The position numbers and the translations under genes were made by a program. A stretch of DNA of 64,000 bases from Desulfosudis oleivorans (GTDB lineage Bacteria; Desulfobacterota; Desulfobacteria; Desulfobacterales; SURF-7), in the NCBI GenBank assembly GCA_020723305.1, contig DYJC01000009.1, positions 62,001 through 126,000 of the forward strand. The letters are read 5' to 3'. The first letter of the stretch is position 1; the number at the start of each line of letters is the position of its first letter. The notes below the pieces were generated by a model, which made no database searches, was not told the origin of the DNA, and saw nothing but the letters and a program-made list of their open reading frames with translations. Shown in pieces: positions 1-64,000 of the stretch.

Positions 1-339
1 TGCTTCAACTTCATTGAGGCAATTGCACTGTCCCGTGCACCAGTCAGAATTGTGAATGCGATGAGAGCCCTATTTCGACGCTCTATATCTGTTCCGGCCG
101 GCATCGTATTGATGACATGCTTGATCTGTTCTAAAGTCGGTGACTTTTGTTCCCGACGGGCTGTAGCGACGCGGGTGTCCTTGTCAGACAAATTGAAATA
201 CTCGGCATCAGAATACTGAATTCGCGACTTGTAGCTTGGCCGCCATGCCAGCCCATTGAAAAAATCGTTTGAGCTGCGTGAGTGTCGAATGCAGTGTCGC
301 CTTACTCAATTTCTCCCCGGATTGATGCCCCTTCTGTTC
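1..339 (-). pseudogene. Remnant of a tyrosine integrase (phage integrase family)
   Basis: Reading the minus strand gives a stretch like the N-terminal and early catalytic part of an island integrase: a segment around GEKLSKATLHSTL and FFQW, then, in another frame, SDAEYFNLSDKDTRVATA and RRNRALIAFTILTGARDSAI. The arginine in the last motif would be the first catalytic Arg of the tyrosine recombinase fold. The switch between frames falls in the GGG run at 252-254, consistent with a one-base insertion. The proper N-terminus is missing because the fragment is joined at about 339/340 to another gene remnant in the same frame. The C-terminal half with the HxxR and Tyr motifs would lie beyond the left edge. 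What is seen: two frames with integrase-like sequence. What is recalled: the family resemblance, without an alignment. Confidence 0.6.
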
Positions 340-816
340 GGCAAGTTGTTGGATACTGGCCTCGTCCACTGCTGCCGGTTAATGTGGAAAGTTTTTGCGT
401 TTACGCCAGTGCGTCATGGTATCCGCGTGGTAGAAGCGAATCGATCCCTTCCAAAAAGCACTCCTATCCAGTTAGGTGACCATCACCCGCTCATAATGGT
501 TGGGAAGTGCGGACATCATCCCAATAAAAGATGTAAGTTCATCCGGGGTTTCCCGCATCTGCCATATAGCCTCGTCAATAATAGCCCGGAAGCCCTTTTC
601 GCAGCTCATCTCGAAGATATCCCGAAACTCCGTATCCATCTTATTGCGTCGCGAGTCCGGCAGGGTCAGCCAGGCTTTAAAAAGCGCATCCGGCTTACTT
701 TCCTTCATGGCGGCAAAATCCATATTGCCAAACAATTCCCGCCCCTGAAAGTATCGGGCAAGCAAGGCATTAGGCATCTGTCGGAAAAAAGCTTTTGATG
801 AATAATTCCGGGTCAT
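340..816 (-). pseudogene. Truncated hypothetical protein fused to integrase remnant
   Basis: An ATG at 816 follows a GAGGG ribosome binding site and opens 114 codons to a TAA at 472-474. The same frame then continues as recognisable protein (FYHADTMTHWRKRKNFPH, then VDEASIQQLA) through a second TAA at 379-381, and runs straight into integrase-like sequence at about 339. From memory the family is a longer conserved hypothetical protein often carried by mobile islands, in which the section after LPNHYERVMVT is uninterrupted coding. The two stops and the abrupt change of homology indicate a decayed gene that lost its C-terminal part by a deletion. It is the last gene of the minus-strand operon, 30 bases after the RhuM gene. 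A shortened 114-residue protein could still be made. No function is known. Confidence 0.6.
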
Positions 817-845
817 GATTTTCCCTCACAAGCAGGTTTTAAAAT

Positions 846-1883
846 TTATTTTTTATCACGCTTTTCAAGCAATTTTTTTTCTAATTGTTCCAGCTCTCGT
901 AAATCTTCCTCGTCGGCAGCCCGCGCCTCGACTGTTTTTCGTTTTTTATTAAACGCTTCGTACCGGTCTTCGGCAATTATTTTGGCAACTTCCGCTTTCA
1001 CTTTCCCGGCATGAGTCAGTAACTCCTGTTCATTGAATTTCAGAAAGGCATCGAGTTTGTCGGACCACTGTTTCATGGAAACGGTTTTTCTTTGCCGGGC
1101 CTGTCTTTCGGCATAATCCAGATACATGGTCACAATTTCATTCAGGTCTTTTATTTCATCCGCTTTCAGGTAATTCTTGGCAATACTCACATCATATTTT
1201 CTGACGATGGAACCACGCCATGCGGTAAGCCCCATATTGGGTTTGTCCGGGTTGCTGCGGGATTCGATAATTTCAGCCGCAGTTTTGCCGGTAACGGCCC
1301 AGAGCATTTTATTTTGCACCTTCTTGAAAAAAGCCTGCGCCTGTTCTGAAGTTTTATCGTAATCTATAGCAGTAGAGTAAATATCACAAATTTTCTGGTA
1401 GAACCGCTTTTCCGATGCCCTGATGTCACGGATACGTTCCAGCCATTCATCAAAGTAATCCCACCGGTCTGCCTGTTTCAGGCGGTCATCATTCATGGCA
1501 AAACCTTTGATGATGTATTCTTTGAGAATATGGGTGGCCCAGACCCTGAATTGCGTCGCTCGTTTGGAATTGACCCGGTAGCCCACAGCGATAATAGCAT
1601 CGAGGTTGTAGTATTTTACCTGCTTTTTCTGGGTTTTCCCTTCAATGGCCCCGTGGGCAGTGGTATGTTCCAAAATGGAACTTACCACTTGCTCATCCAG
1701 CTCTCTGCTTTCAAAAATGTTTTTCAGGTGCTTTGTGATGGCGGGCCGTTTCACATCAAAGAGTTCCGCCATCTGTGCCTGGGTCAACCAGATGGTTTCT
1801 TCCAGTAAAACAGTGTCGATTTTGATCGCACCGTCATCGGTTTTGTAGAGGATGATCTCGGATTTATCGGATGATCGCGTCAC
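846..1883 (-). CDS. RhuM-family protein
   Basis: 345 residues. The N-terminal third reads as the RhuM (virulence RhuM / Fic-associated) domain: ILYKTDDGAIKIDTVLLEE, then WLTQAQMAELFDVKRPAITKH, which looks like a helix-turn-helix-type DNA-binding segment, then YNLDAIIAVGYRVNSKRATQF and FRVWATHILKEYI. The C-terminal half is charged and helical. The ATG overlaps the stop of the upstream methyltransferase gene by four bases, so the two are translationally coupled in one operon. RhuM proteins are commonly found next to restriction-modification genes, and their biochemical role is not established. Here the context points to a regulatory or accessory DNA-binding role in the defence operon, which is inference. 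The family call is secure, the function is not. Confidence 0.88.
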   Translation of the reverse strand: MTRSSDKSEIILYKTDDGAIKIDTVLLEETIWLTQAQMAELFDVKRPAITKHLKNIFESRELDEQVVSSILEHTTAHGAIEGKTQKKQVKYYNLDAIIAVGYRVNSKRATQFRVWATHILKEYIIKGFAMNDDRLKQADRWDYFDEWLERIRDIRASEKRFYQKICDIYSTAIDYDKTSEQAQAFFKKVQNKMLWAVTGKTAAEIIESRSNPDKPNMGLTAWRGSIVRKYDVSIAKNYLKADEIKDLNEIVTMYLDYAERQARQRKTVSMKQWSDKLDAFLKFNEQELLTHAGKVKAEVAKIIAEDRYEAFNKKRKTVEARAADEEDLRELEQLEKKLLEKRDKK

Positions 1884-4800
1884 GCCGTTTCCCCTTCCAT
1901 AATTTTGATCTCTTCCTCGGTCAGGCCATAAAGTTTGTAGACAAGCTGGTCGATTTCCTTTTCAAGTCGGGGAATATCGAGGCTGTCGGGATCGGCGAAA
2001 ATGGTGCGGGTCTGTTGGATGATGGGCTCTTTCTGGGCGTCGGTGGCAGGGAAAACTGGAAATTTCTCCATAAAAATGGCGCTCGGTTCAAAGAAACCGC
2101 CACGAAGAAGCGGTAGAGTTGTGCGAAACCACAAGTTAGCCAATTTAGAATTCAAAACCGCAATAAGGTAGGGATCGTCAACGGGTATGATGAAGCATTT
2201 TTGGTTTGTTAAAATTCCTGTTTCATCAAAGGCAAATGTGTTTGTTTTGGTGATGTTTGGATAAATAATTTTCGGACGCTCGAATTCTTCGTAATAAGCG
2301 CACGACCTCAGTTCCCACCAGAACTTGCCCTGATCATCACGTTTCTGCAATTGTGTTTTCCATTGGGACAAATGCCGATAAAGAGCGGGATGATTCTTCT
2401 CAAATAAACGGATTGCCTCGGATTCAGTTTTCGCTTTTGACCAAGACCATTCTTTATTTGCGCTGCTGGGAATATTCATGAGGTACAACCCATCCCACAC
2501 AGCCTTCCACTTGCATATATCTCGGCCCCGGAGCCAGGGTTTTATCAGCTCCGCGCTTTTTGGGTCTTCGGCAAGCAACTTTTCCCTTGTGGCGGCGTCA
2601 ACCACAAAAGCATCATTTAGCCCTGTTTTTATACCGTAATAAAACCGCCCCTGAACATACTCTCCCAAAGGTGTCCCGCATGATTTGAGCTTTTCCATCA
2701 GGGCCAGCACTTCCGGCTGTTCCAGATTCCATCCTTCTTTTCCAAGCGCGGCAACAGACATGGGAAAGCTGATATAGTCAAGGGTTTCATCCAATCTTTG
2801 AAGTTGATCTGCTTCCCTGAAGGTAGCGACGGTTGTCTTATCGTGAGCCGCAGGTCTTCGCTTTTCAACAAGGATAATTGACGGATAGGTCGTGGCATCA
2901 AAAATCGGCAGATCACCAAAGTCGATAATCAATCTCGGTACAACCTGTGTTGTCAGAAGTGCGCGGGTGTTTTTGCCATAGCCTGCCCGCATGAACTTGT
3001 TAGGCGCTATAAAACAAAGATGTCCGGAAGGCCTCAGCAGATCGATCCCGCGTTTATAGAAATACGTGTATATGTCCGCTGTTCCGCAGTAGAAAGCGCC
3101 GAAAGCCTTTGCCAAATGAGGTTTAAGCGGCTTGATGGCTTCCTGGCGAACATACGGCGGATTTCCAATCACCACATCAAAGCCGCCTTTGTTATGAAAC
3201 ACCTCTGAAAAATAGACTTCGAAATCAAATTCCGTGTGCCCTTTGGTAATCTGGCTGATCAGCTCATCAATCTGCCTTTTGTATTCCTGCTTTCTGGTGG
3301 GGTTGGTCTCCTGGAAAAACAGAGGCTTCAGTTTTTCCAGGTCATTGAAAAGCTTATGATTAAACAGGTCTTTTTCCACGCCCAGGAGTGAATTCCCGCA
3401 GATGATTTTGTAATCCAGGTTGGGCAATGGCTTGATGTTTTTGATATCCTCCTCATCCACCACCAGGGACAGCCAGAGCCGGAGCTTGGCGATCTCCACC
3501 GCGCCGGGGTCGATATCCACGCCGTAAAGGGAATGCTCGATGCAACGGCGTTTGAATTCATAGTCGCTTCGCTTCCGGTCATTCAGGAAGACGGACAATA
3601 CATTTCTGGCGCGCACAATTTCATTCATCATGCCCACGGGGAAGGCACCGGAGCCCACTGCCGGGTCGCACACGGTAATGTCCGATAGCAGGTCATCGAT
3701 GAGTTTGGGATTCTTCCGGATACTGTCCGGCAGCAGAGCTGTATACTCGGTGGATTTCTGGATGCCGTTTTTTATTTTTTCCTGCTTGATAAGGGCTGTT
3801 GTCTCATGCTCGGTGATAAGCTCGCCGACTTCGATCAGGTCTTCGATGTCCTTCCGGGAAACAACCGGTTTATCCGAAGCCAACGCCAGCAACCGTTGTT
3901 TTGGTTTTTTATCGCCAAACAAATTTAACTGAGAAGCGGGCTCGGTGAATAACGGCACTTTATGCTTGTCTATCGCACTGCCAAGATATTGAATCAGGCT
4001 CTGTTTGCACATGTAGTGGACGATTTCCCGCGGGGTGTAATAGACGCCGAATTTTTTGTTGAACTTGTTTTCCTCGCCCTTATGCCCGCTCTTTAAGGCC
4101 CTGGTGAATTCATCAAAATTATCGGGCCGGATGGCGTTGAATTTCTCGTAAGCCTTGCCCAGCAGTTCCGGGTCAATGGCCACTTCCTTTTCCAGGGGTT
4201 CGTCTTCGCGCACGGTAAAATTGTAGCGGTCAAACACATCCAGAATGCCATCGCCTTCATCCTCCTCTCTTGTTTTGCGGGAATTGGAAAACAGGTCATT
4301 GGGCAGGTTGATATCGGCATGCACCCAGTCATAATTGCCGATGGGGTCGAACAATCCGCCGTTTAAGAAGGGAATTTTACAGTTAAACCGGCTGTAATAG
4401 TCGTCATCATGGCTGCGGTCGATGCGCAGGGCTTCATAGAATAGCGGCTCCAGAATGTCGTTGAAGAAATTTTGGTAATCCCCGTGTTTTTTAGCAAAGA
4501 GCGAGCGTAAAAAATGTTTTGACCCGGTTCCCCAATCATCATCGCGCCCCACGCCGAACCAGCCTTTTTTTTGCAAAAAATAAAGAAACACGATCTGGCC
4601 CAGCAGTTTTTTGGCAAAATTGACCGTGTCCACGCCTTTGGCTTCAAAGTCGGCTTTGATCTTCGGATCTTTTTTTACCACCTTGTCCAGAGCCTCTTTG
4701 GTGTGCAGGAAAAGTTCTCGGTATTTCAGGAAAAACTCTTTGGTGACGGTCTCGATGTCAAAGGCCTTTTCCAGTTCCGCCAGGGTGGGCGCATGCTCAT

Positions 4801-5329
4801 CATCGGCCAGGATATTCACCAGACGGCTCTGGGCGGTATGGCTTTTTTCATTGGCGCCCACCAGAAACGACCAGCGCCGGGCCGGGGTAAACTCTTCCTT
4901 GACCTTCACTTTTCCGGTCTTGGTCTTTTCAAACTTGTAATCCATCTTGACCAGGGAAAACCTCCAGTCCGCATGATCCGGCGACACATACGCCACCAGG
5001 GCGGCATCCTTCATTGCACCGCCGCGGCTGCCGTTCAAATACCAAGCGATAAAATTCCGCTGCATGGTGCGGGCGCGATCCAGGGAGGTCTCTTTTTGAA
5101 GTGTGATTACGAGTATATCGAGGATGTTTTCACCATCGCTGAACTTGCCGATACGCTCCAGGGTTTTGATGTACTGCTTATAGGCGTCCGGGATGTAGTT
5201 GCCCTTGTAGACAAATGAACCCTCATCAATACGATTCAGCAGGTTTTTTATAAAACCGGTGAACCGGTCTTTGTCAAATGGGTTTTCAAAGGTTTCTGCG
5301 ATTTTTTTTCTTGCCTGTTGCTTATCCAT
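1880..5329 (-). CDS. Eco57I-like adenine-N6 DNA methyltransferase
   Basis: 1149 residues, a large gamma-type N6-adenine methyltransferase. The SAM-binding motif I DPAVGSGAF is near residue 555 and the catalytic NPPY motif (GNPPYVRQ) near residue 722, both intact. The region after about residue 830 resembles the TaqI-like target-recognition domain, ending in a helical tail. About 500 residues precede motif I, including a conserved-looking block with TPARRWSFLVG near residue 150. This architecture matches Type IIG-like or BREX-PglX-like enzymes. I could not identify a clear PD-(D/E)xK nuclease in the N-terminus, so cleavage may be supplied by the PLD-helicase of the same operon. It is coupled to the downstream RhuM gene by an ATGA overlap and separated from the upstream AlbA_2 gene by 148 bases holding a periodic repeat. 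Confidence 0.9.
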   Translation of the reverse strand: MDKQQARKKIAETFENPFDKDRFTGFIKNLLNRIDEGSFVYKGNYIPDAYKQYIKTLERIGKFSDGENILDILVITLQKETSLDRARTMQRNFIAWYLNGSRGGAMKDAALVAYVSPDHADWRFSLVKMDYKFEKTKTGKVKVKEEFTPARRWSFLVGANEKSHTAQSRLVNILADDEHAPTLAELEKAFDIETVTKEFFLKYRELFLHTKEALDKVVKKDPKIKADFEAKGVDTVNFAKKLLGQIVFLYFLQKKGWFGVGRDDDWGTGSKHFLRSLFAKKHGDYQNFFNDILEPLFYEALRIDRSHDDDYYSRFNCKIPFLNGGLFDPIGNYDWVHADINLPNDLFSNSRKTREEDEGDGILDVFDRYNFTVREDEPLEKEVAIDPELLGKAYEKFNAIRPDNFDEFTRALKSGHKGEENKFNKKFGVYYTPREIVHYMCKQSLIQYLGSAIDKHKVPLFTEPASQLNLFGDKKPKQRLLALASDKPVVSRKDIEDLIEVGELITEHETTALIKQEKIKNGIQKSTEYTALLPDSIRKNPKLIDDLLSDITVCDPAVGSGAFPVGMMNEIVRARNVLSVFLNDRKRSDYEFKRRCIEHSLYGVDIDPGAVEIAKLRLWLSLVVDEEDIKNIKPLPNLDYKIICGNSLLGVEKDLFNHKLFNDLEKLKPLFFQETNPTRKQEYKRQIDELISQITKGHTEFDFEVYFSEVFHNKGGFDVVIGNPPYVRQEAIKPLKPHLAKAFGAFYCGTADIYTYFYKRGIDLLRPSGHLCFIAPNKFMRAGYGKNTRALLTTQVVPRLIIDFGDLPIFDATTYPSIILVEKRRPAAHDKTTVATFREADQLQRLDETLDYISFPMSVAALGKEGWNLEQPEVLALMEKLKSCGTPLGEYVQGRFYYGIKTGLNDAFVVDAATREKLLAEDPKSAELIKPWLRGRDICKWKAVWDGLYLMNIPSSANKEWSWSKAKTESEAIRLFEKNHPALYRHLSQWKTQLQKRDDQGKFWWELRSCAYYEEFERPKIIYPNITKTNTFAFDETGILTNQKCFIIPVDDPYLIAVLNSKLANLWFRTTLPLLRGGFFEPSAIFMEKFPVFPATDAQKEPIIQQTRTIFADPDSLDIPRLEKEIDQLVYKLYGLTEEEIKIMEGETA

Positions 5330-5375
5330 ATTTGCTATGTCCGATAAGTGACCGTTATTTATATGTCTTTTTCAG

Positions 5376-5476
5376 TTGGGCGATTATTGGTCAATCCTTA
5401 GGTATGAGTCAATCATAAAAATAATCGCCAACTAATCGCCAAAAATGCCAACTCAACGCCAACCAATCGCCAAATA
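5376..5476. repeat. Short periodic direct repeats (AATCGCCAAC-type) with one inverted copy
   Basis: Five copies of a unit close to AATCGCCAACT lie head to tail at 5423-5476. Their GCCA cores start at 5427, 5438, 5447, 5458 and 5469, so the spacing is 11, 9, 11 and 11 bases, about one helical turn. An inverted, slightly longer copy (TTGGGCGATTATTGG) is at 5376-5390. The block occupies the gap between the AlbA_2 gene and the start of the methyltransferase gene. It may be an operator for a protein binding one face of the helix, or remains of repetitive coding sequence. Confidence 0.7.
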
Positions 5477-5477
5477 T

Positions 5478-6806
5478 TTAATTTTCTGACAGAACATATT
5501 GAACAGCTCTTCCTTTGCCTTTTTGAATTAAGATATCCATTTCGACAAGTGTATTTAGATCAATCCTGGCTCCTTCGTCAGAAATATTATTTATTTCTCT
5601 ATATTCTCTATTTGTAATTTTACCATTTTTTTTCACATACAATATCGCCTTGATCCGCCGCTCGTTCAGCCCGAGCTTTTTTAACTGCTCTTCGTTCCAT
5701 TGATCTTTATAAAAAACAACAGACATCACCCCGTGATCATTTTGAAATTCCGGCTCCGGTAAACCCTGATCGCGGCATCTTTCAAAAATTTTCAGCGTTC
5801 CCCGGCCCCAAGCTTCGATAAATCCGGAAAAATAAAAAACATCCGCGAGGAGTTTGTTGCGCGGTTTGGAAAGATGGTTTCTTTTCAGGTCTTCAACTGT
5901 GATTTCGGGTGGCAGACTACCTTCGTTCATAATAATCATTCTGTCCGGATAAACCCGTATCTGAACTTGTGAAAACCCATGATAATCCCGATGAATCAGT
6001 GCATTGATGATGGCCTCCCGTAACGCTTCATAAGGATATTCAAGAATATCCCTGCGGTGGATGCCCTCAAAAGAAATATGGCTTTGCAGATATTTTGTGC
6101 GAAGAATTTCTAGGGAGTTCTTGACCTGCTGAAAAAGATTACCTTCGACAATGTCCGTTGTTTGAATATCCGTATCAGTCAGAAACTTGCCTATTTTAAC
6201 CACCGCATGGCTGTAATACCGTTGCGGATCGGAGCCGAATAACAGAACCGCAGCCCGTTTCAATTCTTTATTTTTCGCAAGGTTCAGTTTGTCCAGAAGC
6301 ATTGAAGAATCGGTTTCGTTGACAATCCCCGGAATGCGATCGGCAGCAAGCCGTTTAAACTCATCAACGGTGGTCACATCAAGTTCTTTCAAAGTGGAAT
6401 GTTCTTCGGCACAACTATCCCACGGAATGCCGGATATTCTCAAAAGGAAGTCAGCCAGTTCCTTTCCTCGCAGCTCCTGAACAGTACTCCCACTCCGCAG
6501 GTAGTATTTGCCGTTAAACGAGACTGGAATGGAGGAAGGTGAAATCGTTATACAGATGATCTTGTGCCCGGCTCTTTTGTCCAGTTCAACCGTGGACAAT
6601 ATGTTCAATCTGTTCCTGATGGTGTTGGGAATGTCTTCCAGAAGTTTTTTTGTATTCTTCAGTTCAACCGGATTCCCCTGATCGTCGAGACCGACAAAAA
6701 GCCTGCCACCATTGGTATTTGCCATTGCTGAGATGGCTTTCAGGCAATCATCATTCCATTTCTGCTTGTATTCGATATTGTGGGTTTCTTCACCGGGCAT
6801 TTTCAT
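5478..6806 (-). CDS. AlbA_2/RecG-like DNA-binding protein with ATPase and winged-helix domains
   Basis: 442 residues. Residues 1-120 form an AlbA_2 (Schlafen-type) domain, with NIEYKQKWNDD and ANTNGGRLFVGLDDQG as its signature. Around residues 255-345 there is a GHKL-type HATPase_c_4 segment (EALREAIINALIHRDYHG, then RVYPDRMIIMNEG). The last 70 residues look like a winged helix (NERRIKAILYVKKNGKITN). Proteins with this domain order are annotated as putative transcriptional regulators or RecG-like proteins and frequently sit in defence islands. The start overlaps the stop of the upstream helicase gene by four bases (ATGA). Whether it regulates the operon or takes part in defence is unknown. 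The repeats just downstream would be a plausible binding site, which is inference. Confidence 0.87.
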   Translation of the reverse strand: MKMPGEETHNIEYKQKWNDDCLKAISAMANTNGGRLFVGLDDQGNPVELKNTKKLLEDIPNTIRNRLNILSTVELDKRAGHKIICITISPSSIPVSFNGKYYLRSGSTVQELRGKELADFLLRISGIPWDSCAEEHSTLKELDVTTVDEFKRLAADRIPGIVNETDSSMLLDKLNLAKNKELKRAAVLLFGSDPQRYYSHAVVKIGKFLTDTDIQTTDIVEGNLFQQVKNSLEILRTKYLQSHISFEGIHRRDILEYPYEALREAIINALIHRDYHGFSQVQIRVYPDRMIIMNEGSLPPEITVEDLKRNHLSKPRNKLLADVFYFSGFIEAWGRGTLKIFERCRDQGLPEPEFQNDHGVMSVVFYKDQWNEEQLKKLGLNERRIKAILYVKKNGKITNREYREINNISDEGARIDLNTLVEMDILIQKGKGRAVQYVLSEN

Positions 6807-9800
6807 TCACCTGCCAGATATAAGGAGAGTATAACTTCTCGATTGCCGAATACGGCCGGGTTTTGTTCTGCGTAGTGGCTTTGCAGCAGCCGCTCTGGAA
6901 TGTGCCTCTGCAAAATTGCCAGCACCTTGAACGGATTAACAAGTTCATCGCCAAGGCCGTTCAGCGCTTTTAGTGTGTTTTTGGCGGTCTGTTTGGGCAG
7001 GCCGCCCTCTTCAAGCTGGGTCAATACCTTTTTCAGGTAAAGTTCCTGATCTTCGGTGAATTTCTGTGTATTTTTAAGTGTTGCTTTTAATATCCGCAGA
7101 ATATTGGCGGCGCTATCCCGGCCTTTTTTCTTTTTGGGTTCCGCCATTTCTTCGGTGGTAACGATGATAAAGGCTTCCTTGTTTTTATCCAGTAGGTCAT
7201 ACATATTCACGGGCAGATTTTTCTTTTTTTCATCCGGCGCGCTTTCGAGAAGCTTGGCAGCGGCCATGAAGTCCAATTCCCCGGCCTCATTTTCAGCGTG
7301 CGCCATAAAGAATTTTTGCAGTTTCCCCCGCCGGAAGTAGGTAATCAGCGCATCCGGGGTGTCTTTGTTCTTTTTGGCGGTGCGGGCTTTTTTGGGAAGA
7401 CGCTTGATTTTTTCAAAGAGGTCTGGATCGTTTTCTCTGATCTGTCGTATAGCGTGCAGGTATTTCAGTTCGCTTTCCTCTGTTTCGCCGTCGCCTTCCA
7501 GTGTTTTTCTTGAGGTAAGGCGGTCGAAAAGCTCATGGGAGCCGATGGGTTCGCCTTCGGTTAACAGTTCCGCGTCACCGCCGAGAAGCGTCAGAAAAGC
7601 GTTGATCTTGCCTTCCGCGGCTTCTCTTAATTTTATTTGGTCATTGGACTGCACCGTGGGAAAAAAATTAAAGGTATGGATGACGTCGAATGGGGTATCC
7701 ACCCGGTTGATGCGGCCCACCCGCTGCATCATGCGGGTCGGATTCCAGGGGATGTCATAATTGATCACCACACTGGCACGGTGAAGGTTGACGCCTTCGG
7801 AAAGCACTTCGGTGGAAATCAATATGCGATGATCGTCTTTTTTATGCCGCGCCCGGGCATCAAAGTTTTCAATGACTCTATCCCGAACGGATTCGCCGGA
7901 GTCACCGGTAAACAATAGCACTTTGCCGGGATAGTGCTGATCTGTATTTTTGTACAAATAATTGGCGGTTTCTTTTGATTCAGTAAAGAGGATAAGGTGG
8001 TTATTTTTTAAAGTACGGTTTTTTGACAGCTCATCTTTGAACCTTATGAGTTTGGGGTCCCGCTTTACCTGCTGCCAAAGGCGTTTTATCTCTTTTAGGA
8101 TTTCAAGGTCATGTTCCAGATCCTTTTTCAGGCCATCCCTGAAATCCTTGCTCTCATACTTTTCCGCTTTGCCTTCATCAATCAGCCGTTGAATCGCCTC
8201 GTCATCGTCGTTTTCCAGCAGTTCAAAAATCTTGTTGGTATGTTTTGCACTAACGTATACGGAACCATTATTCAATTCCTTGAGGAACATATTATAGGAA
8301 TATAAGAACCGGTCCACCGAATTTCGGAACGCGAAAAAACTGCTTTCCAGCCGCTTGACCAGCAGGATTTTCATAAATCGGCCCATGTTTCGCTGGGACT
8401 GCGCTTCAAGCTGATCGATCTTGCCTTCGTAATACAGCATAGGCATGTAGCGGGCATATCGGAACTTGTTGGCGATCAGGTCAATGGTTTTATTGAATAT
8501 TTCGTCTTCCTTGTCATTCAGTTCATAAAAAAGCGGGGCAGGTTTTTCGACACGGGGAAATCTCAACCCCTGCTCCTCAATATCTTTTTTGAAGTATTGT
8601 TCGATTTCGGTCCGTGTGCGGCGCACCATCAGGTATTTCAAAACCTTGTCCCGGATTTCTTTAGCGTTTTCTTTGACGGTGTTGATGTATTCGTCATAGT
8701 CCTTCTTACGGTCCAGCTTCTTGAGTTTCTTTTCTAGGTTGCCGAAAAACGATTCCAGGTCGGGAAGGTTCGGTATGGTGCTTTTTTTCGCTTTCTGAAA
8801 CAGCTTCAGCAGGCTTAGGATATCTTGAGGCGTATTATTATAAGGCGTTGCCGTTACCAAGATAACCCGCTTGCCCCGGCATATTCCCGCCAGTTTTTCA
8901 TAGGTGATAGTCGTTTCAGTGCGGAAACGATGCGCTTCATCAATGATTATATTGGTATATTTCTCTGTCCCAACATTTAAAAGATCGTCCAGTTTTCCGA
9001 GTGATTCAAAATCCGCGGGAACTCGAAAATCCGAAAACACATTGGGCCAGGAGCCCGGATTGGATTTTTCCAAAAGAACGGGCGGCGCGATGACAAGTGT
9101 TCTGCCGTCCAGTTGACCGGCAAGCATGGCTGAAATGTAGGTTTTGCCGAGCCCGACCACGTCTGAGACAAACACGCCGCCATATTCCAGAAGAATTTTT
9201 TTGGCATTCAAAACCGCCTGTTCCTGATATTCCAGTTTCTTGAACTCCTGCGGCAGATATTTAACGAAAACCTCATCCGCCTGGCTGAGTTCATCTTTAA
9301 AATATTCATAAAGGAATTTCAGGTAGAGCTGAAAGGGCGAGATGTTTTGAGTCAGCCATGTTTTATTTTGAATGGTCTGCACATATTTTTCACTGACATC
9401 AACTGCGCTTTCCCACAATTCGTTAAATTTTTTCAAAGCAAAGTTGTAATCTTCGGGGCGATGCAACTCCACATTGAATTCCAGATTATCAACCAGACCG
9501 GACTGCGTGAAATTACTTGAACCGGTTATGACGCGACCGGTGTCACGGTCATCTTCTCGAAAAGTCATGATATACAGTTTGGCGTGGATCTTCTGGGATG
9601 GGTAAGCCCTGATTTCCAGTTTCTCTTTTTTTATCCAATTAATAAATGCATGAACACCTTCTTCAACATTTCTGTTGTCTTCAGAGTCGGCCATTTCGTT
9701 TTCAACAAGGTTTTCGATTTCCTGTTTGGTTTCGGCATGGGAAAAATCAAATGTCGATTGTGATTGCCTGTTTGCCTTTTCCACCATGTCGAATGTTTGC

Positions 9801-10003
9801 CTGTTTGTACCGATGCCGATCAGGATTCGGATTTTGTCCGTGTTTTCAAGGGCGGGGTAAACAGCATAAAAACCGCTGGAATAAAAGTATCCAACCATAC
9901 AATCAAAAAAAGACGTATCCTTGATTAACGCTCTGAATCTCTCTTTGAGGCTCTGATTCTCTTCGTTTGTGATGAATGAAAGATTATTGTTCATATTTTT
10001 CAT
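6803..10003 (-). CDS. PLD-nuclease/SNF2-type helicase fusion, defence-associated
   Basis: 1066 residues. The N-terminus (about 1-210) is a phospholipase-D-type nuclease domain with the HKD-like motif HAKLYIMTF near residue 139 and the following GSSNFTQSGL. A superfamily-2 helicase follows: Walker A VGLGKTYIS near residue 282, DEAH near 352, VTATPYNNTP in motif III position, then the C-terminal helicase motifs STEVLSEGVNLH and MMQRVGRINR near 740-770. The last 250 residues are unassigned and lysine-rich. Only one HKD motif is visible, so an active nuclease would need to dimerise, as known for single-HKD enzymes. It is the first gene of the five-gene minus-strand operon. It probably translocates on DNA and cuts or unwinds invading DNA together with the downstream methyltransferase; that role is inference. 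Start: ATG at 10003 or, four codons on, at 9994. Confidence 0.9.
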   Translation of the reverse strand: MKNMNNNLSFITNEENQSLKERFRALIKDTSFFDCMVGYFYSSGFYAVYPALENTDKIRILIGIGTNRQTFDMVEKANRQSQSTFDFSHAETKQEIENLVENEMADSEDNRNVEEGVHAFINWIKKEKLEIRAYPSQKIHAKLYIMTFREDDRDTGRVITGSSNFTQSGLVDNLEFNVELHRPEDYNFALKKFNELWESAVDVSEKYVQTIQNKTWLTQNISPFQLYLKFLYEYFKDELSQADEVFVKYLPQEFKKLEYQEQAVLNAKKILLEYGGVFVSDVVGLGKTYISAMLAGQLDGRTLVIAPPVLLEKSNPGSWPNVFSDFRVPADFESLGKLDDLLNVGTEKYTNIIIDEAHRFRTETTITYEKLAGICRGKRVILVTATPYNNTPQDILSLLKLFQKAKKSTIPNLPDLESFFGNLEKKLKKLDRKKDYDEYINTVKENAKEIRDKVLKYLMVRRTRTEIEQYFKKDIEEQGLRFPRVEKPAPLFYELNDKEDEIFNKTIDLIANKFRYARYMPMLYYEGKIDQLEAQSQRNMGRFMKILLVKRLESSFFAFRNSVDRFLYSYNMFLKELNNGSVYVSAKHTNKIFELLENDDDEAIQRLIDEGKAEKYESKDFRDGLKKDLEHDLEILKEIKRLWQQVKRDPKLIRFKDELSKNRTLKNNHLILFTESKETANYLYKNTDQHYPGKVLLFTGDSGESVRDRVIENFDARARHKKDDHRILISTEVLSEGVNLHRASVVINYDIPWNPTRMMQRVGRINRVDTPFDVIHTFNFFPTVQSNDQIKLREAAEGKINAFLTLLGGDAELLTEGEPIGSHELFDRLTSRKTLEGDGETEESELKYLHAIRQIRENDPDLFEKIKRLPKKARTAKKNKDTPDALITYFRRGKLQKFFMAHAENEAGELDFMAAAKLLESAPDEKKKNLPVNMYDLLDKNKEAFIIVTTEEMAEPKKKKGRDSAANILRILKATLKNTQKFTEDQELYLKKVLTQLEEGGLPKQTAKNTLKALNGLGDELVNPFKVLAILQRHIPERLLQSHYAEQNPAVFGNREVILSLYLAGE

Positions 10004-10254
10004 ATGCTTTTTGTCTTGAAGGTTATACCTTAGCGATTAACAAGTCGATTGCTTTTTGTACTCCAAACAGGAATTTCCATGAATTTTGAAAAAACCACGT
10101 TATTGAAGAAAATGCAATAGTTTTTATATTATCAGCATATTAAGCTATGTTTGCCAAAAATGAACAACGACTAACACATTAACAAAGCGACTTGTTGTTT
10201 CCAAAAAATAATTCTCAAAACGGTTTCCTTATCATTATATGGCTTTCTTTAGTG

Positions 10255-11486
10255 CTACCTTTTTGCTCTTTTGAACGGCAGCACCACAGCACCACCGGCC
10301 TTTAATCCATCAAGATAATCCGCCCAAACCTGCATCATTTTTTTACGCTCCGGCATGAATTCAGCATAGTTATATGCCGCCCGGACACTGTTTCTTTCAG
10401 CATGGGATAGCTGCCGCTCGATTGCATCCCGGTTCCACCCCTGTTCATTCAATAACGTGCTGGCCATACTCCTGAATCCGTGGCCGCTCATTTCATCCTT
10501 GGCAAATCCCATACGCCGCAGTGCTGATAATATGGCGTTGCTGCTCATCGGCCTTGAGCCTGTCCGTGGGTTTGGGAAGACATATCTGCCATGCCCGGTT
10601 AAAGGCTGAATCTCCCGCAGGACATCCAGCGCCTGTTTTGATAACGGGACGATGTGAAGCACGCCTGCCTTCATTTTTTCCGGTGGGATTCGCCATTCTG
10701 CTGTATCAAAATTAAATTCCGACCACTCGGCATGTCGCAGTTCACCCGGCCGGACAAAAACCAATGGGGCCAATTGCAGGGCACAACGAGTAACGATACT
10801 GCCCCGGTAATCATCAATGGAGCTTAACAGACCGGCAATTTCCTTCGGGTCGGTCATGGTGGCCATATGTTTACCAGATGCCGGAGGAATGGCGCCGCGC
10901 AGATCACCAGATGGGTCACGCTCTGCCCTGGCCGTGGCTACAGCATAACGGAAGACCTGTCCGCAGTTTTGTTGTGTCCGGTGCGCTGTCTCAAGTGTAC
11001 CCTTTGCCTCGATTCTCCGTAGTACCATCAGCAGATCCGGTGCTGTGATGGATCTGATCGGTCTTCCTCCCAACCACGGAAAGACATAGAGTTCGAGCCG
11101 CCGGATAATTTTATTGCCGTGACTGGCTGCCCAAGATGCCGAAAACTTAGTGTGCCATTCCCGTGCGATGGCCTCAAAAGTCTCCGTTTCTGGTGTGCCT
11201 GCTGCCTTCTGGGCTTTTTTGGTGTCGCTGGGGTCAACACCATTTAACATCAAGGCGTTTGCCTGGTCACGTTTCTGTCTCGCATCGGCAAGCGATGTTT
11301 GGGGGTATGTGCCAAGGGCCAGCAGCTTCTCCGTACCCCCAAAACGATACTTGAGCCGCCAAAGCTTGCCTCCGGTCGGAGTGACCAGGAGAAAAAGTCC
11401 CTCACCGTCAAAAAGTTTTGGGGCTTTTCTATCTATTTGACTGTTCTGCTCCTGGTGTCAGTAAGTGGCGTAATCCTTTTAGGCAT
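10255..11486 (-). CDS. P4-type tyrosine integrase, frameshifted near its N-terminus
   Basis: The catalytic domain is complete: first Arg in FVRPGELRHAEW, HGFR (HxxR), and the nucleophile Tyr in RAAYNYAEFMPERKK. The unbroken frame reaches upstream to 11457 and encodes the usual N-terminal DUF4102 segment (FDGEGLFLLVTPTGGKLWR, then LALGTYPQTSLADAR), well beyond the ATG at 11253. The natural start is the ATG at 11484-11486, after an AAGGAGGG site, encoding MPKRITPLTDT. That frame hits a TAG 17 codons on. The two frames join at about 11452-11456 if one base is restored, so a one-base deletion (or a sequencing error) has split the gene. It sits next to the 3' end of tRNA-Met, as expected for this family, and is probably the integrase that brought in the 1-11.5 kb island. 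A shortened protein from 11253 would lack the arm-binding domain. Confidence 0.85.
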
Positions 11487-11565
11487 AGGGTTTCCCTCCT
11501 TTTTTGAGGGTATCTTTGTTGGGGAAAGGTTAGATTTTATCATAAATTGGATTCTATTGGACAAT

Positions 11566-11599
11566 AGAAAAATAAAAAGGCCTGATTTCTCAAGCCTTT
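11566..11599 (-). terminator. Probable rho-independent terminator of tRNA-Met
   Basis: On the minus strand the six-base stem AAAGGC pairs with GCCTTT across a 12-base loop and is followed by TTTATTTTT. It lies 34 bases past the tRNA 3' end, between the tRNA and the integrase start. Confidence 0.6.
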
Positions 11600-11632
11600 C
11601 TGGACAGTATTGGATGATACTGGATTATGTTG

Positions 11633-11709
11633 TGGTGGCGATGCAGGGAATTGAACCCCGGACACTGCGGATATGAGCCGCATGCTCTGACCAACTGAGC
11701 TACATCGCC
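11633..11709 (-). tRNA. tRNA-Met (CAT), elongator type
   Basis: A complete 77-base cloverleaf reads on the minus strand. The acceptor stem is GGCGATG paired with CATCGCC, the D-arm is GCTC/GAGC, the anticodon stem is TGCGG/CCGCA around the loop CTCATAT (anticodon CAT), and the T-arm is CGGGG-TTCAATT-CCCTG. Discriminator A and CCA are encoded. The G1-C72 pair argues against an initiator tRNA. An isoleucine tRNA with lysidine-modified CAT is the other possibility, but the D-loop and stems look like elongator Met. Its 3' end faces the integrase and is the likely attachment site of the island. Confidence 0.95.
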
Positions 11710-11829
11710 ATGAAAAATCTATTATTATAAATCGTTATATCTTGTCCATCGGGTTCAGCCGATCCTGTATGAACAAAGAACGCTTTTTTAACAGTTCAAA
11801 TCCGGATAGTCAAGCTGAAAAATCTTCAC

Positions 11830-13704
11830 CTACTCCATGACGGATTCGGTAACCATGACCTTATACTCTTCCAGATTGTCCGGCAGATTGGGAATCACGA
11901 TCATAAATGGAATCTGCCCGCCGGGAAGAATCCGGATTGGCTGGCCTGTACTGGAAAGCGGGTTTGCCATATTTTTATTCAAGGTTTCAAGATCAATAGT
12001 GGATAGCTCCTCTTTTGACATCTTGGTTCCTGCGTATACGGTTTTGGATTTTGCCAGTTTTTTCCCTGTGGCATACAGCTTTGCCGTGACCTTAACCGAA
12101 TGACATGCCTTGGTTGTCGTGTTTTTTACATACCCGGTAATCACAAACAGTTTTCCAAGCGTGGTGTTATCAATAAACTCACTCTTGACCATACTTTGAA
12201 CGGTTTCCACCATCCCCAGATCTTTTTTTGCATCTGGATTGAGCAGATCACTGATATACGGAATATTCAGAGAGGGCAGCTTCACGCCCTGACTGACCAG
12301 CAGAAAATATCCGCCCACCGCAGCACCGATCAGCAAAAGGAAAACAATCAATATAACCAGAGAGGTGCTGATCTTCTTTTTCTCGACCGGTTTTATATCG
12401 GAATCCGGTCGTGATTTCGGCTTTTCTTTTTTCCCTCCGGCCGTCAAATCCAGGGAGGTATGAGCATCATCGTCTGCTTCTGACTCAAAAACAGGCTCTT
12501 TTTTATCTCCTGCGCCGTCAACATCAAATTCCAGTTCCATTTCATCCGAAGTCTGTTCTGCTTCTTCTTCCGAATCCATCTCAAGCATCTGTTCAATATC
12601 CGATACATCCGCATCATCGGCAATATCCAGTTCTTCATCTACGTCATCCGTGATATTTTCATCATCTGAGAGCTCAAGCTCCACATTTTCAATTTCTTTC
12701 CCGGAGTCTTCATCGCCATCAGCAGGAGATAGCAGTTCCATTTCAAGCGTCTGTTCAAGCTCAGCCAGATCGATCTCTTCCTCATCCTTTTCACCGGCGT
12801 CTTCATCAATATCCAATTCCAGATTCAGATCATCGGAATCATCCTCAACTTCAGAAACAGTCTTTGTGGACAACAAATCGGATTCCAGCGCTCCTTCCTC
12901 ATCGACACCTTCCAGTTCAAGTTCCAGATCCTCCAACCCTTCTTCATCTACAGCGACTGCTTCTTCACCTGCTTCATCCGATTCCAGGGACAAGTCCAGA
13001 TCCAGATCTTCCAGCTCATCTACAGCTCCCGCTGCCTCTTCTTCACCTGCTTCATCCGACTCCAGGGACAGGTCCAGATCCAAATCCAAATCCAGATCTT
13101 CCAATTCATCTGAAGCTCCCGCAGTCTCTACTTCGACCTCTTCATCCGATTCCAGGGACAGATCCAGATCATCTTCCGCAGCAATCTCTTCTTCAATCAT
13201 ATCGGGTTCAGCATCATCATCTGTGTCAAATGATATATCCAGATCCAGGTCATCCGATTCTTTCTTTGCAGACAACGCTTCTTCCGTCTCCGTATCCTTA
13301 TCCGAATCAATAGAGAGATCTAAATCCAGGTCATCCTTTGATGGCACTTCCAGGTCATCTGACGAGTCAAGCATATCCTCGAGTCCTGCAATATCGATTT
13401 CTTCATCAATGTCATCGTCAACCTCAGTGGTTTTCATGCCTGATTCATCCTTCTTTTCCGATTCATCCGGAATGGAATCGTCCGAATCCAACATCTCCTC
13501 CAAATCTGAAAAATCCAGATCATTATCTGATTCAGATGCAGGGCTCTGATCTGTCTTGGGTGGCACCGGTTTTATTTCCGGTTCGGGAGGGTATGCTGTG
13601 AAAACGGTTTTACATTTGGAGCATCTGACTTTAGACCCAGATGGTTTCAACAGGCTTTCATCCAAATTAAAGCTGATACCGCATTCCTCACAGGTAATTA
13701 TCAT
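11830..13704 (-). CDS. Zinc-ribbon, acidic-repeat, single-pass membrane protein (DUF3426-like C-terminus)
   Basis: 624 residues. Residues 1-40 form an MJ0042-type zinc ribbon with Cys5, Cys8, Cys28 and Cys31. Residues about 50-430 are extremely acidic and low-complexity, rich in Asp, Glu, Leu and Ser. They include three near-repeats of about 25-30 residues built on DLDLSLESDE at DNA positions about 12920-13190. A transmembrane helix follows near residue 450 (LVILIVFLLLIGAAVGGYFL). The last 130 residues resemble the DUF3426 domain (FVITGYVKNTT, then GGQIPFMIVI). The zinc ribbon is predicted cytoplasmic and the C-terminal domain periplasmic. A good ribosome binding site (GAGGAAAA) precedes the ATG, and the gene starts 16 bases after hpt. 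Function is unknown; similar proteins are common in deltaproteobacteria. The repeats may vary in number between strains. Confidence 0.88.
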   Translation of the reverse strand: MIITCEECGISFNLDESLLKPSGSKVRCSKCKTVFTAYPPEPEIKPVPPKTDQSPASESDNDLDFSDLEEMLDSDDSIPDESEKKDESGMKTTEVDDDIDEEIDIAGLEDMLDSSDDLEVPSKDDLDLDLSIDSDKDTETEEALSAKKESDDLDLDISFDTDDDAEPDMIEEEIAAEDDLDLSLESDEEVEVETAGASDELEDLDLDLDLDLSLESDEAGEEEAAGAVDELEDLDLDLSLESDEAGEEAVAVDEEGLEDLELELEGVDEEGALESDLLSTKTVSEVEDDSDDLNLELDIDEDAGEKDEEEIDLAELEQTLEMELLSPADGDEDSGKEIENVELELSDDENITDDVDEELDIADDADVSDIEQMLEMDSEEEAEQTSDEMELEFDVDGAGDKKEPVFESEADDDAHTSLDLTAGGKKEKPKSRPDSDIKPVEKKKISTSLVILIVFLLLIGAAVGGYFLLVSQGVKLPSLNIPYISDLLNPDAKKDLGMVETVQSMVKSEFIDNTTLGKLFVITGYVKNTTTKACHSVKVTAKLYATGKKLAKSKTVYAGTKMSKEELSTIDLETLNKNMANPLSSTGQPIRILPGGQIPFMIVIPNLPDNLEEYKVMVTESVME

Positions 13705-13720
13705 AAGTTTTCCTCACTGG

Positions 13721-14239
13721 TTATAATTTCAGATGGTAAATTTCAGGCAAATTTCGATAGCCTTCCGCATAATCCATACCATATCCGACAAAAAATCCAT
13801 CCTGAGCGATATGGGCAGCAAAGTCTATTTTTATCTCTTTCCGGCGCCGCTGATATTTATCGATCAACGTACATACCTTTATGCTAGCTGGTTGTAAACT
13901 TTTAACATATTTAATTAAATACTCAAGGGTAATTCCGGTATCGATGATATCTTCGACCAGCAGTACATCCTTTCCCTGCAATTTTGTCTCAATGTTTTTG
14001 GTCAGCTTTATTGTTTCTGATGAAGTCGTGCCTGATCCATAACTGGCGGCACGTAAGAAGTCAATCTCATGCGGAATGGTAATGTTTCTTGTGAGGTCTG
14101 CCAAAAAAACAAATGCCCCTTTTAAAACACCGATGAGAACGAGCGATCGCCCTTCATATTCCGAAGAGATTTCACGTGCAAGCGCGGAAACCATCTCTTG
14201 GATTTCATCTTTTGACAGGACAGGGACCAGTTCAGGCAT
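13721..14239 (-). CDS. hpt: Hypoxanthine phosphoribosyltransferase
   Basis: 172 residues, the usual length for bacterial Hpt. It salvages hypoxanthine (and guanine) with PRPP to IMP (and GMP) in the cytoplasm. The PRPP-binding loop VLLVEDIIDTGITL is complete, with its acidic pair and Thr. The N-terminal LVLIGVLKGAFVFLADL and the C-terminal DGFFVGYGMDYAEGYRNLP are characteristic and bind the purine. It lies 16 bases upstream of the zinc-ribbon protein gene on the same strand, so the two are probably co-transcribed. No clear Shine-Dalgarno precedes the ATG. The 193 bases before it are AT-rich and hold no gene. Confidence 0.95.
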   Translation of the reverse strand: MPELVPVLSKDEIQEMVSALAREISSEYEGRSLVLIGVLKGAFVFLADLTRNITIPHEIDFLRAASYGSGTTSSETIKLTKNIETKLQGKDVLLVEDIIDTGITLEYLIKYVKSLQPASIKVCTLIDKYQRRRKEIKIDFAAHIAQDGFFVGYGMDYAEGYRNLPEIYHLKL

Positions 14240-14433
14240 TTTTAATAATAAAAAGCACTAGATCAATTTTCGATCCATCAGACCTCACAGATTCATTATC
14301 CATCTGATGAATTGACTGTATCCTATTTGATTCATTATACCTATATCCTTGGATAGCCCTATATGGATTATATCCTTTTGTCAACTCATTTGCTTGGGGA
14401 AGAACCAAAATAGAGGGAATTGAATTCCGCCTG

Positions 14434-15336
14434 TCACAGTCCGGTGTCTGAAAGTTCGGAAACCAGCCTTTTCTGTTCCTCGGTCAATGTTTTCGGCATC
14501 CGGATATGGATATGGACATACAGATGTCCCCGCGTGCCGGTTTTCATTGCAGGCAAGCCCTGACCGGAAAGCCGCATCTTGGTTTTATGCTTTGTTCCTG
14601 CGGGAATGGTCAGGCTGTATTCCTTTTTATCAATTGTCGGAACCAGAATCGTGGTTCCAAGAAGGGCTTCCGTGAGCTTGATCTCCCTGATAATGTGGAG
14701 ATCGATGTCTTCAGCTGTAAATACCGGATCCGGAAGAACCTTGGAAATGATAAAAAGGTCCCCGGATGGCCCTCCAAAACGGCTGGCCTCTCCTTTACCA
14801 ACAAGCCGCAATTTTTTACCATCGGTCATGCCGACCGGAATTTTTACGGTTATTTTTTCCGAATGCCCGGCATGCTGAAGCGATATGGTACGGCTTGCCC
14901 CGGTTGCCACTTCTGCCAGTGTAATAGGCAGCTCATAGACAATATCCGATCCTTTTACGGGTGCTTGCCTGGTTCCTCTCCTGCCGCGTCCTCCCCCCAT
15001 GGGGTCATCTCCTCCAAAGGAAAACCGCGCACCGCCTCCTCCAAAACCAAATTCCTTAAAAATGGAACCAAAATCAAAATTTTTAAAGATATCTTCCTGA
15101 GAAAACTTCTGATGAAAATCAGATGATCCAAAGGTATCATATTGTTTCCGTTTTTCCGGATCGCTCAGCACTGCATACGCTTCGCTGACCTGCTTGAATT
15201 TGGCTTCCGCTGCCTTGTCATTCTCTGTTTTATCCGGATGGTATTTCATGGCAAGCTTTCGATATTTCTTTTTAATCTCATCCGGAGTCGCATCTTTATT
15301 CACACCGAGAATTTTATAATAATCGGTATCCGCCAT
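14434..15336 (-). CDS. DnaJ/CbpA-type co-chaperone
   Basis: 300 residues. The J domain occupies residues 1-70, with the HPD motif intact ([12 protein letters not shown]), and stimulates the DnaK ATPase. A Gly/Phe-rich linker follows at about 80-125 ([13 protein letters not shown]). Then come the two C-terminal beta-domains that bind client protein ([20 protein letters not shown] onward). The cysteine-rich zinc-finger region of true DnaJ is absent, so this is a type II, CbpA-like co-chaperone. The ATG at 15336 follows GAAGGAAG. It is flanked by hpt and mnmG on the same strand but with gaps of about 100-200 bases, so it may have its own promoter. Confidence 0.93.
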
Positions 15337-15429
15337 TTCCGTCTTCCTTCTTCGGGTTAAAAAATGATTTGTTCATCTGCAATTCTAAATATTATTCAGG
15401 AGTTAAAATAAGTTTCAACCCTGCCTGTG

Positions 15430-17313
15430 TCAAGGTGAAAATGATCGCTCCAGGGATTTCAGAGTGACCATGAGTACGGAAATGGCTGCCGGCGTGATAC
15501 CGGAAATCCTGGATGCCTGGCCCAAAGAAGCCGGCCGTATCTTTGCAAGTTTCTCTTTCAGTTCATTGGACAGGCCATGAACATTCTGATACGGGAATTC
15601 ATCCGGTATCCGGATTTTTTCCAGGTTCTTAAACTTTTCGATCTCATTCAACTGTTTCTGGATATACCCTTCATATTTTACTTCGATCTCCACCTGTTTT
15701 GCAACTTTGGGTGATATGGGCTCCGGACTTTTGGACAGAGCCTCCACTGCCTGATAAGTGATTTCAGCCCTCTTCAGCAACTGATCCAGGTGAACTCCGG
15801 TTTCAATGGGTTTGGATCCGCAATTTTCCAGGAACGTATTGGTCTTCTGTTCAGGTTTGATGACAATGGATTGAATTCTTTTGATCTCGTTTTGAATCTG
15901 CTTCTTTCGTTCTTTGACATCTGCCATCATATCTGAAGAAACAAGCCCCAGTTCATTTCCAATCTCCGCCAGCCGCAGATCGGCGTTATCCTCCCGAAGC
16001 ATGAGGCGATATTCCGCCCTAGACGTAAACATCCGGTAGGGCTCTTTTGTTCCCAATGTCACAAGATCATCAATCAAAACAGCCATGTATGCCTGAGACC
16101 GATCCAGCACAAACGGATTCCGTCCCTGGATTTTACAGGCTGCATTGATGCCTGCCCATAATCCCTGGGCCGCAGCCTCCTCATACCCGGAGGTTCCGTT
16201 GATCTGCCCGGCCATGTACAAACCGGATATGCGCTTGGTTTCAAGGGTCGGCGTAAGCTGAATGGGATCCACATAGTCATACTCGATGGCATAGGCTGGC
16301 CGCATGACCTCGACCTCTTCCAGTCCCTTTACAGACCGGAAAAATTGAAGCTGAATCTCAAATGGAAGGCTATTGCCGAGTCCGCTGGCATAGATTTCCG
16401 AAGTGTCAACCCCTTCATGTTCCAGGATAATCTGATGACCGTCTCTTTCCGGAAACCGGACAACCTTGTCCTCGAAAGAAGGGCAGTATCTTGCGGAAAC
16501 TCCTTTTATTGCACCACTGTACAACGCAGAATACTGCAAATTGTCCCTCACGATCTGTAAGCTTTCTGGATTGGTGCGCCCGATATAACTTGGAATCTGG
16601 GGAAGAGAAACGGTTTTGGAATACAAAGAAAACAGGCAGGGATCTTCTTCTCCGTGCTGAATGGAAAAACATGAAAAATCAATGCTGTTCTTGTTCAGTC
16701 GGGGCGGGGTTCCTGTTTTCATTCTTCCCAGCGTAAATCCAAGATCTTTCAGTTGAACCGGCAATGCATATGACGCAAACTCACCGGCTCTTCCTGCCTG
16801 TATCTGCTTTTGTCCAATATGAATCAGGCCACTTAAAAACGTACCGGTAGCCAGAATCACACAAGGGGCTTGAAATCCGAACCCGGTCTGATCCTGAATT
16901 CCGGTAACCTGATTGTTTTCGATGATGATTTTTTCAACCAATGCCTGTTTCAGATCCAGGTTGGGCTGGTCTTCCAATATTGCCTTCATGGCAAGATGAT
17001 ATCGTGCTTTATCATTCTGTGTCCTGGAAGAGTGAACCGCCGGCCCTTTTTTGGTATTCAGTGTCCGGTACTGAATGGCTGTTTTGTCCGTTATCCGGGC
17101 CATCTCTCCGCCAAGCGCATCGATCTCCTTGACAAGCTGACCTTTGGCCATTCCGCCAATAGAAGGGCTGCAAGGCATGGCCGCAACCTTATCCAGATCA
17201 ATGGCCAGCAGCAGAACCCTGCAACCCATTCTGGAACCGGCAAGCGCAGCCTCACAGCCTGCATGTCCGGCGCCGACCACAATGATATCATATTTTTTGC
17301 TGTAAAAAGCCAT
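15430..17313 (-). CDS. mnmG: tRNA uridine-5-carboxymethylaminomethyl modification enzyme MnmG
   Basis: 627 residues, full family length. It works with MnmE to modify U34 of tRNAs, using FAD, NADH and methylene-tetrahydrofolate. The N-terminal dinucleotide-binding motif [19 protein letters not shown] is followed by the family signature [17 protein letters not shown]. Also present are [33 protein letters not shown] and the C-terminal MnmE-interaction domain ending in [16 protein letters not shown]. The gene stands alone here; mnmE is not in the window. A MITE-like element begins about 100 bases upstream of its start. Confidence 0.97.
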
Positions 17314-17410
17314 ATCTGCTGGAATATCCGAAAAAAAAGGGATAAAGATTAAAAATTAACAGAATATATCCCCGGCAGCATAATAGGTCAAGGGGACAGT
17401 CACAAGGTAA

Positions 17411-17595
17411 CAGGGTAATCGTATTTGGGAAAAATATCCTTATTCAACTTATTCCCCTCTTGAGGGGGGATTAAGGGGGGTGTAACAACAGCTTGATAAT
17501 TCTATAAAGTTTCCATTTTTAATGCGGATCAACACCCCCCTGGCCCCCCTCAAGGGGGGAATTTAAAAGCTGAAATTCCAAATGCGATTACCCTG
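17411..17595. repeat. MITE-like element with terminal inverted repeats
   Basis: The ends are inverted copies of each other: CAGGGTAATCGTATTTGG on the left and CCAAATGCGATTACCCTG on the right, one mismatch in 18. Inside, a second inverted pair of C/G-rich blocks (CCCCTCTTGAGGGGGG and CCCCCCTCAAGGGGGG) makes the 185-base element largely self-complementary. CACAAGG occurs on both sides (17401-17407 and 17596-17602) and could be a target duplication, although three extra bases separate the left copy from the repeat. There is no coding sequence inside. A partial copy lies at 28473-28540. Confidence 0.75.
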
Positions 17596-17611
17596 CACAA
17601 GGCAATGGGTA

Positions 17612-18526
17612 ATGATCAAAAGATACAATGATTTCAACACCTATCTTAACAAAGAGTTTGGTGAACGGGTTCAGAAAATAACAGTGGATGCCGGCTTCTC
17701 CTGCCCCAACCGGGATGGCACCCTGTCCTCCGGCGGCTGTATCTATTGCAACCCAAAAGGCTCCGGAACCGGCGCATACGGAAAAAAAATATCCATCACC
17801 GACCAGTTGCTTCAGGGAAAGGCTGCGCTGAACAGACGATACAAGGCCAATAAATTCTTTGCATACTTTCAATCCTTTACTAACACCTACGCCCCGGTTG
17901 AAAAACTGAAAGCGGTTTATGAAGAAGCTCTTGCGGTAAAAGATATCATCGGCCTTTCCATCGGGACCAGGCCGGACTGCGTGGACAATGAAATTCTGTC
18001 TCTCCTCGAACAATATGCCCGGAAATACCTGGTCTGGATTGAATACGGCCTGCAATCCGTCCATGACCAGACACTCGATCTTATCAACCGGGGGCATGAT
18101 TTTCAAAGCTTTCAGAATGCTGTTCAGATGACCCAGGGCAGGAACATCAAAATCTGCGTCCATGTTATCCTGGGTCTGCCTGGGGAGGACAGAAGACAAA
18201 TGCTGGAAACCGCAAAAACTCTATCCAAAATGAAGATCGATGGAATCAAACTTCATCTGCTTTATGTGATTAAAGGAACCGGAATGGAACAACTATACCG
18301 GGCAGGGAATTACCAGTGCCTGGAACAGCAGGAGTATGTTGATCTGATCTGTGATTTTCTGGAAAGAACCCCGTGGAATGTTGTGATTCAGCGGCTGACC
18401 GGTGACCCGCACAGGAATGAGCTTGTTGCTCCGGAATGGTCGTTAAAAAAGGCGGAAACCCTGAAGATGATTCAGGATGAACTGGAAAAGAGAAATACCC
18501 GGCAGGGTCAATTGGTTACCCCCTGA
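17612..18526 (+). CDS. TIGR01212-type radical SAM protein (YhcC-like)
   Basis: 304 residues from the ATG at 17612. The radical-SAM cysteines are in the long-spaced form typical of this family: CPNRDGTLSSGGCIYC near residue 30, binding a [4Fe-4S] cluster that cleaves SAM. Other family blocks are GLSIGTRPDCVDNEIL, IEYGLQSVHDQTLDLINRGH and HVILGLPGEDR. The reaction of YhcC proteins is not established; a tRNA-related role has been suggested from gene neighbourhoods. An ATG 30 bases upstream (17582) is in frame but lies inside the MITE-like element, so the later start is preferred. The gene converges with the next one, with stops three bases apart. Confidence 0.85.
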   Translation: MIKRYNDFNTYLNKEFGERVQKITVDAGFSCPNRDGTLSSGGCIYCNPKGSGTGAYGKKISITDQLLQGKAALNRRYKANKFFAYFQSFTNTYAPVEKLKAVYEEALAVKDIIGLSIGTRPDCVDNEILSLLEQYARKYLVWIEYGLQSVHDQTLDLINRGHDFQSFQNAVQMTQGRNIKICVHVILGLPGEDRRQMLETAKTLSKMKIDGIKLHLLYVIKGTGMEQLYRAGNYQCLEQQEYVDLICDFLERTPWNVVIQRLTGDPHRNELVAPEWSLKKAETLKMIQDELEKRNTRQGQLVTP

Positions 18527-18528
18527 TC

Positions 18529-18948
18529 CTACCATCCGGCAACCATCTTTCTGACCGTGTCCAGCATCATAGGGCTGATAGGCCGCCACCTGGGCTCTAT
18601 GGCCTTTCCATCATGCCATGTAAACTCTACAATATCAAACCGTTCCGGGATTTTATGAACTTTTCCAATCCCATACTCCGATGCTGCATAGTACTCCACC
18701 CAGAGCATCCGGCGGGGATCGATCCCAAACCGCTGCGTAACCAGTGTAGCAATATGCCCTGAGCAGCTCCGGATCGACATGGATTCTTTTCCGATATCCT
18801 TGCTGATGACCACGATGGGCCGCAAAAGTACGGAACCGCTGGATTGATCCCGGCTTTCATCATAGATCCGCAGTTTGCACTTGCCGCTGGCAAGCCGCAG
18901 TTTTCCGCCCCATCCATCCCAGGAAAATATGTCATCATAAATCATCAT
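18529..18948 (-). CDS. Conserved hypothetical protein
   Basis: 139 residues with no recognised domain. It is mixed alpha/beta in appearance, with no signal peptide or membrane segment. Visible features are a W/G-rich start (DIFSWDGWGGKLRLASGKC), a VLLRPIVVISKD strand segment and a C-terminal WRPISPMMLD. Two start codons are adjacent (18948 and 18945) without a strong ribosome binding site. The gene is monocistronic: it converges with the radical SAM gene and is separated from the VWA gene by 150 bases. The start and the assignment as a real gene rest on length and clean reading only. Confidence 0.65.
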   Translation of the reverse strand: MMIYDDIFSWDGWGGKLRLASGKCKLRIYDESRDQSSGSVLLRPIVVISKDIGKESMSIRSCSGHIATLVTQRFGIDPRRMLWVEYYAASEYGIGKVHKIPERFDIVEFTWHDGKAIEPRWRPISPMMLDTVRKMVAGW

Positions 18949-19098
18949 CGGCCGTTACCACCTTTTGGGCAAGCAGGAGGTCTTGTTTCATTCAATATCC
19001 ATGGTCATGCAGAAACAATATAATACAGATTTTTCAGAATGCCAAAAATAATGACTTTCTTAACAGATCAATTTCCATAGTTTGCTATATCATAACGA

Positions 19099-21867
19099 TC
19101 ATCGGGTCAGACGACCATAAATCTGTAAAAGCCGGCCTGGAAGCTCACAAACATCTGAAATCACGCTATGATGGAACTTTCCATACAACTGATCCAGCTG
19201 GTCATTCCCGCTGATATTCACCGTGATGCCATGAGCAAAAAGATTTTTGGACCGGGCTTCAAGCAATGCTTTCCGGGTATCCTGAATCGCATACTCCTGT
19301 TTATATCCATTGTCGTTGGGAAATCCATCGCTCACTATCAGCAGCAACCGGACCTTTGAACCGAGTTTTTCCAGCTTGCCGGAAGCATGACGGATTGCAG
19401 CGCCCATACGGGTTCTGCGAAGGGGCTGCATAGCATTAATCCGGTTCTTGATATTTTCCTTCATGCTTTCATGAAACTCCTTGATCGGGAAATAATCCAC
19501 CCCAAGCCGGCCTGTTCCGGAAAAACCGGCTATGGAAAAGGAATCCCCCACAACCGAAAGCGCCTCACATAACAGGACAATCGCTTCCTTCTCGATGGTA
19601 AGGACGGATTTATCCGTGCCGGAAACCGTATTGGCAGTAGATCGCGAAAGATCGACCAGCACCAGCACCGAAACATCACGAACCTGTTTCATCCGTTTCA
19701 TATAGATGCGCTCCGATGGAGTGATGCCGGCTTTTCTCTCAATGGCATAATCAAGCAGCGCCCGGTAGTCAAACTCATCCCCTTCCAGCCATCGTCTCAG
19801 GATGGTGAGCCCTTCCGGTTTCAACAGTTCAAAAGAATATCGAAGCTGCTTGATCAGCTCCTGGTGGAGAGACAAGGTATCTTTATAAAATGTCCCCTGT
19901 TTTTCCGGAATCGGCTTTTCACGAACCAGCACATGATCCGGTAGATAATCCCCCTGATCCATATCCCATTCCCGGTAGCGGAATATGCTATAATCCATTC
20001 CATTATCCGGAAACAGCGCGTCCTGCATATCGGTTGAATCCGCAAGCGCTTGTTTTTGCAGAGATACCAGTATATTCTGGATCATCTGTTCAGGATTCTG
20101 ATGATGGTCTCCTGAACCTGATACCAGAATTTTGATATCCTCCTGGGACAGCTTTCCCGACTCCTTATCCATTCTCTTCCGGATCTCAGATCGGTAGATT
20201 TTTGTTCCGTTTTCCCTGAAAATTTTCCGGATCTGCTCTGCCTTCTGCTGCTGCCGAAGAAATGAGGCCGCATATAGATCCGGCCGGAGACTTCTGTTGA
20301 ACGGAATTGAAATCGGCTGATATTTTTCATTCCTGTCACGTACAGTCTGAAAAAATTGTTCCACATCCGGATAGGATAACAGAACCAGTTCGGCAATGGT
20401 TTCAACCGTTCCATCCTGCTGGATCTGATGGAAAAATTGCTCTGAAAGACGCTTAACAAGCAGCCCGGGCTGTTGATCATGACCTGTTGTAAGACTTGGA
20501 CTGATGGCAACCGCCGCATACAACTGTAACAGCAAATCGTTTGTCCTGGTTTGGGAGAGCCGTTTTTCATACGCCTTGAGCAGAAACGGCCTTGCCTGTC
20601 TGACCGCTCCCGGGCTTGCCTGATTCAAGAGTACCCAAATACGACCGTGTTCGAAAATAGTAAACAGATCACAAGCCAGCAAGGGCTCCGGAAACAGCCG
20701 GAAAAAACGTTCCATATCCGAATATCCGTCCTGCATTTCATCTTCAACCGGATGTAGATCCAGCAATGGGATTCCGATATTTTTCGCTCTGCTTCGATCC
20801 ATTGCTTTTTGAAGATCAAATGCAAAGGTATGAAACTCATAGTATCCGGCTTCCAGCCGGACAAGCACTTTGTAAAGGTTCAGGTTCTCCTCTTTATCAC
20901 CCTCGTCTATCTCTTCCGGTAGATACAGGTTCCGTCCATCTGAAACCACACAAGGCCCGTACATACCCGCATCCAATTTCTTGCCGGTCTGTGAGGAAAG
21001 AGCGCAAACTTTAAGGGAAAGCCCTGTTGCTGCCTGTATGTAGCGATTCAGACGATGCTGAACCTGCTTCAGCGGGACAACCACTTGAAGCGATAGGCAT
21101 GCATCCACAGCAGCATGTGTATTCAGGGAAAGAAATTTTTCTCCCAGAACCGGGTTCTTTCTATACTTTTCAAGACCTGTGGTAACAAATTCAGAAAGCC
21201 CCTGATGATCCAGAAACCCCAGCTCCCTCTTCAGGCTTTCGATAAAGGGTTCCGCCAGTGAAACATCCGCTTGGATAATCCTGCAAAGCTCTGTCATCAC
21301 CCAGGTTTTCTTCTGATCCGGCAGCCACTGACACATTTGTGACAGAAGTACCGCAACCTGTTTGCACTGGTTGTAATTCATATCCTGGCCAAAGGCATCT
21401 TCCAGAACATGGAGAAATGCCTGTCCGGCTGACAGGTTCCCTGAATTCAACAGGGAGGTGAGTGCGCCAAGAGGAGCAGCCAAAGCATATACTCCCTTTG
21501 ACTGCATGATCCGGACGACGGTTAAAAAATGCTCCAGAAACGCCGGATCATTGATTTTCAGTATTGGAACCAGGGCTTCCGCCATGATTCTGGCAAAGGT
21601 CGGGCCGCTGTCCTTTTCCGCATTTCGGATGAGGGTTTTATACTGGTCAAGGGTCTGCTGACCCGAATCTTCCATCAACTGCAGATACCCTTGGGCCACT
21701 GCTTTTCCAAAGGACAATTCCTGAGAAATCCCCCAGAGGGTTTCCTCTACAAAAAATTCAATACTTGCCGTTTCCGGCTGAATCTGGAAAGAATCGATCC
21801 GCTCCTTCACCTTATGGGAAAATTCCGGGTCAAACAGATAAAGGGGTTTCAATGGATCGTTTCTCAT
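19099..21867 (-). CDS. VWA-domain protein, NorD/CbbO-like
   Basis: 922 residues. A C-terminal von Willebrand A domain (about 720-920) carries the metal-ion-dependent adhesion site: DLSRS for DxSxS, the Thr in RRTRMGAA, and VSDGFPND for the last Asp. The 700 residues before it are helical and resemble the NorD/CbbO group, which works with a MoxR-type AAA+ ATPase to activate or insert metal into a target enzyme. The partner ATPase gene lies 16 bases upstream on the same strand, so the pair is an operon. No norBC or Rubisco genes are near, so the client is unknown and the nor name should not be transferred. Cytoplasmic, no signal peptide. Confidence 0.87.
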   Translation of the reverse strand: MRNDPLKPLYLFDPEFSHKVKERIDSFQIQPETASIEFFVEETLWGISQELSFGKAVAQGYLQLMEDSGQQTLDQYKTLIRNAEKDSGPTFARIMAEALVPILKINDPAFLEHFLTVVRIMQSKGVYALAAPLGALTSLLNSGNLSAGQAFLHVLEDAFGQDMNYNQCKQVAVLLSQMCQWLPDQKKTWVMTELCRIIQADVSLAEPFIESLKRELGFLDHQGLSEFVTTGLEKYRKNPVLGEKFLSLNTHAAVDACLSLQVVVPLKQVQHRLNRYIQAATGLSLKVCALSSQTGKKLDAGMYGPCVVSDGRNLYLPEEIDEGDKEENLNLYKVLVRLEAGYYEFHTFAFDLQKAMDRSRAKNIGIPLLDLHPVEDEMQDGYSDMERFFRLFPEPLLACDLFTIFEHGRIWVLLNQASPGAVRQARPFLLKAYEKRLSQTRTNDLLLQLYAAVAISPSLTTGHDQQPGLLVKRLSEQFFHQIQQDGTVETIAELVLLSYPDVEQFFQTVRDRNEKYQPISIPFNRSLRPDLYAASFLRQQQKAEQIRKIFRENGTKIYRSEIRKRMDKESGKLSQEDIKILVSGSGDHHQNPEQMIQNILVSLQKQALADSTDMQDALFPDNGMDYSIFRYREWDMDQGDYLPDHVLVREKPIPEKQGTFYKDTLSLHQELIKQLRYSFELLKPEGLTILRRWLEGDEFDYRALLDYAIERKAGITPSERIYMKRMKQVRDVSVLVLVDLSRSTANTVSGTDKSVLTIEKEAIVLLCEALSVVGDSFSIAGFSGTGRLGVDYFPIKEFHESMKENIKNRINAMQPLRRTRMGAAIRHASGKLEKLGSKVRLLLIVSDGFPNDNGYKQEYAIQDTRKALLEARSKNLFAHGITVNISGNDQLDQLYGKFHHSVISDVCELPGRLLQIYGRLTR

Positions 21868-21882
21868 ATTCCGAAAACTCGC

Positions 21883-22698
21883 TTACAGAATATCTTCAAT
21901 CAGGTCTTTCAGGGTTTCCTGTAAACCCGTGTCATCGGTCAAGGGAAGACAGATCGCGGTGCGGCAGGCATCCTGCATGGGGATTCCTCTCCGGATCAAC
22001 TGCGCTGAATAAATGAGCAAACGGGTGCTTGCCCCCTCGGTAAGACCATGCTCCCGCAAATTCCGGATTTTCCCACCCAAAGACACCAGCCTTTCGGCAA
22101 TATCCATGTCCACCTGCCCTTCATGGCTCACAATTTCAGCTTCTTTTGAGGGTTCAGGATAATGGAAGGTAAGCGAGACAAAACGCTGCCGGGTGCTCTG
22201 TTTCAAATCTTTAAGGAGGGACTGGTATCCCGGATTATAGGATATCACCAGAAGAAAATCCGGGTGTGCAGCGATGGTCTCCCCTTTCTTGTCGATATGC
22301 AGGATTCTCCGGTCATCGGTAAGGGGATGGATCACAACCGTTGTATCTTTCCGCGCTTCAACCACCTCATCCAGATAACAGATGGCCCCCTGCCGGACCG
22401 CGCGGGTAATCGGGCCGTCCACCCAGACCGTCTCTTCGTTTAGTAACAGAAATCGTCCGATCAGATCCGATGCAAACAGATCTTCATGACAGGAAACCGA
22501 AATCAATGGCCGCTGCAACCGGTACGCCATATGTTCCACAAAACGTGTTTTCCCGCATCCGGTCGGCCCCTTGAGCATCACAGGAAGTTTTGCATCATAT
22601 GCGGTTTCGAAAATGGAAATCTCGTTGTCTGATTCCAGATAATAGGGTTTGTTTTTCTTATAACCGGTTTCCGGATCCGGCTGGCCTATCAATGCCAT
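21883..22698 (-). CDS. MoxR-type AAA+ ATPase, NorQ/CbbQ-like
   Basis: 271 residues. Walker A is [13 protein letters not shown] near residue 40, and Walker B is [15 protein letters not shown] near residue 105. [18 protein letters not shown] and the sensor region [18 protein letters not shown] match the NorQ/CbbQ/GpvN group, followed by the C-terminal CbbQ domain. These ATPases form hexamers and remodel a client enzyme together with a VWA protein. The downstream VWA gene is only 16 bases away, which supports a working pair. The gene starts 228 bases from the divergent TraB gene. Confidence 0.9.
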
Positions 22699-22926
22699 GC
22701 TGTTTCTCCCTTCACAGTGTAAATGGCCGATTCATCCTTCAATATTCAGACCATGCTTGACATAGCCGGTGTATTGGGTGTATCCGATCTACAAAATTGA
22801 TGGCTTCATTATGATTCACGATTCCATCTTCCTGCCATTCTTCAAAATGACAGCAGATGGAATTTTCAATTTTTTTACAGAACCATCAAAAAAGACGCTT
22901 CAATTAAAAAAAGGAAAATATACCGA

Positions 22927-24105
22927 ATGGAAATTGTTGACAACAACAATATCATAGCCCTTGAAACCGCAGATCATAAATCCGTCATCCTCATCGGCAC
23001 AGCCCACGTGTCCAGAGAAAGTGCAGAGCTGGTTGAAAAAGTGATCCAGGAAGAGAAACCGGAGACAGTCTGTGTTGAACTCTGCCCCTCACGATTTCAA
23101 GCCATCCGGCAAAAAGACCGATGGCAGAATATGGACATCATTAAAGTGATCAAAGAAAAAAAGGTGTTTCTCCTTTTTTCCAACCTGCTTCTGGCCTCCT
23201 TTCAAAAACGGCTTGCAGGAAAATTCGACATCAAACCAGGTGAAGAGATGCTTCGAGCGATGGACGCAGGAGAAGCTGTTTCAGCCTTTATTCACCTTGC
23301 TGACCGGGAGATCCAGATTACACTTTCCCGTGCATGGCGGATCATGGGTACCTGGGAAAAGATGAAATTGATGTTTCAATTGCTGATGTCTGTGGGTGAG
23401 GTGGATGAAATCAGTGAAGAAGATATTGAAAAAATGAAACAGGAGGATGTTCTCCAGACCATACTATCGGATGTTGGAAAATCCCATCCAGTCTTACGGG
23501 AGATTCTGATCGATGAACGGGACAAATACCTTGCGCAAAAAATAAAAACCGCTCCAGGCAATCGAATCGTTGCGGTTGTCGGCGCCGGTCATGTTCCCGG
23601 CATTCACAAATACTGGGATACGGAGATCGATATCCAGGCGCTTGAACAGCTCCCCCCCAAAGGAAAATGGGGGAATGTAGTCAAATGGTCCATCCCTTTA
23701 CTGATCGTGGCACTTTTTGGGGTGGGCTTTTTTTATGAAGGCGCCAAAGCCGGAACCGATATGATGTTGTGGTGGGCACTGACCACTAGTTTTCTGGCAG
23801 GGCTCGGTGCACTCATTGCGCTGTCCCACCCGGCAACCATTTTATCCGCCATTCTTTCAGCACCCCTTGCTGCATTACATCCCATGATTGCAACCGGATG
23901 GGTAGCCGGCCTTGTTGAGGCGTTTTTCCGTAAACCCATAGTCAAGGATTTCGAAAGCCTCCTGGATGATATCACGACATTGAAAGGATTCTGGAAAAAC
24001 AATATCACCCGGATTCTGCTGGTTGTCATTCTGACCAACCTCGGAACCTCGCTTGGAACATTGGTGGCGTTTCCCATTATTGTCAGGATTTTTATTTCCG
24101 GATGA
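22927..24105 (+). CDS. TraB-family membrane protein
   Basis: 392 residues. The N-terminal 230 residues carry the TraB/PrgY/GumN-type signature: VILIGTAHVSRESAELVEKV, VCVELCPSRFQAIRQ, DERDKYLA and VVAVVGAGHVPGIHKYW in the expected order, with conserved GTAH, E, RD and GxGH positions. The C-terminal part has about four hydrophobic segments (for example SIPLLIVALFGVGFF and ILLVVILTNLGTSL), giving a membrane anchor. The founding members act in pheromone shutdown of plasmid conjugation. A metalloprotease-like activity has been proposed for the superfamily, and the cellular role of chromosomal copies is unknown. It converges with the HNH-fusion gene (stops 17 bases apart). Confidence 0.88.
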   Translation: MEIVDNNNIIALETADHKSVILIGTAHVSRESAELVEKVIQEEKPETVCVELCPSRFQAIRQKDRWQNMDIIKVIKEKKVFLLFSNLLLASFQKRLAGKFDIKPGEEMLRAMDAGEAVSAFIHLADREIQITLSRAWRIMGTWEKMKLMFQLLMSVGEVDEISEEDIEKMKQEDVLQTILSDVGKSHPVLREILIDERDKYLAQKIKTAPGNRIVAVVGAGHVPGIHKYWDTEIDIQALEQLPPKGKWGNVVKWSIPLLIVALFGVGFFYEGAKAGTDMMLWWALTTSFLAGLGALIALSHPATILSAILSAPLAALHPMIATGWVAGLVEAFFRKPIVKDFESLLDDITTLKGFWKNNITRILLVVILTNLGTSLGTLVAFPIIVRIFISG

Positions 24106-24121
24106 GCCAATTTCAATTAAA

Positions 24122-25948
24122 TTAAAGCGATAACTCTTTTTCTATCTCCATAGCCAAATCATATGGCGATACACCTCTCATATATCGGTCCCAAAGACTA
24201 TCATTTTCGGAGGGGCAAATGGTTCTTCCATCTCCTGAAATAACTACCTGCTTATTCATATGTTGAAAAAGGAAATAGCCGATAAGCTCACTATTATTAA
24301 AATTAGAATCCTTTCCCATGGCTATCCGACTTGTCTGATGATCGTCATTCCAAATTTGTATTATTCCATCATTCCGAAGTGCTATAATTGTAGCGATATG
24401 AAATACGAATTCATATTGCTTGCCCAATTTATTATGATAACAAGAAGCATGGGGCCTTGGAGGTGCAGTAGGGATATCCATATGCCGCAATGCATCAAAT
24501 AATAGAGAGGATAAAGGTTCACCCGCCTTCAATCGTTCTGTCAGCAACAAGCCATGATCACTAGGGCTACCGGTAATCCAGTTCTCAACATCACCCCCCA
24601 TTGTAAATCTGCCGATGCATTCTGTTCTGTTAGGATTTACACCACAGGGTGTATGATACAAGCCGATGCCATAATAACCAAGCCCTTCATGCTCAATTAC
24701 ACGAGGTACAATGCCATGAGAGCTGTAAAATCGTTTGCAAAACTCATATGCTAACATCCAAGCCAATCCCCAACCATTTTGTGGACCAACCGCACCCCTC
24801 CAATTCTCAAAATTCTGATATATATCCTCATGCTTTGACGGAGCGATTATAGAAATTCTTTTGCTGCCCTGAAAAACGTTATTCCGGTGATGTTCAAGAT
24901 AACCCAAATGCTTTTTAGACAGATTTAAAATTCGAAGCTTGGAATGGTATCCTATTTTTTGAGCTTCCTCTTTATTCAACTTGCTTGAAATAAGAATTTT
25001 TCCATCATCATCAAAACTGATTAACCCACTATCAAAAGCAGCATCAATATTAGGCGAGAGTAACAACCCATTATACTGATCTAAACGCTCTATATTATCA
25101 CAATCACGCCATGGTTTAATATGAGAAGCTTTTAATAATTCAGCAGTATGGCATCCGGTAACTGCACAGCATTTCCAGTAATCAATTAAATCTGAACGAA
25201 ATTTACCCTGCCCAATCCGGCTCTGGACTAATGTCTCTTTTTGAGTCTCTGGTATACCTTTATTGCTTTTTTCAAACTCTTTTATGTCAGCAAAAATATC
25301 TTGGGCGCATATAATATTGACTATTTGATTGACTTCTATCGAATTATCAATCTTCAACGAAGCATTCCCTGAACATTTATTTATTATCTCAAGAATTGCA
25401 CTCTTGCAGTGGTTAAAATCAGAATTGGATAATACAGGATCTGAAAGTATAACTTCAATTTCATCTTCAAGGTTTGTTATAACATAGCGACCTTTAAACC
25501 CCTGACTTTTTTCTATTAAGTCTTTGCAAATTTTTTCAGTTAACTTAAAAGTCCTGAAAAATGGAATATATCCTATTTCTTTTTTACCATAGTACTTAAC
25601 CGGCTCTGATGGATGCCATAAACAAAAATATTTTTGCTGGAACAATTTATTGAATATTTCCTGATTCACATTAAAAGAATAGATGGAATCAATAAATGCG
25701 ATATATGATACATCATATTGGGTTTTTGTAATTTTTTTCGAATATTTCTTGCCAATTTCAGATATTGAATATTTTGGATATGCTTTTTTGGGATAAAGTA
25801 TGAAAGGACCTTCTTTGATTTCCTTTTTTTTGCAAAGAAAAATTTGATGCGGAATTTCCGCCACGCTCGAAAATCCGAGTGTCATTCCAAAGGTATTTAT
25901 CTTTTCGTCACGCAGGATTTGTTTTACTTTAATCTTATATGGTGCCAT
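24122..25948 (-). CDS. HNH endonuclease embedded in a large protein of unknown function
   Basis: 608 residues in three parts. Residues 1-240 are not recognised. Residues about 245-320 form an HNH_2-type nuclease: SRIGQGKFRSDLIDYWKC, CAVTGCHTAELLKASHIKPW and YNGLLLSPNIDAAFDSGLI, with the His of SHIKPW and the Asn of SPNIDAAFD in the expected places. Residues 360-608 are a separate unrecognised domain rich in aromatic residues and His (GPQNGWGLAWMLAYEFC, HEGLGYYGIGLYHTPC). The gene is more AT-rich than its neighbours and stands alone beside a toxin-antitoxin pair, suggesting recent transfer. A restriction or abortive-infection role is plausible but inferred. The C-terminal domain may recognise the target or a trigger. 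Confidence 0.8.
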   Translation of the reverse strand: MAPYKIKVKQILRDEKINTFGMTLGFSSVAEIPHQIFLCKKKEIKEGPFILYPKKAYPKYSISEIGKKYSKKITKTQYDVSYIAFIDSIYSFNVNQEIFNKLFQQKYFCLWHPSEPVKYYGKKEIGYIPFFRTFKLTEKICKDLIEKSQGFKGRYVITNLEDEIEVILSDPVLSNSDFNHCKSAILEIINKCSGNASLKIDNSIEVNQIVNIICAQDIFADIKEFEKSNKGIPETQKETLVQSRIGQGKFRSDLIDYWKCCAVTGCHTAELLKASHIKPWRDCDNIERLDQYNGLLLSPNIDAAFDSGLISFDDDGKILISSKLNKEEAQKIGYHSKLRILNLSKKHLGYLEHHRNNVFQGSKRISIIAPSKHEDIYQNFENWRGAVGPQNGWGLAWMLAYEFCKRFYSSHGIVPRVIEHEGLGYYGIGLYHTPCGVNPNRTECIGRFTMGGDVENWITGSPSDHGLLLTERLKAGEPLSSLLFDALRHMDIPTAPPRPHASCYHNKLGKQYEFVFHIATIIALRNDGIIQIWNDDHQTSRIAMGKDSNFNNSELIGYFLFQHMNKQVVISGDGRTICPSENDSLWDRYMRGVSPYDLAMEIEKELSL

Positions 25949-26083
25949 TTTAGACGCTCATCCATTAATGAAATGGGGGTCACCCATTAAAAGGCTTGTC
26001 AAGTAAAAAAAACAAAAAAATTAGGTGCCTTATAATTCCCGTAATTCCCGGGACGTCTTTTTGATCTTTCTTGTTTGAATGCA

Positions 26084-26536
26084 TCATCCAGCATGTAAAA
26101 TTTTGTCGAGCAGCGGAGAGGAGGGCGCAGCAAAGGGATTCACGACGGTAACGCCTCTCCAGATAAAACCGTTTTGCAAGTCCTCACTTAAAAGCAGACG
26201 GCATCGGTTTTCCGCTGCTACCGCCATAATCAGTGCGTCCCAAATTTGAAACCCATGATCAATGGATAGATCCATTGCCGCCTGAAAAGCTGACCAGGAT
26301 GAGTCTGCAACTTCAAAACTGTCGGCCCAGTTCATAATCGCCACCTGTGTAAGATCTGCTTTCCATTTTGCCTTCCCGATCAAAACCCGAAAAAGCTCCC
26401 CAAGGGTTTGTGCGGGAAGCAGCACCAGTTCAGCCGGCAATTCTTCGATCAACTGAATGGCGCGGGCACAGCGGGGCGCATCCCCGATCCCTTCGGCATA
26501 GGCCAGTATATTCGTATCCAGAGCGACACGCATCAT
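26084..26536 (-). CDS. PIN-domain toxin, VapC-like
   Basis: 150 residues. The PIN ribonuclease fold shows its acidic residues in order: Asp in ALDTNILAYAEG near the start, Glu in LGELFRVL, and Asp in IWDALIMAVAAEN. These coordinate Mg2+ for RNA cleavage in VapC toxins. The start ATG overlaps the stop of the upstream antitoxin gene by four bases, the usual arrangement for a toxin-antitoxin pair. The operon is probably autorepressed by the antitoxin-toxin complex. The target RNA is unknown. Confidence 0.9.
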   Translation of the reverse strand: MMRVALDTNILAYAEGIGDAPRCARAIQLIEELPAELVLLPAQTLGELFRVLIGKAKWKADLTQVAIMNWADSFEVADSSWSAFQAAMDLSIDHGFQIWDALIMAVAAENRCRLLLSEDLQNGFIWRGVTVVNPFAAPSSPLLDKILHAG

Positions 26537-26772
26537 GAATCCTTATATAGTTCGTCACGGGTCCAGTTTCGAAAGCCGGTGATGCCCTGGGTTTTCAATC
26601 GGGATAACAACAGGGTTTTCATTGCATTTTTTTGCAACACCGCTGAATTCACGGAAATGATTTTTGCCACGGGCGTCCCTCTTGAGAGTATTGTAATCTC
26701 TTCCCCCTTACGCACTTCCCGAAGCAAATTGGAAAATTCGCGATTCGCATTTGCAGCCGTGATCGTTTTCAT
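26533..26772 (-). CDS. Phd/YefM-type antitoxin
   Basis: 79 residues. The N-terminal 50 residues are a Phd/YefM DNA-binding domain: ITAANANREFSNLLREV, then GEEITILSRGTPVAKII. The C-terminal tail, ending in TRDELYKDS, would wrap the toxin. GGAGAAG lies a few bases before the ATG. It precedes the PIN toxin gene with a four-base overlap, forming a Phd-VapC hybrid module of a common type. Confidence 0.9.
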   Translation of the reverse strand: MKTITAANANREFSNLLREVRKGEEITILSRGTPVAKIISVNSAVLQKNAMKTLLLSRLKTQGITGFRNWTRDELYKDS

Positions 26773-26811
26773 AATGATCTTCTCCCAGAAAAGTAGTTTA
26801 TAACACTACTT

Positions 26812-27633
26812 TTAATGCGATTGCTGACCGATGTCAAGGATGTTTTTAATCGTTACAATACTCCTTTGATATGTTTTGCCGTTTTCAGTCAGGAAGGTCA
26901 CTCTGTCAACATGAAGCTGGTTTGCGGCAAACATCTGAATGCATACCGGATAAAGCTCCCACTCTTTTTCCAGCCCCTTTTTTTTGATCAAATCCAGGGT
27001 ATCACCCGGTTCGATGGGAAAGGTTTTTTGCCCGATAATCGGGCCGGAATCTTCTCCATAATCGATAAAATGAACTGTGCAGCCCCCGACCTTGCAGCCA
27101 TATCGGAATGTGTCCCCATAGCCATCTTTTCCCGGGAAAGCCGGCAGGAGTGCCGGATGGATGTTCATGATCTTCGGAAGACCTTCTTCTGTATTGACCC
27201 GATCAATAAAATATGGTGTCAGATTCCGAAGAAAACCGGCAAGCACAATCAGGTCAAAATCAAATCCTTTCATCTTCTCCAGCAGCTCGGCTTCCGCAGC
27301 CACACGGGATCGTAAAAACTTTTTTGCCTTTTCAGGATTCTCTTTGTCTGAAAAAATGGATTGTTTCTGCAAAAGATCATCCATATCAAAATCTTTTGGA
27401 ATATCTGCCTGTTCCGGTTGTTGATTCACGGTTCTGATGATATCTGCATAGTTCACAACAAATGAGGGAATCCTGTGGTTTTCAGCCCGTTTCAACCCTG
27501 CTGCGGATGGATTGTCTGTTCCCACAAAAACCATTTCACCGTTGATTTTTCCCGATTCACATGAATCGATTATGGCTTGCAGATTTGTGCCGCCGCCTGA
27601 TATCAATGCCCCGATCCGAATTTTCCGGCTCAT
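26812..27633 (-). CDS. purN: Phosphoribosylglycinamide formyltransferase PurN, with an insertion
   Basis: 273 residues against about 190-215 for typical PurN. It transfers a formyl group from 10-formyl-tetrahydrofolate to GAR in purine synthesis. Diagnostic segments are present: ALISGGGTNLQAIID, LIVLAGFLRNLTPYFI, the catalytic NIHPALLPAFPG with Asn and His, and GCTVHFIDYGEDSGPII with the catalytic Asp. About 45 extra residues lie between IPSFVVNYADI and LRSRVAAEAELL (residues about 62-108), and the C-terminus is extended. The insertion is charged and looks like a surface helix. The gene is monocistronic and followed by a 280-base gap before the divergent tatA. Confidence 0.92.
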   Translation of the reverse strand: MSRKIRIGALISGGGTNLQAIIDSCESGKINGEMVFVGTDNPSAAGLKRAENHRIPSFVVNYADIIRTVNQQPEQADIPKDFDMDDLLQKQSIFSDKENPEKAKKFLRSRVAAEAELLEKMKGFDFDLIVLAGFLRNLTPYFIDRVNTEEGLPKIMNIHPALLPAFPGKDGYGDTFRYGCKVGGCTVHFIDYGEDSGPIIGQKTFPIEPGDTLDLIKKKGLEKEWELYPVCIQMFAANQLHVDRVTFLTENGKTYQRSIVTIKNILDIGQQSH

Positions 27634-27804
27634 TCCATCTCTCCTGATAAAATTGATTTTTATCTGTTTTACGATTTGATTTGCTTTGTCCTATGGGTAT
27701 GAACCATCTGTGGAATTCTTTGCAAGGAAAATTTTCCGGATATGGATATTTTTTTGATTTCCGCAGCAGAATTGAATTCTGATTTCAATGATGATTTTCA
27801 ATGA

Positions 27805-27833
27805 TTGACACCCTTTCCAGCCGATGTTATATT
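27805..27833 (+). promoter_or_regulatory. Sigma70-type promoter of tatA
   Basis: TTGACA at 27805-27810 and TATATT at 27828-27833 are separated by exactly 17 bases. The tatA start is 82 bases downstream, with CTGGAGG as ribosome binding site. Confidence 0.75.
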
Positions 27834-27914
27834 CCTGTTCCGAATCGCGCTTCATGAATATCGGTTTAAGCAGAATTCATGTTCATGATCGTTTAAAAAA
27901 AACTGGAGGATCAA

Positions 27915-28097
27915 ATGTTTGGTATTGGAATGTCGGAACTCATCGTTATACTGATTATCATCCTGATTATTTTTGGAGCCGGCAAATTACCGGAGATTGG
28001 TTCCAGTCTTGGTAAAGGGATCAAAAATTTCAAAAAAGCAACCTCGGAAGGGGAAAAGCCGGAACAGATCGAAGACAAGAAAGACAAAGAGGAATAA
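27915..28097 (+). CDS. tatA: Sec-independent protein translocase subunit TatA
   Basis: 60 residues. It has the TatA pattern: a short N-terminal transmembrane helix ([20 protein letters not shown]), the FG-A-KLPE hinge, an amphipathic helix ([15 protein letters not shown]) and a charged tail. TatA oligomers form the translocation element for folded, twin-arginine substrates. tatB and tatC are not adjacent, so this is a stand-alone tatA, as often seen in deltaproteobacteria. A strong ribosome binding site and a good promoter precede it. Confidence 0.96.
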
Positions 28098-28472
28098 AAC
28101 CCCGATATCCCATCTCCCAAATGCGGAAACAGGGATGAGCCAAAATATTGGCTTCCATAAGTCAAGATTATGGCGCTCCGCTTAAAAAAAACTCCCGTTC
28201 GATTTTCATTCAACAGAGATGTGTCATCCTGCCACAACATTCTATAAAAAACATAAACGGAAATTTTTTCAATCACCATAGCGCTGCATTGATAGCCTGC
28301 AAATCCAGAAAACCGGATAGACAGCTCCCTTCATGCTGACCGCAAAAATTTTTTCATCGCAGAAGTCTTACCATCTAATGGCACAATAGTTGCTTTTTCA
28401 ATAGGATGTCCCGGACGGTTATCGATTGTCCGGAATCATAAATTCTTTACAGATACAAAACAGGGAACACCA
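28098..28472. other. Gene-free spacer between tatA and the MITE fragment
   Basis: No convincing reading frame, RNA gene or terminator is visible in these 375 bases. Short frames present lack ribosome binding sites and resemble nothing known. Confidence 0.5.
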
Positions 28473-28540
28473 CAGTGTAATCGCATTTGGAAATAATATC
28501 CTCATTCAATTGATTCCCCCTTGGGGGGAATGTAACATCA
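28473..28540. repeat. Partial copy of the MITE-like element
   Basis: CAGTGTAATCGCATTTGGAA followed by an ATATCCTCATTCAA stretch and a shortened C/G hairpin (CCCCCTTGGGGGG) matches the left arm of the element at 17411-17595 almost base for base. The right arm is missing. It ends about 30 bases before the ParM-like gene and may contribute its leader. Confidence 0.7.
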
Positions 28541-28571
28541 GACATAACCCTCAATTTTTCTGGAGGAAACC

Positions 28572-29633
28572 ATGGAAGTTCTAGGCATTGATATTGGTTT
28601 TGGCTTTACAAAAGCCTCAAATGGAAAAGAGTATATCATGTTCAAGTCGATTTTTGGAGAAGCTGTGGACATACAGTTTTTCGCAGATCTCGGCAATTCT
28701 TCATTCTCCGATCAATTGCATGTAACGATTGATGACAAGTCCTATTTTGTGGGGGACTATGCGGAGCAGCAGTCCAATGTAAAACAATTTACTCTGGATC
28801 AGGAAAAATTAATCACTGATTTTGTAAAAATTCTTGCATTAACCATAACCGGAAAATTCGCCAATTCAGATGCGCCCATCAATATTGTCTCCGGCCTGCC
28901 TGTATCCTATTTTAAAGAACACAACGCCCGATTCGCAAAGATGCTTACCGGGCAGCACTCAATTACGTATCACAAAACAGATGGAAAGAGTACAACCAAG
29001 CGAATCTTCATCAAAAAGGTCCGGATGATGCCGCAACCCCTGGGAAGCTTTTTCAATCTGCTCATGGATGATAAAGGGAAAATCATCAACATGGATCTGA
29101 CCAAGCAGAAAGTAGGCATTATTGACATTGGATTCCGTACCACGGACTTTTCCATATTTGACAAGCTTCGGTATATTGACCGGGGCAGCACGACCATGGA
29201 CACCGGTATCTCAAAAATCTTCAGGGTGATTGCAAACAAGCTTCATGAGAAAAGCGGCATCAACGTCGAGTTATACCGTTTATACAATGCGGTTGAATCC
29301 GGCTTTATTAAAATGAGAGGCCAGGAATACGACATCACCAAAATCCGCGATCAGGTTTTTATGCAATCGGCTGAAACCATCGCCAATGATATTGATCGGC
29401 TGTGGGCAGAGGATTGGGATATTGACGCCATTATATTAACCGGAGGCGGATGCACCGAGCTGGGAAAATATCTGCAACCTCTGGTTTCGGGAAACGTCAT
29501 TCCAATAGAAAAAAATAAAGATGCCCGATTAAACAATGTCCGTGGATATCTGAAATACGGAAAATATATCTGGGGAGAATCCGGTCTGTGTGCAGTTCCG
29601 CCCAATATTGAAGAACAAGCCAAGGCCAGTTGA
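28572..29633 (+). CDS. ParM/archaeal-actin-like ATPase
   Basis: 353 residues. The actin-fold phosphate loops are visible: GIDIGFGFTKAS at the N-terminus (phosphate 1), VGIIDIGFRTTDFSIF (phosphate 2) and IILTGGGCTELG (adenosine motif). The overall pattern is that of the ParM/StbA and Ta0583-like group of bacterial and archaeal actins, which polymerise to move plasmids or act in unknown chromosomal roles. No ParR gene or parC-like iterons are adjacent, so plasmid partition is unlikely. CTGGAGG is a strong ribosome binding site. The gene is followed 87 bases later by a penicillin-binding protein, perhaps in one transcript; a cell-wall-related role would be speculation. Confidence 0.85.
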   Translation: MEVLGIDIGFGFTKASNGKEYIMFKSIFGEAVDIQFFADLGNSSFSDQLHVTIDDKSYFVGDYAEQQSNVKQFTLDQEKLITDFVKILALTITGKFANSDAPINIVSGLPVSYFKEHNARFAKMLTGQHSITYHKTDGKSTTKRIFIKKVRMMPQPLGSFFNLLMDDKGKIINMDLTKQKVGIIDIGFRTTDFSIFDKLRYIDRGSTTMDTGISKIFRVIANKLHEKSGINVELYRLYNAVESGFIKMRGQEYDITKIRDQVFMQSAETIANDIDRLWAEDWDIDAIILTGGGCTELGKYLQPLVSGNVIPIEKNKDARLNNVRGYLKYGKYIWGESGLCAVPPNIEEQAKAS

Positions 29634-29720
29634 TCCGTTGCCAAACAATAAATAACTTGCCCTGATCCGCAACCCTGTCCTAATATAACGGCCGAACCAA
29701 TTTACTTTCCGGAACAGGGT

Positions 29721-31679
29721 ATGACAGGTGTAACCTTTCGAAAAAACAGAATGCGCATATTCCTTATTGTGTTATGCGGCATGATGTTGGGTATTCCAGG
29801 TGGAATTCTGATCGCGATCACCAGAGATCTGCCTGAAATCCGTTCTCTTGAATCATACAAACCCTCTTCTGTCACGCGTATCTATTCCGCAGACCATGTG
29901 CTTCTTTCCGAGCTGTTCCTGGAAAAAAGAGATCCGTTGCCGCTTCATCGTATTCCCAAACCCCTGATACAAGCCATCCTTTCCATTGAGGATAAATCTT
30001 TTTATCAGCATAGCGGAATTGATTTGAAAGGCATTATCCGCGCCATTTACAAAGATATACACGCACGAAAGCTTGTCGAAGGGGCCAGCACACTCACTCA
30101 GCAGTTGGCCAAAACCCTTTTTCTGACCAGCGAAAAGACCCTTGTTCGAAAACTGAAAGAAGCCATTCTCGCGTTCCAACTGGAAAGAAGATACACAAAA
30201 GACGAAATTCTGGAACTGTATCTGAATCAGATATATTTCGGCAGCGGTGCCTATGGTGTCAATGCAGCAGCCAAAACCTTTTTCAATAAACCGGTCGAAC
30301 ACCTTACCCTTGCGGAAGCAGCGCTGATTGCCGGTATGCCGCAATTACCGTCCCGCCTGTCACCTCTGGTCAGTCCCGAGCGTGCTGTCCAGCGAAGAAA
30401 TATCGTTCTGAAACAGATGTTTCGAAATAATATCATCTCGGAAAAGGAATTCAAACAATCCGAGAATGAACCGCTTCAGCTTGGAAAGAATGCGGATCAT
30501 CGTTTAATCGCCCCCTATTTCATCCAGTATGTAACGAATCAACTAGAGGACATCGTTGGCGCAACCCTCCTGTATCAAGGAGGGCTTATTGTAAACACCA
30601 CCCTGGATTATGCGCTTCAACAGTCTGCCGAAACTGTTGTTCGCAACCGGCTCCAGGAGTTAGAAACTCGAATGAAAAAGCATACAACCAAACCAGAGCC
30701 TCAGGCGGCGGTAATCTCTCTTTCTATCCAAACCGGTGGCATTCTGTCCATGGTAGGAGGAAAAGACTTTCCCCAGAGTAAATTTAACCGTGCCGTATCT
30801 GCCAAAAGACAACCTGGTTCAGCCTTTAAGCCGATTCTGTATGCCTGTGCAGTGGAGCAGGGATTTCCCCAGAACATGCTCTTACTGGATTCACCCGTTG
30901 TTTTTTCCGGTTCCGGGGGTTCTCCTCCCTGGGAACCGGAAAACTTCTCCAAGGACTACATGGGAGAAATCACATTACGGAAAGCCCTTGCCTTTTCTAA
31001 AAATATACCTGCGATCCGATTGATGGAAAAATTGGGTGTATCCTCTGTTTCAAGATTTGCCTCCTCCCTTGGAATTCAATCACGGCTCCATCCATACCTC
31101 TCCCTTGCGTTGGGCACGGCTGAAATGACACTTCTGGAACTCACGGCTGCCTATTCCGTATTCCCAAACCAGGGTAAACTGATCAAACCCTTTGCAATCG
31201 CCGAGATTCAGGATCGACATGGGAGAATAATCTGGCGTGCAAAACCCCAAAAATCAATTGCCATGTCCAGAGCCGGTGCAGCCATCATTACCGATATGCT
31301 GAATGGAGCCATTCTGGAGGGAACCGGCCAGAAAGCAAAATCGCTGCGGCAGCCTCTTGCCGGAAAAACAGGAACAACCAATCAATATAAAGATGCCCTG
31401 TTTATTGGATTTTCACCAGCGATCACAACCGGAGTCTGGGTTGGTCAGGATTCTTCTGAAACTCTTGGAAATGATGAAACCGGTGCAAAGGCAGCCTTGC
31501 CGATCTGGATGGATGTGATGCAAAAAGCCGAGTCAAAATCTTCAGGGCTCTCTTTTGATATACCGGATGAAACCGTAAGGGTGAGGATGGATCCAACCAG
31601 CGGAAACCCGGTACCTGAAACCGATCCTGATTCTGTGAATGCTTTGTTCAAAAAGGGAACCGAACCCAAAAAAAACTGA
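29721..31679 (+). CDS. Class A penicillin-binding protein (PBP1A-like)
   Basis: 652 residues. There is an N-terminal membrane anchor (IFLIVLCGMMLGIPGGILI) and a GT51 glycosyltransferase domain at about 50-230, with catalytic Glu in SIEDKSFYQHSGID near residue 88 and EGASTLTQQLAKTL. The transpeptidase domain has SxxK in GSAFKP near 366, SKN in FSKNIPAIR and KTGTTNQYKDA near 549. It polymerises and cross-links peptidoglycan in the periplasm. It is shorter than E. coli PBP1a (850), lacking the OB-like insert, as in many anaerobes. The C-terminus is a short Pro/Lys tail. Confidence 0.95.
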   Translation: MTGVTFRKNRMRIFLIVLCGMMLGIPGGILIAITRDLPEIRSLESYKPSSVTRIYSADHVLLSELFLEKRDPLPLHRIPKPLIQAILSIEDKSFYQHSGIDLKGIIRAIYKDIHARKLVEGASTLTQQLAKTLFLTSEKTLVRKLKEAILAFQLERRYTKDEILELYLNQIYFGSGAYGVNAAAKTFFNKPVEHLTLAEAALIAGMPQLPSRLSPLVSPERAVQRRNIVLKQMFRNNIISEKEFKQSENEPLQLGKNADHRLIAPYFIQYVTNQLEDIVGATLLYQGGLIVNTTLDYALQQSAETVVRNRLQELETRMKKHTTKPEPQAAVISLSIQTGGILSMVGGKDFPQSKFNRAVSAKRQPGSAFKPILYACAVEQGFPQNMLLLDSPVVFSGSGGSPPWEPENFSKDYMGEITLRKALAFSKNIPAIRLMEKLGVSSVSRFASSLGIQSRLHPYLSLALGTAEMTLLELTAAYSVFPNQGKLIKPFAIAEIQDRHGRIIWRAKPQKSIAMSRAGAAIITDMLNGAILEGTGQKAKSLRQPLAGKTGTTNQYKDALFIGFSPAITTGVWVGQDSSETLGNDETGAKAALPIWMDVMQKAESKSSGLSFDIPDETVRVRMDPTSGNPVPETDPDSVNALFKKGTEPKKN

Positions 31680-31744
31680 TCCCATTCTGATTAAGCCATA
31701 ATTTGCCGAAAATTTAAAATATAACCAATTTTTCCAAAAGCGAT

Positions 31745-31773
31745 TTGACACCCTCCGGCTTCTTCCCTATAGT
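31745..31773 (+). promoter_or_regulatory. Sigma70-type promoter of the TetR gene
   Basis: TTGACA at 31745-31750 and TATAGT at 31768-31773 are 17 bases apart. The TetR start codon is 78 bases downstream. No copy of the 22-base palindrome found after the TetR gene is seen here, so autoregulation is not supported by sequence. Confidence 0.7.
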
Positions 31774-31851
31774 CCATTACCTGACTGGGTTCACACTTCT
31801 CATATCGATTCACGATCCAGTATTGGGTAAAAACAATAAGGAAACAATTTC

Positions 31852-32475
31852 ATGTGCTGCATACGGAAAAAAAAGACGCAAGAAGAAAAAAGCCGGGAGA
31901 TGAAAATCCGGCTGATAGAAGCGACCCTGGTCTGCCTTCAGGAGCGCGGATACCATGGAACCTCTATTTCAGAAATCCTGAACCGGGCAGGAGTTTCGAG
32001 GGGTGCTTGGCGACATCATTACAACAACAAGAAAGAACTGGTTGCGGCAGCTGCTGAACACTTCTTAAAAGGCCCGATCGCAACTGCCCGGGAGATGGCC
32101 CCGAGTTTTAAAAATCGAGATAACCTGCTGGTTGAGGTTGTAAGCTATATCTGGGAAAATTATTACCAGGGAACATACCGCGACATCTGGCTTGAATTCA
32201 ATGTTGCCTGCCGGACCGATGAGGAGCTGAGGCAACGTCTGAAACCGGTAATCAAACATTTTTTTGAATCTCTGGATGAACTCTGGCGGGAACATTTTTC
32301 AGCGGCTGAGAATAGCTCCGGAACCATCGAAATCCTCATGAACCTGACACTGTATTCCATGCGGGGCATGGCGATCCAGTCCATTGTTCTGGATGAACCG
32401 GATTATTACCAAACCCTTCGAAATCAGTGGATTAAAATATTGTCACCGCTGGTCATGGTTCGAAAAGACACATGA
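31852..32475 (+). CDS. TetR/AcrR-family transcriptional regulator
   Basis: 207 residues. The N-terminal helix-turn-helix is typical: LIEATLVCLQERGYHGTSISEILNRAGVSRG, then WRHHYNNKKELVAAAAEHF. The C-terminal ligand-binding domain is helical and not specifically assignable. Lysine-rich residues 5-16 precede the DNA-binding domain. It stands directly upstream of, and on the same strand as, the dehydratase/glycyl-radical operon. The perfect palindrome at 32629-32650 in that operon's promoter is its probable operator. An acyl-CoA or aromatic pathway intermediate is a likely effector, by analogy with TetR regulators of CoA-thioester catabolism; that is inference. Confidence 0.92.
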   Translation: MCCIRKKKTQEEKSREMKIRLIEATLVCLQERGYHGTSISEILNRAGVSRGAWRHHYNNKKELVAAAAEHFLKGPIATAREMAPSFKNRDNLLVEVVSYIWENYYQGTYRDIWLEFNVACRTDEELRQRLKPVIKHFFESLDELWREHFSAAENSSGTIEILMNLTLYSMRGMAIQSIVLDEPDYYQTLRNQWIKILSPLVMVRKDT

Positions 32476-32595
32476 AACAGATCAACCTGCCTTTGTCATT
32501 TTTCTCCTCGTAAAGGCTTTGATCTCTTTGCTTTGACCTGAAAAACAAACAAGGTTTTATTTAGGAAACAGCCCTGGTTATTCCAAAACAAATGA

Positions 32596-32627
32596 TTGAC
32601 AAAAAAATAAAATTCTGACTTTAGTAT
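32596..32627 (+). promoter_or_regulatory. Possible promoter of the dehydratase/glycyl-radical operon
   Basis: TTGACA at 32596-32601 is followed by TTTAGT/TAGTAT at 32620-32627. The best-looking -10 hexamer is 18-20 bases away, longer than ideal, as is common for regulated promoters. The palindrome starts two bases later, so a bound repressor would cover the transcription start. Confidence 0.5.
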
Positions 32628-32628
32628 A

Positions 32629-32650
32629 AAACAAACCAATTGGTTTGTTT
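32629..32650. promoter_or_regulatory. Perfect 22-bp palindrome, probable TetR operator
   Basis: The 11-base half-site AAACAAACCAA is followed directly by its exact reverse complement. It lies between the TetR gene and the first dehydratase gene, just after the -10 region and about 50 bases before the start codon. Length and symmetry fit a TetR-dimer site. Confidence 0.75.
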
Positions 32651-32698
32651 CTTTAAAAAACAATACACCATACCCAAAAAACCCGAGGAGTATCGTAC

Positions 32699-33817
32699 AT
32701 GGAACGTATCGGCATTTTTAAACAAATTGTTTCAAACCCCTATGAATATGCCCGAAACTGGAAAGAGAAAACAGGGGGAAAGGTGATCGGAAATTTTTGT
32801 TCTTACACACCGGAAGAAGTGATTACAGCTGCAGGTGCCCTTCCGTTTCGAATTTTGGGCTCCGGAGCAACCATTTCCAAAGCAAATGCATTTTTACAGG
32901 CATATAGTTGCAGCCTTGTACGTGGCGCTTTGGAAGACTCCTTAGAAGGACGCCTGAATTTTCTGGATGGGACTGTTTTTCCGCATACCTGTGACTCCAT
33001 TCAGCGTTTGTCCGATATCTGGAGGATGAATACAAATTATGCATTTCATGCGGATCTGATCATGCCGGTTAAACTGGATACGGAGAGTGCCGAACAATAC
33101 ATGACTTCCGTTATCCGGAAATTCAGAAAAGACCTGGAAACCGGTTTTGGAATCCGGATTAACGATGAAATGCTCCAAAAAGCGATCCAGACATCCAACC
33201 AGGTTCGGGCTTCCCTTGCAAAACTATATGAAATCCGGAAAAATTCCCCGGAAAAAATAAAAAGCAGCGAACTCCACGCTGTTTTCAAGGCCTCCATGGT
33301 CATGGACCGGAACCAGCTTGCCGATGCTCTCAGAGAACTCATAACGTTTATAGAAAATCAGAAAGTTGCCAAAAAACCAGATTCAAAACGGATTGTCCTG
33401 ACCGGAGGATTGTGCAGCATGCCGGACATCTATGATGTCATCGAATCCTCCAATGGCGCCGTGGTTTGGGATGATTTCTGTACTGGATCAAGGTATTTTG
33501 AGGGCCGGATCATAGAAGAAGGTGATCTGGAAAAAAATATTGCCCAGCGGTATATCAATAGGATTGTCTGCCCGGCCAAACATTCCGGAATATATGCAAG
33601 AGGAAACTACCTCCTGGAAAAAATCAGGGAAAACCATGCAGATGGTGTTATCTTTGTATTTTTAAAATTCTGCGACCCTCATTCCTTTGATTACCCCTAC
33701 ATGAAAGAGATGCTTGAAAAAGAAGGCATTCCCAGCATGCTGTTTGAGATCGAAGAGCAAGCCTCTTCCGGAGGCCAGCTTCAAACCAGATGTGAAGCAT
33801 TTATGGAGATGCTGTAA
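32699..33817 (+). CDS. 2-hydroxyacyl-CoA dehydratase / benzoyl-CoA reductase-family subunit (HgdB/BcrC-like)
   Basis: 372 residues. The family shows as FCSYTPEEVITAAGALPFR, then a conserved Cys in QAYSCSLVRGAL and FPHTCDSIQRLSDIW. Cys34, Cys71 and Cys98 are candidate ligands of the [4Fe-4S] cluster. The second half has the repeated Rossmann-like core (RIVLTGGLCSMPDIYDVIE, YFEGRIIEEGD, ICPAKH-like segment) and ends in QASSGGQLQTRCEAFMEML, the usual C-terminal motif. Such enzymes use an ATP-driven one-electron transfer to dehydrate (R)-2-hydroxyacyl-CoA or reduce aromatic CoA esters. The partner subunit lies 141 bases downstream, and the activator follows. GAGGAG precedes the ATG. The substrate cannot be read from sequence. 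Confidence 0.88.
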   Translation: MERIGIFKQIVSNPYEYARNWKEKTGGKVIGNFCSYTPEEVITAAGALPFRILGSGATISKANAFLQAYSCSLVRGALEDSLEGRLNFLDGTVFPHTCDSIQRLSDIWRMNTNYAFHADLIMPVKLDTESAEQYMTSVIRKFRKDLETGFGIRINDEMLQKAIQTSNQVRASLAKLYEIRKNSPEKIKSSELHAVFKASMVMDRNQLADALRELITFIENQKVAKKPDSKRIVLTGGLCSMPDIYDVIESSNGAVVWDDFCTGSRYFEGRIIEEGDLEKNIAQRYINRIVCPAKHSGIYARGNYLLEKIRENHADGVIFVFLKFCDPHSFDYPYMKEMLEKEGIPSMLFEIEEQASSGGQLQTRCEAFMEML

Positions 33818-33819
33818 AT

Positions 33820-33934
33820 GGTTGGCCGGTTGGCCGGTTGGCCAGTTTACCGGTTTGCCGGTTTATTTACTAAAGGATTAGATAGTTTTTCGGGCTAACG
33901 GGCTAACCGGCTAACGGGACAACGGGCCAACCGG
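33820..33934. repeat. Intercistronic inverted repeat made of 8-base units
   Basis: The left arm repeats GGTTGGCC three times and decays into GTTTACCGGTTTGCCGG. The right arm, CGGGCTAACGGGCTAACC, continues to GGGCCAACCGG and is roughly its reverse complement. The block fills the gap between the two dehydratase subunit genes. It could fold in the mRNA and set the ratio of the subunits, or be a simple-sequence expansion. Confidence 0.65.
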
Positions 33935-33958
33935 AAAACCTATACGAGGAGAAAAACC

Positions 33959-35197
33959 ATGACATTGACGGAAAAAATAAAAGATCCGGAAAAAGAAAAA
34001 AGAAAAATCAAGTCTGATAAAAAAATGAGAGACCTCATGACAGCATATTATATTGAGGCAAAAACCCCTAAGGAGCAAACCGGAAAAAAAATTGCATGGA
34101 TCACCAGCGGCGGACCGGTAGAACCCCTGCAAGTGATGGATATCATACCTGTGTATCCGGAAAACTATGGTGCCATGATCGGCGCCAGCAAAATGGGGGT
34201 TGAGCTTTGTGAAAAAGCCGAACAGATGGGATACTCCAGCGACCTCTGTTCCTATGCACGGGCGGATATTGCCTGTGCAACTGTAAACGGAGGGCCCATC
34301 GGCGGATTACCGGAGCCGGACATGCTGATCTGCTGCAACAATATCTGCGGTACGGTTTTAAAATGGTACGAGGTGCAGGCCCGTTATTATAAAGTCCCTT
34401 TGTTCATTCTGGATACTCCCATCTGCCACACGGAATACAATCCGGATATGAAACGCTACGTGACCACACAGATTCAGGAATATATCGACTTTCTTGAAAA
34501 AATATGCGGCAAACGGTTTGATTACGACCGCATGACGGAAGTGGGAAAATTATCTATCCAGGGGCAAAGACTCTGGCAGGAGATCCTGGATACCACCATG
34601 AACCGTCCTGCGCCCATGACCTGTTTTGATGCATTTTTTCATCTCGCCATGATTGTTACCTTGCGCGGAACAAAGACCGCCGTAGATTTTTATGAATCCC
34701 TGCTGGCGGAAATGAAAGAGCGTATCGCCCAGGGGATTGGTATGCTTCCCCAGGAAAAATACCGTCTGGTCTGGGATAACCTGCCGGTCTGGTATCGATT
34801 GCGATGGCTGTCCAATAAGTTTGCTTCCCATTCCGCCTGTCTGGTGGCAGACACCTATACCTCCGGATGGTGCAGTTCCATGCAATACCTGGATGAGAAT
34901 GATTTTCTGGGATCTCTGGCGGAAATGTATACCCGGATTTTTCTGAACACCGGAACCGACATCATGGCAGACAACATTGTCAAAATGGTTGAAAAATATG
35001 AGGCTGACGGCGTGGTATTTCATTCCAACAGAAGCTGCAAACCCTATTCACTCGGGCAATATGACATTCAGAGAATCATCCAGGAAAAGATCGGCATCCC
35101 CACTCTGATGATTGAGGCTGACATGTCGGATGAACGGAATTTTTCCGAAAGCCAGATTGAAACGCGGATTGATGCGTTTATCGAAATGCTGAAGTAA
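33959..35197 (+). CDS. 2-hydroxyacyl-CoA dehydratase / benzoyl-CoA reductase-family subunit (HgdA/BcrB-like)
   Basis: 412 residues. Family blocks are WITSGGPVEPLQVMDIIPVY, PENYGAMIGA, MGYSSDLCSYARADIACA, LPEPDMLICCNNICGTVLKWYE and VPLFILDTPICH. Several cysteines here are candidate ligands for the [4Fe-4S] cluster. It ends in ESQIETRIDAFIEMLK, matching the partner's C-terminal motif. It forms the heterodimeric component with the preceding gene. GAGGAG lies before the ATG. Sequence segments recall BcrB, but the single HgdC-like activator in this operon argues for a dehydratase-type rather than a classical heterodimer-activated benzoyl-CoA reductase; that is inference. Confidence 0.88.
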   Translation: MTLTEKIKDPEKEKRKIKSDKKMRDLMTAYYIEAKTPKEQTGKKIAWITSGGPVEPLQVMDIIPVYPENYGAMIGASKMGVELCEKAEQMGYSSDLCSYARADIACATVNGGPIGGLPEPDMLICCNNICGTVLKWYEVQARYYKVPLFILDTPICHTEYNPDMKRYVTTQIQEYIDFLEKICGKRFDYDRMTEVGKLSIQGQRLWQEILDTTMNRPAPMTCFDAFFHLAMIVTLRGTKTAVDFYESLLAEMKERIAQGIGMLPQEKYRLVWDNLPVWYRLRWLSNKFASHSACLVADTYTSGWCSSMQYLDENDFLGSLAEMYTRIFLNTGTDIMADNIVKMVEKYEADGVVFHSNRSCKPYSLGQYDIQRIIQEKIGIPTLMIEADMSDERNFSESQIETRIDAFIEMLK

Positions 35198-35224
35198 ACC
35201 GAACACCACCGATTTTTGATTTCA

Positions 35225-35294
35225 TGTGGGAGGCTTCCAGCCGCGAAATTGGATCGTTCAAAGCACAGATATCGCGGCAGGAACCGCTCCCACA
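35225..35294. repeat. REP-like inverted pair (REPIN-type hairpin)
   Basis: TGTGGGAGGCTTCCAGCCGC begins the left arm. The right arm, ending in GCTCCCACA, is an imperfect reverse complement (TCGCGGCAGGAACC inside). The arms are 21-23 bases, separated by about 26 bases. The sequence is close to the widespread GTGGGAGCGGCTT-type REP. It lies in the 160-base gap between the second dehydratase subunit and the activator gene. No RAYT transposase is in the window. Confidence 0.7.
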
Positions 35295-35357
35295 AAAAGT
35301 TCAAGATGATATTGTTCAAAACCTGATAATTGTACTACTAAATAGAAAGAGGTTTTT

Positions 35358-36125
35358 ATGATAACAGCAGGTATCGATGTCGGCTCCATCAGCGCCAAAG
35401 CCGCTATAATAAAAGACAATGAACTATTGGGTGCATGTGTTATCCTGACCGGATACAACTCCCGGAATGCAGGCCGGCAGGTTTTTGATCAGATCCTGTT
35501 GGAAGTGAACCTTGATGCTTCCCAGATTGACAAAATCATTGCCACCGGATATGGCAGAAACAGCATTGAATTCGCCGACAAAGCAGTCACCGAAATCACC
35601 TGTCATGCTGCCGGTGCCAATTTTTTAAATCCGGAAATCCGCTCCATTATCGATATCGGAGGACAGGACAGTAAGGCCATTGTGATTAATGAAAAAGGAA
35701 AGGTTCAGGATTTTTCCATGAATGACAAGTGTGCTGCCGGAACCGGAAGATTTCTGGAAGTCATGGCTCGCGCCCTGGAAGTGGATCTGGACGCATTCGG
35801 TGAATTATCGCTTCAGGCAGATAACGTCGCTTCGATCAGCAGCCTGTGTACGGTCTTTGCGGAATCCGAAGTTATTTCCCTGATTGCAAAGGGAGAAAAA
35901 CGGGAAAATATCATTGCTGGGATTCATGCATCCATTGGCTCCAGGGTAATGGCCATGGGAAAACGGATCGGTATCACTTCGCCGGTCATGATGACCGGAG
36001 GGGTTGCCAAAAATATCGGGGTAGTCAAAGCACTGGAAGAAAAATTCAATACACCGATCATTGTATCCGCACATGCACAGGTAAACGGTGCCATTGGAGC
36101 GGCATTGATTGCATCCACCCTATAA
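35358..36125 (+). CDS. ATP-dependent activator of 2-hydroxyacyl-CoA dehydratase (HgdC-like)
   Basis: 255 residues, BadF/BadG/BcrA/BcrD ATPase family, acetate-kinase/actin fold. It shows AGIDVGSISAKAAIIKDNE (phosphate 1), IIDIGGQDSKAIVI (phosphate 2), NDKCAAGTGRFLEVMA and SSLCTVFAESEVISL, whose two cysteines ligate one [4Fe-4S] cluster bridging a homodimer, and MTGGVAKNIGVVKALE near the end. It hydrolyses ATP to push a low-potential electron into the dehydratase. As a single 255-residue protein it resembles HgdC rather than the two-subunit BcrAD pair. It follows the REP-like hairpin. Confidence 0.93.
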   Translation: MITAGIDVGSISAKAAIIKDNELLGACVILTGYNSRNAGRQVFDQILLEVNLDASQIDKIIATGYGRNSIEFADKAVTEITCHAAGANFLNPEIRSIIDIGGQDSKAIVINEKGKVQDFSMNDKCAAGTGRFLEVMARALEVDLDAFGELSLQADNVASISSLCTVFAESEVISLIAKGEKRENIIAGIHASIGSRVMAMGKRIGITSPVMMTGGVAKNIGVVKALEEKFNTPIIVSAHAQVNGAIGAALIASTL

Positions 36126-36151
36126 CAGAATACAAACCAAGGAGAACAAGC

Positions 36152-36916
36152 ATGAGCAATCTGTCCTACCAACTGGATGATAAAGTCTTTCTGGTAACCG
36201 GCGGCAGCCGGGGAATCGGTCTTGAAATTGCGGGACTCCTTCTTGCGCAGAATGCAAAAGTGGTTATCTGCGGCCGCAAACAGGAAGGACTCGATGCAGC
36301 AAAGGAAAAATTACAGGCTGGAAAAAACCGATTTCTTGCTGTTCCAACACACATCGGCAAAGATGAAGATGTCGACAACCTGCTGAAACAGACGATCTCT
36401 TCTTTTGGACGGCTCGACGGGCTGATCAATAATGTCGGCATGAATATCGTCACTTCTCTGGTGGATGCAGACCCATCTCTATGGCAGAAAATTATCGATT
36501 CAAACCTTACCGGAACCTTCCGCTGCTCACAAAAGGCCGGAAAAATCATGAGAGAAAACAAGACCGGAAAAATTGTCAGCATCACCTCCATCGCTGCCAG
36601 ACGTTCTGCACCGGCCATGGGAATCTATGGAATCGCCAAGGCCGGAATTGAAATGATGACTAAGGTTCTGGCTATGGAGCTGGCCCCATTCAACGTCCAG
36701 GTAAATGCAGTAGCCCCGTGTATGGTGAAAACCGATTTCAGCAAATTCTTCTGGTCCAATGATGATATCCGAAAAGAGATTGTGAAAACCATACCCCTCG
36801 GAAGAATACCGGAGCCAATTGATATTGCTCATCCGACCCTGTTTTTATGTTCTCCGGGAGCAGATTTTATCACCGGCCAAACCATCATGGTTGACGGGGG
36901 GGCATCCGCGGTTTAA
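36152..36916 (+). CDS. SDR-family NAD(P)-dependent dehydrogenase
   Basis: 254 residues from the ATG at 36152, chosen because AAGGAGAAC lies just before it; the open frame runs much further upstream inside the activator gene and is not coding there. The classical SDR pattern is complete: TGGSRGIGLEIAG for the cofactor, NNVG, catalytic Ser in VSITSIAARR, YGIAKAG for YxxxK, and a C-terminal ITGQTIMVDGGASAV. It oxidises an alcohol or reduces a ketone of small or CoA-bound substrates. It is placed 26 bases after the activator gene and before the glycyl radical enzyme, so it probably handles an intermediate between them. The substrate is unknown. Confidence 0.93.
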   Translation: MSNLSYQLDDKVFLVTGGSRGIGLEIAGLLLAQNAKVVICGRKQEGLDAAKEKLQAGKNRFLAVPTHIGKDEDVDNLLKQTISSFGRLDGLINNVGMNIVTSLVDADPSLWQKIIDSNLTGTFRCSQKAGKIMRENKTGKIVSITSIAARRSAPAMGIYGIAKAGIEMMTKVLAMELAPFNVQVNAVAPCMVKTDFSKFFWSNDDIRKEIVKTIPLGRIPEPIDIAHPTLFLCSPGADFITGQTIMVDGGASAV

Positions 36917-37001
36917 TCCATTGTGCTCAACCGGATCTCTTTGTCTGCCTGAAACGGGTTTTAGGCCGTAAACCAAAAAAAACCATGCAAGGAGGCAATC
37001 C

Positions 37002-39473
37002 ATGAATGCCTATTCAAACCAAACACCGGCAGCCCGCATCAAAGAAGAACATTTACCGGAAACCGAACCGGCATTCCGAAAACCCAACGACCGGATTGCC
37101 GCCATCAAGGCAGCCCTGTTTGCTTCACCCTACTCCCTCTGCCTGGAAAGGCCCCGGTTGCTGCTGCGCTTTCAAAGAAGCAGATCCGGCAGACTCAGTA
37201 AAAAAGAGCATCCCCTGGTGAAACGGGCAAAAGCTCTGGCCTACGTGATGTCGGAAAGACAACCCCGGATCTATGACAGAGAAAGGATCATCGGCAACAT
37301 GACCTCCAAACGAACCGCTGCCAACTACTACCCGGAAGGCGGCTCCATCAATATTCTGGAGGACCTGTTCCGGCTGGAAAAACGCCATGTTCCCATCCAG
37401 TTGACTGCAAAGGAAAAATTGGAACTGGTTCAGATCGGTTTATCCGGACTTTTTTCCAGCATCGGAGGCAAAGCTCTGCTCAAGCCTGGTCGATTCATGC
37501 ACTTTCTGGATTTCTTCCGGGCCAAGCGATATTTCATTACCGAAGAAGCTGGTATAGGACATCAGGTTGGTGGCTATTATAACGTGGTACATTATGGCCT
37601 TCAGCAGCCTGATGAGATTGCCAAAACCTGCCTGGAAAAAGGCACTCTGCCGGACGGAACAAAACTGGAAAGGGATCAGATTGCATTTTATCAATCCATT
37701 CGAATCACGATCCAGGGAATCCGACGCATGGCCGCCAATCTGGCGGATCTGGCTGAAAAACTGGCGTATCACCCCGGGGTCTCTGACAAACGCCGTCAGG
37801 AACTTCTGACATCAGCCGATGCATGCCGTCAAGTTCCCTATTATCCTGCCCGGAACTTTCTCGAAGGGTTGCAGTCCTGCTGGATTGTCCATGTGGCCAT
37901 GAACCTGGAAGACTTTGAGCAGGGAATGTCTTTTGGCCGTCTGGATCGTATCCTGCTTCCGCTTTTCCGCAGGGATCTGGAACAGGGAACCATTACCCGT
38001 GAAACTGCAACGGAAATCATGGCCTCGTTCCAGTTGAAAACCTGCGAAACCCTTCCGGTGTACTCGGAACGGATTGATCAGTACTTCAGCGGCAACGGTG
38101 TTGCCCAGGGAATCACCATCGGCGGCACAGATGAAAACGGAGAGGATACAACCAATGAGCTTTCCGGCATCGTTCTGGATGCATATGCCCAGATCTGCAC
38201 AAGAGAGCCGGCCCTGCATGTCCGGGTGCATGAAAACACTCCCCGCTGGTTTCTGGATAATGCAGTTGCAACAGTTCAACTCGGATGCGGAAAACCCTCT
38301 TTTTTTGGGGATAACGCTGTAGTCGCCTCATTGGAACAGGCAGGAATATCGAAAGAGCATGCCCGTGACTATGCTGTCATCGGATGTGTGGAAATGGCGA
38401 GTCAGGGAAGGACATACAACTCCAGTGATGCTGCCCTGTTCAATCTGCCCCTGTGTCTGGAATTGGCCCTGAATCAAGGCTACTGCTATGGCCAGCGCCA
38501 TTTTGGACGCCGAATGGGCGCTCCGACCAAACCGGTAGAACAGATGCATTCCTTTAATGATGTAGTGGATGCATTCCGCAGCCAGGTGGAACATGCTGTG
38601 GCGGAAATGGTAAAAGTCATCGGATGGCTGGAAGCAACCTACCGCATCTGGAGGCCAACACCGGTGAACTCCATGGTTACGGAAGGCTGTCTTGATAAAG
38701 GAAAAGACGTTACCTGGGGCGGCGCTTTATATGATCTGACATCGATCCAGGTTGCAGGCCTGGCAGATGCAGGGGATTCCCTGTATGCCGTCCAACAGCT
38801 CATTTTCCACCAGAAGCGGTACACCCTGAAAGAGCTGCTGAACATTCTGAAAACCGATTATCAGCATCACCGCGGATTACAGCAGGAGCTCTTGCATCAG
38901 TTCCCCAGATACGGCAATGGAATAGCCGATGTTGACCAGATGACCCAACTGGCGGCAGATGTGTTTTCCAATGCGATTACAGCGCACCGCAATTCAAGGG
39001 GCGGACGCTATATACCGGGCATCTATTCCATGACCTGCCATATTGCGTTTGGCCGACTTACCGGCGCCCTGCCCAATGGCCGGGGTTCCGGGCAAAGGAT
39101 GTCCAACGGACTCTCCCCTGCGGATGGAGCAGACCGGAAAGGACCTACGGCTGTTCTGCGTTCCGCCGCTTCCCTGGACAGCCGGAAGTGGTCCAACTGC
39201 TGTGCATTGAATCTGAAATTCGATCGCAAGTCTGTTGCCGGCAAAGCCGGCCGAAGCGCGCTTGCCAACCTGTTTACGACCTATTTTGACCAGGGCGGCA
39301 TGCAGGTTCAGGCCAATGTGCTGGATGCGGAAATGCTGCGGGCAGCCAAGCAAAATCCAGCCGAATATCCGGGAATCGTCGTGCGTGTGGCCGGCTACTG
39401 CGCTTATTTCAATGATCTCCAGCCTTCTGTCCAGGATGAAATCATTGAAAGAACGGTTCATGGTATTGGATAA
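37002..39473 (+). CDS. Glycyl radical enzyme (pyruvate formate-lyase/diol dehydratase family)
   Basis: 823 residues, usual for the family. The glycyl radical loop is RVAGYCAYFNDL with Gly798. The thiyl-radical site is IGCVEMASQGRTYNSSDAAL, with Cys462 and Glu464. The GCVE form occurs in eliminating and decarboxylating members (glycerol or diol dehydratases, choline TMA-lyase, arylacetate decarboxylases) and not in the alkyl/benzylsuccinate synthases, so a dehydratase, lyase or decarboxylase is likely. GCVE was read directly; its meaning is family knowledge. The activase starts two bases after the stop. AAGGAGGC is a strong ribosome binding site. The substrate is not assignable, but the operon suggests an intermediate linked to 2-hydroxyacyl-CoA or aromatic metabolism. 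Strictly anaerobic enzyme. Confidence 0.92.
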   Translation: MNAYSNQTPAARIKEEHLPETEPAFRKPNDRIAAIKAALFASPYSLCLERPRLLLRFQRSRSGRLSKKEHPLVKRAKALAYVMSERQPRIYDRERIIGNMTSKRTAANYYPEGGSINILEDLFRLEKRHVPIQLTAKEKLELVQIGLSGLFSSIGGKALLKPGRFMHFLDFFRAKRYFITEEAGIGHQVGGYYNVVHYGLQQPDEIAKTCLEKGTLPDGTKLERDQIAFYQSIRITIQGIRRMAANLADLAEKLAYHPGVSDKRRQELLTSADACRQVPYYPARNFLEGLQSCWIVHVAMNLEDFEQGMSFGRLDRILLPLFRRDLEQGTITRETATEIMASFQLKTCETLPVYSERIDQYFSGNGVAQGITIGGTDENGEDTTNELSGIVLDAYAQICTREPALHVRVHENTPRWFLDNAVATVQLGCGKPSFFGDNAVVASLEQAGISKEHARDYAVIGCVEMASQGRTYNSSDAALFNLPLCLELALNQGYCYGQRHFGRRMGAPTKPVEQMHSFNDVVDAFRSQVEHAVAEMVKVIGWLEATYRIWRPTPVNSMVTEGCLDKGKDVTWGGALYDLTSIQVAGLADAGDSLYAVQQLIFHQKRYTLKELLNILKTDYQHHRGLQQELLHQFPRYGNGIADVDQMTQLAADVFSNAITAHRNSRGGRYIPGIYSMTCHIAFGRLTGALPNGRGSGQRMSNGLSPADGADRKGPTAVLRSAASLDSRKWSNCCALNLKFDRKSVAGKAGRSALANLFTTYFDQGGMQVQANVLDAEMLRAAKQNPAEYPGIVVRVAGYCAYFNDLQPSVQDEIIERTVHGIG

Positions 39474-39474
39474 T

Positions 39475-40461
39475 ATGAAAAAACCTTTGGCCGGACAGAT
39501 CTTTTCCATTCAGCATTTTTGTCTTCACGACGGCCCTGGCATTCGAAGCCTTGTTTTTTTCAAGGGCTGCCCCCTGCGATGCACCTGGTGTCAGAATCCG
39601 GAATCCTGGTCACCGGCCTCGGAACTCGGTTTTAAAGACCATCTGTGTATCAACTGCCGGAACTGTCTATCAATCTGCCCGGTCAATGCCATGAAAACCC
39701 CCGGCCAGATCCGATCTGATCTGTGTCAAACATGCTTTTCATGCGCAAAAGCATGTCCATCCGGGGCTTTGATACGCTTTGGGAACTGTCTTTCAACCCA
39801 TACCGTATTGAAAGATCTTCAACCTGAATATCCTTACTATCGCAGCTCTGGTGGAGGTGTTACCTTTTCCGGCGGAGAACCCACCTTGTCTCTTGAATTT
39901 GTAATACAACTGGCCGCGGCTTTGAAACAGGATCAAATACATGTGGCCATGGAAACCTGCGGCCTGTTTCATATGGAGGAAAAATCGGAGTCTTTGCCTG
40001 AATCCGGAAAGGCTATCCGTGAACTGCTGAGTCTGATCGATCTCATACTGTTTGACATCAAGTTGTTCCAGGAAGCCGCCCATCAACAATTCTGTGGTAC
40101 ATCAAACCGGATAATCAAAAACAACCTTGCGATGCTGGCCCGAAATTTTTTTCAAGAAGGTGGTCCGATGATATGGCCCCGCATGCCGCTGATACCCGGT
40201 ATTACCGATACACCTGAAAATCTGGAAGGCTGGGGAGATCTGCTTGCCGAACTTGAACTGAACAAGGTAACCCTGGTTCCCTTTCACAACCTCGGGGAAG
40301 CCAAAAGAGAATGGCTCCAGCTCAAACCTGGTCCGAAACTGAATACGCCGACCCCGGAATCCATAGAAAAGGCCCGACATGTTCTGGCCAGAATGGGGAT
40401 CACCTGCTATGATCCGGGAGAAGAAGAGTGGCCCCCGGCATCCAAATCATCCCCGGTCTGA
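39475..40461 (+). CDS. Glycyl-radical enzyme activating protein (radical SAM)
   Basis: 328 residues from the ATG at 39475; an in-frame ATG at 39460 would overlap the upstream gene. The radical SAM motif is GCPLRCTWCQNPE (CxxxCxxC). Between it and the core are two ferredoxin-like cluster motifs, CINCRNCLSICP and CQTCFSCAKACP, as in activases of diol dehydratase- and decarboxylase-type glycyl radical enzymes; the plain PFL activase lacks them. GGGVTFSGGEPTL is the SAM-binding segment. It installs the radical on Gly798 of the preceding enzyme. The upstream, much longer open frame is out-of-frame reading of the enzyme gene. Confidence 0.93.
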   Translation: MKKPLAGQIFSIQHFCLHDGPGIRSLVFFKGCPLRCTWCQNPESWSPASELGFKDHLCINCRNCLSICPVNAMKTPGQIRSDLCQTCFSCAKACPSGALIRFGNCLSTHTVLKDLQPEYPYYRSSGGGVTFSGGEPTLSLEFVIQLAAALKQDQIHVAMETCGLFHMEEKSESLPESGKAIRELLSLIDLILFDIKLFQEAAHQQFCGTSNRIIKNNLAMLARNFFQEGGPMIWPRMPLIPGITDTPENLEGWGDLLAELELNKVTLVPFHNLGEAKREWLQLKPGPKLNTPTPESIEKARHVLARMGITCYDPGEEEWPPASKSSPV

Positions 40462-40595
40462 ACGGATAGACAATTCTTTTCAACAGCCTTATTTTTCATC
40501 CGGATGGTTGATCTGTTTGACAGGTTACCTATATTTGGAATATTCATAAATAAAAAATAAGCCCTTTTCAAAAAACAGGATGAACAAAAACAGAT

Positions 40596-42020
40596 ATGCC
40601 CTCATCAGACCAGCCTGAGTATAATCCCAACATCATCGGTTTTACCGAAGAAAAGGGCCCTGTCATGATTTCCCTGAAAAAAGCCAAGACCCGGTATGGA
40701 AAACTGCCAAGCGACTATCAACTGGTTTCCGTGAAAGACAGCAGAAAGAGCAAGAAAGTGCTGAACCTTGCTCTGGGAAAACGGATTACCGAAGAATTGA
40801 AAACAGGAGATGTCAATTTTAAAAAACCGGTTTTCCAGTTTTTTGAAAACTGGCACCGGAATTGGGAAGAGGAGTTTGGCATACAGATGTCTCCTTTTTT
40901 CAATTTGAACAACCCGGAACGGATTCGTCAGATTATCACAGAATGCAGGAACAGCTTATTCCCGGTTTCCAGTCACCGCCTCAGAACCGACCTTGATTCC
41001 ACCGGCCTTCTTCGAAAAGATATCCTCAACTCCATTCCGGATTCGAAGTTACTCCAATCGGTTGAAAAAATTTTGAAGAATAAGCAAAACAATCTTTCTA
41101 ACAAAAAAAAACAACAGGATATCCAGCTTGCATTGGCCCGGATTCGAATCCATCGTATCCTCACAAAAATCAAAAACACCATCTCCTGTGATCTGGCCGA
41201 ATCTGATCAACAGACCTCCGCCATTTATGCAGACGAGATTGCCAGTGCCCTTTTTGAGCTCTCACCGGATCTGTCCATTCCGGAAATCGAAAAACTTTCC
41301 GTTCCCCAAAAAAAAGGTGTTGAGTTTGAATTTGCCACAAGGGATATCACCTACCTGATGCTGGGCAAGGAAACCGGAGATTGTACTGCGGATAAAACCC
41401 CGTTTCAGGCAGATCGGAATATCGAAAATATCTATTGGACGGTTTTTCCCTGGATTCTGGACCGGAACTATCAGATACTGAAAGTATTTCATGATGGACA
41501 GTTTGTTATGAAGGTCCACCTGCTGCCCTTGTATGTGTTTCATGAAAACATGGATAAAATCATTCTGGCCATCGATGCAATTGAAACCATCAGAGCTTTC
41601 CGGGATGATTTTCAGGAATGCAGCCGGAAGGAGTTGCTGGAAAACAGAAAGGAAATCTTTCATCAGGTTTTACAAAAAATTATCCATATCGGAAAAGCGA
41701 TGGGAATTGATGATATTTATGCAGAAAAGTTCTCCAATACCGGATGGGTCCGGGATCTTTTGAATGACCTGCCTGAAATTTTCCTGCATGTAAACAACCT
41801 GATCAAACTGGATGAGCTGGAAGATGTCTTTTGTCTGGCGCAGAAACTTTGTAAAAAGGACAGGATAGCGCCGCCCACAGAAATATTCATGGAAATCCAG
41901 ATGAAGAACACCTCTCTGATACCCAGTGTTTCGAAAAAAAATAATGCTGTAAAATCTTTTGCGGTCATAAAAGGACGTTCGGATGATGGTATTCCCATGA
42001 AAAAAATTATCGGAATTTAA
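40596..42020 (+). CDS. Protein of unknown function
   Basis: 474 residues, not recognised. There is no signal peptide or membrane segment. A central block stands out as probably conserved: YLMLGKETGDCTADKTPFQ and then ENIYWTVFPWILDRNYQIL, around residues 250-300, with a following strand-like FVMKVHLLPLYVF. The rest is helical and lysine-rich. The start at 40596 lacks a clear ribosome binding site; an ATG at about 40668 (MISLKKAKTRYGK) is an alternative. It lies 134 bases after the activase gene and 12 bases before a small gene on the same strand, so it heads the next transcription unit, which continues into glycosyltransferase and radical SAM genes. Confidence 0.7.
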   Translation: MPSSDQPEYNPNIIGFTEEKGPVMISLKKAKTRYGKLPSDYQLVSVKDSRKSKKVLNLALGKRITEELKTGDVNFKKPVFQFFENWHRNWEEEFGIQMSPFFNLNNPERIRQIITECRNSLFPVSSHRLRTDLDSTGLLRKDILNSIPDSKLLQSVEKILKNKQNNLSNKKKQQDIQLALARIRIHRILTKIKNTISCDLAESDQQTSAIYADEIASALFELSPDLSIPEIEKLSVPQKKGVEFEFATRDITYLMLGKETGDCTADKTPFQADRNIENIYWTVFPWILDRNYQILKVFHDGQFVMKVHLLPLYVFHENMDKIILAIDAIETIRAFRDDFQECSRKELLENRKEIFHQVLQKIIHIGKAMGIDDIYAEKFSNTGWVRDLLNDLPEIFLHVNNLIKLDELEDVFCLAQKLCKKDRIAPPTEIFMEIQMKNTSLIPSVSKKNNAVKSFAVIKGRSDDGIPMKKIIGI

Positions 42021-42032
42021 GGAGGATTGATT

Positions 42033-42329
42033 ATGCTTGATGTAGATGGAAAAGATATTCTGACCCGGGTGACAAAATACAACCTGATCCGGTCAGACAG
42101 AATGCTGCACATTGATGTGCATGAGGCGATTTTCGGAAAACTGGCAGGAAAATTCGTAGCGGTTCCCAATCTGATCAACATCATTGCCAAGCAGGAATAT
42201 CAGGGAACCGGCGACACGGAAAAAGAGGCTTTGGAAAACTGCCTGTCCAAAGTCAAAGGTGTTGAACTGGAAAAACTTTTTCCGGAAAGGCCCAATCCAA
42301 AGCAGACCCAAAAACCGGATAATGCATAA
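42033..42329 (+). CDS. Small conserved hypothetical protein
   Basis: 98 residues from the ATG at 42033. GGAGG at 42021-42025 is seven bases before it, so the in-frame TTG at 42027 is rejected as start. The sequence looks folded and soluble (DVDGKDILTRVTKYNLIRS, then a Glu/Lys-rich helix and a Pro/Lys/Gln tail). No family is recognised. It lies 12 bases after the unknown 474-residue gene and three bases before the glycosyltransferase gene, so all three are in one operon. Confidence 0.75.
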   Translation: MLDVDGKDILTRVTKYNLIRSDRMLHIDVHEAIFGKLAGKFVAVPNLINIIAKQEYQGTGDTEKEALENCLSKVKGVELEKLFPERPNPKQTQKPDNA

Positions 42330-42332
42330 ACA

Positions 42333-43532
42333 ATGAAGCCAAAAAAATACGTTGAAAAAGCAGACGGGCCGGCCATCGCCATGCTGGGATCTCTTCCACC
42401 CCTTCGGGCGCTCAGCAGCTACTGCCTTGAGCTTTCCCTGGCTATGGCCGATCTTACCCATGTCCGCTTTCTCTCTTTTCGCAAGATCTATCCAGCCTTT
42501 CTCTATCCAGGGGGAACGCTTCAGGAGGATCATACCTTTCCGGAAATCGTTCATAAAAGGCTTTACATCCGGCGATTCCTCACATGGTATAACCCGCTTA
42601 CCTGGCTGATCGAAGGATTTTTCACCAAAGCGGATCTGCTCCATGCACAATGGTGGAGCCTTCCGCTTTTTATGATCTATGCCTGTGTCTGCCTGGGGTT
42701 CAAACTTCGAAAAAAGCCGGTTGTCTTTACGGTTCACAATGTATTGCCACATGAAAAATCCCGGCTGTTTACCCTGGCATCTGGATTGTTGTTCCGGCTG
42801 GGAGATCACTTTCTGGTTCACTCCCCAAAAAACAAACAACAGTTAATCCGGCAGTATGGCATATCTCCGAAACAGATTACCATTATCCCACACGGCCCTC
42901 TTGACTTTCATGTTTCATCAAACCTTTCCAGACAGGAAGCCCGTGTAAGACTGAATATCAAACCAGAGGAAAAAATGATTCTCCTGTTTGGTGCGATCCG
43001 ACCTTACAAAGGAATCGATACGACAATTGCAGCTTTTGAAAAGGTGCTGAAAAAGATTCCGGATGCCCGCCTGGTCATTGCCGGAAAACTTTGGGAGGAT
43101 TGGAGCCCTTACAGGAATCAGATTAATAATTTGCATATTGAAGAACACGTTGACACCTACCTGAACTATATCCCTGCTGAAATGGTCTCTGTTTTTTTCA
43201 CGGCCGCAGATCTGATTTTACTGCCTTATCATCATTTTGACAGCCAGAGCGGTGTCGGGGCCATTGCTGTTTCTTTTCGAAAACCGATGATTGTCAGCAA
43301 TATCGGAGGACTTCCGGAACTTGTGAATGATCCTCGATGTATTGTGCCGCCAAAAGATGATGAGGCTCTTGCAAAAGCGGTCATGAGTACGCTTCTTGAT
43401 CCTGACCGGCTCAAAGCCATGGAAAATGATGCCAATGCAGTTGCTGAGAAGATTTCATGGCCATCTATTGCCAAAAAGATCTTATCTGTATATAAAAACA
43501 TCTTACGGAATTCTACCGATATCCGCAAGTGA
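42333..43532 (+). CDS. GT4-family glycosyltransferase
   Basis: 399 residues, GT-B fold. The N-terminal domain recognises the acceptor, and the C-terminal half carries the donor site: ILLFGAIRPYKGIDTTIAAFE, ARLVIAGKLWEDW, and the GT4 E-x7-E region in VGAIAVSFRKPMIVSNIGGLPELV. It transfers a sugar from an activated donor, with retention, at the cytoplasmic face of the membrane. The acceptor is unknown; the neighbouring radical SAM, epimerase and inositol-phosphate genes suggest a lipid or envelope glycan. Confidence 0.9.
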   Translation: MKPKKYVEKADGPAIAMLGSLPPLRALSSYCLELSLAMADLTHVRFLSFRKIYPAFLYPGGTLQEDHTFPEIVHKRLYIRRFLTWYNPLTWLIEGFFTKADLLHAQWWSLPLFMIYACVCLGFKLRKKPVVFTVHNVLPHEKSRLFTLASGLLFRLGDHFLVHSPKNKQQLIRQYGISPKQITIIPHGPLDFHVSSNLSRQEARVRLNIKPEEKMILLFGAIRPYKGIDTTIAAFEKVLKKIPDARLVIAGKLWEDWSPYRNQINNLHIEEHVDTYLNYIPAEMVSVFFTAADLILLPYHHFDSQSGVGAIAVSFRKPMIVSNIGGLPELVNDPRCIVPPKDDEALAKAVMSTLLDPDRLKAMENDANAVAEKISWPSIAKKILSVYKNILRNSTDIRK

Positions 43533-43577
43533 TCCATCTCTTCAAAGGAGCGGACGGGTCATGTACAATTGTCAAAC

Positions 43578-44759
43578 ATGGAGAACATTGTGAGTTACAT
43601 CCGGGAACTGCTTCCAAAAATGATTCAATACCGTTTGGCAAGGTATGGAATAGCCAAGCCCGGAATGCCGATCAATCTGACATTTTCCGTAACCAACATC
43701 TGCCAGTCCCGATGCAAAACCTGCAATATATGGGAGTTATATAAGAAGTATCCGCAAAAACGCCACACCGAGCTGACCCTTCCGGAGATTAATAAAATTT
43801 TCAGCTCCATGGGACACATTTATATCTTCAATATCAGCGGCGGAGAACCTTTTCTCCGGGATGACCTGGTGCAGATCATTGAATCCGCATGTAACCATCT
43901 GAGGCCGGGGATTATTCACATTCCCACCAATGCCATCGCCATCCGGAAAATCAAAAAGCAGGTGTCGGAAATTATTGAACTGCTGGAAACAGAATTTCCA
44001 TCCATCCGGCTAACCATTAAGCCCAGCCTGGATCATATTGGTGAAAAGCATGATGAAATCCGAGGCATACCGGGAAATTTCAAAAAAGTGATCGATCTGT
44101 TTCATTATCTTCAAAAACAACAGACAGAACATAAAAATGTTCATGCAGAACTGGGCACCGTGATCTCCTGCTGGAATGTGGATGACATTGAAGCTATTTC
44201 AGAATATGTTAGCAAACTGGGACCAGACAGTTACCGGAACGAAATTGCCGAAAACCGGTCAGAGATGTTTAACCAGGAAAATTCCATTACTCCTTCTCCG
44301 GAAAAATATGAACAGGCCATTTCCTTTTTTGTCAGACAGATACAGACCCATATGCGAAGTAAAAATTTTTTTCACCGGATCACCCATGCCTTCCGATTGG
44401 CATACTACAATCTGGCCATACAGACCATGAAGGAAAAAAGACAGATCATCCCCTGCTATGGCGGTATCTCCAATGCCCACATGACGCCATACGGAGATAT
44501 CTGGGCTTGTTGTACACTTGGATATGAGAAATCCATGGGAAACCTCCGGGATTATGATTACGACTTCAAGGCACTGTGGAACAGCCGGCAGGCTGCGGAG
44601 GTCCGGAATGAAATTCGCAGAGGGGGATGTCGCTGTCCACTAGCCAACCAGGCTTATTCCAACATGCTGTTGCATGGACCGTCTTTGTCCAATGTGTTGT
44701 GGAAAATTTTATTTAAACAGAAAAACAAGGTATATAAAGCAAGGAAGACTTTTTTGTGA
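43578..44759 (+). CDS. Radical SAM protein with SPASM-like C-terminal cysteines
   Basis: 393 residues from the ATG at 43578; an in-frame TTG at 43569 is an alternative. The radical SAM site is SVTNICQSRCKTCNIW (CxxxCxxC), followed by FNISGGEPFLRDDL. A second cysteine set (CYGGISNAHMTPYGDIWACC, then GGCRCPLA) resembles the SPASM/Twitch auxiliary-cluster region, where the MTPYGDIWAC form is typical. The reaction is unknown. The TGA stop overlaps the GTG start of the epimerase gene, so the two are coupled. Confidence 0.87.
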   Translation: MENIVSYIRELLPKMIQYRLARYGIAKPGMPINLTFSVTNICQSRCKTCNIWELYKKYPQKRHTELTLPEINKIFSSMGHIYIFNISGGEPFLRDDLVQIIESACNHLRPGIIHIPTNAIAIRKIKKQVSEIIELLETEFPSIRLTIKPSLDHIGEKHDEIRGIPGNFKKVIDLFHYLQKQQTEHKNVHAELGTVISCWNVDDIEAISEYVSKLGPDSYRNEIAENRSEMFNQENSITPSPEKYEQAISFFVRQIQTHMRSKNFFHRITHAFRLAYYNLAIQTMKEKRQIIPCYGGISNAHMTPYGDIWACCTLGYEKSMGNLRDYDYDFKALWNSRQAAEVRNEIRRGGCRCPLANQAYSNMLLHGPSLSNVLWKILFKQKNKVYKARKTFL

Positions 44760-45742
44760 ACTATTTAATTACCGGAGCAACGGGATTTTTAGGTCCTTAT
44801 CTGATTAAAAGACTTACCGCAAATGGGCAACGGTGCAGATGTCTTGTCCGGCATACCAGCAACACCCATGAGCTGGGAAGTCTTGGTGTTGAACTGATTC
44901 AGGGTGATATTACCGATCCGGAAACCCTAAAAGGAATCGCAGAAGGTATGGATGTTCTGGTTCATATGGCGACACTAGGGCATGTAAACAATTACACAGT
45001 TTCAGAGGAGTTGTTTGAATCCATTAATGTTCAGGGCACTATAAACATCATGAACGAAGCCCTGAAGGCCGGTGTCAAAAAGATTGTTCATTGCAGCACA
45101 GTTGCCGCCATGGGAATCTGCAGGGATAATCCTGCAACCGAGAAAAGCGAATGTATTCCTCATCACGCCTACGGCCGGAGTAAGCTGAAGGCAGAACTTG
45201 CCCTGCTGAAAATGGTTGCTGACCATCAACTACCTGCTACCATAATCCGGTTTTCAATGATTTATGGGCCTGGTGATACGCGGGATATGCTGAAACTTGC
45301 CCGTCTGGCCAAAAAAAATCTGTTCCCGAAAATCGGAAACAGATCGAAACTTACTCCCCTGATCCATGCGGAAGACGCGGTTCAGGGGATTCTCCTGACA
45401 GCAGAAAAAGGAAGAGACGGTGAGACCTATCTAATCACCAACCCGGAATCCATACCATTTGACAGTATCCGGAACATAATTGAAAAGGGCCTTGGCATTA
45501 AAAGGATTCCTCTTTATATTCCGGAATGGTTAGGTCTTACAATTGCTTCCACATGTGAAAAAATTTTCACTGTGATTGGAAAAGCCCCTCCGGTTTCGAG
45601 AAAAAACATCGAATCGACCCTTGCAGACCGGGTTTTCTCTATTGCAAAGGCCCAGAAAGAGATCGGATTTCAGCCAGCCATTGATCCGAAAAAAGGACTA
45701 CTGGAAACCGTTACATGGTATAAAAAATATGGATGGGTATAG
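44756..45742 (+). CDS. NAD-dependent epimerase/dehydratase (extended SDR)
   Basis: 328 residues, starting with GTG at 44756 after AAGGAAG. The Rossmann motif TGATGFLGPYLIKRL, the catalytic Ser region HCSTVAAMG, YGRSKLKAE (YxxxK) and FSMIYGPGDTR identify the extended SDR family, which acts on nucleotide sugars or on sterol/hopanoid-like and dihydroflavonol-type substrates. The C-terminal part is helical and substrate-specific. It is coupled to the radical SAM gene (ATGA-like GTGA overlap) and followed three bases later by a methyltransferase gene. Confidence 0.9.
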   Translation: MNYLITGATGFLGPYLIKRLTANGQRCRCLVRHTSNTHELGSLGVELIQGDITDPETLKGIAEGMDVLVHMATLGHVNNYTVSEELFESINVQGTINIMNEALKAGVKKIVHCSTVAAMGICRDNPATEKSECIPHHAYGRSKLKAELALLKMVADHQLPATIIRFSMIYGPGDTRDMLKLARLAKKNLFPKIGNRSKLTPLIHAEDAVQGILLTAEKGRDGETYLITNPESIPFDSIRNIIEKGLGIKRIPLYIPEWLGLTIASTCEKIFTVIGKAPPVSRKNIESTLADRVFSIAKAQKEIGFQPAIDPKKGLLETVTWYKKYGWV

Positions 45743-45745
45743 GAA

Positions 45746-46543
45746 ATGAAAAAAGAAGTGGAAGTGTTTGGTGTAACCTATGACCGATATGTATTGCTCC
45801 AGCTTCACAAACAATTTGCAGTTGATCTTGATATAAAAACGGTTGTTGAGATGCCGAGTCATGGAGCAAAGGCCGCTGGCTCGCTCTATTCCATAGGATT
45901 CGGACTTGCAGGATGCCGGGTCATGCTTGTCAATCATGAACCGGAGATGATGGCAGGATGGGAGGAATTGGGAATCCGTAATCTTGTTGAAACAATTTCA
46001 GATGCGGATATTTACCAGACCGGATTCCAGGATGAACAGTTTGATCTGGCCTGGAATTTTGTTACTTGGACCGAGCTGAACAATCCAGCCCAGTATTTAA
46101 AGGAGATGAAACGGATTTCAAATCGCTATGTATTGCTTGTTACCTGTAATAACTTTCAGCCGGGTTATCCCTGGCACCGTATCCTGCATCGTATTTATGG
46201 CTTTCCATGGACACATGGCAATGTGGAGTACAACCATATTACAAAAGTAAAAAAAATGTTTCAGCAGACCGGGCTGAAAACCCTTGAATACGGTGCCATT
46301 GATACACCAGGATGGCCCGACCCGAGCGGCCCAAGGGATGTCAGACTTCACCGAAGATACAGCACAGGTAGTGCTTGCACTTCTCCTAAAAAGCCCGATT
46401 GGGAAGTCCCCATTATCCGATATGCCAAAACAAACCGATTTCCAGGCTGGATGAAAAAATTGGGCAAGTGGGATATGACTTTCCGGAAAGGATTGTTTAA
46501 ACTTCCCATGAGTCATCTTTTCTATGTTTTAGGGGAAAAATAA
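45746..46543 (+). CDS. Class I SAM-dependent methyltransferase
   Basis: 265 residues. A divergent class I methyltransferase: VVEMPSHGAKAAGSLYSIG in motif I position, VMLVNHEPEMMAGW as motif II and FDLAWNFVTWTELNNPAQYL as motif IV. Residues 150-265 include a conserved-looking GFPWTHGNVEYNHITKVKKM. It is the last gene of the plus-strand unit begun at 40596, and converges with the inositol-phosphate synthase gene with one base between the stops. The substrate is unknown. Confidence 0.82.
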   Translation: MKKEVEVFGVTYDRYVLLQLHKQFAVDLDIKTVVEMPSHGAKAAGSLYSIGFGLAGCRVMLVNHEPEMMAGWEELGIRNLVETISDADIYQTGFQDEQFDLAWNFVTWTELNNPAQYLKEMKRISNRYVLLVTCNNFQPGYPWHRILHRIYGFPWTHGNVEYNHITKVKKMFQQTGLKTLEYGAIDTPGWPDPSGPRDVRLHRRYSTGSACTSPKKPDWEVPIIRYAKTNRFPGWMKKLGKWDMTFRKGLFKLPMSHLFYVLGEK

Positions 46544-46544
46544 A

Positions 46545-47870
46545 TCAAACAAACAGATCATCATAGTACTCCAGTCCCAGATGCGTAATTAAATCTTCTC
46601 CCATCAGATATCGCAATGTATTTTTCAATTTTGTGTGCTGGATGAACAGATCATGCTCAGGATACAGTTCTTTGGCAACCATTGGGCTTTTATAATAAAA
46701 GGACAGCCACTCCTGAATGCCTGACATTCCAGACCGCTTTGCCAGATCCATAAAAAGCGCCACATCGAGTACAATTGGTGCCGCAAGTATGCTGTCCCGG
46801 CATAAAAAATCAACTTTTATCTGCATGGGATAATCCAGCCATCCAAAAATATCAATATTATCCCATCCTTCTTTGTTGTCGCCTCTTGGTGGGTAGTAGT
46901 TGATTCTGACTTTATGATAAAAATTATCATATAGATCCGGATAAACCTTAGGCTGAAGAATATACTCCAGAACACCAAGCTTGCTGACTTCTTTTGACTT
47001 GAATGACATGGGGTCGTCCAGTACTTCCCCATCCCGATTTCCAAGAATGTTGGTGGAAAACCAACCGGACAACCCCAGCAGTCTAGCTTTCAAACCTGGT
47101 GCCAGAATGGTTTTCATTAATGTTTGACCGGTCTTGAAATCTTTTCCGCTTATTGGAATTCTATTTTTCCTTGCAAGTTCCTGTATGGCAGGAATATCCA
47201 CTGTAAGATTCGGTGCTCCGTTTGCATAGGGAACATTTTCCTTGAGAGCAGCATATGCGTAGATCATGCTTGGTGCAATGGCAGGATTGTTTTCCGTAAG
47301 TCCTTTCTCAAATTGAGCAAGGGATTCATGAACATCGCTGGATTCAATATATGCTTCCGTACTTCCACACCAAACCATGACAGCACGATCCAGGTTGTTT
47401 GCTTTCTTAAATTTTTGGATATCCTCACGAAGCTGCTCCGCAAGGTCCATTTTGGTATTTCCTTTTTTGATATAGGTTCCGTTCAGTCTTTTAACGTATT
47501 CCGGGTCAAACACTGCCGACATCGGCTTGATTCCTTCCAGATCCTTACGAATCCGGTCAAGTAGATCTTTTTGGAGAACCCCGGCATGAACCGCTGCTTC
47601 ATACATGTTATCACTGAAAATATCCCAGCCGCCAAATACCAGATCCTTTAAATTCGTAAGAGGAACAAAATCTTTGATCATCGGCACTCTTTTTTCCGTG
47701 CGTTTTCCCAGTCGAATCGTACCCATCTGAGTCAGAGAACCGATTGGTCTCCCAATCCCATTATTAACCGCCAGAACACCGGCAGCAAAAGTTGTTGCAA
47801 CCGCTCCCATTCCGGGTGTCAGTATACCAAGTTTTCCTACCGCTGGTTTGATATCTCTTTTCATTTTCAT
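46545..47870 (-). CDS. Myo-inositol-1-phosphate synthase
   Basis: 441 residues. It converts glucose 6-phosphate to L-myo-inositol 1-phosphate with NAD. Signatures: GILTPGMGAVATTFAAGVLA (dinucleotide binding), MVWCGSTEAYIE, IPISGKDFKTGQTLMKTILAPGLKAR (the family's catalytic lysine block) and GWFSTNILGNRDGEVL. The C-terminal half (DFLCRDSILAAPIVLDVALF) completes the fold. GAGGGATC precedes the ATG. It lies close to a cytidylyltransferase and a CDP-alcohol phosphotransferase that together could carry inositol into a phosphodiester lipid or solute. MIPS is uncommon in Gram-negative bacteria. Confidence 0.93.
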   Translation of the reverse strand: MKMKRDIKPAVGKLGILTPGMGAVATTFAAGVLAVNNGIGRPIGSLTQMGTIRLGKRTEKRVPMIKDFVPLTNLKDLVFGGWDIFSDNMYEAAVHAGVLQKDLLDRIRKDLEGIKPMSAVFDPEYVKRLNGTYIKKGNTKMDLAEQLREDIQKFKKANNLDRAVMVWCGSTEAYIESSDVHESLAQFEKGLTENNPAIAPSMIYAYAALKENVPYANGAPNLTVDIPAIQELARKNRIPISGKDFKTGQTLMKTILAPGLKARLLGLSGWFSTNILGNRDGEVLDDPMSFKSKEVSKLGVLEYILQPKVYPDLYDNFYHKVRINYYPPRGDNKEGWDNIDIFGWLDYPMQIKVDFLCRDSILAAPIVLDVALFMDLAKRSGMSGIQEWLSFYYKSPMVAKELYPEHDLFIQHTKLKNTLRYLMGEDLITHLGLEYYDDLFV

Positions 47871-47892
47871 ACATGATCCCTCAAGATTTTTT

Positions 47893-48609
47893 TTATTCTA
47901 CCTTGGAAATGTCTTTCTTTAATTTTGATACAATGACAAATTGTATTGAATGGTATTTATCATATAAAGTACCGAACGGCAATAAATGTCCAAAACCTTT
48001 AATTTTTACTATTTTGTAATTGTAATATTCCAATAATTCTTTCAGTGCTCTTATTGTTGGAACTTTAAAATGCCTCATGTAAGGATCATCAATTACTTTT
48101 TTATGATGAATTGAAAACGGATTACCCACCCTGATATTCTCTGAGTAGTGATCAGAAAAGGGGTGTAAGGTAAAAATTAATGCAATTATGTTATGCCATG
48201 CAGAAAGATTTTCTGATCCTATAATAATGGTACAATCTTTTTTCCCCACTCTCTTGATTTCCTTTAGTAGTGAATCAGGTCTTGATAAATGCTCAATAAG
48301 CTGATCAGAAATGATACAATCAAAAAGATTATCAGAAAATGGGATACATTCATTTAAGTCAGAAAAACTATATGTAAAATTTAATTTTTTAAATACTGGG
48401 GGATGTTTGTCTACAAGATAATAATTCAATTTGTTATCAGTATATTCAACAATACTTTTTACAAACGAATCTCTTGCACCCAATATGAGTATATTTTCCT
48501 GTGACTCTATATTTTCCAATACGAAATTCGTTCTATGTCTATACATTGCGCTATATGATTTCTTAATGTGCTTATACATTGTATGAACGATAGAAATGAT
48601 ACTACGCAT
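47893..48609 (-). CDS. Class I SAM-dependent methyltransferase
   Basis: 238 residues, Methyltransf_11-like. Motif I is degenerate (ILILGARDSFVKSIVEY), motif II is YYLVDKHP, and motif IV is FDCIISDQLIEHLSRPDSLL, followed by CTIIIGSENLSAWHNII. It is clearly more AT-rich than the inositol-phosphate synthase gene downstream, which starts 22 bases after its stop. It probably methylates a saccharide or lipid-linked intermediate; that is inferred from the neighbouring envelope genes. Confidence 0.85.
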   Translation of the reverse strand: MRSIISIVHTMYKHIKKSYSAMYRHRTNFVLENIESQENILILGARDSFVKSIVEYTDNKLNYYLVDKHPPVFKKLNFTYSFSDLNECIPFSDNLFDCIISDQLIEHLSRPDSLLKEIKRVGKKDCTIIIGSENLSAWHNIIALIFTLHPFSDHYSENIRVGNPFSIHHKKVIDDPYMRHFKVPTIRALKELLEYYNYKIVKIKGFGHLLPFGTLYDKYHSIQFVIVSKLKKDISKVE

Positions 48610-48766
48610 AACATCTATCTTTCAGAACAGATTCCATCTGCTGCACCTGGACATGATAAGAGCCACATAGACCCAAATACTCCTTTTTTCCGCTTAACTT
48701 TGCCTGCCTTCCGAGACATCGCACATTTGAAAGTGCATCAGTAAAAATATGTATCACAATTCTCAT
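48602..48766 (-). CDS. Possible small protein or fragment, 54 residues
   Basis: An ATG at 48766 after TAAGG opens 54 codons (beginning MRIVIHIFTDALSNV and ending SVLKDRCYA) to a TAG that overlaps the start of the methyltransferase gene by eight bases. The start resembles the first strand of a GT-B glycosyltransferase, so it could be the stump of a deleted gene. It may equally be chance or a short leader. No family is recognised. Confidence 0.3.
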   Translation of the reverse strand: MRIVIHIFTDALSNVRCLGRQAKLSGKKEYLGLCGSYHVQVQQMESVLKDRCYA

Positions 48767-48929
48767 TGCCTTATATAACTTTTAAAAATCTGTTGATAAA
48801 TAAATGAAAATTCAATAAAAGAATCCATCTTTGAAGAAATAACTTCATTCGATATCATAAATCGATATAAGAATTGAATGCCTCTAAATGCCTAGTTTTT
48901 ATATTGAGGCTTTTAAAAAGGAAAAGGAA

Positions 48930-49592
48930 ATGACATGGACTGAGCTTAGAAAAAAATGCCAACGGGAGAGTGATTATATCATCACATTGCTATTTACCAA
49001 TGAGGTATCTCTTATCACTACCTGGGTATTGTTACGGACCTCGGTAACACCGAATCAAGTGACCATTGTTTCCATTTTGTGTGCTTTGTCATGTGGGATT
49101 TTCTATGCATCTGGAATGTTTCTCTGGGGGTCCTTTTTCTTATTTATCTCACACATGTTAGACTGCGCTGATGGAAACCTTGCGAGAGCAAAGGGAATAT
49201 TCAGTCCATTTGGACGATGGATAGATTTCATCGGCAACAGAACAGGCGAAGTATTTATTTTTTTGGGTGTGACTTTTTATTTTTACTGGACGAAAGAACA
49301 GACTTTATGGATAATTCTAACATTGATAGGATCAATATTTCTCCTTCTTTATTATTATGTTGTCGATATTGCGCTTTCACTGAAAATTGTAAAACCCAAA
49401 CAAAGAATTACTTCTGTTTCACTTAAAGGTGTTCATGTGAAATGGGGCATCATGGAACCTGTTTTATACGGATTTATCTTTTTTTCATCTTTTGGATGGG
49501 TCAAAATTCAGATTTTACTTATTCTATTTCTTGCCATTAGCGGGCTGGTATACCAGGCATATAAAACTTATTTTCATTTTAAATCCACTTGA
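48930..49592 (+). CDS. CDP-alcohol phosphatidyltransferase-family protein
   Basis: 220 residues from the ATG at 48930, preferred over 48888 because AAGGAAAAGG stands immediately before it. It has about six hydrophobic segments. The family motif is D78-xx-D81-G82-xx-A85-R86-x8-G95-xxx-D99-xxx-N103: the last position, normally the catalytic Asp, is Asn in this reading. Such enzymes exchange CMP on a CDP-activated donor (CDP-diacylglycerol or CDP-inositol) for an alcohol. The next-door inositol-phosphate synthase and the inositol-phosphate-cytidylyltransferase-like gene suggest a CDP-inositol or inositol acceptor. It is the only plus-strand gene in this stretch. Confidence 0.85.
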   Translation: MTWTELRKKCQRESDYIITLLFTNEVSLITTWVLLRTSVTPNQVTIVSILCALSCGIFYASGMFLWGSFFLFISHMLDCADGNLARAKGIFSPFGRWIDFIGNRTGEVFIFLGVTFYFYWTKEQTLWIILTLIGSIFLLLYYYVVDIALSLKIVKPKQRITSVSLKGVHVKWGIMEPVLYGFIFFSSFGWVKIQILLILFLAISGLVYQAYKTYFHFKST

Positions 49593-49600
49593 TAATGGAA

Positions 49601-50575
49601 CTATCCTTTCTCCGCAAAAACAACAATTATGGAAGATCTTTTCAGAACGGAAAATAGCAAGGAAAATGGAATTGAAATGAAAAGAAATAGCGTTCTTATA
49701 AAGGGAATGCCTTTTTTATTAAATACGGAAGTAAAACAATTCTCAAGGCTGCTTGCCATGTCCGTTGGCCTGATTGTATAAATGACCTTTTTACACCTGA
49801 AACCGGAAATCGCTAATGCTTTTCGTATTGAATCCGATGTAAAATGATATAGGTGCAAAGGAATTTCATACCCATTCCAGTATTTCCGGAATATTCTCCG
49901 ATCAAGAGAATCGTAATTGGGTATCCCGATCAAAAACAGTCCATCATCTTTCAGCATTTTCAGAGCTTTTTGTAAGACTTCCTTTGGATCGGAAAAATGC
50001 TCCAGAACATGCCACATGGTTATTACATCAAAAAATCGCTCTGGATACTCCGCTTGCTCAAAGCGAATACAATTTACAGAAAGCCCGGAATCTTGAGCAA
50101 ATACTGCCGCTTTTTCAACCGGTTCAACTCCATATACTGTCCATCCGATATCCTGAAGTTGTTTTAAATAATTTCCTATCCCACAACCTATATCCAATAA
50201 TATCCCGTTACCCTTGAAAAAAGGAACAGATCTATATGCGGTTTTATTATAAAGCAAGGAGAAGAATCGCTTTATACAACCCATAAAAAGTCGGCTCTTC
50301 CTGCCTGTTTTTCCAAAAACAATTGCCCGAAAAGCTTTCATTATGGTTTGACGAACATGAAATGTCCGGTAGATATTTGGATCATGTGGTTTATAGTTTT
50401 CAGGGTAATATGTGAATATAAAATCCGTACCGGCTTGGGTATCAGTACATACAACTCCGCATCCAGAACATCTCATCAGATCGAAACGCTCTCCATGTGA
50501 ATATTTAATCCCCTCAATCAATCCAGCTTTTCTGATATTCCGGTCTCCACAGATTGGACACTGTTCTCTTCCCAT
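49601..50575 (-). CDS. Class I SAM-dependent methyltransferase with N-terminal zinc-binding module
   Basis: 324 residues. N-terminal CPICGDRN and CSGCGVVC form a zinc knuckle. The methyltransferase domain has LLDIGCGIGNYLKQL (motif I), YGVEPVEKAAVFA (motif II) and ITMWHVLEHFSDPKEVL (motif IV). The C-terminal 60 residues are hydrophobic (FIRTLFLFISIPFSLLF) and may anchor it at the membrane. This domain order is common in saccharide biosynthesis loci. The ATG shares a base with the TAA of the upstream cytidylyltransferase-like gene (TAATG), so the two are coupled. It ends nine bases from the convergent CDP-alcohol gene. Confidence 0.9.
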   Translation of the reverse strand: MGREQCPICGDRNIRKAGLIEGIKYSHGERFDLMRCSGCGVVCTDTQAGTDFIFTYYPENYKPHDPNIYRTFHVRQTIMKAFRAIVFGKTGRKSRLFMGCIKRFFSLLYNKTAYRSVPFFKGNGILLDIGCGIGNYLKQLQDIGWTVYGVEPVEKAAVFAQDSGLSVNCIRFEQAEYPERFFDVITMWHVLEHFSDPKEVLQKALKMLKDDGLFLIGIPNYDSLDRRIFRKYWNGYEIPLHLYHFTSDSIRKALAISGFRCKKVIYTIRPTDMASSLENCFTSVFNKKGIPFIRTLFLFISIPFSLLFSVLKRSSIIVVFAEKG

Positions 50576-51318
50576 TAACGAATCTTTCTGTTATGCGTTC
50601 TTGCGCAAAGAAGTTTTTCTGCATGACTCAACATTTCCGGCGTATCGACATCCTGCCAATAACAACCTCCGATATCAATTGCCCTCATCTTCCCAGCATC
50701 TGCGAGAACCTGCACTCCCTCTGAAAGGGAGGCATCACCTTTTTCCTGATATACCCGTTCAATAGCATCCATTAAGCTATCTGTGCCAATAAATACGCCG
50801 GTATCAATGCAGTTATAATCTGTTATTTTTTTCCCAATGAATTTGATGGCCTGATTTTCTGCAAATACTTTTGTAGCGTCCTCCATGTCGAAAATTGTAT
50901 CCAGTTTGTAATCAACACATAAAGTTGCTCCATCCTTCTGAGAAATATGAGTGTTTACAAGCTTCATGATTCCTTCATCCAGTATATGATCCGCCATAGT
51001 TAAAAGAAAATCTTCTTTCACATAAGGCCTTGCGCAAAGAACCGAAATTCCGTTGCTGAGATGAAATTTTGAATTTTCCACAAATTGAAGATGCACCCTT
51101 CCAGAATATTTTGATACAATATCATTTTTAATCTCTTTCGCCAGCCATCCCAGAACAATAACAATGGTTTCACAGCCCGCGATTTCATGGCTATGAATCG
51201 TCCGCAATAAAAGACCGATGTTATCAACTGGGATAAGTGGTTTTATGCCTGATTTCTTTAATCGGGCACCAATCCCGGCAGCGAGTATAATACCAATTCT
51301 TTTTGGGCGATCATTCAT
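50575..51318 (-). CDS. Nucleotidyltransferase resembling inositol-1-phosphate cytidylyltransferase
   Basis: 247 residues, GT-A-type sugar nucleotidyltransferase. The nucleotide-binding start is GIILAAGIGARLKKSG. Mid-protein, SNGISVLCARPYVKEDFLL then TMADHILDEGIMKLV, and later YNCIDTGVFIGTDSLMDAI and YWQDVDTPEMLSHAEKLL, follow the order recalled from the cytidylyltransferase half of archaeal IPCT/DIPPS. Those enzymes make CDP-inositol from CTP and inositol 1-phosphate. This is recollection, not alignment; a choline- or sugar-phosphate cytidylyltransferase remains possible. In the neighbourhood, inositol-phosphate synthase would supply the substrate and the CDP-alcohol phosphotransferase would use the product. 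AGGAAAGAAG precedes the ATG. Confidence 0.8.
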   Translation of the reverse strand: MNDRPKRIGIILAAGIGARLKKSGIKPLIPVDNIGLLLRTIHSHEIAGCETIVIVLGWLAKEIKNDIVSKYSGRVHLQFVENSKFHLSNGISVLCARPYVKEDFLLTMADHILDEGIMKLVNTHISQKDGATLCVDYKLDTIFDMEDATKVFAENQAIKFIGKKITDYNCIDTGVFIGTDSLMDAIERVYQEKGDASLSEGVQVLADAGKMRAIDIGGCYWQDVDTPEMLSHAEKLLCARTHNRKIR

Positions 51319-51362
51319 AAAAACTTCTTTCCTATAATTTTTTTTACTGAATTACCATAATT

Positions 51363-52607
51363 TCAGAGTTGCGTAATTAGGTTCCAAATTTCTTCACAGC
51401 CATTCCCGACATCTGATGTAAAAGCCAGGTTTTTAATCTTTCTTCTTTGTTCGAAAAATGTATCCTTTTCAAAAAACAGAGTCTCAATTATTTCCTTTTC
51501 AAGCATCTCTTGATATCGGCATTTGGGGCCAGGAGTAAATGAATTATAATCAAATCGCAACTCTTTATCTGAAGTGATATATTTCTCAAAATCATATGGA
51601 AAAAAAATAATCGGTTTATTTAGGAAAAGATAATCAAAATAGATCGACGAATAATCAGTAATCAATAAATCTGTAATACTCAGAAGAGGATAAACATCTT
51701 TTGTGTTATCATAATAAATAATGTTTGAATAGTCTTTGATGGTATATAAAGATTTTGGGAATGGATGAGATTTAATTACAAATATAACATTTTTTTCTTT
51801 CCCGAATTCATCCCATCGATCAAAAAAATTCGCCTGTTTCTCAAATAAGTCATTCCCGGTTTCACGGAAAGTAGGCGCATATAAAACGATTTTATTTCCT
51901 GTCTGTTTCAATTTTTTGACTGAATCAATCACCTTGGAATCAGCCCACAACAACTCCAGCTCTGAAAATTCCTGCCCGTTTGTTTTTTTTTGCTTTAGAA
52001 TCTCATTCCTAGGATAACTTTTTTCTTCAATTTTTTTTGCATTAAAAGCCTGCTGAAAAGCATGTCTGGTAAAAAACGGCGATGTACTTATTACAATATC
52101 ATAAGTCGGAAAATACCCGGCCACTTTATAATACAGAGACGTTAACGCCTTCACCAAGGGAATATTTTCCCGAAGCCCCATATCCTGACATTCCAGTTGA
52201 ATCTTTTTTAAGGGGACACCATGCCACAACTGTACTCTCTTACTCCTAAACAACAAAAAATATTTGTACCGCTTCATCCATGATGGACTATCGATAACAA
52301 CGATGTTGGTCGTTAACATCATAAATATGCTACTAATGGTTGGATGATATGCACACGGTAAATTTTTAAACCTCAGTTCATTATATATTTTTTTTTTCTC
52401 CGTTATAAAATAGATATCATATCCATTTTGAATATATTTTTGAGCATGAATGTATAAATATTTTACATTGTCTAAAAAAAGACCCCCATCCCTACCGATG
52501 AATGCAATCCGTTTTTTTTTCTTTGGAATTGTATATGACAACGGCACTAAAAATATCCACCCAAAAAAAAACATCAAAATTTTACTAAAAAGGTTTTTTA
52601 AATCCAT
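51363..52607 (-). CDS. CDP-glycerol glycerophosphotransferase-family protein (TagB/TagF-like)
   Basis: 414 residues. An N-terminal hydrophobic helix ([16 protein letters not shown]) suggests membrane association. The Glyphos_transf domain follows: [13 protein letters not shown] with the catalytic His, [17 protein letters not shown] segment, FVIKSHPFP with the second His, and [20 protein letters not shown] with the CDP-binding Asp/Ser. It adds glycerol phosphate from CDP-glycerol onto a glycan or polymer. The CDP-glycerol-forming TagD-like gene lies 26 bases upstream in the same direction. In Gram-negative bacteria such pairs make glycerol-phosphate-containing capsules or O-antigens. Confidence 0.9.
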
Positions 52608-52633
52608 TCTTTCTTGATTACCAAATCGGAAGT

Positions 52634-53023
52634 TTATGGTTTTCTGATTTTTTCAATAACTGCTGTAGTAGAAATAGATGGAGTGCGAGGCAGATATATA
52701 ATTTTACATATGTCATTTAAAGCATCAAACTTTCCGGTCCAATCATCACCCATTACCAATAAATTTGCCTTATAATTTTCAATGTAATATCGTTTTAGTT
52801 CAAGCGATTCTTCCGGAAAAACCGTGTCCACACATCTTAATGCGCGAATAATCTCAATACGTTCCGACAGATCATAATAAGGTTTACGTCCCTTTTTTGA
52901 ATAATTTAATTCATCCGTGGAAATACCGACTATAAGGGCAGTACCCATTTGACGAGCCCGTTCCAGTATTCGTAGATGACCAACATGAAAAACATCAAAG
53001 GTTCCAAACGTAATAACACGCAT
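52634..53023 (-). CDS. Glycerol-3-phosphate cytidylyltransferase (TagD-like)
   Basis: 129 residues, exactly the size of TagD. The nucleotidyltransferase motif is [17 protein letters not shown] (HxGH). [15 protein letters not shown] and [17 protein letters not shown] match TagD closely, the latter being the CTP-binding RTxGISTT-type motif. It makes CDP-glycerol from CTP and glycerol 3-phosphate in the cytoplasm, for use by the downstream TagB/F-like protein. GAGGAAAAA precedes the ATG. Confidence 0.93.
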
Positions 53024-53120
53024 TTTTTCCTCAAGTAATTCTTAAAATAAAATTATGGTATTTATTACTTCAAAAATAAATATTCAACGATACCTTCATA
53101 TTCTGTTCATTTTTGGTTTT

Positions 53121-53975
53121 TCAGAACAATGAATCAAAATCAACTCGATGAAATACATCTAATTTTCCTCCTCTAGTTGCATTATATATTCGACCGCCCA
53201 ATCGATTAATTGATTCATTTGCAACTTGAAAAGCCTTTTTCTGATATTCTATTTTGGGATCTTGCCATTTTTCACCAATTTTTCTGTAATCCGGATGGAA
53301 ATGATTTGCTTCACCCGCTGAGGTTAAAATACCATTATTCATATTAGGAGGCTCATTAAAATCAAAATCAATACCAAGTAAAAATATCTCTTTTATTCCC
53401 ATGAAGCAAGCCAATTGAATACACGCATAAATAACTGTCCTCCCAGCATAAATTTTATCTATGATTTCCATCCCGAAACCAGGTGGTTCTGGATATGAAT
53501 TATAACCTTTATATCTGAAATAAATTGCATTTTTAAATGGAGTATTCCACTTTTCTATAGCCCAGGCAGATATTAATTTGGGGAAACCCGATAATTCATT
53601 TATTTCATGATAATTTTGTATCGCAACAAGTCTGTCTGTAACAACATAATAGGATGGTCGCCAATTTGTCTGATCAAAAGCCAGATATATTTTATTCACA
53701 GCAAATGAGATCTCTTGTCCCAACTTCTCCAGATCCGCAATATTCAAACTCGGACCATTACCAATGATGAAACATCGTTTGCCTTTATGAATATCTTTAA
53801 ATGACGCGAGTTGTCGCTCATTTCCCGTCAGATACAGATTCTTTTTCGCTGCTTCAAAACGGATAAAATCCCACACCTGATAATACTTTTTATAGAAATA
53901 TGGGATTATCTGATCTCTGTATCTATAAATATATAACGGATTAAAATATTTATTCAGATTCACGCTATGAACCAC
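53121..53975 (-). CDS. DUF115 / MptE-like protein, copy 1
   Basis: 284 residues from a GTG at 53975 that overlaps the upstream oxidoreductase gene; a second GTG at 53963 is possible. The DUF115 core reads CFIIGNGPSLNIADLEKL, ISFAVNKIYLAF, KEIFLLGIDFDFNEP, NHFHPDYRKIGEKWQ and GGRIYNATRGGKLDVF. Members include 6-hydroxymethylpterin pyrophosphokinase-like proteins and many uncharacterised proteins of bacterial polysaccharide clusters, where a glycan-modifying role is assumed. A paralogue sharing all these blocks lies at 61051-61848. Confidence 0.87.
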   Translation of the reverse strand: MVHSVNLNKYFNPLYIYRYRDQIIPYFYKKYYQVWDFIRFEAAKKNLYLTGNERQLASFKDIHKGKRCFIIGNGPSLNIADLEKLGQEISFAVNKIYLAFDQTNWRPSYYVVTDRLVAIQNYHEINELSGFPKLISAWAIEKWNTPFKNAIYFRYKGYNSYPEPPGFGMEIIDKIYAGRTVIYACIQLACFMGIKEIFLLGIDFDFNEPPNMNNGILTSAGEANHFHPDYRKIGEKWQDPKIEYQKKAFQVANESINRLGGRIYNATRGGKLDVFHRVDFDSLF

Positions 53976-54972
53976 TTTTTTGATATATTTTTTCTATAAG
54001 TTCCATAACTTTTAATGCATCTTCCGTATTTCCATGATGTATTTTTTTTCCCTCAATAATACAGGCATAAAACTCTTCGTTCTCCAAACGCCAAGAATCA
54101 TCTCTATCAAAAAAAATAGTTTCTTCTCGTGGTCTACCAATTGCCTGAGCCTTGTCTTCAAACTGCTTTTGAGCAAAAGTAATGCTTTCCTCACCATAGC
54201 TTCTCGTCGATGTTAGAAGACCGTTTATACAGATGTAACCGTTTTCTAAAAAAATATCCAAGGAGAATTTATGTTTCCATTGAGTCGCACTTGAATGAAC
54301 CATGGCAACCTGGCCATTTTCTGTTTTCATTAAAACAAATGCATTATCTTCCATATTTATCTTCTTCCAATAGAGATTTTCTACAAAACTTTTTACTTCT
54401 ACAAAATCACCAACAAGATAACGCATCAGGTCAAGCATATGAATTCCCTGGTCAATAAGGATTCCGCCGCCTGCAATGTCTTTGTCAGCACGCCAATTTT
54501 TTTCAAATCCTAAACCGCCGGCTTTTCCATATATACCTCTAGCACAGAGTATTTTTCCATATCGACCACTATCTATAGCTGATTTCGCCTCCATGATTGC
54601 ATAATGAAACCTATGATTAAAACCAAACTTCAAGACCTTATTAACAGCCTTACTTTCATATTGAATAATCCGATTTACATCTGAAACAGACCTTCCCGGC
54701 GGTTTTTCGCAAAAAACATGACAGTTGTTTTCAAGTGCTGTGCATACGATATCGGGAGATATATTGTTATACGTACAGACAAATACAACATCAAGATTCA
54801 GTGAAAAGACATCTTCCCACTTTGTAAAGAATAAACAATCAGAAAACTCTTCACTAAAATCTTCATAGAGATCACAAACTCCTATAACTTTGAAGCCAGG
54901 GTGAATATCAAGCTCGTGTTTGCGGATTCGCCCCATCTTTCCCATGCCAATAATAGCTGTACGTAATTCCAT
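53965..54972 (-). CDS. Gfo/Idh/MocA-family oxidoreductase
   Basis: 335 residues from the ATG at 54972, five bases after the stop of the upstream methyltransferase gene; a GTG at 54999 would overlap that gene by 22 bases and is less likely. The Rossmann motif is AIIGMGKMGRIRKHEL. The Gfo/Idh/MocA signature HVFCEKPPGRSVSDV has its Lys, and GGGILIDQGIHMLDLMRYL contains the catalytic His and Asp region. It oxidises or reduces a sugar, sugar nucleotide or cyclitol with NAD(P). Inositol dehydrogenase belongs to this family, but the envelope context favours a sugar-nucleotide substrate. Confidence 0.92.
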   Translation of the reverse strand: MELRTAIIGMGKMGRIRKHELDIHPGFKVIGVCDLYEDFSEEFSDCLFFTKWEDVFSLNLDVVFVCTYNNISPDIVCTALENNCHVFCEKPPGRSVSDVNRIIQYESKAVNKVLKFGFNHRFHYAIMEAKSAIDSGRYGKILCARGIYGKAGGLGFEKNWRADKDIAGGGILIDQGIHMLDLMRYLVGDFVEVKSFVENLYWKKINMEDNAFVLMKTENGQVAMVHSSATQWKHKFSLDIFLENGYICINGLLTSTRSYGEESITFAQKQFEDKAQAIGRPREETIFFDRDDSWRLENEEFYACIIEGKKIHHGNTEDALKVMELIEKIYQKSGS

Positions 54973-54977
54973 ATCCT

Positions 54978-55946
54978 CTATCTCTTTCTTGCTACACACC
55001 GAAGATGTGAACTTAGATTATTTCGCTGTAGAAATCCCTGCATTCTCTCTAGAAGCAAATCATCCCCTTTGTCCATAATATATCTTAAAAAATACTGATC
55101 TTCAGGAATGTTTTTCCCAGCATTTTTTATGTATTTCATATCCATCAGACCTGGTGTAGTAATTTCCAAGAGTTCAAATCCAGTTTGATTCAACAGGTAT
55201 TCCATTTCTTGAGGAGATGGGAGAAAAATATGATCTAGAGGAAAAATACTCTCCGCTTTTTCTCTTAGAGTCATAATATCAAACCCTGAACCTGCTCTAC
55301 AGGAAGCGATTAACAATCCCCCGGAATTCAATTTTTGTGCAATTCTTTTTAAAAGATCTAAAGGATTCAATTCTCGTTGCAGTACGTCCATCAAACATAT
55401 GATGTCAGCAGAGCCTTCAAAATTTCCCTCATTTTGAATCGGAGGAAGCGATTCTAAAATGTAAAGCCTTTTAACAAAACTTGCCGTATCTAGTGACTCC
55501 ACCCATCCAACAAATTTCCCACCCCAATCAATAACCTTATATTTATCGTTTCCTAAATATCTGCTGATCCTGCCTTCCATCCAACCAAGCTGACGCTCCC
55601 AAAGATCTTTTCGTTTTTCCAACACCAAATTTTGATATTTCTGTGACGCCCTGAAATGAGATAATTCTGAATTATAATAGTAATTAGTAACCACATCTTC
55701 TTCTGGAAAGGCTGCAAGACTTAATGACCAGGTTTGAGGACAGATCGCATACTGAAATCCCCATTTTTTTAAAAGAGTTTCACTACGAGCCTCTCCGCAA
55801 ACCGGACAGGGTATGATTTCTTTTGATATTTTTAAATCATGAACAAAATCCCAGGCAAGTTTTTGTTCCTTTTTATATATATTATCCGGATGAAGATCAT
55901 CTTTTTTAATGTCGGTATCTATAAACTCATAGCGAATCATTCTCAT
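54978..55946 (-). CDS. SAM-dependent methyltransferase-like protein
   Basis: 322 residues. A CPVCGEARSETLL knuckle is near residue 48. The core of a class I methyltransferase follows (KVIDWGGKFVGWVESL as motif I, ADIICLMDVLQRELNPLDLL as motif IV, GGLLIASCRAGSGFDI). FMxx-type motif I is weakened (WGGKF), so activity is uncertain. It heads the group of genes read towards 46545 after a 78-base gap. The substrate is probably a saccharide precursor. Confidence 0.8.
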   Translation of the reverse strand: MRMIRYEFIDTDIKKDDLHPDNIYKKEQKLAWDFVHDLKISKEIIPCPVCGEARSETLLKKWGFQYAICPQTWSLSLAAFPEEDVVTNYYYNSELSHFRASQKYQNLVLEKRKDLWERQLGWMEGRISRYLGNDKYKVIDWGGKFVGWVESLDTASFVKRLYILESLPPIQNEGNFEGSADIICLMDVLQRELNPLDLLKRIAQKLNSGGLLIASCRAGSGFDIMTLREKAESIFPLDHIFLPSPQEMEYLLNQTGFELLEITTPGLMDMKYIKNAGKNIPEDQYFLRYIMDKGDDLLLERMQGFLQRNNLSSHLRCVARKR

Positions 55947-56024
55947 TCTCCCTTTGATCTATTAAATAATAATATGAGAATAAAAATCCTTTTTTTTAAA
56001 AACTACTGATTCAAAAAGACCAGC

Positions 56025-56813
56025 CTAAAGTATATCATTGTTATGAACAACTATCTTGCGACCATCCAAATAGGTCCATTCTGTTTGGATGTTTTCACCC
56101 AACCTAAGATACTGATCTACCAAATCTAAAGTCGACCATTCATCAATGTCTAAAGCTTCACGTTCATCAACAGGGAAAAGTCCAAGATTTCCGTAAAAAA
56201 CAGCAGCCGCTTCGCCTACATCATCTCTTTCATACGCCCTGATAAAGCTATCGCATTTCCACCCTGCAATGGCCCAGCAAATTATATCAATAGGAGATAA
56301 TTCCTGTGAAGGTCTTTTCAGATTGCGAGTAAAGTTAATCGGATTACCGTTCATAAACGTTTCCGCTTTGGTCCTTTTAACTGAAAAAAGGCAATCATAA
56401 TCCCTATCAATAATCTCCTCAACAAATTTGGAAATGGTATCCGGCTTCAACAAGGGAGAAGTTGAGTTCACTTGAAAAAGATAATCACAATCAACTGTTT
56501 TCATAAAATCGTAAAGATAGTGTTCATTGATTACACATCTTTCCCCATTACAAACTCTTGATTTATTCTTTTGCTGACAGGTTGTTCCACCGGATTCCGC
56601 TTTTCTGTGATAAAAATTTATTTTTTCATTTTCTGCAATATCTTTGAATATTTCATTTTCTGAATTCAAATAAATCTTACTGAAAGCGTTAGATTTATTG
56701 CACGCATCAATGGAATATGAACACAATATTTTGTTATTAACCAAAATTAAATTTTTATCAGGAATTCTGGTACTTCCCAGCAATACAGGTATCATTCCTA
56801 TTGTTTTTGGCAT
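56025..56813 (-). CDS. CMP-acylneuraminate/Kdo synthetase-family cytidylyltransferase
   Basis: 262 residues. The nucleotide-binding start GMIPVLLGSTRIPDKNLIL is a variant of the LAR.GSK.ipxKN motif. YLFQVNSTSPLLKPDTISKFVEE contains the metal-binding block, and YDCLFSVKRTKAET follows the family. It activates an acidic sugar (nonulosonate, Kdo or related) as its CMP ester. The hydroxyacid/cyclase genes upstream may build that sugar. A Cys cluster (CQQKNKSRVCNGERC) is inserted near residue 80, unusual for the family and possibly metal-binding. Confidence 0.88.
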   Translation of the reverse strand: MPKTIGMIPVLLGSTRIPDKNLILVNNKILCSYSIDACNKSNAFSKIYLNSENEIFKDIAENEKINFYHRKAESGGTTCQQKNKSRVCNGERCVINEHYLYDFMKTVDCDYLFQVNSTSPLLKPDTISKFVEEIIDRDYDCLFSVKRTKAETFMNGNPINFTRNLKRPSQELSPIDIICWAIAGWKCDSFIRAYERDDVGEAAAVFYGNLGLFPVDEREALDIDEWSTLDLVDQYLRLGENIQTEWTYLDGRKIVVHNNDIL

Positions 56814-56848
56814 GCTGCATTTATCCTTTCAAACTTTATACATTACCG

Positions 56849-57937
56849 TCAGCCTGGCTTCGAAATTGCCATAAAATATTCTTCAAGCCAAATTTGTACC
56901 TGCTTGTTCATTACCAGTTCTGTCTTAAACATTTTTCCAATACCCTGGGTAAGTATGACATTAATTTTTGATCCAACATTTTTTTTATCCTTTTTTAATG
57001 CATATTCGAAATCTTTTATTTTTATTTGATGAAGCGAGAATCCCTCAAAATTTTTTATAAGAAGTCCTTGAATTTTTTTAAATAATTCGAAAGAAATATA
57101 ACCCAATTTTGCTGATAAATAATTGGCTATGTCCATTCCATAACTAACGGCTACACCGTGAGGAATTTTATAATTTGTCAAAGATTCAATGGCATGCCCA
57201 AAGGAATGACCATAATTGAACAGTTGTCGTTCTTTCATATCAAATTCATCTATTTCAATGATCTCCTTTTTAATTTGCAAACTCCTTTTGATCAATCCTT
57301 TAAGAATATTCCGGTCATTTCTGGCTGATTCATAATAAGAGTTAATCTTTCCAAAATCATCCTCGCTTGAAACCAAAAAAAAATGTATCATTTCTCCCAA
57401 GCCTGAACGGATATCCTGGTCTGAAAGGGTCGCTAAAAATCTTGTATCCAGAATTATTTCTATCGGTGGATAAAATGTTCCAAGCTGGTTTTTATATTGA
57501 CCAAAATTAATAGAAGATTTACCACCAATGCAGCTATCGCATTGAGCCAATAATGTTGTAGGATAAAATATCCAATCTACACCGCGGAACAGATTTGAAG
57601 CAATAAAGGCAACGACATCCTGAGTGATTCCTCCTCCAATGGCAATTAATTTGTTGTTTTTCCGAAATTCATTTTCAATCAGGAAACGAATGATCGACTC
57701 AAGCCTTGAATATTCCTTTTGATCTTCTGACGGCTCTATCAAAAATATCTTGCAATGTGACGGAATCTTACTGAGATGTTTATTGTATAATTGATATACT
57801 GTTTTATCGATTATCAATATATCACCCTCTTTCACATGATTTATTAAAAACCTACCAAAATCTTCCGTGAAGAGAACACAATAATCATGGATTGATGATT
57901 TAATAGAAATTTGTTCAGACAATTGTAAAACCTCCAT
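56849..57937 (-). CDS. AroB-like sugar-phosphate cyclase
   Basis: 362 residues, 3-dehydroquinate synthase superfamily. NAD-binding GGGITQDVVAFIASNLFRG, then YPTTLLAQCDSCIGGKSSIN, and the metal ligands Glu in GLGEMIHFFL, His in FNYGHSFGHAIE and His in IPHGVAVSYGM are all present. The family includes aroB, 2-deoxy-scyllo-inosose synthase and the 2-epi-5-epi-valiolone-type cyclases that use sedoheptulose 7-phosphate. GGGITQD instead of GGGVxGD sets it apart from housekeeping AroB. A neighbouring GmhA-like isomerase suggests a heptulose-phosphate substrate, which is inference. Its start overlaps the SDR gene by 23 bases. Confidence 0.88.
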   Translation of the reverse strand: MEVLQLSEQISIKSSIHDYCVLFTEDFGRFLINHVKEGDILIIDKTVYQLYNKHLSKIPSHCKIFLIEPSEDQKEYSRLESIIRFLIENEFRKNNKLIAIGGGITQDVVAFIASNLFRGVDWIFYPTTLLAQCDSCIGGKSSINFGQYKNQLGTFYPPIEIILDTRFLATLSDQDIRSGLGEMIHFFLVSSEDDFGKINSYYESARNDRNILKGLIKRSLQIKKEIIEIDEFDMKERQLFNYGHSFGHAIESLTNYKIPHGVAVSYGMDIANYLSAKLGYISFELFKKIQGLLIKNFEGFSLHQIKIKDFEYALKKDKKNVGSKINVILTQGIGKMFKTELVMNKQVQIWLEEYFMAISKPG

Positions 57938-58667
57938 CTACCGCAATATTTTGCCCTGTTATATATGTATTTAAATCACTGGATAAAAATAAAACTACTT
58001 TCGCAATTTCCTCTGGCTGAGCCAGTCGTTTAAGAGGAATCTGCTCGGCAATATTCAATATTTCCGTTTCTGTATTTGTAGATTTTGTCAGTTCTGTCAT
58101 CGTGAATCCGGGAGATACGGCATTTACAAGAATATTATAAGGTGCAAGATCCACGGATAAAGCTTTTGTGAAGCCTACAATTGCTGATTTCGTTAATGAA
58201 TAGATGGATCGTTTTTTTTTGGTAATGATCCCCCATATAGATGAAATATTAATGATTCTTCCGTGGTTTTGATTGATCATTAATCGACTTACTTTTCGAC
58301 AAATTGCAAACGGGGCATGACAATTGATTTTGGTTATAAAATTGTAATCTTCCATAGTGGTATCATTAATAGGATCAATTCGATTTACGCCTGCATTATT
58401 CACACATATGTCAATCCTGTTATAATTATCGATCACAGACAAAAAATTTTCAAGTGACCTATCTTCTGAAAAATCAACTTGTAAATACCTTCTTCGACTT
58501 TTTTCTCCGCAGCTTCTATTCAGTTCATTTATCTCTTCCATGTTTGTTCCGGTTAATAGTAAATTCGCTCCAGTCTGATAAAAATCATTTGCTATAGCTG
58601 CACCAATGCCGCGCGTTGCACCGGTAACCAGAACCGTTTTTCCCTTAAAATCCAATTTCAGATCCAT
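57915..58667 (-). CDS. SDR-family oxidoreductase (FabG-like)
   Basis: 250 residues. TGATRGIGAAIANDFYQTG binds the cofactor, and NNAGVNR, the Ser in NISSIWGIITKK, YSLTKSAIVGFTKAL (YxxxK) and ITGQNIAVDGGFTIV complete the classical SDR set. It is located between the 2-hydroxyacid dehydrogenase and the cyclase genes and overlaps the latter by 23 bases, so it is likely to act on the cyclised or ketose intermediate. Fatty-acid synthesis is unlikely in this context. Confidence 0.92.
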   Translation of the reverse strand: MDLKLDFKGKTVLVTGATRGIGAAIANDFYQTGANLLLTGTNMEEINELNRSCGEKSRRRYLQVDFSEDRSLENFLSVIDNYNRIDICVNNAGVNRIDPINDTTMEDYNFITKINCHAPFAICRKVSRLMINQNHGRIINISSIWGIITKKKRSIYSLTKSAIVGFTKALSVDLAPYNILVNAVSPGFTMTELTKSTNTETEILNIAEQIPLKRLAQPEEIAKVVLFLSSDLNTYITGQNIAVDGGFTIV

Positions 58668-58676
58668 AACACCTCA

Positions 58677-59612
58677 TTATTTTGAATGGTTATGAACACT
58701 TCTATCCAAATCGAAAAGTAAATTTTTTACCGCAGCGGATTCCATTGATTTTCTACACTGAGTTGTATATGTGGACACATGTGGTGTGAGCAGAACCTGC
58801 TCAAACTCTTTCAACGGACCATCATAAGGTTCTTCTGAGAAAGTATCAATCCATGCAGATTTAACTGTCCCGTTACCCAATGCATGAACGAATGCGTTTT
58901 CATCAATCAATTCCCCTCTTGCAGAGTTAAGTAAAACCATGCCTGACCTCATTTTTTGAAATTCTGCTTCTCCGAGAATCACTGATGTTCCACTTGAATG
59001 CAGCGAAATAACTTCTGCTTCCTTTAAACCAATGTTTAAAGAAACCAGTTTTTCATTCTTCACCAAGTCCGTCTGTTCCAATCGTGGATCGGTAACGTAA
59101 ATATCTGCACCAAAAAATTCGAGATACTCTCCAAATTTTTTTCCAATTCGGCCATAACCGATCAAAAGTATTTTCCTACCTTTCAGACCAACTCCCATCT
59201 GTTTCTTCCAAACACCTTCATGAAGATCTTTATTAAATCTAATAATCCGTCGTCCCATAGATAGCAATGCAGTTAAACATAACTCTGCAACAGCCTCTGT
59301 GGGTCCATCTGGAGTATTAGAAACACGGATATTTAATGCTTCCGCAACGCCCAAATCAATATTATCCATACCAATCCCGACACGTGCTATGGCTTTTAGT
59401 TTTGAGGATGATTTTAAAACCATCTCATTTAGAGGCTCCAGACCGGCGATTAAACCATCAACACCATGTAAGTGCTTTATAATTTCTTCTTCATTCATGC
59501 GCCGCTTATATGGGTTTTCAATTATCTCTGCGCCGGCTTCTTCCAATATTCTCATAGGTTCTTTATCTGTTTCTGCAAATGATGAAACGCTGATAGCCAC
59601 CCGATAGGTCAT
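58677..59612 (-). CDS. D-2-hydroxyacid dehydrogenase (phosphoglycerate dehydrogenase-like)
   Basis: 311 residues from the ATG at 59612, preceded by AAAGGAGTACTTATT; an in-frame upstream codon at 59711 lies inside the SIS gene and is rejected. ILLIGYGRIGKKFGEYL binds NAD. The catalytic triad sits in LLNSARGELIDE (Arg), DTFSEEPYDG (Glu) and LLTPHVSTYT (His). It oxidises or reduces a 2-hydroxyacid/2-oxoacid. In this operon it may act on a sugar acid or provide a three-carbon precursor. It lacks the C-terminal ACT domain of full SerA. Confidence 0.92.
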   Translation of the reverse strand: MTYRVAISVSSFAETDKEPMRILEEAGAEIIENPYKRRMNEEEIIKHLHGVDGLIAGLEPLNEMVLKSSSKLKAIARVGIGMDNIDLGVAEALNIRVSNTPDGPTEAVAELCLTALLSMGRRIIRFNKDLHEGVWKKQMGVGLKGRKILLIGYGRIGKKFGEYLEFFGADIYVTDPRLEQTDLVKNEKLVSLNIGLKEAEVISLHSSGTSVILGEAEFQKMRSGMVLLNSARGELIDENAFVHALGNGTVKSAWIDTFSEEPYDGPLKEFEQVLLTPHVSTYTTQCRKSMESAAVKNLLFDLDRSVHNHSK

Positions 59613-59631
59613 AATAAGTACTCCTTTTTTA

Positions 59632-60210
59632 TTATGCTTTCCTCTCTTCTTCCATAAACTTATCCAGCCAGCAATGTAAAAGTACCTGGTGAGACGCCTC
59701 AACAACGCCATAGGTATCTGCCGGAATATAAAAATTCAAATCCCCCTTTTTCCGAGACCGATTATCCGCCTGCATACCGGATAAAGTAACAATTTTCATT
59801 TCTAATTGCCTAGCTGTCTCAATCGCTCGAATTATATTCGGAGAATTGCCGGAACTGCTGATTGTAACCAATACATCATCGGAATTTGCAAACCGCTTAA
59901 GCGGTATGGAAAAGCAATCTTCATATGAAACATCATTACTCACGGCTGTCATGAGGGCAGCATCATTAAAGGCCAGACTTCGAAGCTCACCATTTTTACT
60001 CGCATCTGCAGCCATATGACTCGCCATCATAGCGCTTGCGCCATTACCAACAAAAAACATTACATCATTTGCTTTTTTTACTTTTTGGGTAATTAAAGAC
60101 CAACGATTTATTCCCTCTTCCTGTTGAATTACATTATTACTGATGTCTGTTACAATCATTGCCTGAAGAGAAGCTTCGATCTCCTTAATATAGCTATTAA
60201 ATGTAATCAT
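59632..60210 (-). CDS. SIS-domain sugar-phosphate isomerase, GmhA-like
   Basis: 192 residues from the ATG at 60210, which follows TTGAGGAGTAAG. SIS motifs: FFVGNGASAMMASHMAADAS and VLVTISSSGNSPNIIRAIE, as in sedoheptulose-7-phosphate isomerase (GmhA). It ends in a helix with HQVLLHCWLDKF, like the GmhA catalytic His region. GmhA makes D-glycero-D-manno-heptose 7-phosphate from sedoheptulose 7-phosphate. Here it lies 19 bases before the hydroxyacid dehydrogenase gene and 9 bases after the Pgl-like gene, all on one transcript. Confidence 0.88.
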   Translation of the reverse strand: MITFNSYIKEIEASLQAMIVTDISNNVIQQEEGINRWSLITQKVKKANDVMFFVGNGASAMMASHMAADASKNGELRSLAFNDAALMTAVSNDVSYEDCFSIPLKRFANSDDVLVTISSSGNSPNIIRAIETARQLEMKIVTLSGMQADNRSRKKGDLNFYIPADTYGVVEASHQVLLHCWLDKFMEEERKA

Positions 60211-60231
60211 CTTACTCCTCAAAAGAAGAAT

Positions 60232-60984
60232 TTATAGAAGTTTCTGATCTGTAAAATAAACCAGATTTCCATGTTCCGGCTTAATTCCTTGAGCTGGACA
60301 ATTCATGGGCTCAAAATCGCCAAATTGAAGTTTTCTTATAATATTTTTCTTTTCTTCTCCAGTTATTAGAAACCAGATGTTTTTGCTTCTGTTTAATAAT
60401 GGATATGACATTGATACCCGTTCATGCCCCTCCGGGCCTCTTCCTGCAGGAATAACCAATTTGTGTTGTTCATATAGTGATCTGTTTTTGGGAAACAAGG
60501 AGGCTGTATGACCATCTGTCCCAACACCCAAAAGTGTCAGATCAAATTCTGGAAATCCGTCACTATTAAAAAAGTTTTTCAGGATTTTTTCATACAGCAA
60601 AGCGGCTTTTTCAGATCCAAATTCGCCTTGAATTCGATACACATTGGATTCAGGGATACCAACATAACGTAGCAAAGTTTCTTGAGTCATCCGGTAGTTG
60701 CTATCAGGATGATCCGGTGGAACACATCGATCATCACTAAAAAAAATAAATATTCGTGTCCAGTCAATATCATATTTTGAAGAAAAGGAGACAATGTAAT
60801 GATTCAAATCAATCGGAGTGCGGCCTCCACCAAGAGCCAAGGTAACAATGTCTCTGCTTTTTAAAATATTATAACACAACAGTAAAAAACAATTTGCAGT
60901 TTTTTCCAATAACTGTCTACGATTCTGGATTACTATAACTTCTGATATAAAATCTTGTCTGTAGTCAAAACGGATATCCATCAT
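60232..60984 (-). CDS. 6-phosphogluconolactonase/glucosamine-6-phosphate isomerase-family protein
   Basis: 250 residues. LALGGGRTPIDLNHYIV, IFFSDDRCVPPDHPDSNYRM and LLGVGTDGHTASLFP are the three signature blocks of 6-phosphogluconolactonase (DevB/Pgl). The last contains the catalytic His. It normally hydrolyses 6-phosphogluconolactone. Its placement at the head of a saccharide gene set next to GmhA-like and cyclase genes suggests it feeds or modifies a phospho-sugar of that pathway. Two ATG codons are adjacent at the start (60984 and 60981). Confidence 0.9.
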   Translation of the reverse strand: MMDIRFDYRQDFISEVIVIQNRRQLLEKTANCFLLLCYNILKSRDIVTLALGGGRTPIDLNHYIVSFSSKYDIDWTRIFIFFSDDRCVPPDHPDSNYRMTQETLLRYVGIPESNVYRIQGEFGSEKAALLYEKILKNFFNSDGFPEFDLTLLGVGTDGHTASLFPKNRSLYEQHKLVIPAGRGPEGHERVSMSYPLLNRSKNIWFLITGEEKKNIIRKLQFGDFEPMNCPAQGIKPEHGNLVYFTDQKLL

Positions 60985-61050
60985 GTCTAAACTCTAACTT
61001 TCTCTGCCTGAATTTCTAAGCAGAATTTTCTCTTAGATTTAGCTTTAAAT

Positions 61051-61848
61051 TTAGTCAAAAGGAATATCATTAAAACTTACAAGAGGAAAAACATCTAATT
61101 TTGTACTCCGGGAGGCGTTAAAAATACATCCATCTGATTTTTGAAAAATATTACGCGCCGCAGTAAAGGCTTCATATTGAATGTCCAGTCTTGGCATAGT
61201 CCAAAGCTCTCCTTCTTTCCGATAGTCCGGATGGAAGTGGTTTACTTCCTGCTGATTTTTCAATAAGACTTCCCCTGATGCGGTTTTGCCGACGGTTTCC
61301 TTTGGGTTGATAAAACTGAAATCAATACCCAGTAGATATATTTCTCTGATCCCCATGTAGTAAGCGATCTGAAGAATGGTAAAAATTACAGTATGCCCTC
61401 CATATGTTCCTCGCAAAAGGTTTTGTGAGAAAGATTGCTGTCGTCTGCCGTCAACTATTTCTGTTTTTAGATCATTATGCCACAATATATCAGTTGAATC
61501 TAAAAAATATTCCTTTACAGAGTTGCTGAAAATTTTTTTTAATTGAAGTCTTTTTATTTTTTCCGCATTCGTTTTAGCAACAACCGTGTCTATAACCGAA
61601 TAGTATGTCGGACGCCATTTTGTTTCAGTAAAGGATAAATATATTTTATTGCACGAAAATGTTATTTCATTTATTAAATGATCAAGGTCGCTGATTTGAA
61701 GACTAGGTCCTGTACCAATAATAAAAGCTCTTTGACCGGTATGAATACCTTTTAATTTTTTTATCTCTGCAAAATTTTTATTGATAACAGGTTTCAGTGT
61801 GTATTTGATTTGATCCTTAGCCCATTTTAGCAGTGGAAATATTTTCAT
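61051..61848 (-). CDS. DUF115 / MptE-like protein, copy 2
   Basis: 265 residues. It is paralogous to the gene at 53121-53975: shared blocks are AFIIGTGPSLQISDL, TFSCNKIYLSFTETKWRPTY, REIYLLGIDFSFINP, VNHFHPDYRKEGELW and CIFNASRSTKLDVFP. It lacks about 30 N-terminal residues of copy 1. The rest of the core is conserved, so both are likely active on related glycan structures. It is preceded by 22 bases from the FkbM gene and followed by a 66-base gap. Confidence 0.85.
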   Translation of the reverse strand: MKIFPLLKWAKDQIKYTLKPVINKNFAEIKKLKGIHTGQRAFIIGTGPSLQISDLDHLINEITFSCNKIYLSFTETKWRPTYYSVIDTVVAKTNAEKIKRLQLKKIFSNSVKEYFLDSTDILWHNDLKTEIVDGRRQQSFSQNLLRGTYGGHTVIFTILQIAYYMGIREIYLLGIDFSFINPKETVGKTASGEVLLKNQQEVNHFHPDYRKEGELWTMPRLDIQYEAFTAARNIFQKSDGCIFNASRSTKLDVFPLVSFNDIPFD

Positions 61849-61870
61849 ATTTTACAAATGATAATTATGG

Positions 61871-62647
61871 TTACGGATTCAAAGACTTCATTCTTCTTTT
61901 AACCAGATCTTCACGCTGCCGGCGATTAGCCCATGAATGATCATTCCTGAACCTTCCGTTTTCTTTTACAAACACCAAATCTAACTGACCCAAAGCATTA
62001 TCGAGCGGCCTGAAATGTCCCCCAAATATGTCATATATGGCATAACCATTATCGTTCATATAATTTAATACATCAATAAATTGTGGTCCATTTATAAAAT
62101 TTTTAAATAATGATGCCTCTAAAATAATTACTTCAATATCATCAAGTATTGGTTTGGCGCCCTCCATGATATCAAGCTCAGCCCCCTGAACATCAACTTT
62201 GAGTAAACAGGGCCCCTGCAATCCTTTTGATAAAACAGCATCTGCAACTGTAATCATTGGAACCTCCCGCTCAACACCATCCACATGATTGCCTTCTACC
62301 TCTTTTAAGCAGGATGAACCGGACAAATCAGGATGAACATTTAGTATTATTTTCCCATTAGTTGATCCTGCTGCCGCGAGAATATATTCTGCATCAAATT
62401 CATCTGCTATTTTTTGTAATACCGGTAAATATTCTTTCAACGGCTCAATTAATAAATGCTTTGCATAAGGAAAATGAATATACAGATCGTATGTTCCATA
62501 TGCTACACCTACATCTATTACCGATTTTGGATGAAAACTCATCGCCAATAGATGTTTAAGTACTTCAGCCATGGTCGCTCGGAGATGAGAACCAGCCTTT
62601 TTCTTTTTTGAAAATATCGATGGAAAAAAGTTTCGCAGTATTCCCAT
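61871..62647 (-). CDS. FkbM-family methyltransferase
   Basis: 258 residues. The FkbM core reads SVIDVGVAYGTYDLYIHF (motif I), HLLIEPLKEYLPVLQKI, IILNVHPDLSGSSC, LLKVDVQGAELDIMEGAKPIL and VIILEASLFKNF. It O-methylates a sugar or related hydroxyl in surface glycans. A basic N-terminus (FSKKKKAG) and no membrane helix suggest a cytoplasmic enzyme. It ends 22 bases before the DUF115 gene. Confidence 0.92.
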   Translation of the reverse strand: MGILRNFFPSIFSKKKKAGSHLRATMAEVLKHLLAMSFHPKSVIDVGVAYGTYDLYIHFPYAKHLLIEPLKEYLPVLQKIADEFDAEYILAAAGSTNGKIILNVHPDLSGSSCLKEVEGNHVDGVEREVPMITVADAVLSKGLQGPCLLKVDVQGAELDIMEGAKPILDDIEVIILEASLFKNFINGPQFIDVLNYMNDNGYAIYDIFGGHFRPLDNALGQLDLVFVKENGRFRNDHSWANRRQREDLVKRRMKSLNP

Positions 62648-62720
62648 AAATTAAGACCTAAATGTATTGATCGATTATACTCAAATCAAATACTGATTGT
62701 TTTTGGCGACACATAATGAA

Positions 62721-63575
62721 CTACCCGAATTTTGATATCAATCTTTCAACTGCCTTAAATTTATTTTCAGATACCAGACTTTTTAACAGTTTCCATGGAG
62801 GATTTCCATAAATCTTGCTGATAATGCTGGTATTAAAATAAAGATCAATGTCATTTTCAGCATAAAATTTATTTAAACTTGGAAATAATAGATTCTTTTT
62901 ATATCGCTTGGAGCTGTGTGTTTGATTCCCAAAAACATTATTTTTCCCATGCATTCTATAAACACCTAAACATTCATTTATTGCAGCAACCTCTCCAAAG
63001 CAAAAACACGTTCTAGTCAAATAACCATCCGCACAAGTTTTAAAGATAGCGGGTATAGGCAGCACTTTTTCTATAATATCTTTCCTGAAAGATAAGCCTG
63101 AGGTTGGTACAAACAGTGGTAAAATTTTATTTTTTTTTGTATATTCGAAATAATTACCAACTATCAGTATATCTTTGTATTTATGACCTGTTAGTTCATC
63201 ATTGATTTTAATCTGCAAATTATGTTGCACAAACGCAGTATTTGGATGCTTATTAAAAGCATCATTCACATTGGACAGCTTATTCTCAAACCAGTAATCA
63301 TCACTATCCAAAAAACAGATGACCTCGCCTTTTGCAACGGAAACAGCAGAAGTAAAACTGGCTCCCTGTCCATAATTTTTAGAGTTAAAAATTGGATGTA
63401 TTATATCAGCATGATTACGATGAAACCCATTAATAATTTCTCTTGAAGTATCAGTGGAAGCATCATCTACAATAATATATTCAAAATCTGAAAAATTCTG
63501 TCTGAGAACACTTTCAATCGCTTCTGATAAATATTGTTCTCCATTGAAATTTGATGTGATTACAGATATTCTCAT
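62721..63575 (-). CDS. GT2-family glycosyltransferase
   Basis: 284 residues, GT-A fold. SVITSNFNGEQYLSEAIESVL, IIVDDASTDTSREII and VICFLDSDDYWFENKL (DxD-type motif) are the family marks, with GLSFRKDIIEKVLPI further on. It transfers a sugar from a nucleotide donor with inversion, probably in capsule or O-antigen assembly. It ends 73 bases before the FkbM gene. Confidence 0.93.
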   Translation of the reverse strand: MRISVITSNFNGEQYLSEAIESVLRQNFSDFEYIIVDDASTDTSREIINGFHRNHADIIHPIFNSKNYGQGASFTSAVSVAKGEVICFLDSDDYWFENKLSNVNDAFNKHPNTAFVQHNLQIKINDELTGHKYKDILIVGNYFEYTKKNKILPLFVPTSGLSFRKDIIEKVLPIPAIFKTCADGYLTRTCFCFGEVAAINECLGVYRMHGKNNVFGNQTHSSKRYKKNLLFPSLNKFYAENDIDLYFNTSIISKIYGNPPWKLLKSLVSENKFKAVERLISKFG

Positions 63576-63598
63576 TGATCTATTAATAGCTTAAACGT

Positions 63599-64000
63599 TT
63601 AATATAAAAAAAATTTTATCGACTTTCCTATCTTACGAAGGCTGGTATCCAGAATTCTATCCAGTATCGATCTGTTTGTTTTATGATAGAAAAAGTCGAT
63701 AGCACCTTTCCAGGTACTAATCATCTCTTTTACTTCTTTGATAGAAGACTCATCAATTAATTTATTTTTACTAAATCTGTGTAAAAAAGATGCCGCGGTA
63801 TCCGTAAGATCATATAGAAGACAGATCCTAAGAAATTGAATTATCCTCTTGTGTGTCCAAAATTCAGGATAACGATCCACATGGCGAAGGCTTCTCAGGT
63901 AAAGAAGATCACAAAAAACATCTTGTCCCGTATACATTGATAGCGGAAATGATGTTTTATAAATCCATCTATTCAAATTTGTGAGCCTGAATATCTCAAA
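63599..64000 (-). CDS. C-terminal part of an unidentified protein, cut by the window edge
   Basis: The open frame runs off the right edge without a convincing start; the first possible initiation codon inside the window is a TTG at 63976 without a clear ribosome binding site, and in-frame coding continues beyond it. About 133 residues are visible. They are helical, with aromatic and basic residues, and show no recognised motif (for example HKRIIQFLRICLLYDLTD). It is followed 23 bases later by the GT2 gene in the same direction and is probably another saccharide-locus gene. Confidence 0.6.
   Translation of the reverse strand, partial: FEIFRLTNLNRWIYKTSFPLSMYTGQDVFCDLLYLRSLRHVDRYPEFWTHKRIIQFLRICLLYDLTDTAASFLHRFSKNKLIDESSIKEVKEMISTWKGAIDFFYHKTNRSILDRILDTSLRKIGKSIKFFLY

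Follow-up and report, generated by a model that had tools for sequence, protein, structure and literature searches.

A predicted TetR-controlled operon that, in one genus, combines a predicted radical CoA-ester reductase with a probable glycyl radical dehydratase

Does a locus that encodes two different radical enzymes behind one regulator serve a single pathway, or do two unrelated enzymes lie next to each other there? The question is raised by a group of genes in the window analysed here, by which we mean the whole 64-kb stretch of DNA (64,000 nucleotides). All six genes named in the original prediction were verified on the plus strand, co-directional and with matching domains; ahead of them lie a gene for a TetR protein and a palindrome without mismatch. 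The TetR-family regulator (31852..32475, plus strand, 207 aa) matches PF00440 with 47.4 bits against a cut-off of 24 and reaches the cut-off of no NCBIfam model; copies 88-92% identical precede the block in G001, G002 and G003. The six genes are two modules, all of whose members are on the plus strand. Module 1 consists of the beta subunit of a BCR/HAD-family enzyme (HGD-D, 32699..33817, 372 aa), the alpha, catalytic subunit (HGD-D, HadB-like, 33959..35197, 412 aa; PF06050, 284.7 bits), an HgdC/HadI-type ATP-dependent activator (BcrAD_BadFG, 35358..36125, 255 aa; TIGR00241, 283.9 bits against a cut-off of 125.4) and an SDR (36152..36916, 254 aa; adh_short_C2, 210.2 bits), whose start was set by homologues, the longest open reading frame (35846-36916) beginning farther upstream. 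Module 2 comprises a glycyl radical enzyme (GRE; 37002..39473, 823 aa; PFL-like 493.3 and Gly_radical 95.1 bits), predicted to be a 1,2-eliminase, and its radical SAM activase (39460..40461, 333 aa counted from this start; TIGR02494, 269.1 bits against a cut-off of 174.35).

The activase gene overlaps the GRE gene by 14 bases, and the SDR and GRE genes are 85 bases apart. Two wider gaps, of 141 bases (beta/alpha) and 160 bases (alpha/activator), are mostly occupied by repeats. Between the subunit genes lie GGTTGGCC-type repeats in variable number, with an inverted repeat (33820..33940), whose length varies among G000, G002 and G003 and which are missing from G001; the second gap holds a REP-like inverted element (35226..35293) that was found in G000 and G002, is missing from G003 and is replaced by a different sequence in G001. 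Since the gaps are largely repeat-filled, co-transcription of the operon is likely. Terminator-like sites in 31600-42200 were not above chance (15, versus 12.0 +/- 3.5 in shuffles). Rfam elements were also sought in the 64-kb window, where the single match was a tRNA at 11636-11709.

Both HGD-D subunits and the BcrAD_BadFG ATPase score above their Pfam cut-offs, which places module 1 in the BCR/HAD radical enzyme family. The beta subunit has the six cysteines common to BzdN and DCCP (C34, C71, C98, C261, C291 and C325), and its R51, R265, R288 and H328 align with BzdN Arg53, Arg267, Arg290 and His330; this ligand set is retained in 42-43 of 43 rows, R288 in 38. According to PMC11971306, the [8Fe-9S] cluster of BzdN is bound by six Cys and the four charged residues have roles at it, while the choice of which six Cys bind the cluster is our own reading of the alignments. 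The pair had been proposed to be a dehydratase or reductase, and this needs amending in one respect: the first subunit, with its BzdN-type double-cubane ligands, is not a plain dehydratase subunit and is predicted to carry the [8Fe-9S] double cubane. We considered the ligand set as a mark of this operon and dropped it, since among the seven HGD-D proteins checked in the genome, one of them the operon's alpha subunit, four others keep the six Cys (L009, L011, L012 and L015); hence the set is not operon-specific and by itself is no proof of a reductase. Given these conserved beta ligands, along with the 3763 relatives of the alpha subunit (90% clusters, E <= 1e-100), a large and testable group of further double-cubane enzymes may exist in anaerobes.

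The alpha subunit has a predicted [4Fe-4S]-OH2 site. Its C97, C130, C360, S50 and E68 are invariant in 45/45 rows, so that the three cluster Cys as well as the Ser and Glu of HadB and BzdO are retained throughout; in HadB the latter two are S37 and E55, which we take to be active-site residues beside [4Fe-4S]-OH2. The best PDB match is HadB (3o3m_A, 255.9 bits), ahead of MbdO (163.5) and BzdO (148.4). In BzdO, Ser44 and Glu65 have active-site roles next to [4Fe-4S]-OH2 (PMC11971306); its Trp46, His131 and Gln274 lie at the ring and thioester. Equivalents of these last three are missing here: the first two positions are Gly52 and Val133 in 45/45 rows, and opposite Gln274 stands position 275, which is Leu in 34/45 and Ile in 11/45, a placement that depends on the printed pairwise alignment. 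Moreover, scores stay far below the NCBIfam cut-offs of bzdN (207.8 bits, cut-off 453.8) and bzdO (152.4 bits, cut-off 448.6), and the operon has one activator gene, whereas BZD-type benzoyl-CoA reductase has two. That module 1 acts on a benzoyl-CoA analogue in the manner of a class I benzoyl-CoA reductase is, on these counts, improbable.

We predict that module 1 is an ATP-driven radical CoA-ester reductase. Its main rival is a redox-neutral, HAD-type (R)-2-hydroxyacyl-CoA dehydratase that uses ATP catalytically and recycles one electron, the 2-hydroxy acid being produced or consumed by the SDR. HadB being the best alpha match and the single HgdC-type activator above the TIGR00241 cut-off speak for such an enzyme, as do gene neighbourhoods elsewhere: in one other family, the order HadC-HadB-SDR-HadI stands beside a lactate-racemase-type gene (L114, L122, L123 and L124) and beside a CoA-transferase-type gene (L114, L120, L122 and L123; by Pfam, only the L123 pair), and L127 has genes with FAD_binding_4 and CCG domains, of the kind that serve D-2-hydroxyacid oxidation. 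However, the [8Fe-9S] ligand set is complete in the beta subunit but not in HadC, the operon is without a CoA-transferase, and the HadB and HadC cut-offs are missed (303.1 of 750 and 246.3 of 700 bits), and we consider the dehydratase rather unlikely. The NCBIfam double_cubane cut-off is likewise missed by the two subunits (210 and 99 of 350 bits).

Module 2 belongs to the GRE family, since PFL-like and Gly_radical domains, the radical Gly, the catalytic Cys and a radical SAM activase are all present. Alignment to glycerol dehydratase (1r8w) identified C462, E464, D476, H187 and G798, all invariant in a 28-sequence alignment that also confirmed the GCVE-type loop named in the original prediction. 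The first four correspond to glycerol dehydratase Cys433, Glu435, Asp447 and His164, presumably its catalytic residues. Asn156, His281 and Ser282, which we take to be its substrate residues, are replaced by R176, Q307 and G308, the N156-R176 pairing being uncertain because it adjoins a 3-residue insertion. The GRE reaches 278-446 bits with the equivalog models searched (PflD-type, HpfG, HpsG, HypD, CutC, IAD and HPAD), against NCBIfam cut-offs of 1000-1150, and 376-456 bits with the best five solved structures. By the models and solved structures searched, it falls into no characterised isofunctional cluster. Judged by its residues, the GRE is likely a dehydratase/1,2-eliminase. Of the proposed elimination or decarboxylation, elimination is supported as the likely reaction and decarboxylation is not supported. 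An arylacetate-type decarboxylase or fumarate-adding enzyme would share the GCVE-type active-site loop, but the scores are too low for either: the indoleacetate (IAD) decarboxylase model gives 334 bits against a cut-off of 1100 and the hydroxyphenylacetate (HPAD) model 278 against 1150, benzylsuccinate and methylalkylsuccinate synthase chains give 182-290 bits versus 376-456 for the best five structures, and no extra small gene lies between GRE and activase. We rejected this reading as very improbable. The GRE clade occurs in records named Desulfobacteraceae, Thermodesulfobacteriota, Chloroflexi, Bacillota, Actinomycetes and others, and is, besides module 1, a second enzyme group without assigned function in these data. 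Carriage of the GRE on plasmids was considered and set aside (15 records at E <= 1e-100, the best with 34.9% identity).

The order of the genes is kept within the genus. It is complete in G000 and G001, and in G003 up to a contig end inside the GRE gene, while in G002 two halves of it end on two contigs; identities are 83-97%, with 61% for the activase. Outside the genus the expected conservation did not hold. The activase lies directly behind the GRE in 31/45 GRE loci, but the GRE adjoins the block in only two of the 45, both in this genus; the other 43 are without such a block, and 33/45 hold at least 4 kb upstream of the GRE. Module 1 is old: it occurs without an adjoining GRE in three same-family genomes, where it is complete (L151, L152 and L153), and the SDR is 74-84% identical in the block of G006, G007 and G011. 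Across the 42 GRE loci that were clustered (three of the 45 were dropped, the ORF caller having missed the GRE), every neighbour family other than the activase recurs in 6 loci at most, so we abandoned conserved neighbours as a clue to the GRE substrate. Co-occurrence of GRE and block in genomes exceeded expectation in one sample (3 versus 0.37, P 0.0035) and was not above chance in the other (3 versus 1.9, P 0.28). The genome has six other GREs, of which three (L003, L005 and L006), translated from the wrong strand, were left out of this comparison. The genus with the joined modules consists of Desulfobacteraceae-like anaerobes, whose relatives carry both enzymes apart. With the modules joined in this genus only, a single linear pathway for GRE and block is at most plausible.

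The same distribution would also suit GRE and activase being a self-contained unit of two genes that came to lie within or next to the block and shares no pathway with it. The unit recurs in most loci without the block, and in L151 (G007) the block is followed directly, behind the SDR, by the orthologue of the window gene that lies behind the activase, the GRE being located elsewhere. That window gene (40596..42020, plus strand) encodes a 474-aa protein without a Pfam or NCBIfam match, whose orthologues are 93% (L164, G002), 61% (L151) and 52% (L037) identical. Against a mere neighbourhood stand the common strand, the 85-base gap, the one palindrome ahead and the order kept within the genus. 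In an Acidimicrobium MAG (L076), moreover, the same GRE is directly preceded by genes for an acyl-CoA ligase, 31% identical to that of G000, and a HadB-like protein. The independent unit is a serious possibility, though one that we rate below our main reading.

A common pathway is further suggested by the palindrome. The predicted operator, a 22-bp perfect palindrome at 32629..32650, is identical in 4/4 genus genomes, and we infer that it is bound by the TetR protein of the locus. Its 20-base core AACAAACCAATTGGTTTGTT (32630-32649) has one match in the window at <=3 mismatches, compared with an average of 0.01 over 100 shuffles, which bears out the proposed single operator. The core is exact ahead of the block in five genomes (G000, G001, G002, G003 and G007), in G007 although the GRE is absent there, and a reversed-pattern control gave 0 sites in 8 genomes. 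TTGACA-like boxes near the palindrome were seen by eye only, with none in the computed site listing. In G000 and G001 the sole other copy (1 mismatch) lies about 60-70 bases before a gene for a FATP-type acyl-CoA ligase, in agreement with the CoA-bound chemistry originally proposed; since a small gene diverges from its other side, this copy may not serve the ligase. An orthologue of this ligase occurs in 4/59 genomes, all 4 of which hold both block and GRE, a further point against independent units. In G006, from another genus, a different repeat-like site precedes the block as well as the ligase orthologue, and is absent elsewhere in 7.2 Mb at <=1 mismatch, the search pattern being derived from those same two sites; upstream of the GRE, sited elsewhere in G006 and G007, no such site was found. 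G006 also has, ahead of a gene resembling SBF by eye, a match to the palindrome with 2 mismatches (C12), which may be due to chance. Since two predicted radical enzymes stand behind one site whose other copy precedes a CoA ligase, both likely serve one pathway, for an acid, and the ligase offers a handle on the substrate. A steroid or bile acid came into question because FATP2 and a steroid-CoA synthetase model are the nearest matches of the ligase and because L151, L155 and L157 have SBF-family transporters within the block or close to it (by Pfam, only the L155 gene); with the ligase at 264.6 of 900 bits, far under that model's cut-off, the evidence is too weak to claim it.

Our main reading, to which we give a probability of slightly below one half (about 0.48), is a predicted TetR-controlled operon for a BCR/HAD ATP-driven radical CoA-ester reductase that was joined in one genus by a likely GRE dehydratase. 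We infer the cofactors, reactions, substrate and order of steps as follows. The FATP-type ligase, encoded elsewhere in the genome behind the near-identical palindrome, would make the CoA ester; the HgdC-type ATPase would pass single electrons to the [8Fe-9S] cluster of the beta subunit, and the [4Fe-4S]-OH2 cluster of the alpha subunit would reduce, or reductively dehydroxylate, the acyl group. The SDR may set or remove a hydroxyl or oxo group next door, and the activase would turn on the GRE, which would dehydrate a polar vicinal diol feeding or draining the same substrate class. The most specific form, in which a double-cubane CoA-ester reductase with a HadB-like site and a new GRE eliminase, recruited in a single genus, work in series on one acid under one TetR switch together with the FATP-type ligase, is doubtful, and we hold it less probable than any of the single alternatives of a hydroxyacyl-CoA dehydratase or an unrelated neighbour.

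We found no description of this gene set in the open-licence literature searched, including PMC8473560, PMC11574389 and PMC13101534; its components can be compared with known systems. The GRE has Cys, Glu, Asp, His and Gly at the catalytic positions of B12-independent glycerol dehydratase (1r8w) and of the propanediol dehydratase 5i2a, yet it scores 409 (phmmer) versus 1899 for itself in the genome search. The nearest solved GRE is Archaeoglobus PFL2 (2f3o, 456 bits), for which to our knowledge no function is known; the loop GCVE-x-A-xx-G-xx-(Y/F)-x-SSDAAL is common to both, but PFL2 falls outside the clade of close relatives and has, in the printed alignment, Val rather than Arg at the R176 position. 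DCCP (6eno, 7yyl) shares the six-Cys double-cubane set and has one kind of subunit, compared with two here. (R)-2-hydroxyisocaproyl-CoA dehydratase, HadBC (3o3m), is nearest to the alpha subunit by sequence and likewise has one activator, and the window protein has the CCNNIC and NRSCK motifs and the S37 and E55 equivalents; in contrast, HadC is missing two double-cubane Cys (the C34 and C261 equivalents) and has just one of the four charged residues, HadB has TSVFP where SGGP is invariant here (45/45, preceded by T in 44), and the operon is without a HadA-type CoA-transferase. Relative to the class I benzoyl-CoA reductase BzdNO (8s02; PMC11971306), the proteins here fall under the bzdN and bzdO cut-offs, the ring-pocket Trp46, His131 and Gln274 have no equivalents and a single HgdC-type activator gene replaces the BzdPQ pair; both are nevertheless heterodimers of HGD-D proteins, the alpha subunit having the three [4Fe-4S]-OH2 Cys and equivalents of Ser44, Glu65, Tyr97 and Tyr298, and the beta subunit matching BzdN at the [8Fe-9S] site in six Cys and four charged residues.

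The open reading frames and Pfam matches on the + strand give, in this order, a TetR gene, two HGD-D proteins (294.5 and 284.7 bits; the beta and HadB-like alpha subunits), a BcrAD_BadFG ATPase (231.7 bits; the HgdC-type activator), an SDR (210.2 bits), a glycyl radical enzyme (GRE; PFL-like domain 493.3 bits, Gly_radical 95.1 bits) and its radical SAM activase, which bears out the co-directional set that the original prediction had placed behind one TetR operator. The subunits, activator and SDR form a block, module 1 (window 32699-36916), and the GRE (37002-39473) and activase (39460-40461) form module 2. The activator and activase pass the general NCBIfam models TIGR00241 and TIGR02494, and the SDR lies over the cut-off of one broad subfamily model; neither the two HGD-D subunits nor the GRE reach an equivalog cut-off, and by these cut-offs the GRE falls inside no characterised isofunctional cluster. 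We conclude that the gene set is real, that it is preceded by a conserved TetR-type site, that it joins two radical modules in one genus, and that its core, module 1, is a new variant within the BCR/HAD family.

The single TetR operator proposed earlier stands as a predicted site: a perfect 22-bp palindrome of TetR type, AAACAAACCAATTGGTTTGTTT (window 32629-32650), precedes the genes and is identical in 4/4 genus genomes. When eight genomes were searched for its 20-base core at up to 2 mismatches, the exact core preceded the block in the genome itself (G000), its congeners G001, G002 and G003, and G007 from another genus of the family; G006, likewise of another genus, held one site with 2 mismatches, G004 and G011 held none at that threshold, and the reversed pattern, used as control, gave 0 sites in the eight genomes. 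A single additional site, with 1 mismatch, occurs in G000 (C4) and in G001 (C80), 60-70 bases upstream of an AMP-dependent acyl-CoA ligase, and a small divergent gene begins on its other side. The best solved relative of this ligase is FATP2 (143 bits); among NCBIfam models even its top match falls far short of the cut-off. In G006 the block and the ligase orthologue have in common another repeat-like site, AGACYGTTCGGTWTGTTT, which at up to 1 mismatch is confined to those two places across 7.2 Mb and absent from both G000 and G007; the pattern was derived from the two sites themselves, and the informative part is its absence elsewhere. Upstream of the G007 block (L151 7413-7547), a 44-codon remnant resembles the N-terminal residues of another kind of acyl-CoA ligase (64% over 28 residues), a type that stands directly 5' of an HGD-D pair in one locus (L157) and 31 bases 3' of the alpha subunit in another (L121). 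Since the G000/G001 palindrome, the G006 site and the G007-type ligase are three separate observations, acyl-CoA formation is tied to the block.

Module 1 is old and independent of the GRE. Its HadB-like subunit matches 3763 proteins at E <= 1e-100 and has relatives of at least 64% identity in 25 of 395 phylum genomes scanned, a count that takes in the own genome and one partial match. The order beta-alpha-activator-SDR recurs in the same-family genomes G007, G011 and G006, with the GRE absent from the stretch examined around the block, while six loci of one other family (L114, L118, L120, L122, L123, L124) read beta-alpha-SDR-activator and have lactate-racemase-type and CoA-transferase-type genes among their neighbours. 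Further loci add AMP-dependent ligases, 3-hydroxyacyl-CoA dehydrogenase and thiolase, FAD_binding_4 and CCG proteins, and SBF transporters. These neighbours, identified by Pfam for 10 chosen proteins and by BLAST clusters or by eye for the remainder, fit acyl-CoA or hydroxy-acid metabolism; the majority of the others are unrelated and not common to the loci. In four loci (L131-L134; alpha subunit 56-60% identical) a HadC-HadB pair is followed by an aldehyde-ferredoxin-oxidoreductase-type gene, assigned by Pfam in L132 only. The 5.4-Mb genome G000 is rich in radical enzymes (15 HGD-D and 7 GRE matches).

Within the block, GGTTGGCC-type tandem repeats that may form an mRNA hairpin separate the two subunit genes (window 33820-33940) and vary in length among G000, G002 and G003. 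The gap between the alpha-subunit and activator genes holds a REP-like inverted element (35226-35293), which is missing in G003 and has a different sequence in G001.

Our hypothesis is that the GRE and the block serve together. Within the genus they share one strand, an 85-base gap and one palindrome, and their order is retained; outside it the order is not kept: the block was not seen at 43 of 45 GRE loci (33 of the 45 hold at least 4 kb upstream), and in G006 and G007 the GRE is located elsewhere, without the site. The activase lies directly 3' of the GRE in 31 of these loci, is divergent in 2 and not adjacent in 12, six of which end at or within the GRE. In favour of a joint role, the ligase orthologue occurs in 4/59 relatives (G000, G001, G006, G007), each of which also has the block and a member of the GRE clade (chance 8e-5 across the 59 genomes and 0.03 within the family, kinship ignored). 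Counting against it, co-occurrence exceeds chance in one of two samples only: in a phylum sample leaving out the own genome, 3 of 6 GRE genomes also have the block (0.37 expected, P 0.0035), and in a sample of relatives leaving out the genus, 3 of 8 do (1.9 expected, P 0.28). On the supporting side, a GRE orthologue (63%) in an Acidimicrobium MAG (L076 6757-12424) is immediately preceded by an acyl-CoA ligase (31% identity to the G000 ligase) and a HadB-like gene; the ligase and the HadB-like gene are both closer to a locus of the own genome 5' of the window (L140) than to the window operon. By eye, an acyl-CoA-dehydrogenase-like gene lies upstream in L076 and enoyl-CoA-hydratase-like and SDR-like genes downstream; no activase was found beside its GRE. 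At L140 (8717-11953) an acyl-CoA ligase and a HadB-like subunit are encoded as one fusion in a single 1078-aa ORF, whose halves match the separate L076 genes at 54% and 64%.

The 474-aa gene next after the activase (window 40596-42020) has an orthologue directly 3' of the block in G007 and another about 3 kb from the activase in G006. These placements would be explained if the GRE had been inserted into the block, and also if an older cluster had been scattered. In place of this gene, the activase of G001 is followed by a second GRE (34% identity; L163 16995-19404), accompanied, by eye, by an SDR-like and an epimerase-like gene. The linear two-radical pathway of the original prediction stays a hypothesis, which the ligase behind the same kind of palindrome makes testable.

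The GRE clade occurs in records named Desulfobacteraceae, Chloroflexi, Bacillota, Actinomycetes, Myxococcales, Spirochaetes and others, and its catalytic-Cys loop, GCVEMASQGRTYNSSDAALFNL, is nearly invariant. Of 385 relatives, the 120 listed are 62-95% identical to the window GRE. The 28 aligned clade members invariably have Cys after the radical Gly-Tyr (GYC, residues 798-800, window 39393-39401), a position held by Ser in the five solved GREs compared. The reading frame of the G004 GRE (L022/L058) is interrupted near residue 746-782, by a TGA codon in frame or by a change of frame, which may reflect either decay or assembly error. The GRE represents an unassigned, eliminase-like group; its top score against a solved GRE is 456 bits, vs 1899 for self. 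The positions of glycerol dehydratase C433, E435, D447 and H164 are kept, whereas its N156, H281 and S282 are replaced by R176, Q307 and G308, the N156-R176 pairing adjoining a 3-residue insertion in the alignment. If R176 were the counterpart of an Arg known from other GREs, the substrate might be an anionic diol, although this is only a guess: in PMC8473560, IslA and HypD are described as carrying an Arg on strand beta1, and IslA as binding its anionic substrate with that Arg.
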